Shown: one piece after another, positions 1-40,727 of the stretch
Position numbering within the stretch: the first letter of the stretch is position 1
How the letters are laid out: every line of letters begins with the position of its first letter
Source: Sulfurimonas sp.
GTDB lineage: Bacteria; Campylobacterota; Campylobacteria; Campylobacterales; Sulfurimonadaceae
Direction of reading: 5' to 3'
NCBI GenBank assembly: GCA_013791885.1
Contig: VMSZ01000011.1
Span: 1-40,727 of the forward strand
Length of the DNA: 40,727 nucleotides
Made by a program: the position numbers and the translations under genes
Notes under the pieces: model-generated
The model's database searches: none
What the model saw: only the letters and a program-made list of their open reading frames with translations
Told to the model about the DNA's origin: nothing

Positions 1-60
1 GACACCATAGAATCAAGCAAAGACGGGGCAAAAGCCTTTAGAGAAAAATTTTCGGTTTAA
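1..60 (+). CDS. C-terminal tail of a gene cut by the window start (possibly enoyl-CoA hydratase/isomerase family)
   Basis: An open frame from base 1 encodes 19 residues and ends with TAA at 58-60. The visible tail contains KDGAKAFREKF. This resembles the common C-terminal pattern of enoyl-CoA hydratase/isomerase proteins, in which a KEG..AF.EKR stretch closes the protein. That match is short and from memory, so the family is only a suggestion. The gene runs in the same direction as thiE, and copy A of the 80-bp structured repeat follows its stop codon after 60 bases. Confidence 0.45.
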   Translation, partial: DTIESSKDGAKAFREKFSV

Positions 61-120
61 ACGACAAATTTGCTCTACTAAAAACCTCCAAACTCCCATA
101 AAATACATATCAGATTATAT

Positions 121-200
121 TTCTGCCTCGAAAGAGGCAAGCTTCAGCGCCATAGCGGCTAGCGTAGCAAAGATGGGCTTAGCTCATTTTGCGTTTTAAA
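121..200 (+). repeat. Copy A of an 80-bp structured dispersed repeat
   Basis: Near-identical to 8095-8174 in the same orientation. It begins with a hairpin (stem GCCTC/GAGGC at 125-138) closed by the tetraloop GAAA. An almost invariant core follows at about 139-167. It ends with a second hairpin at 167-192: inner stem ATGGGC/GCTCAT, outer stem GCAAA/TTTGC, one bulged G at 172 and a TTA loop. A GTTTT run follows, so the last hairpin could act as an intrinsic terminator. The element ends 15 bases before the thiE start codon. It could be an RNA element, a terminator or a mobile palindromic repeat. Confidence 0.8.
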
Positions 201-215
201 AGGGAAAAATTTTGT

Positions 216-839
216 ATGTTTAAAGATAAATTACAAGGCTTGTATGTCATCACGGACGATGTTTTGACTCCGCCAAAAACACTTATGACTCAAGTAGAAG
301 AAGCCCTCAAAGGCGGCGCGAAAATAGTCCAGCTCAGAGATAAAACAAGCTCTCATGAAGATATAAAAAAAACTGCTCTCGCACTGCAAAAACTTTGTAA
401 TTCCTATAATGCTCTTTTTATCCTCAACGATGCAGTAGAGCTTGCTATAGAATTAGGGCTTAGCGGGCTTCATATTGGCAAGAGTGACCATCATAGAGTG
501 TCAGAGATTCGCAAAAAGTTTAAAGGGGTGCTTGGTGTTTCCTGTTATGGAGATATTGAATTGGCAATTGAGATGCAGGGAGAGGGAGTAGACTACGTTG
601 CGTTTGGTTCATTCTTTAGCTCGCCCACAAAACCGGGTTCAAACATCGTGCCTCTTGGTGTGCTTCGCATCGCAAAAAATAGCCTTGACATTCCCATCTG
701 TGCTATTGGCGGCCTCGATAGTGAAAATATATCCGATGTAATGCTGTATGAACCGGATATGGTTGCGTGCATAAGTGATATTTGGAAGAGCGAAAATATA
801 GAAGAAAAAAGTGCATTTTATAAGAACTTATATCTATGA
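216..839 (+). CDS. thiE: Thiamine phosphate synthase (ThiE)
   Basis: ThiE joins hydroxymethylpyrimidine diphosphate to thiazole phosphate in the cytoplasm to make thiamine phosphate. The 207-residue product has the family landmarks in order: GLYVITDD near the N-terminus, GGAKIVQLRDK, ILNDAVELA followed by GLHIGKSD, LGVSCYGDIELA, GVDYVAFGSFFSSPTKP (phosphate-binding region) and ICAIGGLDSENI near the C-terminus. Its length is normal for the family. I chose ATG 216 because AAAAGGGA lies upstream; an in-frame TTG at 189 falls inside the structured repeat and has no ribosome site. No thiamine pyrophosphate riboswitch is visible upstream, only repeat copy A. The TenI-like branch of the same fold is an alternative, but the substrate loops favour ThiE. 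Confidence 0.85.
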   Translation: MFKDKLQGLYVITDDVLTPPKTLMTQVEEALKGGAKIVQLRDKTSSHEDIKKTALALQKLCNSYNALFILNDAVELAIELGLSGLHIGKSDHHRVSEIRKKFKGVLGVSCYGDIELAIEMQGEGVDYVAFGSFFSSPTKPGSNIVPLGVLRIAKNSLDIPICAIGGLDSENISDVMLYEPDMVACISDIWKSENIEEKSAFYKNLYL

Positions 840-944
840 GGATACTAAGCAATCCAGTTTTAGCCGTAGCAATTACTGTAGACATTTTTTTGTTTTATCC
901 AATTAAGAGTACAATTGCGCTCTAATTTCCTTTTGAGAGAGAGT

Positions 945-1535
945 ATGAAAAATTTTTTATTTGCATCTTTTGTGTTGTTTACCTTTAGCGGCTGTGTTTC
1001 GAGTTCATTAAGCATGCAAGAAGAAAACGGTATTGTGCTTATGCAAGAAAAAAAGACTCTTGTAGCTCATGCAAAGCCTGAGGAAAAAAAAGTACTGCGT
1101 TTTACAAATCTTGATGTTTTACAGGTGCAATTGCAAAACGCAGCCAAAGAGAAGCTTTTTTATGAAGAGCTTGAAGCAAATCATGATTATGAGTTTAAAT
1201 ATGCAACAGTTGAGACACTTAAAAGAGTTTTTAATCTCAGTCGCTCGCATACACTACATCAATCAAGCAGTTTGTTGTTTATACAGCTCCAAAGCAAAGA
1301 TGGAAGTTATATAAATATATTTGCAGAGACAAGCAGTTTCCAGAAACTCTCTTTTGTCTATGGCTACTCAAACGCAGACTTTGAAGCGCTTGCCAAAGAG
1401 TTGGGTATCACTCTTGGTACTCCTGAGACAAACATCTTTATGCCCACAGAATCACTTACACATTGGAGCCAAAGCGATATATTTTTAAATCCTTTAGTCC
1501 AGCCCTTGTACCGAAAATATGGAATAGCTTTTTGA
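945..1535 (+). CDS. Putative lipoprotein of unknown function
   Basis: I do not recognise this 196-residue protein. It starts with a short basic end and a hydrophobic stretch ending in FSGC, a lipobox, so it should be lipid-anchored at the cell envelope with Cys near residue 18. The mature part is mixed alpha/beta in character, with a FIQLQSKDGSYINIFAE stretch and a GITLGTPE stretch, and no membrane segments or repeats. ATG 945 is preceded by a purine-rich GAGAGAGAG ribosome site; in-frame extension to a TTG-type start at 915 would place residues before the signal peptide. A TACAAT at 910-915 is a candidate -10 box. Its stop overlaps the likely start of the DTW-domain gene, so the two are probably translated together. 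Confidence 0.75.
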   Translation: MKNFLFASFVLFTFSGCVSSSLSMQEENGIVLMQEKKTLVAHAKPEEKKVLRFTNLDVLQVQLQNAAKEKLFYEELEANHDYEFKYATVETLKRVFNLSRSHTLHQSSSLLFIQLQSKDGSYINIFAETSSFQKLSFVYGYSNADFEALAKELGITLGTPETNIFMPTESLTHWSQSDIFLNPLVQPLYRKYGIAF

Positions 1536-2194
1536 CCTATTACGGAGACAGAGAGAAGTGTTATAAGTGTTATCGACCACAGAGTTCCTGTATGTGCGAA
1601 CATATAAATGCCGTTATGACAAACACGAAGTTTGTTATTTTAATGCACCCCAAAGAGTTTAAAAAAGTCAAAAATAATACCGGTTTTTTTACACATTTGA
1701 GTCTCTCAAACTCTGAACTTTTTGTAGGGGTGGATTTTTCCCAGCACAAACGCATAGGTGAAATACTTGCGACGCATGAGAGTTATATACTTTTTCCTTC
1801 ATCAGACGCAATTAATTTGAGTGAGCAAAATCCAAAAGCAGTAGATGAGAGTTCAAAAGAGATGGCGATTTTTATTTTGGACTCTACTTGGGCCTGTACC
1901 AATAAAATACTTCTTGAGAGTACAAATTTAAGAGAGCTTCCACACCTGAGTTTCACCACACAAAGAACTTCTCAATATCAAATTAAAGAACAACCCCAAA
2001 GCAATTACCTCTCAACCATAGAATCGACACTTGTAGTCTTGGAAGAGCTGCATAAACATAAAATAGAAAAAATAAAATCCGAGGAGTTGGAGAACTTTTT
2101 AAATCCTTTTTTTGAGATGATAGCTTATCAGCAGAAACTTATCAAAAATACACACAAAAGAGCTGTCCGCTATAAAAAAGTGATAGTTTTGTAA
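1532..2194 (+). CDS. DTW-domain tRNA-uridine aminocarboxypropyltransferase
   Basis: DTW-domain proteins (TapT/TrmX-type) transfer an aminocarboxypropyl group from S-adenosylmethionine to uridines in tRNA. The signature DSTW motif is present in the middle, and the N-terminus holds the cysteine cluster CYKCYRPQSSCMC (CxxC...CxC) usual for the family. At about 220 residues the length is normal. No ATG lies before the cysteine cluster. TTG 1532 overlaps the stop of the lipoprotein gene as TTGA, which would give coupled translation and a start just before the conserved YGDREKCYKC; a TTG at 1463 is possible but would overlap the upstream gene by 73 bases. Family assignment is firm; the exact tRNA position modified cannot be read from sequence. 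Confidence 0.85.
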   Translation: MTYYGDREKCYKCYRPQSSCMCEHINAVMTNTKFVILMHPKEFKKVKNNTGFFTHLSLSNSELFVGVDFSQHKRIGEILATHESYILFPSSDAINLSEQNPKAVDESSKEMAIFILDSTWACTNKILLESTNLRELPHLSFTTQRTSQYQIKEQPQSNYLSTIESTLVVLEELHKHKIEKIKSEELENFLNPFFEMIAYQQKLIKNTHKRAVRYKKVIVL

Positions 2195-2213
2195 TAACTT
2201 CTAAAAAAATAGT

Positions 2214-2219
2214 TATAAT
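2214..2219 (+). promoter_or_regulatory. Candidate -10 box for the carbonic anhydrase gene
   Basis: A perfect TATAAT sits 28 bases before the ATG at 2248, preceded by an A/T-rich run but with no clear -35 hexamer. This is the usual layout of housekeeping promoters in Campylobacterota. It implies the gene is transcribed separately from the DTW-domain gene. Confidence 0.5.
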
Positions 2220-2247
2220 CTTCGTCAATTCAAAAAAAGGTATATAA

Positions 2248-2997
2248 ATGAAATTAATAAGCGCAATTACCGCTGCACTTTTACTATCTGCATCGCTTAT
2301 GGCGAATGCTCATGCAACACACTGGGGATATACAGGTCACGAAGGTCCAGCTAACTGGGGTGATTTAGATGAAAAATACACAATGTGTAAAGTGGGTACT
2401 TCACAGTCACCAATTAATATTACTAAAGATGTAAAGATTGATACAAATGACTTAAAACCTATCGCGTTTAACTACGTAACAGGTGCATCAGAAGTTATTA
2501 ACAACGGACATACTATTCAGGTAAATATTAAAGACGGAAGCAGTATTACTGTTGATGGGATTGAATTTGCATTAAAACAATTTCACTTTCACACACCAAG
2601 TGAAAACCAGATAGAAGGGAAAAACTTTCCACTTGAGGGACACTTTGTTCACGCTTCAAAAGATGGCCAGTTGGCCGTTGTCGCTGTAATGTTTGAAGAT
2701 GGTGCAGAAAATCCGATTATCAAAAAAATCTGGGAGAAAATGCCTCATAAAGCAGAAGAGAAAAACAGCTGTGGATTATCTTCAAAAGTAATTAACGATA
2801 TGCTTCCAAAAGATAAAGATTATTACAGATTCAGCGGTTCACTTACAACGCCTCCATGTTCTGAGGGTGTTAGATGGTTAGTTATGAAAAACTACTCTCA
2901 CATTTCAGCAGAGCAGACAAAAGAGTTCTTAGAACTTTTCCACCATGCAAACAACAGACCTGTTCAGCCTATAAACGCAAGACAGATTGCAGAATAA
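2248..2997 (+). CDS. Periplasmic alpha-class carbonic anhydrase
   Basis: Alpha carbonic anhydrases interconvert CO2 and bicarbonate at a zinc ion. The protein is 249 residues with a cleavable signal peptide (about residues 1-21, ending ANA), so it works in the periplasm. Zinc ligands are His113 and His115 in FHFHTPSEN and His132 in EGHFVHA; the SPINI and GSLTTPPCSEGVRW motifs are also present. Cys47 and the Cys in PPCSEG can form the disulfide common in bacterial exported members. The start ATG follows AAAAAAGGT. In an autotroph it would feed CO2 or bicarbonate to fixation or pH control. A possible partner is the SulP transporter at 13203-14867, but this is only inferred. Confidence 0.95.
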   Translation: MKLISAITAALLLSASLMANAHATHWGYTGHEGPANWGDLDEKYTMCKVGTSQSPINITKDVKIDTNDLKPIAFNYVTGASEVINNGHTIQVNIKDGSSITVDGIEFALKQFHFHTPSENQIEGKNFPLEGHFVHASKDGQLAVVAVMFEDGAENPIIKKIWEKMPHKAEEKNSCGLSSKVINDMLPKDKDYYRFSGSLTTPPCSEGVRWLVMKNYSHISAEQTKEFLELFHHANNRPVQPINARQIAE

Positions 2998-3005
2998 GGC
3001 AAGTT

Positions 3006-3024
3006 AGTCTCTTTTTAAGAGACT
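3006..3024. terminator. Hairpin between convergent carbonic anhydrase and yggS genes
   Basis: A perfect 7-bp inverted repeat (AGTCTCT/AGAGACT, loop TTTTA) begins 8 bases after the carbonic anhydrase stop and overlaps the TAG stop of the minus-strand gene. It can serve both directions, but neither side has a long T tract, so it is a weak terminator prediction. Confidence 0.45.
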
Positions 3025-3697
3025 ACTTGTTAAACATCAGTGAGCCTAGTCTCACCATGTTTGAGCCGCACTCAATAGCTAACTCAAAATCCCCGCTCAT
3101 TCCCATAGAACAGATGCTTGCACCTTTTAACTCTTTGTAAATGTCGTAAGTTGTCTCAAAACTTTTTTTAATGATTTCTTTATCTTCCGTGTGCGCGCCG
3201 ATGCTCATAACACCTTTGAGGTTTATGTTTGGACATTCGCTTTGTATCTGCTCATAAACTGCTTTGGCAATTTCAGGCATAACACCGTGTTTGGACTCTT
3301 CTTTTGCAGAATTAATCTGAAGCAGAGCGTCAAGCGTCATCTCTTTTGCTTCAAGTTTTTTCTGTAATTCATGAGCAAGGTCCAACGAATCGAGTGCATG
3401 AAAAAGTGAAGGATTGATGTCAAGCAGATTGTTAATCTTGTTTTTTTGCAGGTTCCCAACAAAATGCCATTCCAGAGGCAACTCTTCAAGTTCAATTGAT
3501 TTAGTTTTTAAGTCTTGAACTTTGTTCTCTCCAAAAGCTCTTTGACCTATTTTATAGAGTTTTTCTATCTCATCTGAAGTCGAATATTTACTGATAGCCA
3601 CGATTTTTACGATGTGATGGTCGCTCACTTTAAGTCGTGCAGTCTCGACTCTTCTTATGACACTGTCAATATATATTTTGTATTCAATTTCATTCAT
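3023..3697 (-). CDS. YggS/PROSC-family pyridoxal-5'-phosphate homeostasis protein
   Basis: This family binds pyridoxal phosphate on a TIM-barrel fold and buffers free cofactor and amino-acid pools in the cytoplasm, with no known enzymatic reaction. Lys37 in IVAISKYS is the predicted Schiff-base lysine. Other conserved blocks are FGENKVQDL, LEWHFVGNLQKNKI and the C-terminal MGMSGDFELAIECGSNMVRLG phosphate-binding region (first part MSGDFE). At 224 residues it is full length. It starts 4 bases downstream of the rseP stop and is the last gene of the pgsA-rseP-yggS run. It ends in a hairpin shared with the convergent carbonic anhydrase gene. Confidence 0.9.
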   Translation of the reverse strand: MNEIEYKIYIDSVIRRVETARLKVSDHHIVKIVAISKYSTSDEIEKLYKIGQRAFGENKVQDLKTKSIELEELPLEWHFVGNLQKNKINNLLDINPSLFHALDSLDLAHELQKKLEAKEMTLDALLQINSAKEESKHGVMPEIAKAVYEQIQSECPNINLKGVMSIGAHTEDKEIIKKSFETTYDIYKELKGASICSMGMSGDFELAIECGSNMVRLGSLMFNK

Positions 3698-3701
3698 ATT
3701 A

Positions 3702-4754
3702 TCATCCTACTAATCGAGTTATATCGTTGTAAAGTCCGAGTCCCATAAGTGAGAAAAGAACCACCCATCCGGCAATGGTAAGTTTTATTAAAACTGCTTC
3801 GCTTGGAGCGCGTCTAGCTATCATCTCATAAAGATTAAACATTATGTGTCCGCCATCAAGAGCAGGAATTGGAAGCAGGTTTAAAACGCCAAGGTTGACA
3901 GAGATGAGGGCTGCAAAAAAGAAAACACTCATCCATCCGGCGTCTGTTGCATCGGAAGTAAGTTTGACTATGCTTATGACGCCGCCAAGTTCTTTTGCGG
4001 GAACATCACCGCTTAGGAGTTTTTGCACGCCTGTAAAAATCATTGTAGAGGCAAAAATGGTTTGTTTCGTTGCATAAGCAAGTGTTTCTGAGGCACTGAG
4101 CTCAAGTTTATGAGTCACACCGGCACTTGATATACCTATCATTTTACGCTCAACGACTTCATTGAACATATTTGTTGTCTGTTTTATTTCCGGAGTGAGA
4201 ATTTTGTACTCTACAAATCCGGCTCTCTCAATCTCAAGATTAAGAGCACCATTTGAATTTGCAATAATCTCAGCCATCTCTTCCCAAGTAGCTACAGGAG
4301 TGGCGTTTATGGAACGAACTGTGTCATTAGACTCAAGTCCCGCTACAAAAGCCGGAGAATCCTTTACAACATCGCCTATGACAGGAGAGAGGATATTCGG
4401 TCCGCCGAGAGCGATAAAAAAGTAAAGCACAAAGGCTAAGATGAAGTTTGCCGCAGGACCTGCTAAAAGTATAAAAATGCGTTGCAACGGTGTTTTTGTA
4501 TTGTAACTGTCTTTGTCTAAACTTACTTTACTCGGGTCAGAATCATCCTGGCCCTTCATCTGAACATAACCGCCTAGAGGTATCATCGCTATTTTCCATT
4601 CGGTTCCCCAAGCACGAAATGAGGCTATTTTTTTGCCAAAACCGATGCTGAAAACTTCTACATAAACGCCCATTAAACGAGCTGCCATATAGTGTCCCAG
4701 CTCATGGAAGAAAATAAGTGCCGAGAGGACTACAAGAGATACTAACCAACTCAT
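3702..4754 (-). CDS. rseP: RseP-type site-2 membrane metalloprotease
   Basis: Site-2 proteases cut transmembrane segments of anti-sigma factors or signal peptide remnants in the inner membrane. The zinc site HELGH is at residues 17-21 inside the first membrane segment, and the third ligand region NLLPIPALDGGH is in the last third. A single PDZ-like region lies between, around residues 120-205. At 350 residues it has the length of the single-PDZ epsilonproteobacterial form rather than the longer E. coli protein. Its start overlaps the stop of pgsA by ATGA (4751-4754), giving coupled translation, and yggS follows after 4 bases. The substrate cannot be told from sequence. Confidence 0.9.
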   Translation of the reverse strand: MSWLVSLVVLSALIFFHELGHYMAARLMGVYVEVFSIGFGKKIASFRAWGTEWKIAMIPLGGYVQMKGQDDSDPSKVSLDKDSYNTKTPLQRIFILLAGPAANFILAFVLYFFIALGGPNILSPVIGDVVKDSPAFVAGLESNDTVRSINATPVATWEEMAEIIANSNGALNLEIERAGFVEYKILTPEIKQTTNMFNEVVERKMIGISSAGVTHKLELSASETLAYATKQTIFASTMIFTGVQKLLSGDVPAKELGGVISIVKLTSDATDAGWMSVFFFAALISVNLGVLNLLPIPALDGGHIMFNLYEMIARRAPSEAVLIKLTIAGWVVLFSLMGLGLYNDITRLVG

Positions 4755-5305
4755 GCGATTTCTCCTTTTAAAAGAGCTTTTCTAAAGCCCCACAGGTATT
4801 CAAACCCTGAGTAAAGAGTAATGGCAACGGCTAACCATAAAAGTTCAGCTCCAAAAGGCCAGTGCATCAGTAAAAAACCTATTGCTATCATTTGGAGAAC
4901 GGTTTTTATTTTCCCTGCCCAAGAAGCTTTGACGCTTAAGCCTTCACTCACGGCGACAGTGCGTATGCCTGTGATGAAAAGCTCACGAACAATGATGATG
5001 TAAATAGCCCAAGCAGAAGCTTCTCCTATCATCATAAGCCCTAAAAACGCAGCTAATGTGAGCATTTTGTCAGCGAGCGGGTCAAGAATAGCTCCAAGCA
5101 TGGTCATTTGGTTCCACTCTCTGGCAATATAGCCGTCAAAAAAATCTGTAGCAGAAGCTAAAACAAATAAAAGTGAAGCAAAATAGTAGTTCCAAGTTAT
5201 ATCAAAACCATTCTCAGTAAAAACTTGCGGATTTAAAATAATCCAGAACATAAGAGGTGCTAAAAGTATGCGAAGAGATGCTAAGATGTTGGGTAGATTT
5301 AGCAA
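4751..5305 (-). CDS. pgsA: CDP-diacylglycerol-glycerol-3-phosphate 3-phosphatidyltransferase
   Basis: PgsA makes phosphatidylglycerol phosphate, the committed step to phosphatidylglycerol and cardiolipin, in the inner membrane. The complete CDP-alcohol phosphatidyltransferase motif is present: DFFDGYIAR, then G eight residues on, then DPLAD. The 184-residue length and several membrane segments fit the family. The start is TTG at 5305 in front of LNLPNILASLR; TTAAGGAC lies 5 bases upstream, a good ribosome site, and no ATG is nearby. It leads the pgsA-rseP-yggS operon and is divergent from the acyltransferase gene at 5426. Confidence 0.92.
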   Translation of the reverse strand: MLNLPNILASLRILLAPLMFWIILNPQVFTENGFDITWNYYFASLLFVLASATDFFDGYIAREWNQMTMLGAILDPLADKMLTLAAFLGLMMIGEASAWAIYIIIVRELFITGIRTVAVSEGLSVKASWAGKIKTVLQMIAIGFLLMHWPFGAELLWLAVAITLYSGFEYLWGFRKALLKGEIA

Positions 5306-5378
5306 AAAAAGTCCTTAAAATATGAATAGGAAATTCTAGCCTTTTGGCTCTTAATATCGGCTTGTATTTGGCTTTTAA

Positions 5379-5408
5379 TTGACATAGGTTTGAAATCTTG
5401 GATATCAT
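5379..5408 (+). promoter_or_regulatory. Candidate sigma-70 promoter for the acyltransferase operon
   Basis: TTGACA at 5379-5384 and TATCAT at 5403-5408 are spaced by 18 bases. A recognisable -35 box is unusual next to the other promoters in this window. Transcription would begin near 5414-5416, which favours translation from ATG 5426 over ATG 5414. Confidence 0.5.
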
Positions 5409-5425
5409 AAAAAATGGAAAAATTA

Positions 5426-6598
5426 ATGGATTTTAAAAAGATTGAAAATAGAGTTTTAGCGCTTAGCCCGTATCTTGAAAATATAAAAGTGAGTCTCCGC
5501 GGGGGGAGACTTTTTGCAAGCATGACGCCTGATTTTGAAGCACTGCAAAAAGCCAATATTATCAACATAGAAGATGAGCTGAAGTGGTACGCAGTGGAAC
5601 TCTATAATCTTGAAGTACCGGATGAAGAAAAAATTCGCGGCTATGAAATAGTTTATCCTAAAATCAGCAGCGAAGAAGAGCCAAAAGAAGATGAAATATA
5701 CAGACGTCTCAAAGGTTTTTTGCAAACACTTAGCAGTGCAAAAATAAACTACAATTCGCATTTGGAACTCGATTTGGGGCTTGACTCCATCGACTATGTA
5801 GAACTTTTTATTTTTGTAGAGGAGAGCTTCGGCGTTCTTATAGATGAAAAAAACTTTGCCTCCATGATGCGCTTGCATGAACTTTATTTGTATGTTAAAG
5901 AGCATTGCAAAGCTGTGCAAAACGCAAGCAGCAGCCTTAATGAAGCTCTCAAAGAGCCGATAAAAGAGAAACTCAGATACTCGCCTTTTATCATGCTGCT
6001 CTATAAAATTTTTCTTTTTCCTCTTTTTAAACTCTATTTTCGTCTTGAGGTGAGCGGAAGAGAAAATATTCCCCAAAGTCCTTGCATATTCGCGCCTTCA
6101 CACCAGAGTATGCTTGACGGCTTTTTAGTGGAGTCGTCTTTGCCGTACAAGACTTTGAAAAACACTTTCTTTTTGGCCTACAAAAATGTTTTTGGTACAA
6201 AATTTTTAAAGCCGATTTCGGATAATGGGCAAACAATACTCATTGATGCCAATGAAAATCTCAAACACACCCTGCAGTATGTCGCTCTGCCGCTGCATGA
6301 GCATAAAAACCTTGTTATTTTTCCAGAAGGTGCCAGAACAAGAGACAGAGAACTTTTGGAATTTCGGCCTTTTTTTGCCATGCTCTCTAAACTTTACAAT
6401 GTTCCTGTTGTACCTGTTTTAGTCGATGGCAGTTTTGAAGCCCTGCGAAGCGGAACGCTTTTTCCAAAACCAAAAAAAATTATCGTGCGTTATTTGGAGC
6501 CGATTTATCCCGATGGACTTGACGTTGCAGAGATTACTCAAAAAACAAAAGATGCCATTGCCTATGAGCTAAAATCAAACGGAGTTTTTTCACGATGA
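5426..6598 (+). CDS. Fusion of degenerate acyl-ligase tail, acyl carrier domain and PlsC-type acyltransferase
   Basis: Three parts can be read. Residues 1-75 resemble the small C-terminal subdomain of long-chain acyl-CoA/acyl-ACP ligases, including a GRLFASMTPDFEAL stretch, but the large AMP-binding domain is absent and the usual PKT..GKI.R lysine loop is replaced. Residues about 85-160 form an acyl carrier domain, LGLDSIDYVELF, with Ser121 as the phosphopantetheine site. Residues about 180-390 are a PlsC-type lysophospholipid acyltransferase, with motif I HQSMLD (226-231), FPEGART (299-305) and VPVVPV. It probably moves an acyl chain held on its own carrier domain to a lysophospholipid or related acceptor. 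ATG 5426 has a GGA-containing site 6 bases upstream; ATG 5414 adds 4 residues. It overlaps the next gene by ATGA. The function is inferred from domains only. Confidence 0.8.
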   Translation: MDFKKIENRVLALSPYLENIKVSLRGGRLFASMTPDFEALQKANIINIEDELKWYAVELYNLEVPDEEKIRGYEIVYPKISSEEEPKEDEIYRRLKGFLQTLSSAKINYNSHLELDLGLDSIDYVELFIFVEESFGVLIDEKNFASMMRLHELYLYVKEHCKAVQNASSSLNEALKEPIKEKLRYSPFIMLLYKIFLFPLFKLYFRLEVSGRENIPQSPCIFAPSHQSMLDGFLVESSLPYKTLKNTFFLAYKNVFGTKFLKPISDNGQTILIDANENLKHTLQYVALPLHEHKNLVIFPEGARTRDRELLEFRPFFAMLSKLYNVPVVPVLVDGSFEALRSGTLFPKPKKIIVRYLEPIYPDGLDVAEITQKTKDAIAYELKSNGVFSR

Positions 6599-7353
6599 GT
6601 TTTCTAAAACTTTTTAAAAAGCCGGGACTTATAGCGGCACACAGAGGTGCCAGAAGTTTAGCACCGGAAAACACACTCAAAGCACTGCAAATGAGCCTTG
6701 GAAGATGTGATTTTATGGAGATAGATGTTCAACTCAGTTCTGACAATGTCGCGGTGATTATGCATGATGAAACGCTGAAGCGAACTACTGACGTAAAAAG
6801 CTTTGAGGAGTTTAAGAAACGCAGCCCTTATAAGGTTTGTGACTTTACATTCAAAGAGTTGAAAAAGCTTGATTATGGAGAAGGTGAGCCGCTTTTAACA
6901 CTTGAAAAAGCACTTGCGTTTGTGCAGGAAAATGCAGTATATATAAATGTAGAACTCAAAGATGTAAGCGGGAATTTTGAAGATGCGTTTTTTGTCTCTC
7001 TTGTGCTTGAGCAGATACAAAAACATAAAGTAGAAGCATATGTTTTACTCTCTTCATTTCGTCACGAATACCTGCGTTTAGTCAAACAAAAAATGCCAAA
7101 TATGCCGACTGCGGCTTTGGTAGAAGATGTACATCCTGAGAATCTTTTAGAGTATCTTAAAGATTTAAAAGTCGAAATGTACAATCTCAATGATGAACTT
7201 GTAGATGCCGATACAGTCCAAAATTTAAGAAACGCAGGATACTTCGTCGGTGTTTATACAGTCAATAGCAAAAAACGTAAAAACGAGCTCTTTGCAATGG
7301 GTGTAAATGCTATTTACACAGACAAACTTTATCTAGAATCAGGAAAACTATGA
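6595..7353 (+). CDS. Glycerophosphodiester phosphodiesterase
   Basis: GDPD enzymes split glycerophosphodiesters into glycerol 3-phosphate and an alcohol. The N-terminal catalytic block is intact: IAAHRGARSLAPENT with His16 and Arg17, the metal ligands Glu42 and Asp44 in MEIDVQL, and VIMHDETLKRTTD with His57. VYINVELKD supplies a further metal ligand, and the C-terminal GVYTVNS and GVNAIYTDK blocks complete the barrel. No signal peptide is seen, so it is cytoplasmic. The 252-residue length is typical. It overlaps the acyltransferase (ATGA 6595-6598) and the methyltransferase (ATGA 7350-7353). This suggests lipid headgroup or lysophospholipid turnover linked to acyl transfer. Confidence 0.92.
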   Translation: MSFLKLFKKPGLIAAHRGARSLAPENTLKALQMSLGRCDFMEIDVQLSSDNVAVIMHDETLKRTTDVKSFEEFKKRSPYKVCDFTFKELKKLDYGEGEPLLTLEKALAFVQENAVYINVELKDVSGNFEDAFFVSLVLEQIQKHKVEAYVLLSSFRHEYLRLVKQKMPNMPTAALVEDVHPENLLEYLKDLKVEMYNLNDELVDADTVQNLRNAGYFVGVYTVNSKKRKNELFAMGVNAIYTDKLYLESGKL

Positions 7354-7976
7354 AACAAAATTGCCCGCTTTGCTCGCATGAAGCCACACTTTTTTATCAA
7401 AACACAGACAATTATTTTCAATGCAAAGAGTGCCACTCTCTATTTGTAGATACAAACGCAAGACCGAATATAAAACAGGAAAAAGAACGCTACGAACTCC
7501 ACAGTGATGATGTTGAAGATAAAGGCTACCAGAACTTTGTCTCACCTATGACCTCGGCTATTATGCAAGATTACTCAAAGCAGAGCAGGGGTTTGGATTT
7601 TGGCGCGGGAATAGGGCCGATTATCTCAAAAGTCGTGCAGGACAGGGGCTATAACATCAAGCAGTATGATCCGTTTTTTCATAATTACCCAGAGCTTTTA
7701 AAAGAAAAATACGATTATGTGGCCTCTTGTGAAGTAGTGGAACATTTTTACCATCCGCATAAAGAGTTCGGACTTTTAAAAAGTTTATTGGACGAAGATG
7801 CAAAGCTTTATATTATGACGGATTTGTATGATGAGAGCATTGATTTTGCAAAGTGGTATTACAAAAATGACAGTACTCATGTTTTCTTTTACACAAAAGA
7901 GAGTTTTGAATGGATACAAAAAGAGTTTGGGTTTAAAAGTTTAAAGATAGATAAGAGACTTGTGACTCTCTCATAA
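7350..7976 (+). CDS. Zinc-ribbon class I SAM-dependent methyltransferase
   Basis: The first 30 residues carry two CxxC pairs (CPLC and CKEC), a probable zinc ribbon. They are followed by a Rossmann-type methyltransferase domain: the SAM loop LDFGAGIGP near residue 88, an acidic strand end at QYDPFF, and CEVVEHFYHP, which fits motif IV. The 208-residue size suits a methyltransferase-12-type protein. The substrate is unknown. The four-base overlap with the phosphodiesterase gene suggests a lipid or headgroup-linked target, but this family also methylates proteins and small molecules. It is the last gene of the operon, and the repeat-rich region 7977-8174 follows. Confidence 0.8.
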   Translation: MKQNCPLCSHEATLFYQNTDNYFQCKECHSLFVDTNARPNIKQEKERYELHSDDVEDKGYQNFVSPMTSAIMQDYSKQSRGLDFGAGIGPIISKVVQDRGYNIKQYDPFFHNYPELLKEKYDYVASCEVVEHFYHPHKEFGLLKSLLDEDAKLYIMTDLYDESIDFAKWYYKNDSTHVFFYTKESFEWIQKEFGFKSLKIDKRLVTLS

Positions 7977-8094
7977 AGAATCATTAATAAAGAAAATGCA
8001 CCTCTCGTTCCAATGCTCCAGCGTTGGAATGCATAGGTCAGTTTTTGTAGCTGGTAGGTGTTCCCACGGAGACCATGGGAACAAGAAAAAATAT
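7977..8094. repeat. Intergenic palindromic repeats (REP/BIME-like)
   Basis: Two hairpins lie between the converging methyltransferase and fabL genes. The first (8006-8031) is a near-perfect 12-bp palindrome with arms CGTTCCAATGCT and AGCGTTGGAATG and a two-base CC centre. The second (8060-8082) has perfect 7-bp arms GTTCCCA and TGGGAAC. The GTTCCCA...TGGGAAC and TTCC..GCTCCAGC..GGAA pattern recalls dispersed palindromes I know from other proteobacteria; that likeness is from memory. No coding sequence is supported here. Copy B of the 80-bp repeat follows directly. Confidence 0.7.
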
Positions 8095-8174
8095 TCTCTG
8101 CCTCGCAAGAGGCAAGCTTTAGTGCCATAGCGGCTAGCGTAGTTTTATGGGCTTAGCTCATAAAGCGTTTTAAA
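8095..8174 (+). repeat. Copy B of the 80-bp structured dispersed repeat
   Basis: It matches copy A at 121-200. The first hairpin (8100-8113) has the same GCCTC/GAGGC stem but a GCAA loop, also a GNRA tetraloop. The terminal hairpin (8142-8166) has 11 consecutive pairs: outer GTTTT/AAAGC and inner ATGGGC/GCTCAT with a TTA loop. The outer stem differs from copy A on both sides while still pairing. GTTTT follows, and the element ends exactly at the fabL stop codon. It may terminate the plus-strand operon ending at 7976. Confidence 0.8.
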
Positions 8175-8942
8175 TTATTGAAATGTTGTTCCGCCGTCTA
8201 TGACGATAGTCTGGCCTGTAAGCCATGAAGACTCATTGCCACAGAGGAAAAGACAAGCACCTGTTAAATCTTCAGGCTCACCCATACGTGAAAGCGGAGA
8301 GCGTTTAACAACTTCTGCTTTTACCTCTTCGTAATTAGGAAATGCTTTGAGTGCGTCTGTGTCGATTGGACCGCCGCTCACTGCGTTTACTCTGATGTTT
8401 TTCTCACCAAGTTCCGCTGCAGCGTAACGAACCATAGCTTCAACAGCTGCTTTGTTTGTTCCGTGACCTGCGTAGTTAGGAGTGTAAACAAGGTTACCTG
8501 TTGAGCTCATGCTTATGATGCTTCCGCCGCCGACTTTTTCCATACGTTTTGCAGCTTCCTGTGCGCCTACAACAAAGGCATCAACCGTTGCAATATAAAT
8601 GTTATTTAAACCTTTTGGTTTGAGTCTCATAAACGGACCAAAACCGCCTACAACAGCACGTCCTGAAATGATTGCGTTTGAGATGAAGTAGTCAAGTCTC
8701 TCAAAATCTTCATCAAAAAGTTTGTAAACATCTTTGTAAGTATCCGGCTCTAAAATGTTTAGTAAGTATGCACGTGCTTTTACGCCAAATTTTGTCTCTA
8801 CATCTGCAACGATTTCATTTGCAACATCTGCGCTTGAAGCGTAAGTAAACGCAACGTTACAACCTCTTGCCGCAAAAGCGTATACTAATGCTTTACCAAT
8901 TCCGCGAGTTCCGCCACTTACAAATAATGTTTTTCCTGTCAT
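8175..8942 (-). CDS. fabL: SDR-family enoyl-[acyl-carrier-protein] reductase, FabL-like
   Basis: FabL-type reductases saturate enoyl-ACP with NADPH in fatty acid elongation. The 255-residue protein has the SDR cofactor loop GGTRGIG at 10-16 and FISNAIISG. Its catalytic pair is Tyr157 and Lys164 separated by six residues (YAGHGTNK), the spacing of enoyl reductases, not the Yx3K of ordinary SDR dehydrogenases. The C-terminal block NAVSGGPIDTDALKAFPN closely resembles Bacillus subtilis FabL as I remember it. The gene follows dapA after 3 bases. Whether it is the main enoyl reductase or a second one beside FabI cannot be told here. An ordinary oxidoreductase is the alternative. Confidence 0.75.
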   Translation of the reverse strand: MTGKTLFVSGGTRGIGKALVYAFAARGCNVAFTYASSADVANEIVADVETKFGVKARAYLLNILEPDTYKDVYKLFDEDFERLDYFISNAIISGRAVVGGFGPFMRLKPKGLNNIYIATVDAFVVGAQEAAKRMEKVGGGSIISMSSTGNLVYTPNYAGHGTNKAAVEAMVRYAAAELGEKNIRVNAVSGGPIDTDALKAFPNYEEVKAEVVKRSPLSRMGEPEDLTGACLFLCGNESSWLTGQTIVIDGGTTFQ

Positions 8943-8945
8943 TTT

Positions 8946-9839
8946 TTAGAGTCCTTTTATGTCGTAATTTTTCATTACTTCTTCGATTTTTTTCATATTT
9001 TCTACACTTGGAGCCACCAATGGAAGACGGTATTCAAGAGTTTCAATGAGTCCTGCTATGTACATCGCCGCTTTTATAGGTACAGGATTTGATTCGCAAA
9101 ACATTACCTTATTGAGTGGGTAAATTTTGTCATTTATCGCTTTTGAAGCTTGAAAGTCACCCGCAAGAGCAAGTCTGACGAGTTCGCTTTTAAGGTCTGG
9201 TATAAGGTTTGAAGTCACAGAAGTAATTCCTGCAGCACCGTTTGCAAGCATTGGGTAGTCAATCGCATCATCACCTGAGAAAACTTTGAGTTCAGGGCGG
9301 CGAGACAAAAGCTCAATAGTACGTTCTAAACTTCCCGTTGCTTCTTTGATACCGTAGATGTTTTTTACATCATCAAAAAGTCTGATGACTGTGTCCGCAC
9401 TAATGTCTACAACTGTACGTCCAGGAACATTGTAAAGCATAAATGGAAGTTCTGGAACTGACTCTGCTATGGCTTTATAGTGCTGATAAAGTCCCTCTTG
9501 AGATGGTTTTACATAGTAAGGTGCAACTGAAAAAATGGCATCTACGCCGCATTCCTGAGCTACTTTTGCTGCTTGGATTGCTTCTGATGTTGAGTTGCTG
9601 CCTGCACCCGCAAGAACTTTTGCTGATGTTCCTTTGCAAACTTCTACAGCTATTTCCATACATCTTCTGTCTTCTTCGTAGCTTAATGTGGCGCTCTCTC
9701 CAGTTGTTCCAACCGGGCAAACTGCGTTTATGCCATTGTTTATTTGGCGTTTGATAAGCGCTGCATAAGCCTGCTCATCAAGTTTACCGTTTCTAAATGG
9801 AGTTATCAGTGCAGTTGTAGAACCTGTTACTATATTCAT
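8946..9839 (-). CDS. dapA: 4-hydroxy-tetrahydrodipicolinate synthase
   Basis: DapA condenses pyruvate with aspartate semialdehyde, the first committed step to lysine and meso-diaminopimelate for peptidoglycan. All active-site residues are visible: Thr45-Thr46 in CPVGTTGES, Tyr136 in MLYNVPGRT and Schiff-base Lys165 in YGIKEATGS. The 297-residue length is standard. ATG 9839 is the proper start, beginning MNIVTGSTTALITPF after a GGGG-containing site. A longer in-frame extension to 9923 would run across the promoter TATAAT (9867-9872, minus). It is followed by fabL, as in Campylobacter. Confidence 0.95.
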   Translation of the reverse strand: MNIVTGSTTALITPFRNGKLDEQAYAALIKRQINNGINAVCPVGTTGESATLSYEEDRRCMEIAVEVCKGTSAKVLAGAGSNSTSEAIQAAKVAQECGVDAIFSVAPYYVKPSQEGLYQHYKAIAESVPELPFMLYNVPGRTVVDISADTVIRLFDDVKNIYGIKEATGSLERTIELLSRRPELKVFSGDDAIDYPMLANGAAGITSVTSNLIPDLKSELVRLALAGDFQASKAINDKIYPLNKVMFCESNPVPIKAAMYIAGLIETLEYRLPLVAPSVENMKKIEEVMKNYDIKGL

Positions 9840-9866
9840 CTCTATACCCCTGTAAAATAATGCGCA

Positions 9867-9872
9867 ATTATA
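9867..9872 (-). promoter_or_regulatory. Candidate -10 box for dapA
   Basis: Read on the minus strand this is TATAAT, 28 bases before the dapA ATG, with no obvious -35 hexamer. It lies in the divergent region shared with the NYN-domain gene. Confidence 0.5.
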
Positions 9873-9914
9873 GCCAAAAAGTTTTAAAAGCAGCAGAGTG
9901 AGCATATTATTTGC

Positions 9915-9920
9915 TATAAT
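9915..9920 (+). promoter_or_regulatory. Candidate -10 box for the NYN-domain gene
   Basis: TATAAT ends only 7 bases before ATG 9928. If used, transcription would begin at or next to the start codon, giving a leaderless or nearly leaderless mRNA. No Shine-Dalgarno sequence precedes this ATG. Confidence 0.4.
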
Positions 9921-9927
9921 CAAAGAT

Positions 9928-10665
9928 ATGAAAAAGATAATAATTAATAAAAAATATTACGGCAAAATAGAACTTCCAAAGACGAGAAACGCATACAGAA
10001 TCTTTGTTTCTGTGATGAAAGCCTTTAGCGCAAATGAGCCTGTTTCTCTACTTACAATTTACTCTCCAAGCAAGCTGGCAAGCTTTGAAAAGTACCAAAA
10101 CGGCGGCTGTGCTGATGAACTCTTAGAACTTGATATGTATATAGAACTCTCCAAAATTTTAAAGTTTTCCTCTTTAGAAGCTACAAAACTTAAAGAGCAG
10201 ATAGAGTTTGTCAACGATAATGCTTTTGTGACTTTAAGCATTGCAAAAAATTTGGTGCTTTGCAATAAAAAAACTCCCTCAAAAACGCAGCAGGCCTATC
10301 TCTTTTGGGACATAGAAAACTTCTCCAACATCGCACCGATGTTTTATGACATCATTGAGCCTTTTGAGATAGAAGACGAGCACATTTACATCTCCTGCAA
10401 TCCTGATTCCTTGTACCTTTTTCGCGCGGAGTGGGAAGCGGATTTGTACGATTTTGGCAAAACCTTCAACTCTTTTAACTTCACCAAATGCGACCATGGA
10501 AAAAACGTAGCCGATGGCGTTTTACTGAAAAATTTTGAAGATTTGAAACTTAAAAACGCAGATGTTTATTTGATGACGTACGACAGAGAGCTCAAAGAGC
10601 GTTTTAAAAATGCAGCGCATGAGAGCAATAATCTCTATGTTTTAGAGAGAAAGATACTGTACTAA
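9928..10665 (+). CDS. NYN/PIN-like domain protein, putative ribonuclease
   Basis: The second half of this 245-residue protein has the acidic motifs of NYN (PIN-fold) nucleases: YLFWDIENF with Asp and Asn at about residues 126-129, then KNVADGVLL, then ADVYLMTYDRELKERF. The first half (about 1-110) is lysine-rich and not recognised. Some bacterial NYN proteins cleave or process RNA; no activity is proven for this type. ATG 9928 follows a TATAAT directly; GTG 9898 would add ten residues but lacks a ribosome site and overlaps the promoter. The gene converges on the P-type ATPase gene, and their stops interlock as CTAA (10662-10665), leaving no room for a terminator. Confidence 0.65.
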   Translation: MKKIIINKKYYGKIELPKTRNAYRIFVSVMKAFSANEPVSLLTIYSPSKLASFEKYQNGGCADELLELDMYIELSKILKFSSLEATKLKEQIEFVNDNAFVTLSIAKNLVLCNKKTPSKTQQAYLFWDIENFSNIAPMFYDIIEPFEIEDEHIYISCNPDSLYLFRAEWEADLYDFGKTFNSFNFTKCDHGKNVADGVLLKNFEDLKLKNADVYLMTYDRELKERFKNAAHESNNLYVLERKILY

Positions 10666-13178
10666 ACTTTTCTTTTAGCGTACCAAAATTCTCCCCATTT
10701 TCTAAGCTCGATAAGAAAAAATACACTCAGACCCATCCATAAAATCATTATAAATCCATCGAAATCAGGAAGTTCTGCATGAAACCATTCACCGGCGAAA
10801 GCGAGTATGCCAATTTGCAAAAGCGTCCCGATTAAAATTCCAAGCCACAAATAAGGATTGATGCTGAGACTCGTTTTAATATTTTTTAAAAACGGCTCAT
10901 GTTCTTTTAATGATTGAACCCCATTCATCCAGGTTGCGACAATCAGAGCGCTAAAAAGTGTTGAAACAGCTATGTCATGTCCCTGCGTTTGCAATAGCGT
11001 ATGGTAGAGGTAAAGCCCGAGCAGACCGATGCTGAGCGAGGCATAGAGTGTCCGGGCGATTTGTACTTTATCAAAAAATTGCTCATGAATTTTCTTTGGA
11101 CCGCGTTTCATGACATCGCCTTCTTCTTTAATGAAAGGAAAAGTTTTGTCCAAAGCACTGTCCGCGACAATATTTATCCACAAAATTTGCAGAGGATAGA
11201 GCGGAAGAGGGTGTCCCATAAGAATGGCTCCGGAAATAAGAACAATTTCATCCATACTAGTTGAGACCAAAAAATAGATGGATTTTCGGATGTTATGGGC
11301 AATGATACGCCCTTGTTGTATGGCTTCTACAATGACCGACAAATTGTTGTTGAGCAGTATCATCTTTGCGGTAGCTTTGGCGGCTTCGGCTCCGCTTCCC
11401 ATGGCGATTCCCAAATCGGCAGCCTTGAGCGCCGGAATGTCATTGGCACCGTCTCCTGTTACAGCTACAACTTCGCCGCATTCCTGGAGAAGTTTGACAA
11501 TACGGTATTTATGTTCAGGAAGCATACGGGCCCAAACAGTCGTGTTAGAGAGCTTTTCTTTGAGCGCTTCATCGCTAAGCTCGGCAATTTCAAGACCGCT
11601 CACAACGGCATCGCCTTTTTCGTAGATGCCGACTTCTTTTGCTATGGCTCTTGCCGTGAGAACATTGTCTCCTGTAATCATCATAACGCGAATCCCTGCG
11701 CCTTTAGCTCTTTGCACAGCGAGTTTGACATCCTCTTTAGGCGGATCTAAGAAACCGACAAGACCCACAATTTCAATTTCCCATTCTCCTATATCATCGC
11801 CGACGTAGTCCCCAACACCTAGAGCTAAAACTCGCAGACCCTGACTTGCCAAGTTGTCATGGGCTGTTTCGAGCTTTTCGAAGTCATGACTGTTTTTAGC
11901 AAACTCCTTGAGAGACTCAAAGGCACCCTTAACTGCAATCTTATGCTCTTGGTTAATAATATTCGCACTGGCCATCAAGCGGTGTTTAGTATCAAATGGG
12001 TAAAAACTTGTACGTCTGAAACGTTCGCGCATCTTCTCGTAGTCCACTCCAAGCCATTGCGCCAAAGCGGTGTCTATAGGGTCCCCTTTCCCTTGCTTGG
12101 ACTCATTGGCCAGAGCGGCAGCAATTTTTGTAAATTCTTCATTTATGGCAAAGCTCTCTTTAACAATAAGCTGGCCTTGCGTAATGGTTCCTGTTTTATC
12201 GGATGCGATGACCGTCGCGCTGCCGAGCGTCTCAACGGTTGGAAGATGACGTACTAAAACATTCTTTTTACTAAGTGTCATAGCGCCTATTGTGAGTACA
12301 AGTGTGACAACCACAGGTAAACCCTCAGGAATAGCGGAGACAATCTCAGCAATGAGCAGCATCATTATCTCAATTTTGTCGCGGTTTTGTAAAAACGCTA
12401 TGATTCCGATAAGGAAAATAAGCATAAGCGTAATAATAAGATGCTTTTTGGTGTAAAAGGCAAGCGCTTTATTGAGCGGACTTTGTGGAGATTTTTCTTT
12501 TGCTCTGGAAGCAATGGAAGCAAGATAGGTGTTGTGGGCGGTATAGACAGCTACCGCTGTGGCACTTCCGCTGACGACTATTGTTCCAGAGAGTGCCATA
12601 TTGTCAAGTTCGTAGGGAAGAGTTTTTTGCGGCAAGGTTATTTTTGCCTCTTTACTTACCGGAAGCGATTCCCCCGTAAGTACAGACTCGTCTATTTGCA
12701 GGCCTTCACACTCTATGAGAAGAAGATCTGCCGGAACAATGTCTCCCTCATGCAGATAGACTAGATCCCCTGGAACAAGGAGCGATGAGGCCAAAGTGAC
12801 TTCTTTGCTATCTCGTAAAACAGTAATGGTGGTTTCACTCATTTTGGCAAGAAGTTCAATGGAGGTGAGGGCTTTAAGTTCCTGCCAGAAACCCAGGGAT
12901 GCGTTCAAACAAACTATGAAAAATATAAGCAGAGCATCAGCTATATGGCCGACAAACAAAGAGATAAGAGAGGCAAAAAGAAGAATGACGATAAGGGGTG
13001 ATTTAAATTGTTCTATGAGAATGGAGAGTCGGCTGACTTCCTCTTCTTTGAGAAGATTTTTGCCGAATTCATGTCGGCGTTTTATGACCTCATTTTTACT
13101 CAGACCATCAGGTCCGCTTTGGAGCATCTCCAAAACTTCTTCAACTCGTAAAGTATGAACAAATTCCGGTATCTGCAT
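10662..13178 (-). CDS. P2-type cation-transporting ATPase (Ca2+/Mn2+-like)
   Basis: An inner-membrane pump of 838 residues with the full P-type plan: TGES at 168-171 (actuator), IPEGLP at 283-288 in M4, the phosphorylated Asp327 in SDKTGTIT, KGAFES (nucleotide site), MITGDN, VTGDGANDIPAL and a C-terminal membrane bundle. It resembles P2A calcium pumps. The site-II residues appear kept (Glu of IPEGLP; Asn and Asp in M6 INIVAD), while site-I positions differ from SERCA (Ser for Asn768, Ala for Thr799). This suggests one ion per cycle, as in PMR1-type Ca/Mn pumps. It lies 24 bases after sulP and is probably co-transcribed. GAAAAG ribosome site upstream. The ion is uncertain. Confidence 0.88.
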   Translation of the reverse strand: MQIPEFVHTLRVEEVLEMLQSGPDGLSKNEVIKRRHEFGKNLLKEEEVSRLSILIEQFKSPLIVILLFASLISLFVGHIADALLIFFIVCLNASLGFWQELKALTSIELLAKMSETTITVLRDSKEVTLASSLLVPGDLVYLHEGDIVPADLLLIECEGLQIDESVLTGESLPVSKEAKITLPQKTLPYELDNMALSGTIVVSGSATAVAVYTAHNTYLASIASRAKEKSPQSPLNKALAFYTKKHLIITLMLIFLIGIIAFLQNRDKIEIMMLLIAEIVSAIPEGLPVVVTLVLTIGAMTLSKKNVLVRHLPTVETLGSATVIASDKTGTITQGQLIVKESFAINEEFTKIAAALANESKQGKGDPIDTALAQWLGVDYEKMRERFRRTSFYPFDTKHRLMASANIINQEHKIAVKGAFESLKEFAKNSHDFEKLETAHDNLASQGLRVLALGVGDYVGDDIGEWEIEIVGLVGFLDPPKEDVKLAVQRAKGAGIRVMMITGDNVLTARAIAKEVGIYEKGDAVVSGLEIAELSDEALKEKLSNTTVWARMLPEHKYRIVKLLQECGEVVAVTGDGANDIPALKAADLGIAMGSGAEAAKATAKMILLNNNLSVIVEAIQQGRIIAHNIRKSIYFLVSTSMDEIVLISGAILMGHPLPLYPLQILWINIVADSALDKTFPFIKEEGDVMKRGPKKIHEQFFDKVQIARTLYASLSIGLLGLYLYHTLLQTQGHDIAVSTLFSALIVATWMNGVQSLKEHEPFLKNIKTSLSINPYLWLGILIGTLLQIGILAFAGEWFHAELPDFDGFIMILWMGLSVFFLIELRKWGEFWYAKRKV

Positions 13179-13202
13179 GGACTTTTCCCTTTTTTCTACT
13201 TT

Positions 13203-14867
13203 TTAAAAAGATGAGGCTTCTTCTTCTATCTCTTTCAATAGTTTTGTGTTGGCATATGCCAAAGCATCTGAGAATTTTTTAAAGACATTCTCTTCACCAA
13301 TCATAGCAATAATTTTATTTTTTTTCAAATCTTTGTAAACATCATCAGTAGTTCCCGACATAACGATAACAATACCTGTATCTCTTAGTGCCTTGATGGT
13401 TTCTTCGAGATTGTGGGCAGCTGTTGAATCTATAAAAGGGACGCGTCTCATGCGGATAATTAAAACTTTTGAGCTGTAACCTATTGTTTTGAGTGTCTCC
13501 GCATACTGTCTTGCCGAAGCGAAAAACAGAGGGCCGCCAATCTCATAAACAGCAATCTCTTCTGAAGGGTTTGAATAGGTTTCTATACTCTCAGAGTCAT
13601 CTTCAAGGGGTATATTTGTATTGATATCTGCCATGCGTTTCATAAAAAGCAGTGATGCCAGAACAATTCCAACCTGTATTGCCGTTGTCAAATCTACTAA
13701 AACAGTGAGTAAAAAAGTAGTTACCAAAACAATGGAATCAAAGGGTGAGCCTCTTAAAATAGAGATAAATGAACGCCATTCACTCATATTGTAAGAAACA
13801 ACAATTAAAATACCCGCCAGAGTTGCCATAGGAATTGATTTGGCATAATCCATAAAAAACATCATAATTAAAAGCAGAGTGAGGGCATGAATCATTCCAG
13901 CAATAGGTGTTCTGGCACCATTTTTTACATTGGTAGCGGTTCTAGCTATGGCTCCTGTTGCAGAGATGCCTCCAAAAAACGGCGTGACAATGTTTGCTAT
14001 ACCTTGGGCGATGAGCTCAGTATTGGAACGGTGTTTTGTTCCTATCATCCCGTCGGCTACTACGGCTGAGAGCAGAGATTCTATTCCGCCTAAAAGAGCT
14101 ATCATAAGTGCCGGGACCAGGTACATTGCAAAGTTGCTAAAATCTAAATGCGGCACAGAAAAAGTTATCTCACCCGAGATACTTCCAAAAAAAGTCTCAA
14201 TTGTAGTTACAGGCAAATCAAAAAAACTGACAAGCGCTGTCATAAGAATAATTGCAATAAAAGAACCGGGTACTTTTGTGGTGATGTGTTTTGAAAAGAT
14301 AATGATGAGCATTGTAACAACTGTAAGGCCAAGAGCATAGAGGTTTGTTTCATTTAACTCATGAAAGTAGAGCGCCCATTTTTCGATAAAATCAGAAGGA
14401 AGCTTTTCAATCTCTAGACCAAGAGCATCTTTAATTTGGGTGGAGAGAATAACCAAAGCAATCCCGCTGGTAAAGCCTACAATTAAAGGGTGGGGAAAAT
14501 ATTTAAGTAAAGCTCCCAAACGCAGCAGTCCAAAAACAATGAGAATAACACCTGCCATAATCGTAGAAATAAGAAGGCCGTCTATGCCGTATTGCTCAAC
14601 GATTCCAAAGAGTAAAACAATGAAAGCTCCCGTAGGCCCGCCAATCTGGACTCTGCTCCCGCCTAAAAAAGAGATAATAAAGCCGGCAATTATTGCCGTA
14701 ATCATTCCTCTCTCAGGTGAAACACCAGAAGCAACAGCAAACGCAATGGCAAGGGGAAGGGCTACTATGCCTACGATAATACCGGCAAAAATATCTGTCA
14801 CTAGTTGTTCTTTGGAAATCCCTTCTTTTAAAAGAGTGAAGAACTTAGGTTGAAATATATTGTTCAT
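13203..14867 (-). CDS. SulP-family anion transporter with STAS domain
   Basis: SulP proteins carry sulfate, bicarbonate or other anions across the inner membrane. The N-terminal region shows the family entry block DIFAGIIVGIVALPLAIAFA and GGSRVQIGGPTGAF, followed by 10 or more membrane segments including GGISATGAIARTATN. A cytoplasmic STAS domain occupies about residues 430-550, with VPFIDSTAAHNLEE as its conserved loop. ATG 14867 is preceded by AAGGAC at a good distance; an in-frame ATG 15 bases upstream has none. The P-type ATPase follows after 24 bases. The substrate could be sulfate or bicarbonate: a carbonic anhydrase nearby is suggestive, but not proof. Confidence 0.9.
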   Translation of the reverse strand: MNNIFQPKFFTLLKEGISKEQLVTDIFAGIIVGIVALPLAIAFAVASGVSPERGMITAIIAGFIISFLGGSRVQIGGPTGAFIVLLFGIVEQYGIDGLLISTIMAGVILIVFGLLRLGALLKYFPHPLIVGFTSGIALVILSTQIKDALGLEIEKLPSDFIEKWALYFHELNETNLYALGLTVVTMLIIIFSKHITTKVPGSFIAIILMTALVSFFDLPVTTIETFFGSISGEITFSVPHLDFSNFAMYLVPALMIALLGGIESLLSAVVADGMIGTKHRSNTELIAQGIANIVTPFFGGISATGAIARTATNVKNGARTPIAGMIHALTLLLIMMFFMDYAKSIPMATLAGILIVVSYNMSEWRSFISILRGSPFDSIVLVTTFLLTVLVDLTTAIQVGIVLASLLFMKRMADINTNIPLEDDSESIETYSNPSEEIAVYEIGGPLFFASARQYAETLKTIGYSSKVLIIRMRRVPFIDSTAAHNLEETIKALRDTGIVIVMSGTTDDVYKDLKKNKIIAMIGEENVFKKFSDALAYANTKLLKEIEEEASSF

Positions 14868-14921
14868 GTTGTCCTTAAACAAATTATTATTATGGGATGT
14901 GAAATGCTTAGGTTTTAAAAT

Positions 14922-14991
14922 AGATTGTCACGCTTCGCTCGCAATGACAACAGGGCGTCACTGCGAGACTTCGAAGAAGTCGCGGCAGTCT
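14922..14991. repeat. 70-bp palindromic dispersed repeat
   Basis: An imperfect inverted repeat: the left arm reads AGATTGTCACGCTTC then GCTCGCAATGAC, and the right arm is its diverged complement, containing GTCACTGCGAGACTTC and ending CGGCAGTCT. It ends 4 bases before the stop codon of the M16 peptidase gene and lies upstream of sulP. The ATTGCGAG...GAAGCAATCT pattern is that of palindromes found in many copies in several bacterial groups, as I recall. It may be a small non-autonomous mobile element or a terminator-like hairpin. Confidence 0.75.
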
Positions 14992-14995
14992 GAAT

Positions 14996-16294
14996 TTACT
15001 CCCCTTTTTTGAGTATAAGGGTCGTTGATTTGTCAAAATTGAAATATGTCTTTGCAGCCAGTTGTACATCCGCCGCAGTTACTTTTTTGATATCTTCTTC
15101 ATAATTTAAAAGCGGTGTGATATCTCCGCGAACTAAATAGCCTCCAAAAAGCTCTGCCACTGAAGTGGAGCTCTCCAAAGAGTAGATAAAGTCGCTTTTT
15201 GTATTGATTTTTATTTTTTCAAGCTCTGCTTGTGTCACCTCTGTTGTTTTCATCAGCTCAATCTCTTTAAGAAGCTCTTTTTCAACTTCTTCTGCACTTA
15301 TGCCAGGATTACAAGTTGCCAAGAAAACAAAGAGGCCCGGGTCTATATTTTCCATGTTATATGCATAGATTGAGTTGACAAGGCGTTTTTTATCTATAAG
15401 CTCTTTGTAAAGGCGTGAACTTTTTCCAGAATAGAGAATTTGAGAGAGCATACTCAAAGTAATTTGGTCTTTGTGCTGAAAGTTTGGAATATGAAAAGTA
15501 ATGGCAAGCATTTCTACTTCACTCTCTTTTTTTACAAGAACACGTTTTGCTCCGTTTTGTTCAGGTTCAACAAATTTAAATTCAGGGATTTTAGCAGTGT
15601 TGTTAATATCACCAAACTCTTTTTTCGCTTTTGCAAAAACTTCTTTTGGGTCAACATCGCCTGTAACCATCAAGATAGCATTGCTTGGTTGGTAGTATGT
15701 TGCATGAAAGTTTCTGATATCTTCAATTGTCCATGTCTGAATATCGTTCATAAAGCCAATCGGTGTCCAGTGGTACGGATGGTACACATAGGCATTGTTA
15801 AAGAGTGCAAAATAGAGGTAACCCATAGGATTGTTCTCAGTTCTCCAGCGTCTCTCTTCGGCTACGACGTCACGCTCAGGTTGGAATTCTTCATCTTTGA
15901 GGTTGAGGTTTTGCATAAGTTCTGCATACAACTCGATAGATTTGCCAAGATTTTGCGTGCTTGATTTGATGTAGTAGTGTGTGTAATCAAAACTTGTAGA
16001 AGCGTTGTTCATGCCGCCGATGCTTTTTACTTCTTTGTCAAATTCACCTGCGTCAAGGTTTTTTGTAGATTTGAAGTTCATATGTTCAAGCATATGCGCA
16101 ATGCCTGTTTTACCCATAATCTCGTTTCTGCTTCCAACTTTATAGAAAATATCTGTGCTGATAACATTGGTGTTGTTGTGAAGAGGAACTACAAAAATTT
16201 GTAGCCCGTTTTCAAGAGTCTGCGTTTCGTATTTTGGTAGAGATGATGCCATAAGTGTTCCTAAAATAAGTGTTGTAAGAAGTAATAATTTCAT
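14996..16294 (-). CDS. Exported M16-family zinc peptidase
   Basis: M16 peptidases are clamshell zinc proteases related to the mitochondrial processing peptidase. The inverted zinc motif HMLEH is at residues 67-71, and a downstream glutamate in ERDVVAEERRWR matches the usual third ligand about 70-80 residues later. Residues 1-18 look like a signal peptide (LLLTTLILGTLMASS), so it acts in the periplasm or envelope. At 432 residues it is one M16 half of the usual bacterial size. It begins 1 base after the pyrD stop. In Campylobacter the homologous gene sits between pyrD and dapA; here dapA is displaced by about 5 kb. Substrate unknown. Confidence 0.9.
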   Translation of the reverse strand: MKLLLLTTLILGTLMASSLPKYETQTLENGLQIFVVPLHNNTNVISTDIFYKVGSRNEIMGKTGIAHMLEHMNFKSTKNLDAGEFDKEVKSIGGMNNASTSFDYTHYYIKSSTQNLGKSIELYAELMQNLNLKDEEFQPERDVVAEERRWRTENNPMGYLYFALFNNAYVYHPYHWTPIGFMNDIQTWTIEDIRNFHATYYQPSNAILMVTGDVDPKEVFAKAKKEFGDINNTAKIPEFKFVEPEQNGAKRVLVKKESEVEMLAITFHIPNFQHKDQITLSMLSQILYSGKSSRLYKELIDKKRLVNSIYAYNMENIDPGLFVFLATCNPGISAEEVEKELLKEIELMKTTEVTQAELEKIKINTKSDFIYSLESSTSVAELFGGYLVRGDITPLLNYEEDIKKVTAADVQLAAKTYFNFDKSTTLILKKGE

Positions 16295-16295
16295 A

Positions 16296-17354
16296 TTATT
16301 TTCTGTCGGCTCCTATAGCCTCAGTGATGTTTGTGTAGCCATCTGCTTTTAAAAGCTCTATTAGCCCCAAGTTGATATCTCGTATCATGTCCGGACCGTG
16401 AAAAACAAGGCCGCTGTAGATTTGTACAAGAGATGCTCCCGCTTTGATGCGTTTGTAAGCTTCTGCAGCAGAGTCAATCCCGCCTACGGAGATAAGTGTA
16501 GTTTTGCCATAAAGTTCTTTGGCAATGGCTTCAAAAATCTCAAAACTTTTGTGTTTAAGAACTGCGCCGCTTAGTCCGCCGATATCTTTTGGATGTTTTA
16601 CAAGAGAATAATCTACAGTTGTGTTAGTTGCGATGATACCGTCAGCACCTTTTTCTACTGCCATTTTAGTAAGTGCGACAGCATCTGCAGGCGTCATGTC
16701 AGGGGCAATTTTAAGTAAAATAGGTTTATCTGTAAGTGCCTTTGCCTCAGCAAAAAGTCTTGTAATAAACTCTTCGTTTTGTAAATCTCTTAAGCCTGGA
16801 GTATTTGGTGAAGAGATGTTGATAACAATATAGTCACCCAAAGTGTGAAGCGCTTTGATGAGTGTTGTATAGTCGTTTATGGCTTCACTCTCAGGCGTTA
16901 CTTTGTTTTTCCCAATGTTTACACCGATTGGTGTTGTAAAAGGATAAAGTTTTTTGAGTCTTTGCTGTGCTTTGAGCAGACCTTCGTTGTTAAAACCCAT
17001 TGCGTTTTGAAGTGTCTCTTCTTCGATGTGGCGAAACATTCTAGGTTTAGGATTACCGTCTTGCGGTTTTGGTGTGATGGTTCCCACTTCTGTAAAACCA
17101 AAGCCTAAAGTTTGGATGCCGCGAATCATGGTTGCGTTTTTATCAAAGCCGGCACCAAGACCTACGGGGTTGTAAAAAGTACGGCCAAACAGCTCTTGAG
17201 TGAGCATGTCATCTGCAATAAAGTGAGACTTTAAAAATGAATTAAACGGAAGCTGGCATATATTTGGAAGAGCCAGTACGCAGGCTGCTATATGGTGAGC
17301 AGTTTCAGGATCTAGCTTGAAGAGTAAAGGTTTGATGGACTGATAATTTATCAT
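16296..17354 (-). CDS. pyrD: Dihydroorotate dehydrogenase, class 2 (quinone)
   Basis: PyrD oxidises dihydroorotate to orotate in pyrimidine synthesis and passes electrons to membrane quinone. The N-terminal INYQSIKPLLFKLDPE helix is the membrane-associated extension of class 2 enzymes. Other marks are NPVGLGAGFDKNA, NISSPNTPGLR with the class-2 catalytic serine, and the FMN-binding ISVGGIDSAAEAYKRI region. From ATG 17354 the protein has 352 residues. GTG 17366 would add MYHI-type residues and is less likely. A TATAAT lies at 17387-17392 (minus). It is translated just ahead of the M16 peptidase gene, with a 1-base gap. Confidence 0.95.
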   Translation of the reverse strand: MINYQSIKPLLFKLDPETAHHIAACVLALPNICQLPFNSFLKSHFIADDMLTQELFGRTFYNPVGLGAGFDKNATMIRGIQTLGFGFTEVGTITPKPQDGNPKPRMFRHIEEETLQNAMGFNNEGLLKAQQRLKKLYPFTTPIGVNIGKNKVTPESEAINDYTTLIKALHTLGDYIVINISSPNTPGLRDLQNEEFITRLFAEAKALTDKPILLKIAPDMTPADAVALTKMAVEKGADGIIATNTTVDYSLVKHPKDIGGLSGAVLKHKSFEIFEAIAKELYGKTTLISVGGIDSAAEAYKRIKAGASLVQIYSGLVFHGPDMIRDINLGLIELLKADGYTNITEAIGADRK

Positions 17355-17386
17355 AATGTGGTACACTCACTTTTAAAAATTTAGAG

Positions 17387-17392
17387 ATTATA
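17387..17392 (-). promoter_or_regulatory. Candidate -10 box for pyrD
   Basis: TATAAT on the minus strand, about 33 bases before ATG 17354, in the 85-base gap shared with the divergent DJ-1 gene. There is no clear -35 box. Confidence 0.45.
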
Positions 17393-17439
17393 CTAGAATA
17401 TAGGTAAAGGTTTTATAAACACTTTTTAAAGGATTTACA

Positions 17440-18009
17440 ATGAAAACAGTCTTAGTTCCAATAGCAAAAGGTTTTGAAGAGATAGAAGCCGTCTCAATAA
17501 TAGATGTTTTACGAAGAGCGCATATAGATGTGGTCGTTGCATCCCTTGATGGTTCAGCTTTGATTGTAGGTGCGAATGGCATTACTATAGAAACAGATAC
17601 AAATATTCATAATATTCACGCAGATATTTTGGACATGATTGTTCTTCCCGGGGGTTGGGATGGAACAAACGCACTCGCAGAAGATGCCAATGTGCAAAGA
17701 CTCCTTAAAGAGATGGATGCCAAAGGCAAATATATTGCCGCCATCTGCGCCGCTCCTTTTGCTCTGCACAAAGCAGGCGTTTTAAAAGAAAAATTTACCT
17801 GTTACCCTTCGGTTGAAGAACACATACGCATAGAAGGGTATCAAGATGACCGTGCTATGGTCGTAGAAGACGGCAATGTCATGACATCGCGCGGGCCGGG
17901 AACTGCCATCTGTTTTGCGCTTGCAATTGTGAAAAAACTCAAAGGCGAAGAGGCTTGTAAAACTCTTAAAGAAGGGCTTTTGGCTACCTACTGCGACGCC
18001 TCTGTCTAA
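17440..18009 (+). CDS. DJ-1/PfpI family protein
   Basis: A 189-residue member of the DJ-1/ThiJ/PfpI superfamily, the size and motif order of the DJ-1 branch. GFEEIEAV carries the conserved glutamate near residue 14, LPGGWDGTNAL forms the next block, and YIAAICAAPFAL holds the nucleophilic Cys103. Reported roles for relatives include chaperone, glyoxalase-like or deglycase activity under oxidative stress; which applies here is unknown. The start ATG follows AAAGGA. It is divergent from pyrD and followed by an inverted repeat at 18036-18056. Confidence 0.88.
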   Translation: MKTVLVPIAKGFEEIEAVSIIDVLRRAHIDVVVASLDGSALIVGANGITIETDTNIHNIHADILDMIVLPGGWDGTNALAEDANVQRLLKEMDAKGKYIAAICAAPFALHKAGVLKEKFTCYPSVEEHIRIEGYQDDRAMVVEDGNVMTSRGPGTAICFALAIVKKLKGEEACKTLKEGLLATYCDASV

Positions 18010-18035
18010 ACGATATTTCTTCTTGTCTTAGAGCC

Positions 18036-18056
18036 GAAGTAATATTAAATTACTTC
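18036..18056 (+). terminator. Inverted repeat after the DJ-1 gene, possible terminator
   Basis: Perfect 8-bp arms GAAGTAAT and ATTACTTC flank a five-base ATTAA loop, 27 bases after the stop codon. No T tract follows, so it could instead be an operator palindrome in front of dnaE. Confidence 0.4.
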
Positions 18057-18074
18057 ACTTTAAGTCAAATCCAC

Positions 18075-18080
18075 TATAAT
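18075..18080 (+). promoter_or_regulatory. Candidate -10 box for dnaE
   Basis: TATAAT 38 bases before the dnaE ATG. A second TATAAT at 18101-18106 is too close to the start codon unless the message is nearly leaderless. No -35 hexamer is evident. Confidence 0.45.
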
Positions 18081-18117
18081 CAAATTTCTAATTTATCAAA
18101 TATAATCAGGCAATAAT

Positions 18118-21100
18118 ATGAGCAAACAACCATTTACACATCTTCATCTTCACACAGAATACTCACTCCTTGATGGAGCAAATAAAATTACAAACTTAGT
18201 ATCGCGTGCCAAAGAACTTGGGATGACTTCTATCGCCATGACGGACCACGGCAATATGTTTGGAGCGATTGATTTTTATCAGCAGATGAGAGAAGCGGGA
18301 ATTAAGCCTATTATCGGGATGGAAGGCTACATTCATAACGGCGATACAATGGATGATAAAAGCACAAAACAGCGTTTTCATATCTGCCTATTTGCCAAAA
18401 ATCAAAAAGGGTATGAGAATCTCATGTACCTTTCGTCTAAGGCGTTTATAGACGGGTTTTATTATTTTCCGCGTATTAACAAAAAAGAGCTTGCAGAACA
18501 TTCTGAAGGACTTGTCTGTACTTCTGCCTGTCTTCAGGGTGAGGTAAACTGGCATTTAAATCTTGCCAATGATAGAAATGTAAAAAACGGTGCGCTTGGT
18601 TTTGAGGGTGCAAAAACTGTTGCGCTAGAGTATAAAAAAATTTTTGGAGAAGATTTTTATTTGGAGATTATGCGTCACGGTATCGGTGACCAGCTTTTCA
18701 TAGATGACCAGATTTTAAAAATTTCCAAAGAGACGGGTATTAAAGTCGTTGCAACCAATGACACGCACTACACGTATCCGGGTGATGCGCAGTACCATGA
18801 GGCTTTTATGTGTATCGGGATGAATAAACTCTACGATGACCCTAACCGTATGCGTCACTCTGTCCATGAATTTTACTTGAAGTCTCCAGAACAGATGGCA
18901 AGACTTTTTGCTGACATTCCAGAAGCGCTCGAACATACACAAGAGATTGTAGAGAAGTGTAATTTGGAGTTAAAACTCGGAGACCCAACCCCTCCAAATT
19001 TCAAATTTACGCCAGAATATGCAGCAAATGACGGGCTGAATATTGACTATGCCAATGACGCGCCGCTTCCTGCTGAAGCTTCAAAAGATGAAAAAAGAGC
19101 ATGGAAAAGTTCAGCTGACAAAAACGACGCGGAGTACTTCATCTACCGCTGCAAACTCGGACTTGAAAAACGCCTTGTGCATGTTCCGACACAAAAGCAT
19201 GAAGAGTACAGAGCGAGACTTGAGTTTGAGATGAAAATCATCAACGATATGAAGTTCCCCGGTTATATGCTCATCGTTTGGGACTTTGTGAAGGTTGCTA
19301 AAGAGATGGGAATTGCTGTTGGACCGGGACGCGGTTCTGCTGCTGGAAGTCTCGTAGCTTATTCGCTCGACATTACCGACATCGACCCGATGAAGTACGA
19401 TTTGCTTTTTGAGAGATTTCTCAATCCTGAACGTGTAAGTATGCCCGATATCGATATGGACTTTATGCAGGCGCGCCGCGGTGAGATTATTGAGTATGTG
19501 GTCAATAAATACGGGCGCAATCAGGTTGCGCAGATTATAACTTTTGGTTCGCTTCTTGCAAAAGGGGTTATTCGTGACGTTGCCCGTGTTTTGGATATGC
19601 CGCTTTCTCAAGCTGACAAAATGGCCAAACTCATTCCTGATGAGCTTGGAATTACCCTCAACGGAAAGTCTAAAAAAGGTGAGTATATTGACGGTGCTTA
19701 CCAAAAAGAGCCAAAACTCAAAGAACTTATAGAAAGCGATGCAAACGCAGCGAGAGTATGGGAATTTGCCAAAAAACTTGAAGGGCTTAAACGCAACTCA
19801 GGAATGCACGCCGCGGGTGTGGTCATTTCCAATGAAGAGCTTTGGCATAAAACCCCAATCTATAAACCCTCAGGCGAGACAACTTTTGTTACGCAGTATT
19901 CGCTCAACTACCTTGAAGATGTAGATCTCATTAAGTTCGACTTTTTGGGACTTAAAACGCTCGATGTTATTGACAATGCCATTAAACTCATAAAACACAG
20001 ATATAACAAGGCGATAGAGTGGCACGCCATAGATGAGAATGACCCAAAAGTGTACGAGGTTATCCGCAGTGGCGCGACTATCGGGATGTTCCAGATAGAG
20101 TCCTCGGGTATGCAGGATTTGAACAAACGTCTCAAACCCGACAGCTTTGAAGACTTGATTGCGGTCTTGGCACTTTACAGACCGGGTCCGATGGAATCTG
20201 GGATGCTTGACAGTTTCATTGAACGTAAACATGGACGTGAAAAAATCGAATACACCTTTCCTGCTATGGAAGCGATTCTTGGAAACACCTACGGGGTCAT
20301 CGTCTACCAAGAACAGGTCATGCAGATTGTTCAGACTATCGGCGGTTTTTCTCTTGGATATTCGGACATTATCCGCCGTGCGATGGGGAAAAAGAAAGAT
20401 ATGTCTGCCTACAATGACGAGTTCGCCAGCGGTGCCAAAGGGCAGGGTTATGACTATGACAAAGCCTCCAAACTCTTTGACCTCATAGAAAAGTTTGCAG
20501 GTTACGGTTTTAATAAATCTCACTCAGCGGCGTATGCGATGGTAACTTTTCAGACAGCGTGGCTCAAAACTTACTATCCAAACGAGTTTATGGCGGCGCT
20601 TTTAACCTCTGACAAAGACAATATGGACAAAGTCGTTCGTTACATTGATGAGGTAAAACGCATGGGGATTGAACTTTCACCTCCCGATGTCTGCCATTCT
20701 CAGTTGGAATTTTCTGCCATTACAAAAGATAACAAAGAGGTTATTCTTTTTGGTTTGGGCGCTATTAAAGGGGTTGGTAACTCTGCGGTTATGTCCATTC
20801 TTGAAGCAAGAAAAGAGGGCGGGGAATTTACTTCCATTCAGGACTTTGTTAACAGAATCGACCCTTCAAAAGTCAACAAACGCTTTGTGGAATCGGGCAT
20901 AAAGTCAGGTGCGTTTGACAGGTTCGGCTATTCAAGAAAAGCACTGCTTGACCAGCTTGATTTGATGGTTGAGACTGCAAAAGATGCTTCAAACGCAAAG
21001 AAAAACGCAATGGGAAGTCTTTTTGGAGATGACGCTGAAATAACAACTGTTGAGATAAAACTTAAAAACTCTGAAGAGTATACGCTCAAAGAGATTCTGG

Positions 21101-21720
21101 AGTTTGAAAAAGAGACTTTAGGTTTTTACGTTTCCGGACATCCTCTGGATGAGTATAGAGCACAGCTTGATGATTTGAAATATACACTCTCTTCAGAGTT
21201 AGAAAACATCAAAGACGGTTCGCAGGCGGTTTTTATAGGAAAAGTGGAAGATATTCAGAAAAAAATGTCTAAAAAAGGGAACCAGTTTGGGATAGTCAGT
21301 CTTATGGACTTTCATGGAAACGTCGAGATTATGCTTTTTGAAGACAAACTCAGACAGCTTCAGGAAATGGATTTAAATGAACCGGTTGCGTTTAAGGTTC
21401 AAGTAACGCATACAGAGATGTTTACCCGTATAAGTGTCAATAAAATCATGACACTCAAAGAGGCGAAAAAAGAGACCAAAAAAGTAAAAACAGAGATTCA
21501 GGAAAAACCTCAAGAGCCTTTGAACTTGGCAGTAAGACTGGATTCAAATATGAAAGTTTTAGAAGATTTATATGTGACCATCAGAAGAAATCCTGGCAAT
21601 AGACCTATAAGCGTTACTATTATTTCAAAACTTCATAATGTTGTCATTGAGTCGGCAATCAGAGTGGACAATAAAATCATTGCAGAGCTACAAGGCAATC
21701 CATTTGTGGATATTTTGTAA
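18118..21720 (+). CDS. dnaE: DNA polymerase III alpha subunit
   Basis: DnaE is the replicative polymerase subunit of the holoenzyme. The 1200-residue protein opens with a PHP domain (HLHLHTEYSLLDG, TDHGNMFGAIDFY) and continues with the polymerase core GPGRGSAAGSLVAY. The catalytic aspartates are Asp444 and Asp446 in MPDIDMDF, and GMHAAGVVIS and GYGFNKSHSAAYA follow. The C-terminal part has helix-hairpin-helix motifs, an OB fold (about residues 1030-1110) and a tau-binding tail. Length is normal for a DnaE1-type enzyme. It is followed after 46 bases by a c-di-GMP gene in the same direction with no terminator between, so read-through is likely. Confidence 0.97.
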   Translation: MSKQPFTHLHLHTEYSLLDGANKITNLVSRAKELGMTSIAMTDHGNMFGAIDFYQQMREAGIKPIIGMEGYIHNGDTMDDKSTKQRFHICLFAKNQKGYENLMYLSSKAFIDGFYYFPRINKKELAEHSEGLVCTSACLQGEVNWHLNLANDRNVKNGALGFEGAKTVALEYKKIFGEDFYLEIMRHGIGDQLFIDDQILKISKETGIKVVATNDTHYTYPGDAQYHEAFMCIGMNKLYDDPNRMRHSVHEFYLKSPEQMARLFADIPEALEHTQEIVEKCNLELKLGDPTPPNFKFTPEYAANDGLNIDYANDAPLPAEASKDEKRAWKSSADKNDAEYFIYRCKLGLEKRLVHVPTQKHEEYRARLEFEMKIINDMKFPGYMLIVWDFVKVAKEMGIAVGPGRGSAAGSLVAYSLDITDIDPMKYDLLFERFLNPERVSMPDIDMDFMQARRGEIIEYVVNKYGRNQVAQIITFGSLLAKGVIRDVARVLDMPLSQADKMAKLIPDELGITLNGKSKKGEYIDGAYQKEPKLKELIESDANAARVWEFAKKLEGLKRNSGMHAAGVVISNEELWHKTPIYKPSGETTFVTQYSLNYLEDVDLIKFDFLGLKTLDVIDNAIKLIKHRYNKAIEWHAIDENDPKVYEVIRSGATIGMFQIESSGMQDLNKRLKPDSFEDLIAVLALYRPGPMESGMLDSFIERKHGREKIEYTFPAMEAILGNTYGVIVYQEQVMQIVQTIGGFSLGYSDIIRRAMGKKKDMSAYNDEFASGAKGQGYDYDKASKLFDLIEKFAGYGFNKSHSAAYAMVTFQTAWLKTYYPNEFMAALLTSDKDNMDKVVRYIDEVKRMGIELSPPDVCHSQLEFSAITKDNKEVILFGLGAIKGVGNSAVMSILEARKEGGEFTSIQDFVNRIDPSKVNKRFVESGIKSGAFDRFGYSRKALLDQLDLMVETAKDASNAKKNAMGSLFGDDAEITTVEIKLKNSEEYTLKEILEFEKETLGFYVSGHPLDEYRAQLDDLKYTLSSELENIKDGSQAVFIGKVEDIQKKMSKKGNQFGIVSLMDFHGNVEIMLFEDKLRQLQEMDLNEPVAFKVQVTHTEMFTRISVNKIMTLKEAKKETKKVKTEIQEKPQEPLNLAVRLDSNMKVLEDLYVTIRRNPGNRPISVTIISKLHNVVIESAIRVDNKIIAELQGNPFVDIL

Positions 21721-21766
21721 AAAAAATAGTAAAATAAAATAAAAAATAATTAGTGAGGGGTTGATT

Positions 21767-23563
21767 ATGCCATTTGAACTCAAAGATTTACAAGAGCACA
21801 ACTCGGAACTCTTAAATCTCTTAACTCAACACTTACCAGATATGCTGTGGGTGAAGGACTTAGAAGGTAAATACATTTATGCCAATCAAGCTATTTGTGA
21901 TGGTTTACTTATGGCCAAAGATGTGAATGAACCTATCGGTAAAGGGGATGTTTTTTTTGCTTTGCGTGAGAGAGAGGCGCATACGGACAAGCCTGATTGG
22001 CATACTTTTGGAGAATTGTGTTTTAATAGTGACATAGATGTCATCGAACAAAATAAAGCCATGAAGTTTGAAGAGTATGGCAATGTCAAAGGTAAGCTCA
22101 TGTACTTGGAAGTGTATAAAGCTCCTTTTTACAATAAAAAAGGAGAGATTATCGGTACTGTCGGTGCCGGACGCGATATAACGCAGCTCAAAAAAATACA
22201 GTCAGATTTACAAAGAAGCCTCAAAAAACTTGATGACCAAAGAGAAGCGCTTGATTATCAGGCAAATCATGACAAACTCACGGATTTGCCTAATCGTGTT
22301 CTTTTTTTAGACAGGTTGCATCAGTCAATTATTTTAGCGCAAAGAAACAGGCAAAAAGTAGCTCTTTTATTTATTGACCTCGATCATTTCAAAGAGATAA
22401 ACGACTCACTCGGACATGACATCGGGGATAAAATATTACTTGAATTTACAAAAAGAATTCATACGAAAATTTTGCCCACCGATACTCTCTCAAGACTTGG
22501 AGGAGATGAGTTTTGCGTGATTTTAAATGACATTACCGATGTTGAAGCTATCTCAACTTTTATAAGTGAAATCGTGGAAGCGTGCAAGGGTGCATTTATG
22601 GTTGACACTCAGGTTTTATATGTCAGCATGAGCATTGGTGTGGCTGTGTACCCAAATGACGGTGACAGTGCAAGAACGCTTTTAAAAAATGCGGATGCCG
22701 CGATGTATAAAGCAAAAGATAATGGTAGAAATACCTATGCTTTTTATGATGAAGAGATGTCAAGCAAAGCTATGGAGAGAGTTTTTTTAGAGACAGAACT
22801 CAGAAAAGCATTTGTAAATGATCACTTATGCGTCTATTTTCAACCACAAATGAATGCTTTAACCAATGAACTTATCGGCATGGAAGCTCTTGTTAGATGG
22901 GAACATCCCACTATGGGACTTATATTTCCAAACAAATTTATTCCCCTTGCCGAGGCAGCAGGTCTTATAGTAGAGCTAGACAGAATTGTCATAACAAAGG
23001 CCATTACCCAATATAAAAAATGGAAACTTGCAGGCTATAAGCCCGGTAAAATCGCCATCAATCTAACAGCTAAACAGCTTGAAGAGGATGATTTTATCAG
23101 CTTCTTAACTACTTTGTTCGCGTCAAAAAAATGTATTCATGAGAATATAGAGTTTGAAGTAACAGAGAGTCAAATCATGAAAAATCCCGAAAAATCAATA
23201 GCCATTTTAAAACAAATCAATGAGTTTGGCATTTCTATTGCAATTGATGATTTTGGAACAGGATACTCTTCGCTTGCATACTTAAAAAAATTACCGATTA
23301 ATAAACTCAAAATTGATAAATCGTTTATAGATGATTTACCAAATAATTCTGATGATGTAATTATTACTAAGAGTATTATAAGTTTATGTGAAAACTTAAA
23401 TTTAAGTGTTTTGGCAGAAGGGGTGGAAACACTTGAGCAAAGAGATTTTTTACTTGAAAATGGATGCCATCTTATTCAGGGCTATCTTTACTCAAAAGCG
23501 GTTAATGCAGAAGATATGACAAAATTACTTGAAAAGTTTAGAATAATAGATTTGAATATATAA
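21767..23563 (+). CDS. PAS-GGDEF-EAL cyclic-di-GMP synthase/phosphodiesterase
   Basis: A 598-residue cytoplasmic signalling protein with no membrane segments. The PAS sensor spans about residues 10-140 (DMLWVKDLEGKYIYANQA). The GGDEF domain follows, with FIDLDHFKEIND and an intact LGGDEF at about 244-249. The EAL domain begins with GMEALVRWEHP and keeps the catalytic set: INLTAKQL, FEVTES, AIDDFGTGYSSL, the Lys of LKIDKSF, LAEGVET and QGYLYSKA. Both synthesis and breakdown of c-di-GMP are therefore possible. No RxxD inhibition site is seen in front of GGDEF. ATG 21767 follows GAGGGG; the TTG 6 bases before is rejected. Confidence 0.93.
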   Translation: MPFELKDLQEHNSELLNLLTQHLPDMLWVKDLEGKYIYANQAICDGLLMAKDVNEPIGKGDVFFALREREAHTDKPDWHTFGELCFNSDIDVIEQNKAMKFEEYGNVKGKLMYLEVYKAPFYNKKGEIIGTVGAGRDITQLKKIQSDLQRSLKKLDDQREALDYQANHDKLTDLPNRVLFLDRLHQSIILAQRNRQKVALLFIDLDHFKEINDSLGHDIGDKILLEFTKRIHTKILPTDTLSRLGGDEFCVILNDITDVEAISTFISEIVEACKGAFMVDTQVLYVSMSIGVAVYPNDGDSARTLLKNADAAMYKAKDNGRNTYAFYDEEMSSKAMERVFLETELRKAFVNDHLCVYFQPQMNALTNELIGMEALVRWEHPTMGLIFPNKFIPLAEAAGLIVELDRIVITKAITQYKKWKLAGYKPGKIAINLTAKQLEEDDFISFLTTLFASKKCIHENIEFEVTESQIMKNPEKSIAILKQINEFGISIAIDDFGTGYSSLAYLKKLPINKLKIDKSFIDDLPNNSDDVIITKSIISLCENLNLSVLAEGVETLEQRDFLLENGCHLIQGYLYSKAVNAEDMTKLLEKFRIIDLNI

Positions 23564-23584
23564 AATTTAGTGGGAGATTTATGG

Positions 23585-24844
23585 ATGAATAAAGAAGATT
23601 TTAACGAAGGGCTTTTAGGTTTTTTGGATGCTTCACCGACACCTTTTCATGCAACAGAAAATATGGCGGGAATGTTCGAAAACGCAGGATTTATAAAACT
23701 TGATGAGTTAAATACGTGGAATTTGGAAATAAATCAAAAGTATTATGTGACAAGAAATGATTCTTCCATTATTGCGTTTACCTATCCTGGGGCGAAAAAC
23801 TATCTTTTAGTAGGTGCGCATACAGATTCGCCAAACCTCAAGCTCAAACCAAATCCTACTATTAAAGAACATGGGGTTGTGAAATTTGGGGTTGAACCTT
23901 ATGGGGGAATTTTACTGAATCCTTGGTTTGACAGAGACCTCTCTTTAGCGGGCCGCGTTTCGTACCTCAATGCCAAAAATGTCATTAAAGAGGCGCTTAT
24001 AGATGTAAGAAAACCTTTGGCAATCATTCCTTCTTTGGCCATTCACCTTGACCGTGAGGCCAACAACACGAAGAGCATAAACGCACAAACAGATATCTCT
24101 CCTATTATTGCTACGGCGGAAGAGTTTGATTTCGACCTCTTCTTAAAGTCTGAGATTGAGAAAAACTGCGATGAGGATGTTGTTGAACTTTATGCAAACG
24201 AGCTGAGTTTGTATGACACGCAAAACGCAAGTTATGTGGGTTTAAATGATGATTTTATAGCGAGTGCGAGGCTCGATAATCTTTTGAGCTGTTATGTTGG
24301 AATGCTCGCAATTTGCTCCGTGGATGAAACTACGCCTATGCTTTTTATTGCAAGTGACCATGAAGAGGTTGGAAGTGCTTCAACTTCAGGAGCTGGCGGA
24401 AGCTTTTTGGAAAATACTTTAAAAAGAATGTTCGCAAATTATGAGGACTATGTGCAAATGACACGCAGTTCTCTACTTATTTCGGCAGACAATGCGCATG
24501 CAGTGCATCCAAATTTTGCGGCAAAACATGACAAAGAGCACTCACCGAAGATAAACGCAGGTGTTGTCATTAAGGTAAACGCGAATCAAAGATATGCGTC
24601 AAACTCTAAAACCATCTCGCGTTTTATGAATGTGGCTTCTTCGTTGGGTGAAAAAACGCAGAATTATGTCACAAGAAGCGACATGGGCTGCGGCTCGACC
24701 ATAGGCCCCATAACTGCTACAAGATTGGGGATAGAAACTCTCGACATCGGATTGCCTACGTATGCTATGCACTCTATCAGAGAGCTTTGCGGAACCTCAG
24801 ATGCACATTCGCTTTATAAAATTTTACTTGCGTTTGGCGACTGA
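23585..24844 (+). CDS. apeB: M18 family aminopeptidase
   Basis: A dinuclear-zinc aminopeptidase of about 419 residues that trims N-terminal, often acidic, residues from peptides in the cytoplasm. Family motifs are complete: LVGAHTDSPNLKLKP (zinc His and Asp), IHLDREAN, FIASDHEEVGS with the catalytic and metal-binding glutamates, ISADNAHAVHPN, SDMGCGSTIGP and AMHSIRELCGTSD with the last zinc His. ATG 23585 lies 8 bases after GGGAG; GTG 23570 would start within that ribosome site. Its TGA stop overlaps the flgS ATG by one base (TGATG), so both are translated together. Confidence 0.93.
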   Translation: MNKEDFNEGLLGFLDASPTPFHATENMAGMFENAGFIKLDELNTWNLEINQKYYVTRNDSSIIAFTYPGAKNYLLVGAHTDSPNLKLKPNPTIKEHGVVKFGVEPYGGILLNPWFDRDLSLAGRVSYLNAKNVIKEALIDVRKPLAIIPSLAIHLDREANNTKSINAQTDISPIIATAEEFDFDLFLKSEIEKNCDEDVVELYANELSLYDTQNASYVGLNDDFIASARLDNLLSCYVGMLAICSVDETTPMLFIASDHEEVGSASTSGAGGSFLENTLKRMFANYEDYVQMTRSSLLISADNAHAVHPNFAAKHDKEHSPKINAGVVIKVNANQRYASNSKTISRFMNVASSLGEKTQNYVTRSDMGCGSTIGPITATRLGIETLDIGLPTYAMHSIRELCGTSDAHSLYKILLAFGD

Positions 24845-25842
24845 TGGGTGAAAATTCCATAACACCCGAGGAGTTAAATCTTTTAATAGACCAGACCTAT
24901 AAGGTTGAAAAAGAGTTTAACGAACTTAAAGCTTCTTATATGCATCTGCAGGATACCATTGAAAATGTCGTTGAGTTTCTGCCAAATGCCATCTGGATTT
25001 TAAACGCGGACAATTCTGTTTTTCTACAAAATTCACAGGCAAAAAAACTTCAAGAACTATTGACACTTTTAGAAGCTCGCGGGAACGATTACGAAGTTCA
25101 GTTCAACGGCTTCTCTTACCTTGTAAAGAGCTCGATGTATCAAGATAAAATGATGCTGAGTGCAACGGACATAACAGAACAAAAACGCAAAGAAAATCTT
25201 GCGACTATGGGACAAATGGCGGCACATCTTTCGCATGAGATTCGCAATCCCATAGGTTCTATTTCGCTGCTGAGCTCAACACTCAAAAAAAGAGTCATCG
25301 CAGAGAATATTCCCATAGTTGAAGAGATTCAAAAGTCTGTTTGCCGTATTGAACGCATTGTTAAAGCTACTTTGATGTTTTCTAAAGGGGTAGAAGCAAA
25401 TAAAAAACTTTTTCTTTGGAGTGCGCTTAAAGACTCTTTAGATATGTCCATTGGCTACTATGCTTATTCAAAAGAGATAACATTCATTTTCCCAACGGAA
25501 GATTTTACACTCAACGCAGACAAAGATTTGCTGGAGATGCTTTTTTCAAACTTTATTATAAACGCCATTGACGCGATTGAACTTGATGAAAAAGAAGACG
25601 ATGAAGAGGGCGAGATAGAACTTGTCTATAAGAGTGAAGATAAGTTTCACATTTTTCACATTTATGACACAGGTGTGGCCATAGAAAACGAAAAAGAGCT
25701 CTTCGAAGCCTTTAAGAGCACAAAAGTCAAAGGAAACGGCTTGGGTCTGGTTCTCTCAAGAGAGATAGCCCAGGCACACGGAGGATGTGTTACACTTCTT
25801 GTCGGAGAGAGAAAAGGTTTTGAGATAAGGCTGCAAAAGTAA
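24844..25842 (+). CDS. flgS: FlgS-type flagellar sensor histidine kinase
   Basis: In Campylobacter and Helicobacter, FlgS phosphorylates FlgR, which activates sigma-54 for hook and rod genes. This 332-residue cytoplasmic kinase has no membrane segment. An N-terminal coiled coil (about 10-45) and a PAS-like region FLPNAIWILNADNSVFLQN lead to the HisKA box LSHEIRNPIGSISLL with His131. The ATPase domain follows, with the N box around Asn240 (FIINAIDAI), DTG at 275-277 and the G box GNGLGL at 297-302. The N-terminal plan and H-box match FlgS as I remember it. NtrB-like nitrogen kinases are the alternative. It starts inside the apeB stop. Confidence 0.8.
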   Translation: MGENSITPEELNLLIDQTYKVEKEFNELKASYMHLQDTIENVVEFLPNAIWILNADNSVFLQNSQAKKLQELLTLLEARGNDYEVQFNGFSYLVKSSMYQDKMMLSATDITEQKRKENLATMGQMAAHLSHEIRNPIGSISLLSSTLKKRVIAENIPIVEEIQKSVCRIERIVKATLMFSKGVEANKKLFLWSALKDSLDMSIGYYAYSKEITFIFPTEDFTLNADKDLLEMLFSNFIINAIDAIELDEKEDDEEGEIELVYKSEDKFHIFHIYDTGVAIENEKELFEAFKSTKVKGNGLGLVLSREIAQAHGGCVTLLVGERKGFEIRLQK

Positions 25843-25863
25843 AATAAAAAGCAGGAGTGAATC

Positions 25864-26574
25864 ATGGCAAAAGTGTTGATTTTATCTGGTGCAGGTCTTA
25901 GCGCAGAGTCAGGCATATCTACCTTTAGAGAGGCAGATGGCTTATGGGAGAAACATCGTGTAGAAGATGTTTGCAGTGCCGGGTGTTTAGATACAAACGG
26001 TGAAGCCACAAGAGCTTTTTATGATGCAAGAAGAACAGATTTAAAAGACAAAAAACCAAACCATGCACATAAAGTTTTGGTAGAACTCAAGCAAAAATAT
26101 CCGCAAGAAATAAGCATACTCACTCAGAATATAGACGATCTTTTTGAAAAAGCGGGCATAAAACCCCAGGAGATTGTGCATTTACATGGATTTTTACCCC
26201 AACTTCGCTGCAGAGAATGTGAGGAGATTTATGAGATTGCCTACGTTAAGCAAGCAGAGTTTAACCATGGCGCTTGTCCTAAATGTTTTGGTGAACTACG
26301 TCCAAATATAGTCTTTTTCGGAGAAAGTGCACCATTGTATGAAAAACTTACGTCTGAGTTAAATGAATGTGATATGATTGTCGTAATAGGCACAAGCGGC
26401 AATGTTTTAGATGTCACTTACTTTGCTCAGTTGTGTGATTATTCTATTCTCAATAATCTTGAGCCAAGTTCTGCTATAGATGATAAATATTTTACGAAAG
26501 TATATTATGCAAAAGCTACAGAAGCTATAGACACTATTGCAGAATTAATAGAGGAGTTTTTAGAGAATGCATAA
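25864..26574 (+). CDS. cobB: Sirtuin NAD-dependent protein deacylase
   Basis: Sirtuins remove acyl groups from lysines using NAD. All core motifs are present: GAGLSAESGISTFR at the N-terminus, TQNIDDLFEKAG, catalytic His108 in HLHG, zinc cysteines at 116, 119, 138 and 141, NIVFFGE and VIGTSG. Tyr53 and Arg56 in FYDARR match the pair that lets CobB and SIRT5 accept succinyl-lysine, so desuccinylation is plausible as well as deacetylation. At 236 residues it is a class III-sized enzyme. It lies 21 bases after flgS and its stop overlaps the start of cti by eight bases. Confidence 0.93.
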   Translation: MAKVLILSGAGLSAESGISTFREADGLWEKHRVEDVCSAGCLDTNGEATRAFYDARRTDLKDKKPNHAHKVLVELKQKYPQEISILTQNIDDLFEKAGIKPQEIVHLHGFLPQLRCRECEEIYEIAYVKQAEFNHGACPKCFGELRPNIVFFGESAPLYEKLTSELNECDMIVVIGTSGNVLDVTYFAQLCDYSILNNLEPSSAIDDKYFTKVYYAKATEAIDTIAELIEEFLENA

Positions 26575-28918
26575 TTTTATTTTCATAGCGTTTGTGGCTT
26601 TATTTTTTACAGCCTGTTCGGTGGAACCCTTGCAACCGGTACAAGTTGCAATGGTAAATAAACGCGTGAATTACCTTCAGGAAGTAAAACCAATATTAGA
26701 AAAACGTTGTGTTGTCTGCCATTCATGCTATAACTCTCCGTGTCAGCTTAAGTTTGACTCTTATGAAGGACTTGAGCGAGGCAGTTCCAAAGCAAAAGTT
26801 TATATGGGAGAGCGTTTGAGAGCGCAGGAACCTTCAAGACTTTTTTTAGATGCGCACAGTTCTCTAGAATGGAGAAGTAAGGGTTTTAACAGCGTGAGTG
26901 AATCAAACTCTTCTGTAGGAACAAATGACTCAATTATGCTTCAGCTCTTAGACCATAAAATGAAAAATCCTAAAAGTGTCGGGGAGTATTTGAGTGAGAG
27001 TGATGATTTAACATGCGCCAAAGACACAAAAGAGTTAGCTGAATTTTTAGATGACAACCCAAATCAGGGAATGCCTTTTGGTTTTCCTCCGCTGGAGGAG
27101 AAAGAATATAAAACACTTGCACAGTGGCTCTCTCAAGGTGCTCCAATGCCGAGTGAAGAAGAAAATATAAAACTCAAATCTTCTTCTGAAAAAGTATTAC
27201 CTCAAATTCTAAAATATGAAGAGTTTTTTAATAAAGAAGATGCCAAGCATGTTATGAGTGCAAGATACATTTATGAGCATCTTTTCTTGGCACATCTTTC
27301 ATTTGCAGAGCAGCCGGAAGAATTTTACGAATTGGTGCGTTCAAAAACACCGTCGCCACAGCCTATAGAGGTCATTGCCACACTTCGACCTTATGATGAC
27401 CCTGGAGTAGAGAAATTTTATTACCGTTTTAAAAAAATTCACTCTACTATTGTTCACAAAACGCATATGCTTTATGATTTGGATGATGCAAAACTTCAAA
27501 GATATGAAGAGCTTTTTATAAAATCGGAGTGGAATGAAAAACCTTATGTAGTCGGTTTTAAAACTTCTTTTAATGCAGAACCTTTTAAAGTTTTTGAGCA
27601 GATTCCTGCAAGTTCAAGATATGCATTTTTACTCGACAATTCAGAGTATGTTGTAAGAACTTTTATAAGAGGTCCTGTTTGTAAGGGGCAAATAGCTCTC
27701 AATGTCATAAATGACCATTTTTGGATTGCGTTTATGGATCCAAAATACGACCTTTCACTCAAATATCCGAAATTTTTAAAAACGCAGTATGAAAATTTGA
27801 AAATGCCTATAGAAGCGGGAAGTGATATGAAGCTTATAGACACATTCAGCGATATTTATAATGAAAAAGCTATTGCCTATAACGAACAAAGACAAAAACT
27901 TTATGATGAAGTGTATAAAAATGGCTTGGATTTGGATGGTGTTTGGAAGGGTGACAATGCTTCTAGCGCACCACTTTTAACTGTTTACAGACATTTCGAC
28001 AGTGCTTCGGTTCATAAAGGAATTTTGGGAAATCTTCCAAAAACAGCCTGGGTGATTGATTACCCTTTGCTTGAGAGAATCTATTACTCTTTGGTTGCCG
28101 GCTTTGATGTCTATGGGAATATCGGTCATCAAGCTTCAGTGCGCCGTTACATGAGCAGACTCAGAGTCGAAGGAGAGAGCTATTTTCTCAATTTTTTACC
28201 AAAAGAAGATAGAGAAAAATTGTTTGAATCTTGGTATGTTGGAGCAGAAGATGAGATACAGCACTCTCTCTCGCAAAATGAAACGCCTATTACATTTACA
28301 AAAATAAACTCAAAAAGAGAGTTCTTTGAAAATATCGTTCATTCGCATCTTTTAAAAGAAGCAGGGATAAGTTTTGATAAATACAATTATGTGAACGAAA
28401 ATGAGAGAATTCCGTCACTTCCAAAAGAGTATAAATCAAAAGAGGATTATATTCAAGGTTTCCGCTCGCTTGTAAAAGAGGGCACTTCTTTTATAAAACT
28501 TGTTAACGGAAACAATTCAAATCTTGCTTACATCAGAGTCAAAGTGAGCGAAGATGAAGATATAGTTGTCTCCGTCATCGTCAACAGATGGCACGATAAT
28601 GTCTCTTTTATGTTTAATGAATCGGCAAGACTTGACCCGTCTAAAGATGATTTAGACTTTGTAGAAGGTCTTGTCGGTTCCTACCCGAACCTCTTTCTGG
28701 TCGTTGAGCTCAAAGATTTGCCGGACTTTTTTGACATGATGCACAACTATGACGGCAGTAAAGCATACATTGCAAAGTTTTTAAAGTATGGCATAAGCCG
28801 CGGAGATGAAGATTTTTGGGAACATTACGACTGGTTTGCGCAACGATTTGGGGAACAAAACCCTCATGAAGCCGGTTTACTGGATTTAAATCGTTACTAT
28901 TACAAAGTTTTACGATAA
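26567..28918 (+). CDS. cti: Fatty acid cis/trans isomerase (Cti), periplasmic haem lipoprotein
   Basis: Cti converts cis to trans unsaturated acyl chains in phospholipids, stiffening the membrane during solvent, heat or osmotic stress. The 783-residue product starts with a signal sequence ending FFTAC (lipobox), so it should be exported and lipid-anchored. A c-type haem site CVVCH is at residues 48-52, followed by Cys54 and Cys59. The rest is the long Cti domain, with LRPYDDPGVEKFYYRFKKIH and the late VNRWHDNVSFMF block. Haem attachment would need the CcsBA system encoded at 29802. It overlaps the sirtuin gene by ATGCATAA. No cis/trans activity can be proved from sequence. Confidence 0.88.
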   Translation: MHNFIFIAFVALFFTACSVEPLQPVQVAMVNKRVNYLQEVKPILEKRCVVCHSCYNSPCQLKFDSYEGLERGSSKAKVYMGERLRAQEPSRLFLDAHSSLEWRSKGFNSVSESNSSVGTNDSIMLQLLDHKMKNPKSVGEYLSESDDLTCAKDTKELAEFLDDNPNQGMPFGFPPLEEKEYKTLAQWLSQGAPMPSEEENIKLKSSSEKVLPQILKYEEFFNKEDAKHVMSARYIYEHLFLAHLSFAEQPEEFYELVRSKTPSPQPIEVIATLRPYDDPGVEKFYYRFKKIHSTIVHKTHMLYDLDDAKLQRYEELFIKSEWNEKPYVVGFKTSFNAEPFKVFEQIPASSRYAFLLDNSEYVVRTFIRGPVCKGQIALNVINDHFWIAFMDPKYDLSLKYPKFLKTQYENLKMPIEAGSDMKLIDTFSDIYNEKAIAYNEQRQKLYDEVYKNGLDLDGVWKGDNASSAPLLTVYRHFDSASVHKGILGNLPKTAWVIDYPLLERIYYSLVAGFDVYGNIGHQASVRRYMSRLRVEGESYFLNFLPKEDREKLFESWYVGAEDEIQHSLSQNETPITFTKINSKREFFENIVHSHLLKEAGISFDKYNYVNENERIPSLPKEYKSKEDYIQGFRSLVKEGTSFIKLVNGNNSNLAYIRVKVSEDEDIVVSVIVNRWHDNVSFMFNESARLDPSKDDLDFVEGLVGSYPNLFLVVELKDLPDFFDMMHNYDGSKAYIAKFLKYGISRGDEDFWEHYDWFAQRFGEQNPHEAGLLDLNRYYYKVLR

Positions 28919-29030
28919 AAATTTCTCCTTGTGTTTGCTTTAACACCTGCGCATGGCTTAAATTTTTTTGCATATTTTTATACTTTTGGGAATAAGATGA
29001 TAAATAAAACTTATATCTAAGGAGTGTAAA

Positions 29031-29711
29031 ATGAAATTCGAATTAATGCCGCTGCCTTTTAGCGAGACGGCTTTAGAACCTTATATTTCCTCTGAAACAA
29101 TACGGTACCATTATGCAAAGCACCATGCAACTTATGTAGATAAGCTCAATATACTTAAAGAAGGTACTGAGTTTGAAAAAAAACCTCTAGAGTATATTAT
29201 CAAGAATGCTCGTGGAGCTCTTTTTAATAATGCGGCGCAGGTTTATAATCATGACTTTTATTGGTACGGGTTAACACATTTGTCTCACGGCGCTTCGGTT
29301 GAATTGTCTGATTGTATTGAACGTGACTTTGGTTCAATGCAAAAATTTAAAGAGATATTTATTGCCAAAGCAACAGCGCTTTTTGGCTCCGGATGGGTGT
29401 GGCTCGTCTTAGACAAAGACGCCAAGCTTATCATTAAAGAATATTCAAACGCAGACAATCCGCTCAAAGAAAATCTCACGCCTCTGTTGACATGTGATGT
29501 TTGGGAACATGCCTATTACATTGACAAACGCAATGCAAGAGCGGAGTATCTTGAAAATTACTTCAAAATAATTAATTGGCGATTTGTCTCCGATAATTTA
29601 GCAAATGCACTCAATGACCCAACGAACAGTTATTCTCAGCCATGCAATGATAACAGTGAAGTGTGTGATTATATCGATGCCATGCAGGAGTATGAACACA
29701 CGCCTTCATAA
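29031..29711 (+). CDS. sodB: Iron superoxide dismutase
   Basis: Destroys superoxide in the cytoplasm. Metal ligands are His27, His74, an Asp in CDVWEHAYYID and its nearby His, in the E. coli SodB spacing. Gln70 in NNAAQVYNHDFYW is the second-shell glutamine of iron-type enzymes. At 226 residues it is about 30 longer than SodB; the extra tail after NWRFVSDNLA contains two cysteines (PCNDNSEVC) and is of unknown use. AAGGAG precedes the ATG closely. The upstream A/T-rich region has ATAAG and CTTAT half-sites 13 bases apart, a possible Fur/PerR-like operator, but weak. A strong terminator follows at 29728. Confidence 0.95.
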   Translation: MKFELMPLPFSETALEPYISSETIRYHYAKHHATYVDKLNILKEGTEFEKKPLEYIIKNARGALFNNAAQVYNHDFYWYGLTHLSHGASVELSDCIERDFGSMQKFKEIFIAKATALFGSGWVWLVLDKDAKLIIKEYSNADNPLKENLTPLLTCDVWEHAYYIDKRNARAEYLENYFKIINWRFVSDNLANALNDPTNSYSQPCNDNSEVCDYIDAMQEYEHTPS

Positions 29712-29727
29712 ACTCTTCTTTTAGCAC

Positions 29728-29751
29728 AAGGATAAGAGTATTCTTATCCTT
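29728..29751 (+). terminator. Intrinsic terminator after sodB
   Basis: A perfect 10-bp stem (AAGGATAAGA/TCTTATCCTT) with a four-base GTAT loop begins 17 bases after the sodB stop and is followed by a T-rich stretch. It isolates sodB from the ccsBA operon. Confidence 0.8.
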
Positions 29752-29801
29752 ATATTAGTTTATTTTGACTAAAATACCCCACTTAAATAAAAGGTATTTT
29801 G

Positions 29802-32800
29802 ATGAAACAACTTTTATCTCTTTTTAGCTCTATGAAAACAATGGCTGTTTTGATGTTGATTTTTGCTTTTGCAGTCGGTTACGCAACGTTTATAGAAAAT
29901 GATTACGGAACTATGACCGCTAAAGCGGATGTCTACAATGCAAAATGGTTTGAGTTTTTACTCTTATTATTAACAATAAACTTAATGTTGAATATACATA
30001 AATACAAGATGTATACCATCAAAAAAGCCCCTATATTTATATTCCATATTGCTTTTATTGTCATACTTATCGGTGCGGCAATTACACGTTTTGTCGGTTT
30101 TGAAGGCTCAATGCATATCCGCGAGGGCGAGAGTTCTGCGACTATGACAAGTTCGGAGACGTATTTCAGCGTTGAAGCTACAAGCGGTCCGAAAAAAGTT
30201 TCTTCAAGCGAAGCAGTGTACCTTTCAAAACGCACTTCAAATACACTCTCCTCATCTTTTACTGTAGATGCAAAAAAAGTAGAAGTAAAATTACTTGAGT
30301 ATATTCCGGACGCAATAGAAAAAAGTGTCCAAGATAAGGTTCATGGCAAGCCGGCAGCGAGTATGATGGTTACTTCAGGTGGAAAGGGTGAGAGCATCAT
30401 CCTCAAACACGGAGAATTTTTTGATAATGGTGAATTTGTTTTAGATTTTGATTCAAACGAGACTTTTAACAAGCCTGTTATTGCTGTTTATGTTGAGAAT
30501 GAAGTACTTTTTATGAAACATAAAGAGCCGCTGGCATTTTTGAAGATGGATGACAGGTCAACCGGAGATTTGGCTGCAAATGAGAAAGAGCTATTTGCAA
30601 CAAGAACTCTTTATACACAGGGCTCAGGCAGTTTTGTTCTCAAGGAATTTTTTCCTTATGCTTCGACACAAATTATTTCAAATCCAAATGCTTCCGCGCA
30701 ACAGCCAGGTTATGATGCCTTGCGTTTTGATGTGAATGTAGATGGAGTTTCAAAAGAGGTGATGATTTATGGAAGAGCAGGAGTGATGGCAAATGAATCT
30801 CACGATGTTGTTAACGGCGTGGATGTACACCTTTCATACGGGGCAAAAAAACTTTATCTGCCGTTTGAAATAAGACTTGTTGATTTCCAGCTTGACCGCT
30901 ATCCTGGTTCTATGAGTCCTTCTTCTTACGCGAGTGAGGTACTATTAATAGATAAAGAACAGGCTATTGAAATGCCATACAGGATTTTTATGAACAATAT
31001 ATTGGAACACAGAGGGTACAGATTTTTCCAGGCTTCGTATGATCAAGACGAGCAGGGAACTGTTCTTTCTGTCAATAACGACCCGGGAACACTTCCATCT
31101 TACATAGGCTATTTCTTGCTTGCATTAGGAATGTTCTGGTCTTTGTTTTCAAAAGAAAACAGATTTTCGAAATTGGCGGATAAAGCACAAAAAGCAAGAA
31201 ATGGACAAAGCAAAATTCTTTCTCTTTTTGCAGTATGTGCCTTAGCGCTCAGCTTTGCTCCTGCTCATGCAGAAGAGCTTGACCCTGCGCTTAAAACAAT
31301 TCTCTCTTTTGACAAAACACATGCAGATAAATTCGGTCAGCTCATAGTTCAAGACAGCGGCGGAAGAATGAAGCCTGTTGACACACTTGCAACAGAAATT
31401 TTAGCAAAGATTCATAGAAGTGAAAACTTACAAATTGGTGCAAGTAAACTGACGCCAAATCAAGTTGTTCTTGGAATGATGGTACGTCCTGATGTTTATA
31501 GAGATATAAAAATTATTCGTACAAAAGATGAAAAAATAAATGCTCTTATCGGTGCAAAAACAGATGCTGCATATGCTTCATTTTCACAATTTTTCGGTGA
31601 TCCTGAAAATATGCAAGGCTATAAACTTGGCCAGGCAGTGGAAGAAGCTTCAAGAAAAGAGCCAAAACACAGAGATAAATTTGACAAAGAAGTTTTAAAA
31701 ATAGATGAAAGAGTCAATGTTGCGTTTATGGTTTATACGGGTTCACTTGTAAAAATATGGCCAAAACAAAATGACATGGCTAACAAATGGTATGCAACTA
31801 TTGAAGCGCTTCAAACTTATGAACCGGCAGATGCAGAGGCTTTAAGACTTATTGCAGTAGAGTATTTTACTTCTATTGACACTGCGCTTGAGACAGGAGA
31901 TTGGAGCAAGGTTGACGAGGCACTTGCAAAAATAGAGAAGTACCAAAAATTTTATGGTGCTCTGGTTTATCCGAGTACAAACAAAGTAGAAGCAGAAGTT
32001 TTTTATAATAAAGCGAAAATATTTGAGACCATTTATCCTTTGTATCTTTTACTTGGATTTTTACTGCTCATTCTAAGTTTTGTAAAAATACTCAAACCGG
32101 GTTTTAATATAACTTTTTTTACAAAAGTCACACTTTGGCTCTTAATACTTTTCTTTATTGCACATACGGCGGGACTCGCTCTTCGTTGGTATATTTCAGG
32201 TCACGCGCCTTGGTCCAACGGCTATGAGTCTATGATTTACATCGGCTGGGCAACGGTTCTCGCAGGCTTTATCTTTTCGAAGCGTTCCTCTATGACTATG
32301 GCTTCAACGGGAATTTTAGCAGGTCTTATTTTGTTTGTAGCGCATCTTAACTGGATGGACCCTCAGGTGACAAATTTGGTTCCAGTTTTGAACTCTTACT
32401 GGTTAAGTATTCATGTTTCGATGATTACTGCTAGTTATGGTTTCTTAGGCCTTGGAGCACTTCTTGGCTTTATTTCACTCATACTTTTTAACCTGAAAAA
32501 TGAAAAAAATGAAGTGAGAATTTCTCTTTCAATCAAAGAGCTGAACTCTATCAACGAGATGAGTTTAATGGTTGGACTTGTGCTTTTAACTGTGGGTAAC
32601 TTTTTAGGCGGCGTTTGGGCAAATGAGTCTTGGGGACGTTACTGGGGTTGGGACCCGAAAGAGACTTGGGCACTTGTAACTATTTTAGTCTACGCGGTTG
32701 TTCTGCACCTGCGTTTTATTAAACAGATTTACAACGATTTCAGCTTTAGCGTTATTTCGCTTCTTGCGTTTACATCGGTGCTTATGACTTACTTTGGGGT

Positions 32801-32933
32801 AAATTACTATCTTGCGGGACTTCACTCGTATGCAAAAGGCGATCCGGTTCCTATTCCTGATTTTGTGCCGATAACATACACGATTATCTTTTTAATCATT
32901 GCTTTGGCATATAGAAACAGAAAGTTAGTGTAA
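29802..32933 (+). CDS. ccsBA: Fused ResB-CcsA cytochrome c synthetase (System II)
   Basis: CcsBA exports haem and attaches it to CxxCH motifs of periplasmic cytochromes c. The 1043-residue protein has an N-terminal ResB half with membrane segments (about 10-110), a large periplasmic loop and a segment near 440. A long middle region follows, and a C-terminal CcsA half has at least six membrane segments. The haem-handling tryptophan-rich motif WGRYWGWDPKETWAL is near residue 944, and conserved histidines lie in the flanking helices. This fusion is typical of Campylobacterota. ATG 29802 follows AAAGG; a TTG just before it is ignored. It heads an operon continuing to hemH. Confidence 0.95.
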   Translation: MKQLLSLFSSMKTMAVLMLIFAFAVGYATFIENDYGTMTAKADVYNAKWFEFLLLLLTINLMLNIHKYKMYTIKKAPIFIFHIAFIVILIGAAITRFVGFEGSMHIREGESSATMTSSETYFSVEATSGPKKVSSSEAVYLSKRTSNTLSSSFTVDAKKVEVKLLEYIPDAIEKSVQDKVHGKPAASMMVTSGGKGESIILKHGEFFDNGEFVLDFDSNETFNKPVIAVYVENEVLFMKHKEPLAFLKMDDRSTGDLAANEKELFATRTLYTQGSGSFVLKEFFPYASTQIISNPNASAQQPGYDALRFDVNVDGVSKEVMIYGRAGVMANESHDVVNGVDVHLSYGAKKLYLPFEIRLVDFQLDRYPGSMSPSSYASEVLLIDKEQAIEMPYRIFMNNILEHRGYRFFQASYDQDEQGTVLSVNNDPGTLPSYIGYFLLALGMFWSLFSKENRFSKLADKAQKARNGQSKILSLFAVCALALSFAPAHAEELDPALKTILSFDKTHADKFGQLIVQDSGGRMKPVDTLATEILAKIHRSENLQIGASKLTPNQVVLGMMVRPDVYRDIKIIRTKDEKINALIGAKTDAAYASFSQFFGDPENMQGYKLGQAVEEASRKEPKHRDKFDKEVLKIDERVNVAFMVYTGSLVKIWPKQNDMANKWYATIEALQTYEPADAEALRLIAVEYFTSIDTALETGDWSKVDEALAKIEKYQKFYGALVYPSTNKVEAEVFYNKAKIFETIYPLYLLLGFLLLILSFVKILKPGFNITFFTKVTLWLLILFFIAHTAGLALRWYISGHAPWSNGYESMIYIGWATVLAGFIFSKRSSMTMASTGILAGLILFVAHLNWMDPQVTNLVPVLNSYWLSIHVSMITASYGFLGLGALLGFISLILFNLKNEKNEVRISLSIKELNSINEMSLMVGLVLLTVGNFLGGVWANESWGRYWGWDPKETWALVTILVYAVVLHLRFIKQIYNDFSFSVISLLAFTSVLMTYFGVNYYLAGLHSYAKGDPVPIPDFVPITYTIIFLIIALAYRNRKLV

Positions 32934-32943
32934 AAGGCTGAGA

Positions 32944-33642
32944 GTGGAATTTAAAGGCTTTAGTCCAAAAACGCTTCCATTTTTACAAGCGATAAAAGAA
33001 AACAATAACAAAGAGTGGTTCGAAGCACATAAAAGTGACTACGAACAACTCATTCTTAACCCTTCACGCGCCTTTGTGGTCGAGATGGGCGAACATCTTC
33101 AAGCGCTAGAACCTAGCATAAACGCAGAACCGAAAATCAACAAATCACTTTACCGAATCTACCGAGATACCCGTCGTATGGGTGCAAACAAAGCTCCTAT
33201 AAAACACAGAATCGGCGTTATTTTTTGGCAGGGACGCACAAAAAGAATGCAAAGTTCTGCGTTTTATCTGCATTTTTCTCCAGATGAGTTGTATGTAAGT
33301 GCAGGGGTTCGCTGGTTTGAAAAACCTATGTTGGATGCTTTTCGTGAATACATCAAAGATGAAGGGCGCAGAGTTGCTCTTGATGGTGTTTTAAAGAGCA
33401 TTAAGGCAAAAGGCTATAACTATTTGGAAAAAGGGTATAAACGCTATCCAAAAGGTTTTAGCGCTGAGTTGCCGAGTGCAGATTTGAGTCTCTACAAGGG
33501 GATGGCGACATTTGCGCTTTTGGAGCCAAACTTAATTGAGAAAGGTGAAGAGTTCATTGATACTCTTTATAAGATATATGAAGATATGCTTCCTCTGCAA
33601 CAGATAATGTATGAAGTAAGTTTACGAGTCAAAGAGGATTAA
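32944..33642 (+). CDS. DUF2461 (TIGR02453) family protein
   Basis: A 232-residue conserved protein of unknown function. It begins FKGFSPKTLPFLQAIKENNNKEWFEAHK, a pattern I know from the DUF2461 family (first part FSPKTLPFL, then NNNKEWFEAHK). Further conserved blocks are INKSLYRIYRDTRR and a FYLHFSPDELYVSAGVRW strand region. No signal peptide or membrane segment is present. The start is GTG 32944, with AAAGG seven bases upstream and no nearby ATG. It sits between ccsBA and hemH with gaps of 10 and 2 bases, so it is surely co-transcribed. A link to haem is possible but not shown. Confidence 0.85.
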   Translation: MEFKGFSPKTLPFLQAIKENNNKEWFEAHKSDYEQLILNPSRAFVVEMGEHLQALEPSINAEPKINKSLYRIYRDTRRMGANKAPIKHRIGVIFWQGRTKRMQSSAFYLHFSPDELYVSAGVRWFEKPMLDAFREYIKDEGRRVALDGVLKSIKAKGYNYLEKGYKRYPKGFSAELPSADLSLYKGMATFALLEPNLIEKGEEFIDTLYKIYEDMLPLQQIMYEVSLRVKED

Positions 33643-33644
33643 AA

Positions 33645-34595
33645 ATGGCAAAAGAAGCAATTGTTTTATTAAATATGGGTGGACCAAACAACCTTGAAGA
33701 GGTTGAAATGTTTTTAACAAATATGTTCCATGACAAGAATATTCTGACGATGAAAAGCTCACTTTTGAGAAACTTTATAGCAACGATGATAACTTTTTCA
33801 AGAACTGAGAGTTCTCAGGAGATTTACAGAAAAATTGGCGGTAAATCTCCTTTGGTAGGTTTGACAAAAAAACTGGTGGCAAAACTTCAAGAGCGAGTCG
33901 GCGAAGATGTGCTTGTTGATTTTGTTATGCGTTATACGCCTCCTTTTGCCCCCGAAGTCATCGAGCGACTAAACAGTGCAGAAGTAGAAAAAATTTATTT
34001 GATTCCTCTGTATCCGCAATATTCAACAACTACGACAAAATCCTCTTTGGAAGATTTTGAAGAAGCCTATCACAAAATGGGTGCAAACGCAGTCTTGGCT
34101 GAGACAAAGCACTTTTTTCAAAACACAACGTACAATAGAGCAATTTTGCAGAGTATTAAAGAAACTATGAAAGATGCGAAATATGAAGATTTTGACCTGA
34201 TTTTTTCAGCACACGGCTTACCGCAAAAGATTGTAGATGCAGGGGATGTTTACGAAAAACACGTCAACAAACATGTGACTCTGCTTAGAAGTATGCTCCA
34301 AGAAGAGGGCATGTCCTTTCATGAAACGCATCTTGCTTACCAGTCAAAAGTAGGCCCGTTGGCTTGGCTGAAGCCTTCACTTGAAGAAAAACTCAAAGCT
34401 GTGCGAAACAGAGGCGTCATTATCTTTCCTCTTGCGTTTACCATAGACAACTCTGAGACGGATTATGAACTGGATATGGAGTACCGCGAAGTAGCAGAAG
34501 AACTTGGTTTTAAAGAGTACAGAGTCTGCCGCTGTCCAAATGACAGTGATTTGTTTGTAGATGCTCTATGCGAAATTTATGAGAAGATGAAGTAG
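33645..34595 (+). CDS. hemH: Ferrochelatase
   Basis: HemH inserts ferrous iron into protoporphyrin IX, the last step of protohaem synthesis. The 316-residue protein starts VLLNMGGPNNLEEVEMFL, the standard ferrochelatase opening. The catalytic His lies in LIFSAHGLPQKIVDAGD and the acidic metal-path residues in FTIDNSETDYELD. YPQYSTTTTKSS and YQSKVGPLAWLKPS are further family blocks. It lies 2 bases after the DUF2461 gene and shares an operon with ccsBA. Haem synthesis and haem attachment are therefore probably expressed together. Confidence 0.96.
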   Translation: MAKEAIVLLNMGGPNNLEEVEMFLTNMFHDKNILTMKSSLLRNFIATMITFSRTESSQEIYRKIGGKSPLVGLTKKLVAKLQERVGEDVLVDFVMRYTPPFAPEVIERLNSAEVEKIYLIPLYPQYSTTTTKSSLEDFEEAYHKMGANAVLAETKHFFQNTTYNRAILQSIKETMKDAKYEDFDLIFSAHGLPQKIVDAGDVYEKHVNKHVTLLRSMLQEEGMSFHETHLAYQSKVGPLAWLKPSLEEKLKAVRNRGVIIFPLAFTIDNSETDYELDMEYREVAEELGFKEYRVCRCPNDSDLFVDALCEIYEKMK

Positions 34596-34603
34596 GCTAA
34601 AAT

Positions 34604-35233
34604 ATGAAAATTGTCATCTTCGATATGGACGGGACACTTTTAGATTCCCAAAAAGATATTACTATTTCCGTCAATTATGTCAGAGAGAAACATTACTCCC
34701 TTGAGCCTTTGCCTGAGAAGTTTATTGTCGATGCCATCAATATGGAAGTACGTAATCTTCCAAAACTTTTTTATAATACAGAACTTTATGAAGAAAAAGC
34801 CAGAGATATGTTTGAAGCACATTATGAAACGCAGTGTATTCAAAACCCCTATCTCTATGAGGGTGTTTTTCAGACACTTCAAGAGTTGCGTTTAAATGAT
34901 GTAAAAATTTCTGTGGCGACAAACGCACCGACAAAATTTGCACAGAGAATGCTTGGGCATTTGGGTGTTGCAGATATGTTTGACATTATCATCGGTGCAG
35001 ACAAGGTAGCGGCATCCAAACCTGACCCGCAGATGCTGCATCATATTCTTCATCATTATAATTTCGACAAAACGCAGCACAAAGCTTGGATGGTCGGCGA
35101 TAATTCCAAAGATATGCTCAGTGCAAAATATGCGGGAATAAACTCTATATTTGCCACTTGGGGTTTCTCTCCAGATGGTGAACATGAGACCTTAGTCCAT
35201 AAACCAAAAGAAATACTAGGTATCGTTTTGTAA
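34604..35233 (+). CDS. HAD-superfamily phosphatase (phosphoglycolate phosphatase-like)
   Basis: A 209-residue haloacid dehalogenase-type hydrolase. Motif I is FDMDGTLLDS with the nucleophile Asp7 and Asp9. A helical cap follows (about 15-85). Motif II is the Thr in VATNAPTKFA, motif III the Lys in KVAASKPDPQ, and motif IV is MVGDNSKDMLSA. The cap and motif spacing resemble phosphoglycolate phosphatase and related sugar-phosphate phosphatases, but the substrate is not fixed by sequence. It starts 8 bases after hemH. A TATGAT at 35239 just after its stop could be a promoter for the next gene. Confidence 0.85.
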   Translation: MKIVIFDMDGTLLDSQKDITISVNYVREKHYSLEPLPEKFIVDAINMEVRNLPKLFYNTELYEEKARDMFEAHYETQCIQNPYLYEGVFQTLQELRLNDVKISVATNAPTKFAQRMLGHLGVADMFDIIIGADKVAASKPDPQMLHHILHHYNFDKTQHKAWMVGDNSKDMLSAKYAGINSIFATWGFSPDGEHETLVHKPKEILGIVL

Positions 35234-35279
35234 AAAAGTATGATAAAATAAACCAAATTTAGTTATTTTGGAGTTTATG

Positions 35280-36527
35280 ATGTTTGATGTCGATTTACTC
35301 GTAGCGTTTGCGTTTATGGCTCTACTTTTTTTACGCCAAGTCTCCATTTCAAAACAGCCAAATAAGATAAATTATGCGCCTCTTATGATTGCTATAGGTG
35401 CCATAAGCAGTGTTATACATTTTATTATGCAGCCTGACGTGAGTGATGTTATTCATCTCTTACGCGAATCTTTCTTTCCTCTTTTGGTTGCTTTACTTCT
35501 GTATGTTGTAATGAATATTTTACACCAAACGCAGGTCTCACAAAACGCAAGAACCCAAGACGAATTTATTTTTATGCTGATTACCCAGATGGATCAATTG
35601 AAAAAATTTATTGCTGAGCTTGAAGAGAGAATGACTCTCTCAGCTCTAGAAGACAGAGAAGCACAAAAAGAAATACGCGAGAAGTTCAAAAAAGATATCA
35701 ACGCACTTGACGCAATCCAAACGAATCAGGCGAAATTTTTAGAGAAATTTGATGATCTTGAAGGGTGGCACAAGGATGTTTCAAAAGAGTTTGAACATTT
35801 TACAGCAGTGCAAATGCCAGAATTAGACAATGTCGTACACAAGCATATAGATATGCTTCGAATAGCAGAGCAAGACCATTATAATCAACTTAAAAAGATG
35901 ATAGAAAATTCTATGCATTCTAAACAAACTATTTCCGACGAGATGAGCAAACTTCAAGAGAGTATGCAAAGTATGAAAAGTCTCTCAGACGACATAGCAA
36001 AAGCAATCACAAGACATACTCTTCAACAGCTTTCAGGTGTCACCAAAGCTTTTGAGGGAGAGATAATTGCGCTGAAGTCTCATGCAGAGGGCGTTAAAAC
36101 ATCTCTTTCTGAGGGAGAAAATACTCTTGGCGCCATTCGTACGCAAAGTGAGATGATTATGAAGCAGATGGTTCTCTCCTCGACAAGAATGAAAGAGTTA
36201 AAAGAGCAAAATGAAGGCTTGTATGACATCTACAGTATCATCAAAGAGCTTATGAGCGACATCGAAGTCATTAGAGCGGACTATGTTAAAGCACAATCCC
36301 AACTAAGTGCAATTTCCAAAGAGTTTAAAGAAGTCGAGAATCAGCAGATGGAAGATATGAAAAAAGAGATTGAGGCCTTAAGCACAACGCTCTCAGCTAA
36401 GATAGATAACTCACTTCTAAAACTGCATGAGCACTATCATATTGCCGAAGAAGATATTACGGACAGTGTGAAAATTTTAGCGAAGAAGGCTCAGCTTCAG
36501 CGAGGTTATAGCGAGAACAACAAATGA
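35280..36527 (+). CDS. Membrane-anchored coiled-coil protein of unknown function
   Basis: I do not recognise this 415-residue protein. Two hydrophobic segments at the N-terminus (about residues 4-20 and 30-80, in two pieces) anchor it. The remainder, about 95-400, is almost all charged helix with heptad character, suggesting a long coiled coil. It has no enzyme motifs. Its stop overlaps the next gene, an EAL-domain protein, by ATGA, so the two are made in fixed ratio and may form a complex. ATG 35280 is six bases after GGAG; ATG 35277 is too close to that site. RmuC-like, chemoreceptor-like or cell-envelope scaffold roles are all conceivable. Confidence 0.75.
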   Translation: MFDVDLLVAFAFMALLFLRQVSISKQPNKINYAPLMIAIGAISSVIHFIMQPDVSDVIHLLRESFFPLLVALLLYVVMNILHQTQVSQNARTQDEFIFMLITQMDQLKKFIAELEERMTLSALEDREAQKEIREKFKKDINALDAIQTNQAKFLEKFDDLEGWHKDVSKEFEHFTAVQMPELDNVVHKHIDMLRIAEQDHYNQLKKMIENSMHSKQTISDEMSKLQESMQSMKSLSDDIAKAITRHTLQQLSGVTKAFEGEIIALKSHAEGVKTSLSEGENTLGAIRTQSEMIMKQMVLSSTRMKELKEQNEGLYDIYSIIKELMSDIEVIRADYVKAQSQLSAISKEFKEVENQQMEDMKKEIEALSTTLSAKIDNSLLKLHEHYHIAEEDITDSVKILAKKAQLQRGYSENNK

Positions 36528-38746
36528 TGTCACATTTTCAAAGCTATAAAGTATCGTTTGAGAAAATATCTCTGTATTTAAAACTTTTTGTATTTCTTCT
36601 CATGAGTGTTTCTGTTTCTGTTCTTATCTTGTTTATATTTCACAGTTCTGATGCCCGTTTTGAAAAAATTCTAAAAGCCAGGAGTTTAGAAGCACAAAAG
36701 ACTATAGATGCTTTTTTGAATCATACTGAGCATGAGTTCCAAAGACTTGCAGATGTTTTTTTTACAGATGAAAGGCTTATAGAAGCTCTTGAACACAGAG
36801 ACAGAGAACTTGTATATAAAATGATGCATCCGTTATATATGAAATATGAAAAACAAGATTCCTACCTAAATAATATTCATATTGTTTTAAAAGATAAAAC
36901 CTCTTTTTTAAATGTCAAACACAATCGTGCAGAGGTCACATACAGCACCGAACAAGAGATACTGAGTGTTGCAGCAATAGATACCAATAGTTTAAAAAGC
37001 GGTTTTGAGGAGTGTTCACATGGATACTTTTATAAGATTGTCTACCCTGTAAAAAATGCCCAAAATGAACTCCTTGGAGTAGTTGAGTTTACATTCACAA
37101 TTGAAAATATACTTGAAGATATGAAGAACCATTATGGTTATGAGATGGCATTTCTTTATCAAAGAAAAGAGAGTGCCGAGACAGATAAGCTTTATAAGCT
37201 TCTTTACAGTACTTCAGCTGATATCTTCACAAATTTTGCAAAAAATCTAAACATAAAAAGTATTACAGAATATCAAAAAGTTTACTATGGAGTTTCAGCC
37301 TTAAATTTTTATGATATGAAAAATAATTTCCAAATTATTGTTTTAAGCGACATAACAGAGCTTATGCAGGTAGAAAAAGAATATATAAGAAATCTCATCA
37401 CTATATTTCTTTTTGTTGCCGTGGCTGTAATAGTCTTACTTTTTTATATTATCAATTACTATCTTCAAAAAATAAAAGCAAAAGAACAAGAGACGCTTGA
37501 AAAAACGGAAGAATTATATTTTAAGTCGCGACATAATCATCTTACAAGCCTCCCAAGTATGAGTGTTCTCAATGAAAAGATGAATATTTCTGAAGATTAC
37601 ACTGTAATCATGCTTGATATGGACAATATCGCGATATATAACACTACATATGGAAATGAGATTGTAGACATGTTTATAAAAAAAGCTGCGTTGTGTTTAC
37701 AAAATAACCTTCCCTCAAATGCTGCTCTTTATCACCTCCGTGCAGATGAGTTTGTTATTATTTTAAGTAAACCGACAAAGAGTCAGGCAAGAGATTTGGC
37801 CTATCAAATAAAGTCCTATTTTGAGAATACTCCATTACAGGTCAAAAGCATTACAACACATATTAATTTCTCTTTTGGTATCTCTCAATTTTCGACAAGC
37901 TCAAAATTAAATGCTTTTACAAAAGCAAATATTGCCCTTGTTGAGGCAAAGCACAGGGGAAGAAGTTTAATTCTGGAGTTTGAAGCGTCGATGAGTGACT
38001 TTAGCTCCTATACGCAGTTGGCGCACAGTATAGAGCTTTTGCAAAAATATATAGAAGAGGATAGGTTAGTACCTTTTTACCAGGCTATAGTAGATACAAA
38101 AACGCAGCAAATTGTCAAATACGAAGTTTTGGCCCGAATTAAAGATGGTGATAGATTTTTATCACCGCATGAGTTTTTGCGAGCAGTAGAACTTACAGGT
38201 TTGATGACTGCCATTACAAAGCAGATGATTCAAAAATCTTTTATCTATTTTGCAGGTACAAATATAAATTTCAGTATTAACATCACAAAAAATGATTTTT
38301 TAGAAAAAAATCTCATCAAGTTTTTAGAGTACAAGTGCCAAATATATAATATAAAACCAGAACAGGTGACACTTGAAATACTTGAAAATATTGCTTTGGA
38401 AGGGAATGCACAAGAGATTATTGACCAAATCACTGTTCTCGCAAATGCTGGGTATATCATAGCCATTGATGATTTTGGAGTTGAAAGCTCAAACATCTCC
38501 AGACTGAGTGATTTGAATGCTAACTTTATTAAAATTGACGGCAGTTTTATTAAAGACATAGACGTAAATAAAAAACACTATAAAATCGTCGAATCTCTTG
38601 TCTATATGGCGAAAAAACTTGATATTAAGGTGATTGCCGAGTATGTACACAGCGAGAGCGTTTACAATGTTGTAAAAGAACTCGATATTGATTACTCGCA
38701 GGGCTTTTACTTTTCTGAACCGAAAATAGGTATAGATGGCTTATAG
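36524..38746 (+). CDS. Membrane sensor with degenerate GGDEF and EAL phosphodiesterase domain
   Basis: A 740-residue protein with a membrane segment at about 20-40, a periplasmic Cache-like sensor (about 45-280, ending YKIVYPVKNAQNELLGVVEF within it), and a second segment at about 288-312. The GGDEF domain is degenerate, with RADEF at 406-410, so no synthase activity is expected. The EAL domain starts YEVLARI at 533 (EVL for EAL, glutamate kept). It also retains SINITKNDF, LEILEN, AIDDFG, FIKIDGSFI, IAEYV and the Gln of YSQGFYF. It is therefore predicted to degrade c-di-GMP in response to an external signal. It is translationally coupled to the coiled-coil gene. Its stop abuts that of the convergent small membrane gene. 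Confidence 0.9.
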   Translation: MMSHFQSYKVSFEKISLYLKLFVFLLMSVSVSVLILFIFHSSDARFEKILKARSLEAQKTIDAFLNHTEHEFQRLADVFFTDERLIEALEHRDRELVYKMMHPLYMKYEKQDSYLNNIHIVLKDKTSFLNVKHNRAEVTYSTEQEILSVAAIDTNSLKSGFEECSHGYFYKIVYPVKNAQNELLGVVEFTFTIENILEDMKNHYGYEMAFLYQRKESAETDKLYKLLYSTSADIFTNFAKNLNIKSITEYQKVYYGVSALNFYDMKNNFQIIVLSDITELMQVEKEYIRNLITIFLFVAVAVIVLLFYIINYYLQKIKAKEQETLEKTEELYFKSRHNHLTSLPSMSVLNEKMNISEDYTVIMLDMDNIAIYNTTYGNEIVDMFIKKAALCLQNNLPSNAALYHLRADEFVIILSKPTKSQARDLAYQIKSYFENTPLQVKSITTHINFSFGISQFSTSSKLNAFTKANIALVEAKHRGRSLILEFEASMSDFSSYTQLAHSIELLQKYIEEDRLVPFYQAIVDTKTQQIVKYEVLARIKDGDRFLSPHEFLRAVELTGLMTAITKQMIQKSFIYFAGTNINFSINITKNDFLEKNLIKFLEYKCQIYNIKPEQVTLEILENIALEGNAQEIIDQITVLANAGYIIAIDDFGVESSNISRLSDLNANFIKIDGSFIKDIDVNKKHYKIVESLVYMAKKLDIKVIAEYVHSESVYNVVKELDIDYSQGFYFSEPKIGIDGL

Positions 38747-39130
38747 AGCCATATAAATAAGCGGAGGGTAGAGCAAAAGACCAAGATAAGGTAAAATGCT
38801 TGGGACAGGGCTAAGCAGAGCAATACTTAAATCTTTTGAGAGCTCTTTTTTTATAAACACCTGCTCAATTAGTAAGATTTTTGTTGCTATATCTGCTGTT
38901 TTAATGAAGAGTAAAATCATAGCACTCACGCTAAAGTTAGTAAGCATCGCAAAACCTATGGCGAAATAAAAAGTAGGCTGCATAAGCAAGAACAAGAAGA
39001 TGCTTTTATTGTAATAGTGGTACATTTTAGCCAGCATTCCCAGGATACTTTCTGCTCTTTGCCAGTAAATCTCATAAGACTCCAATAAGATAAACAGTAA
39101 CACATAATTCAGTAACACTTCACTCTGCAT
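38741..39130 (-). CDS. Small integral membrane protein of unknown function
   Basis: A 129-residue protein with three to four hydrophobic stretches (about 5-17, 42-65, 66-85 and 103-127), proline-rich near the end (SPVPSILPYLGLLLYPP). I recognise no family. The start ATG has a good AAGGAAG ribosome site, which supports it as a real gene. Its last codons overlap the stop of the convergent EAL gene by six bases, and a short hairpin (6-bp arms ATGGCT/AGCCAT, 38736-38752) spans both stops. The upstream AraC-type gene, 67 bases away, runs in the same direction, so shared transcription is possible. Confidence 0.7.
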   Translation of the reverse strand: MQSEVLLNYVLLFILLESYEIYWQRAESILGMLAKMYHYYNKSIFLFLLMQPTFYFAIGFAMLTNFSVSAMILLFIKTADIATKILLIEQVFIKKELSKDLSIALLSPVPSILPYLGLLLYPPLIYMAL

Positions 39131-39197
39131 CTTCTTCCTTTATTTTCTCAGTAATACTCTGTTTTTTTCCCTACAAGTGTAGCATTTGTTTTAGAAA

Positions 39198-40073
39198 TCA
39201 ATATTTAATCGGTATAAAAAAACTCATCTCAAACGCAGCATCTTCATTGAGATAATTGTTTTTTTTGTAGATGGCATAGGGCGGTTTGATGCTTGTTTCA
39301 TATTCACTTTGGGGAAGCCATTCATGGTAAACCCAGTGAATGAATTTGAGAATGTCGCCTTGTTCCCCGCTCAAATCAAATTTCGCATAAACGCCGCTGG
39401 CAATTTTAAATTTTGGCAGTTGATGGCTTTGTATTATTTTCTCTTCTTTGAGGGCGATACAGGCAACATACTGGCATTCGCTCAGCGGAGTGATTGTCGG
39501 ATTGTCGTGAAAAAGTGCTATCTGCTGAAAGTCGCTGAGATTGTTGGTAAAAATCCATGCCTGAAGTTTTTGCCAAGTTTGTTTTATGCTTGCGTCGTAA
39601 CCGTGATGCCTGATATAGTAACTGTTAATCTCATCGCGTTTGACTATGGTCGGCTCAAGATGCTCAAAAGTTGCCCTAGAGTTCATCGCTTTTTGCGATT
39701 GCTGCAAAATAGAGTCTGAATAGAGTTTGTAGCCCCCTTTTTTCCACTCTTTTGGCGTCATGTTAAAACGTTCTTTAAAGGTACGAATGAAAGAAGTTTG
39801 CGAGCTGTAACCGCAAAGATTTGCTACATCTGTAATGGTGGAATATTTGTTAGTAAGCAGGAGATTGGAAGCTTTCTGCAGCCGGATGTTTTTAATGGTT
39901 TCATAGATGTTTTTACCAAACACTTCTTTAAAAATTCTGTGCATATGAAACTTACTGACGTTCAAATCCTGAGCAAGTTCATCAAGGTTGATGGCAGTGT
40001 CAATATGGGTATAAATATAGTACAAAATATTGTTTGATACTTGTACTCTTTTTTGCAGGGTCTCTTTTTTCAT
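39198..40073 (-). CDS. AraC-family transcriptional regulator with GyrI-like effector domain
   Basis: A 291-residue regulator of the Rob/SoxS-with-sensor type. Residues about 10-110 carry two helix-turn-helix motifs: LDELAQDLNVSKFHMHRIFK and the pair around ITDVANLCGYSSQTSFIRTF, ending MTPKEWKK. Residues about 135-290 form a GyrI-like small-molecule binding domain, seen as YYIRHHGYD and the closing YEMSFFIPI-like end. Such proteins usually sense drugs or hydrophobic compounds. The start ATG 40073 lacks a clear ribosome site. A 13-base direct repeat spaced 22 bases lies directly upstream (40084-40118) and is a candidate operator for itself and for the divergent biotin carboxylase gene. Confidence 0.88.
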   Translation of the reverse strand: MKKETLQKRVQVSNNILYYIYTHIDTAINLDELAQDLNVSKFHMHRIFKEVFGKNIYETIKNIRLQKASNLLLTNKYSTITDVANLCGYSSQTSFIRTFKERFNMTPKEWKKGGYKLYSDSILQQSQKAMNSRATFEHLEPTIVKRDEINSYYIRHHGYDASIKQTWQKLQAWIFTNNLSDFQQIALFHDNPTITPLSECQYVACIALKEEKIIQSHQLPKFKIASGVYAKFDLSGEQGDILKFIHWVYHEWLPQSEYETSIKPPYAIYKKNNYLNEDAAFEMSFFIPIKY

Positions 40074-40083
40074 AAGAAAATTT

Positions 40084-40118
40084 TAGCAAAAATAGAGAAA
40101 TAAAATAGCAAAAATAGA
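40084..40118. promoter_or_regulatory. Candidate AraC-type operator: 13-bp direct repeat
   Basis: TAGCAAAAATAGA occurs at 40084-40096 and again, exactly, at 40106-40118, a 22-base step or two helical turns. Direct repeats about 21 bases apart are the classical layout of AraC-family binding half-sites. It lies 11 bases before the start codon of the AraC-type gene. Confidence 0.5.
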
Positions 40119-40164
40119 TAACTTTATGCGCATTAATTGTGAAGAATATCTTTTTGTTACACTT

Positions 40165-40170
40165 TATAAT
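40165..40170 (+). promoter_or_regulatory. Candidate -10 box for the biotin carboxylase gene
   Basis: TATAAT 24 bases before ATG 40195, followed by an AAGGAT ribosome site. The -35 region is not recognisable. Confidence 0.5.
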
Positions 40171-40194
40171 GTCGCAAAAATATAAGGATGCATT

Positions 40195-40727
40195 ATGTTG
40201 AAAAAAATAAAAAAAATACTTGTTGCCAACAGAGGCGAAATTGCACTTAGAATCATAAGAGCATGTAAAGAGCTCGAAATTCAGAGTGTTGCAATCTTTT
40301 CTGAAGTTGATGTCAACGGCGTTTGGGTGCGTAAAGCAGATGAATGTTACCCGATTATGGGTGATGCACTTCAGGCATATTTGAACTATGACACTATTAT
40401 CTCTTTAGCGCTCAAAGCAAAATGTGATGCTATTCACCCGGGATACGGCTTTTTATCTGAGAGTGCGGAATTTGCTCAGGCCTGCGCGGACAACGGAATT
40501 ATTTTTATCGGTCCAAGCCCCGACCATATTGCACTCTTTGGAGACAAAATGGCTTCTAAAGTTGCCATGAAAGCCATAGGTGTCCCGGTTCTTGAAGGAA
40601 CAGACGAAGCTATTCTTGACATGAAAGAGGGCGAGAAAATCGCTACTGAGATTGGTTTTCCGGTCATCATCAAAGCTGCGTTTGGCGGCGGCGGCCGTGG
40701 TATGAGAATTGTTAGAAAAGCGAAAGA
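40195..40727 (+). CDS. Biotin carboxylase (AccC/PycA type), truncated by the window end
   Basis: The first 177 residues of a biotin carboxylase, which carboxylates protein-bound biotin using ATP and bicarbonate. The opening KKILVANRGEIALRIIRACKE is diagnostic (LVANRGEIALRII), followed by IHPGYGFLSESAEFA, FIGPSPDHI, DKMASK and the glycine-rich ATP lid GGGGRGMR at the cut. The insert VWVRKADECYPI where others have ADEA.CIG-type sequence is a subgroup feature. It may belong to acetyl-CoA carboxylase, pyruvate carboxylase or 2-oxoglutarate carboxylase; the window ends too soon to tell. The start ATG has an AAGGAT site at a good distance. It is divergent from the AraC-type regulator. Confidence 0.92.
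   Translation, partial: MLKKIKKILVANRGEIALRIIRACKELEIQSVAIFSEVDVNGVWVRKADECYPIMGDALQAYLNYDTIISLALKAKCDAIHPGYGFLSESAEFAQACADNGIIFIGPSPDHIALFGDKMASKVAMKAIGVPVLEGTDEAILDMKEGEKIATEIGFPVIIKAAFGGGGRGMRIVRKAK

Follow-up and report, generated by a model that had tools for sequence, protein, structure and literature searches.

The window, by which we mean the whole stretch of DNA that was analysed (40,727 nt from Sulfurimonas sp., assembly GCA_013791885.1, contig VMSZ01000011.1, positions 1 to 40,727, forward strand), contains two near-identical elements, copy A at 121–200 and copy B at 8096–8174, as the initial annotation had described. It had also placed a plus-strand stop codon 60–120 bases upstream of each, and this agrees with what we see: a plus-strand frame, read by eye, stops at 58–60, 60 bases before copy A, and the plus-strand ORF 7350–7976 ends 119 bases ahead of position 8096. 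Downstream of copy A lies a thiamine-phosphate-synthase-like ORF (named by eye), which has an ATG at 216 and is listed from a TTG at 189. Copy B abuts the stop codon (8175–8177) of the minus-strand ORF 8175–8942, named by eye as reductase-like; this adjoining stop and a third small hairpin, Pm, were both absent from the earlier description. The parts of the two copies are given below, where R1 is a covariance model built from 20 chosen copies, A and B among them.

121–200, plus strand: copy A, R1 match of 94.3 bits
124–139, plus strand: copy A hairpin P1, TGCCTC-GAAA-GAGGCA, from the fold and from covariation (alignments A3 and A4)
141–163, plus strand: copy A core, GCTTCAGC, with hairpin Pm formed by GCC 149–151 and GGC 157–159
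164–167, plus strand: copy A tag GTAG, at the base of P2 on the 5' side, with the final G pairing with C192
167–192, plus strand: copy A hairpin P2, GCAAA(g)ATGGGC-TTA-GCTCATTTTGC, which contains one bulged G and, close to its loop, a G-T pair
193–200, plus strand: copy A 3' tail, GTTTTAAA
8096–8174, plus strand: copy B, R1 match of 96.2 bits
8099–8114, plus strand: copy B hairpin P1, TGCCTC-GCAA-GAGGCA
8116–8138, plus strand: copy B core, GCTTTAGT, with hairpin Pm formed by GCC 8124–8126 and GGC 8132–8134
8139–8142, plus strand: copy B tag GTAG, at the base of P2 on the 5' side, with the final G pairing with C8166
8142–8166, plus strand: copy B hairpin P2, GTTTTATGGGC-TTA-GCTCATAAAGC
8167–8174, plus strand: copy B 3' tail, GTTTTAAA

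Run on the window, R1 found copies A and B with E-values of 8.8e-18 and 3.6e-18 respectively; the next match had E = 1.3. Single-sequence folds of the two copies were mildly better than those of shuffles (z = -1.3 and -2.1). GTTTT directly follows P2 in both, as had been noticed before.

A repeat family with paired stems and a near-invariant core

Chance, already doubted in the initial annotation, is ruled out by the further copies in the same genome, where blastn finds 18 places and the covariance model detects 24 copies with E ≤ 0.001, or 31 when the limit is relaxed to E ≤ 0.1. With the own genome included, 111 of the 135 genus genomes carry the element, as do 69 of 397 genomes of a phylum sample; because no more than 34 (genus) or 11 (phylum) candidates were scored in each genome, per-genome counts from these scans are lower bounds. 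Four f20 genomes have 27, 33, 39 and 41 copies at E ≤ 0.01. Some loci represent one genome twice (L037 = L163; L029 = L178). One genome of family f17 (G052) has two matches and a good copy (L033, 74 bits), yet is not among the phylum-sample matches.

In an exact-pattern scan, 115 of the 117 stretches among the matches listed are titled Campylobacterota. Spread beyond this phylum was considered and rejected: L091 (Rhizobium) and L111 (uncultured Clostridiales) were taken as chance because their flanking hairpins are missing. Three viral-contig stretches match the pattern, and one of them (L187) resembles, by eye, the bacterial locus of copy A; a blastn search of plasmid and phage collections with copy A only (window 121–200) gave zero matches.

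The unit is about 79 bp long and consists, in order, of hairpin P1, a near-invariant core with the small hairpin Pm, the tag GTA, hairpin P2 and an AT-rich tail; tandem and nested arrangements occur. The stems of P1 and P2 vary widely and stay paired. The GNRA loops reported for P1 hold for copies A and B (GAAA and GCAA) but are not a property of the family, in which 28 of 86 four-base P1 loops are GNRA (loops parsed from 147 of 162 sequences). The tag at P2 is GTAG in 90 of 131 parsed copies and G[TCA]AG in 112, after 19 mis-anchored rows out of 150 had been set aside. Tails 3' of P2 are mostly GT-N-Y-AAA-like rather than a U-run, and tag and tail co-vary, TA being accompanied by GT in 118 of 123 cases and AA or GA in 10 of 21. 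These linked bases 5' and 3' of P2 recall the guide and cleavage sequences of IS200/IS605 elements.

Covariation was assessed in three alignments. A1 is made up of 20 regularly built copies, picked by eye and aligned without a structure model; 89.5% of its cells are paired, against 75.4% in shuffles. A3 (112 sequences) and A4 (50 sequences) were fitted to the model and lean towards it: in A3, 95.7% of cells are paired against 74.8% in shuffles, with a covariation score of 0.556 against 0.161 (0.063–0.132 for slid partners), and in A4 the figures are 95.6% against 74.3% and 0.584 against 0.186. One set of rows took 100 of the 117 loci of the exact-pattern scan, and another took 24 of 30 own-genome loci plus 20 loci of genome G055, with L059, L061, L064 and L066–L068 omitted as carrying inserts, overlapping or weak. 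The sequences are related, and the counts are not independent events. Compensatory change is strong in both P1 and P2 in all three alignments, and is very strong for a dispersed repeat. The covariance-model search and covariation check that had been suggested thus yield more copies, in the own genome and in relatives, whose changes keep the hairpins paired, and the proposal of a selected hairpin element stands.

Pm is invariant in A1, and in A3 and A4 its support comes from a small number of changed cells. By eye, own-genome variants gain matching outer pairs (AGCC/GGCT, CGCC/GGCG, GGCC/GGCC, AACC/GGTT and GACC/GGTC), whereas Pm is not seen in L066 and L068, both weak copies, nor in the second copy of L028. 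The cores of copies A and B also have a possible closing helix, GCT/AGC; zero pairs are changed on both sides in A1, A3 and A4, and it is therefore without covariation support.

Mismatches in P2 distinguish the strands. Among 149 distinct stems with at most three non-Watson–Crick positions, and with the closing pair and the third pair from the loop excluded, there are 66 G-T and 6 A-C mismatches, and 34 of other kinds. One strand therefore folds alone. The third pair from the loop is itself G-T in 82 of 149 stems and A-C in 5. This asymmetry makes the choice between single-stranded DNA and RNA directly testable. A small structured RNA, or an RNA-moved element, made from its own promoter, binding a protein or target through its core and copied via an RNA intermediate, would be expected to favour G-U type mismatches, as P2 does. 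Structured RNAs typically combine a core that hardly changes with paired stems that vary freely, and the element has this form. Against an RNA, Rfam 15 has zero matches at gathering score in the window, and lenient Rfam scans of two copies returned a sub-threshold CRISPR-repeat match (E 2.4) in one case and none in the other. To the extent that the window was scanned, this large repeat family is absent from Rfam.

Placement among genes, and gain and loss of copies

Copies are intergenic, between co-directional and convergent genes and near 3' ends, and are indifferent to the transcription of their neighbours: of 101 two-sided loci, 43 are sense, 42 antisense, 11 convergent and 5 divergent (17 of 118 loci were dropped because a gene was absent on one side or the copy lay inside a long frame, and L091 and L111 were omitted). 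An RNA would therefore need a promoter of the element's own, and promoter-like sites in window positions 1–9000 number 20 against 20.5 expected. In copies antisense to both neighbours the third P2 pair is still G-T in 46 of 55 and A-C in none; the remaining G-T excess is weak in these copies (10 versus 4), compared with 21 versus 0 in sense copies.

These data bear also on the suggestion of a structured 3' end or mobile terminator, that is, a hairpin that acts in cis as a 3' end, a terminator or an mRNA stabiliser and has multiplied by ordinary duplication. The P2-side end lies within 15 bases of a stop codon at 59 of 76 loci, compared with 45% under uniform placement in the same gaps, and P2 (plus strand) and P1 (minus strand) of copy B are flagged as terminator-like. 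Such a role is nonetheless unsupported, because sense and antisense copies are equally frequent, the tails are mostly GT-N-Y-AAA-like and the conserved G-T pair persists on the strand opposite to the neighbours' transcript; in transcripts of antisense copies it would read A-C. An intrinsic terminator in particular finds no support, as a U-run after the hairpin is not the rule and copy B alone of the two window copies is flagged; terminator-like sites in positions 1–9000 are not in excess (9 against 7.4 expected). Of the 15 closest loci fetched for the gene beside copy B, 13 lack the element, and in these the similarity stops at the gene's stop codon. We consider a 3'-end function very improbable.

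The same site in genome G139 carries the element at the same place, and G103 also has a copy there (overlapping coordinates). At two further loci (L253/L273 and L259/L279) the element is present in G055 and absent from G342, with flanks 90–97% identical, and such presence and absence between relatives supports the mobility that had been proposed. In the G055/G342 comparison no target-site duplication or exact empty site was readable. Replication-fork bias, with the terminus set at the midpoint, was not significant (25/41, 25/39, 18/33 and 17/27).

Five records covering a tRNA-cluster site carry intact copies that differ greatly in their P1 stems, which could reflect selection in place; between L158 and L160, whose P2 hairpins are otherwise near-identical, an A-T pair has become G-C, a compensatory change. 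This intact structure would also suit an RNA. Taking both sides together, we regard an RNA as an unlikely source of the family, and infer that the folded form is single-stranded DNA rather than a self-made RNA.

Known repeat systems and the search for a mobiliser

The copies, scattered between genes in sulfur-metabolising relatives of Campylobacter, probably owe their spread to being very small mobile DNAs of which one strand folds. We favour, with moderate confidence, the view that they are short (∼79 bp), non-autonomous, REP-like mobile repeats of Campylobacterota whose recognised form is a folded single strand. Once freed from its partner, as may happen during replication, the top strand would fold into P1, the core with Pm, GTA, P2 and the GT tail. 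A trans-acting enzyme, presumably the mobiliser, would read the near-invariant core and the shape of both hairpins and copy or move the element into intergenic gaps, often beside a stop codon; inserted copies would then decay by deletion.

The nearest known systems are the GTAG REPs and REPINs with their RAYT (TnpA-REP) proteins, which are short palindromes dispersed between genes, close to their 3' ends, and share with our element a short loop, G-T stem pairs, grouped copies, stem subfamilies and, in 90 of 131 parsed copies, GTAG at the hairpin foot (PMC3733652). A GTAG-type REP moved by a host RAYT (Y1) transposase would account for the tag before P2, the short loops, the gene-end position and the G-T pairs. 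It is also in keeping with mean copy numbers in the genus of 7.3 in Y1-bearing and 4.4 in Y1-less genomes (p = 0.005, from lower-bound counts uncorrected for kinship and completeness) and with a Y1 match in 17 of 22 chosen genomes. However, the element has 79 bp, three hairpins and a long near-invariant core, in contrast to a single palindrome of 20–40 bp, and its stems vary within one genome whereas the core hardly does and the tag is only partly kept. A Y1 transposase (PF01797) is not found at E ≤ 0.001 in 63 of the 135 genus genomes, 46 of which carry copies; G021, with at least 30, G136 and G032 are copy-rich without a Y1 match. No RAYT lies beside the element copies examined, and the element is absent within ∼1.5 kb in all 51 Y1 loci that were fetched from the larger number of Y1 places. 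We therefore judge movement by a host RAYT to be improbable, more so than an RNA origin.

Miniature elements derived from IS200/IS605 (PATEs/MITEs) likewise have a hairpin near each end and one strand that folds when single-stranded, and among the 51 Y1 loci fetched no autonomous tnpA relative sharing the element's ends was seen. CGTC REPs, RPE and dRS3 are also dispersed small palindromes without a dedicated transposase; unlike the element, they are single stem-loops of 8–9 bp with a terminal CGTC (PMC3733652).

More tentatively, and on balance doubtfully, the family may form a class of its own among miniature mobile elements, widespread in some of the Campylobacterota, whose single-stranded, near-invariant core between two hairpins of free sequence is read by an enzyme other than Y1/RAYT; many different paired stems per genome would follow from that freedom. 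Should an enzyme of a new type move the element, it would represent a new system for processing single-stranded DNA; should the element be REP-like, a class known mostly for simple palindromes would gain a composite member with a core.

Our literature search found no description of the element. PMC3733652 reports GTAG repeats in Sulfurovum, so that P2 may in part have been sighted before. PMC6006769 contains none of four genus or class names looked up in it, and a table row in PMC12306157 names a Sulfurimonas genome.

Two further ideas were set aside. The own genome's single Y1 gene, as a partner, is flanked, by eye, by a different palindrome. A hidden transposon between close inverted copies was rejected on the one pair examined (L020), which encloses a 142-aa ORF and an exonuclease-like ORF (named by eye). 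Genome G005, with no Y1 match in the genus scan, gave a weak one (E 1.1e-4) in the scan of 22 genomes.

Copies of the element and their structure

Re-reading the sequence confirmed the two copies of a structured repeat much as the initial annotation had described them: copy A (121–200, +) and copy B (8096–8174, +), with GTTTTAAA after the P2 hairpin of each. Each has two outer hairpins, P1 and P2, flanking a near-invariant core with a small hairpin, Pm.

Outer hairpins of the two copies (window positions, strand)
124–139, +, P1 hairpin of copy A
8099–8114, +, P1 hairpin of copy B
167–192, +, P2 hairpin of copy A
8142–8166, +, P2 hairpin of copy B

Single-copy folds showed only a mild gain over shuffled sequences (z of −1.3 and −2.1); the convincing evidence is the repeat family. 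With window 101–220 as query, blastn found 18 places in the own genome (2.52 Mb, 75 contigs). The suggestion that the two copies represent a selected element was borne out by a search of the whole genome with a covariance model of 20 chosen copies, which returned 24 hits in all at E ≤ 0.001, rising to 31 at E ≤ 0.1. In the window the model returned the two copies (E of 8.8e-18 and 3.6e-18), the next match having an E of 1.3. Two other palindromes, CGTTCCAATGCTCCAGCGTTGGAATGC and GTTCCCACGGAGACCATGGGAAC, lie at 8006–8084, just 5′ of copy B; a repeat resembling them follows P1 of an interrupted copy elsewhere (L018).

The consensus is TCT – P1 – (A)GCTTYAGT – Pm – nnAGCG – TA – P2 – GTnYAAA, with the core largely invariant and P1 and P2 variable across the 20 chosen copies. 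In a MAFFT alignment of 20 sequences, 89.5% of cells were paired, compared with 75.4% after shuffling. Alignments of 112 and 50 sequences, which, having been fitted to the model, are biased in its favour, gave 95.7% (shuffled, 74.8%) and 95.6% (74.3%), with covariation of 0.556 (0.161) and 0.584 (0.186) respectively; sliding the partners by 1–3 columns reduced the score to only 0.063–0.175. The stems of P1 and P2 change on both sides yet stay paired, as had been claimed for P2 from the two copies, and in the larger alignment 6 of 6 P1 pairs and 10 of 11 P2 pairs did so. It is in these hairpins that the pairing evidence resides. In the same alignment no pair of the GCT/AGC helix changed on both sides, and Pm showed few such changes; support for Pm comes chiefly from variants in the own genome in which the outer pairs, by eye, change jointly (AGCC/GGCT, CGCC/GGCG, GGCC/GGCC, AACC/GGTT, GACC/GGTC). 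The GNRA loop of P1, true of the two copies, did not generalize to the family, P1 loops being variable and only 28 of 86 four-base loops GNRA. The tag preceding P2 and the 3′ tail are linked: a TA tag accompanies a GT tail in 118 of 123 cases, and an AA or GA tag does so in 10 of 21 (uncorrected for kinship). Small palindromic inserts occur as nested repeats in the P1–Pm linker (L061 and L067, own genome) and in the P2 loop (L114).

The strand that folds

If a double-stranded cruciform were the relevant form, G-T and A-C mismatches should be tolerated alike. A rule scoring Watson–Crick pairs only yielded 149 distinct P2 stems. Outside the closing pair and the third pair from the loop, these stems had 66 G-T and 6 A-C mismatches, along with 34 of other kinds; the third pair itself was G-T in 82 and A-C in 5. 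It follows that the top strand of the element folds alone.

Folding within the mRNA of neighbouring genes was considered. Sense and antisense orientations were balanced (43 and 42 of 101 loci, beside 11 convergent and 5 divergent; 58, 55, 21 and 11, respectively, in a larger, overlapping set). Where copies ran antisense to both neighbours, the third pair remained G-T in 46 of 55, and none had A-C there, so that neighbouring transcripts do not explain the structure. The remaining P2 mismatches were 10 G-T to 4 A-C in antisense copies and 21 to 0 in sense copies; the excess, third pair aside, is therefore weaker in antisense copies. A self-made RNA or single-stranded DNA would account for the structure.

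Distribution and the question of a mobilizer

All distribution figures include the own genome. Matches to window 101–220 were found by blastn in 22 of 60 genomes. The element was present in 111 of 135 genomes of the genus (69 of the 79 that are ≥ 90% complete and ≤ 5% contaminated) and in 69 of 397 genomes and 10 of 68 genera of a phylum sample, in families f1, f20, f4 and f6; a genome of family f17 (G052) has a good copy as well. An exact-pattern scan gave at least 117 stretches, of which, among those listed, 115 had Campylobacterota titles (Sulfurimonas, Sulfuricurvum, Sulfurospirillum, Helicobacteraceae and less resolved names). Copy A had no blastn match in plasmid and phage collections.

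PF01797 (Y1) is the family of IS200 transposases and of RAYTs, the transposases of small palindromic repeats (REPs). It was matched in 72 of the 135 genus genomes, and in 17 of 22 genomes selected by copy number or kinship. Copies occurred in 65 of the 72 genomes with a match and 46 of the 63 without, the means being 7.3 and 4.4 (P = 0.005, uncorrected for kinship or completeness). None of 51 fetched Y1 loci contained the element. The single Y1-like gene of the own genome (L019 1000–2400, G000:C73) is ringed by its own palindromes, GCGAAGGCAAGCCATCGCTTCC and inverted forms, which by eye appear to be a separate REP-like system. Action of a Y1 enzyme on the element in trans is possible, though not indicated. 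Bias relative to the replication fork was not significant (25/41, 25/39, 18/33 and 17/27), where the origin was placed by GC skew for G055 and G382 and the terminus set at the midpoint.

Placement and turnover

The P2-side end is no more than 15 bases from a stop codon in 59 of 76 loci in which the gene on that side points at the element; uniform placement in the same gaps gives 45%. The closest system is that of the GTAG REPs (PMC3733652), which have placement, G-T pairs and, in part, the tag in common with the element, but from which it differs in both unit size and RAYT linkage. The element would seem to be a small structured mobile repeat and was assigned to no known family.

In five records that contain all or part of a tRNA cluster, Pro-His-Arg-Arg-Leu, the element lies antisense after tRNA-Arg (L032, L158, L160, L173, L179). 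Their P1 stems are widely different and still paired, and P2 of L158 is set apart from that of L160 by a compensatory pair change; these copies give the strongest hint that the element is conserved in place. Antisense copies occupy one or two spacers of the cluster (L160 2013–2766; L179 21–724).

For 19 of 20 regions of genome G055, the stretches retrieved from G342 included a counterpart, and 13 comparisons among the pairs gave the following outcomes. At two, G055 has the element and G342 a short spacer without it (L253/L273, L259/L279); at another, G342 has unalignable DNA instead (L255/L275). A deletion, either internal to the element or removing one tandem copy, distinguished the genomes at L248, L252, L256 and L264, both P2 arms differed with pairing kept at L266/L286, and several pairs were unchanged or almost so. 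Copy B is in the same place in G139 and, by overlapping coordinates, in G103; the 13 remaining loci among the 15 closest that were retrieved have unrelated DNA after the gene's stop codon. In L289 and L290 copies stand in tandem, part of the flank being duplicated with them, and other small palindromes are lodged within copies.

Both element flanks in L035 and L037 resemble the first codons of a gene that is flhB-like by eye, which suggests an element-linked duplication. These copies lie 5′ of the flhB-like start, as do those of L098, L163 and L170, judging by similar flanks. Simple hairpins of the GAGTTCTGCAAGAACTC type lie a few bases past the tail in L288, L253, L254 and L291, and several Sulfurimonas loci have a hairpin of the ATGGAGGGTTTCCTTCAT type just past it.
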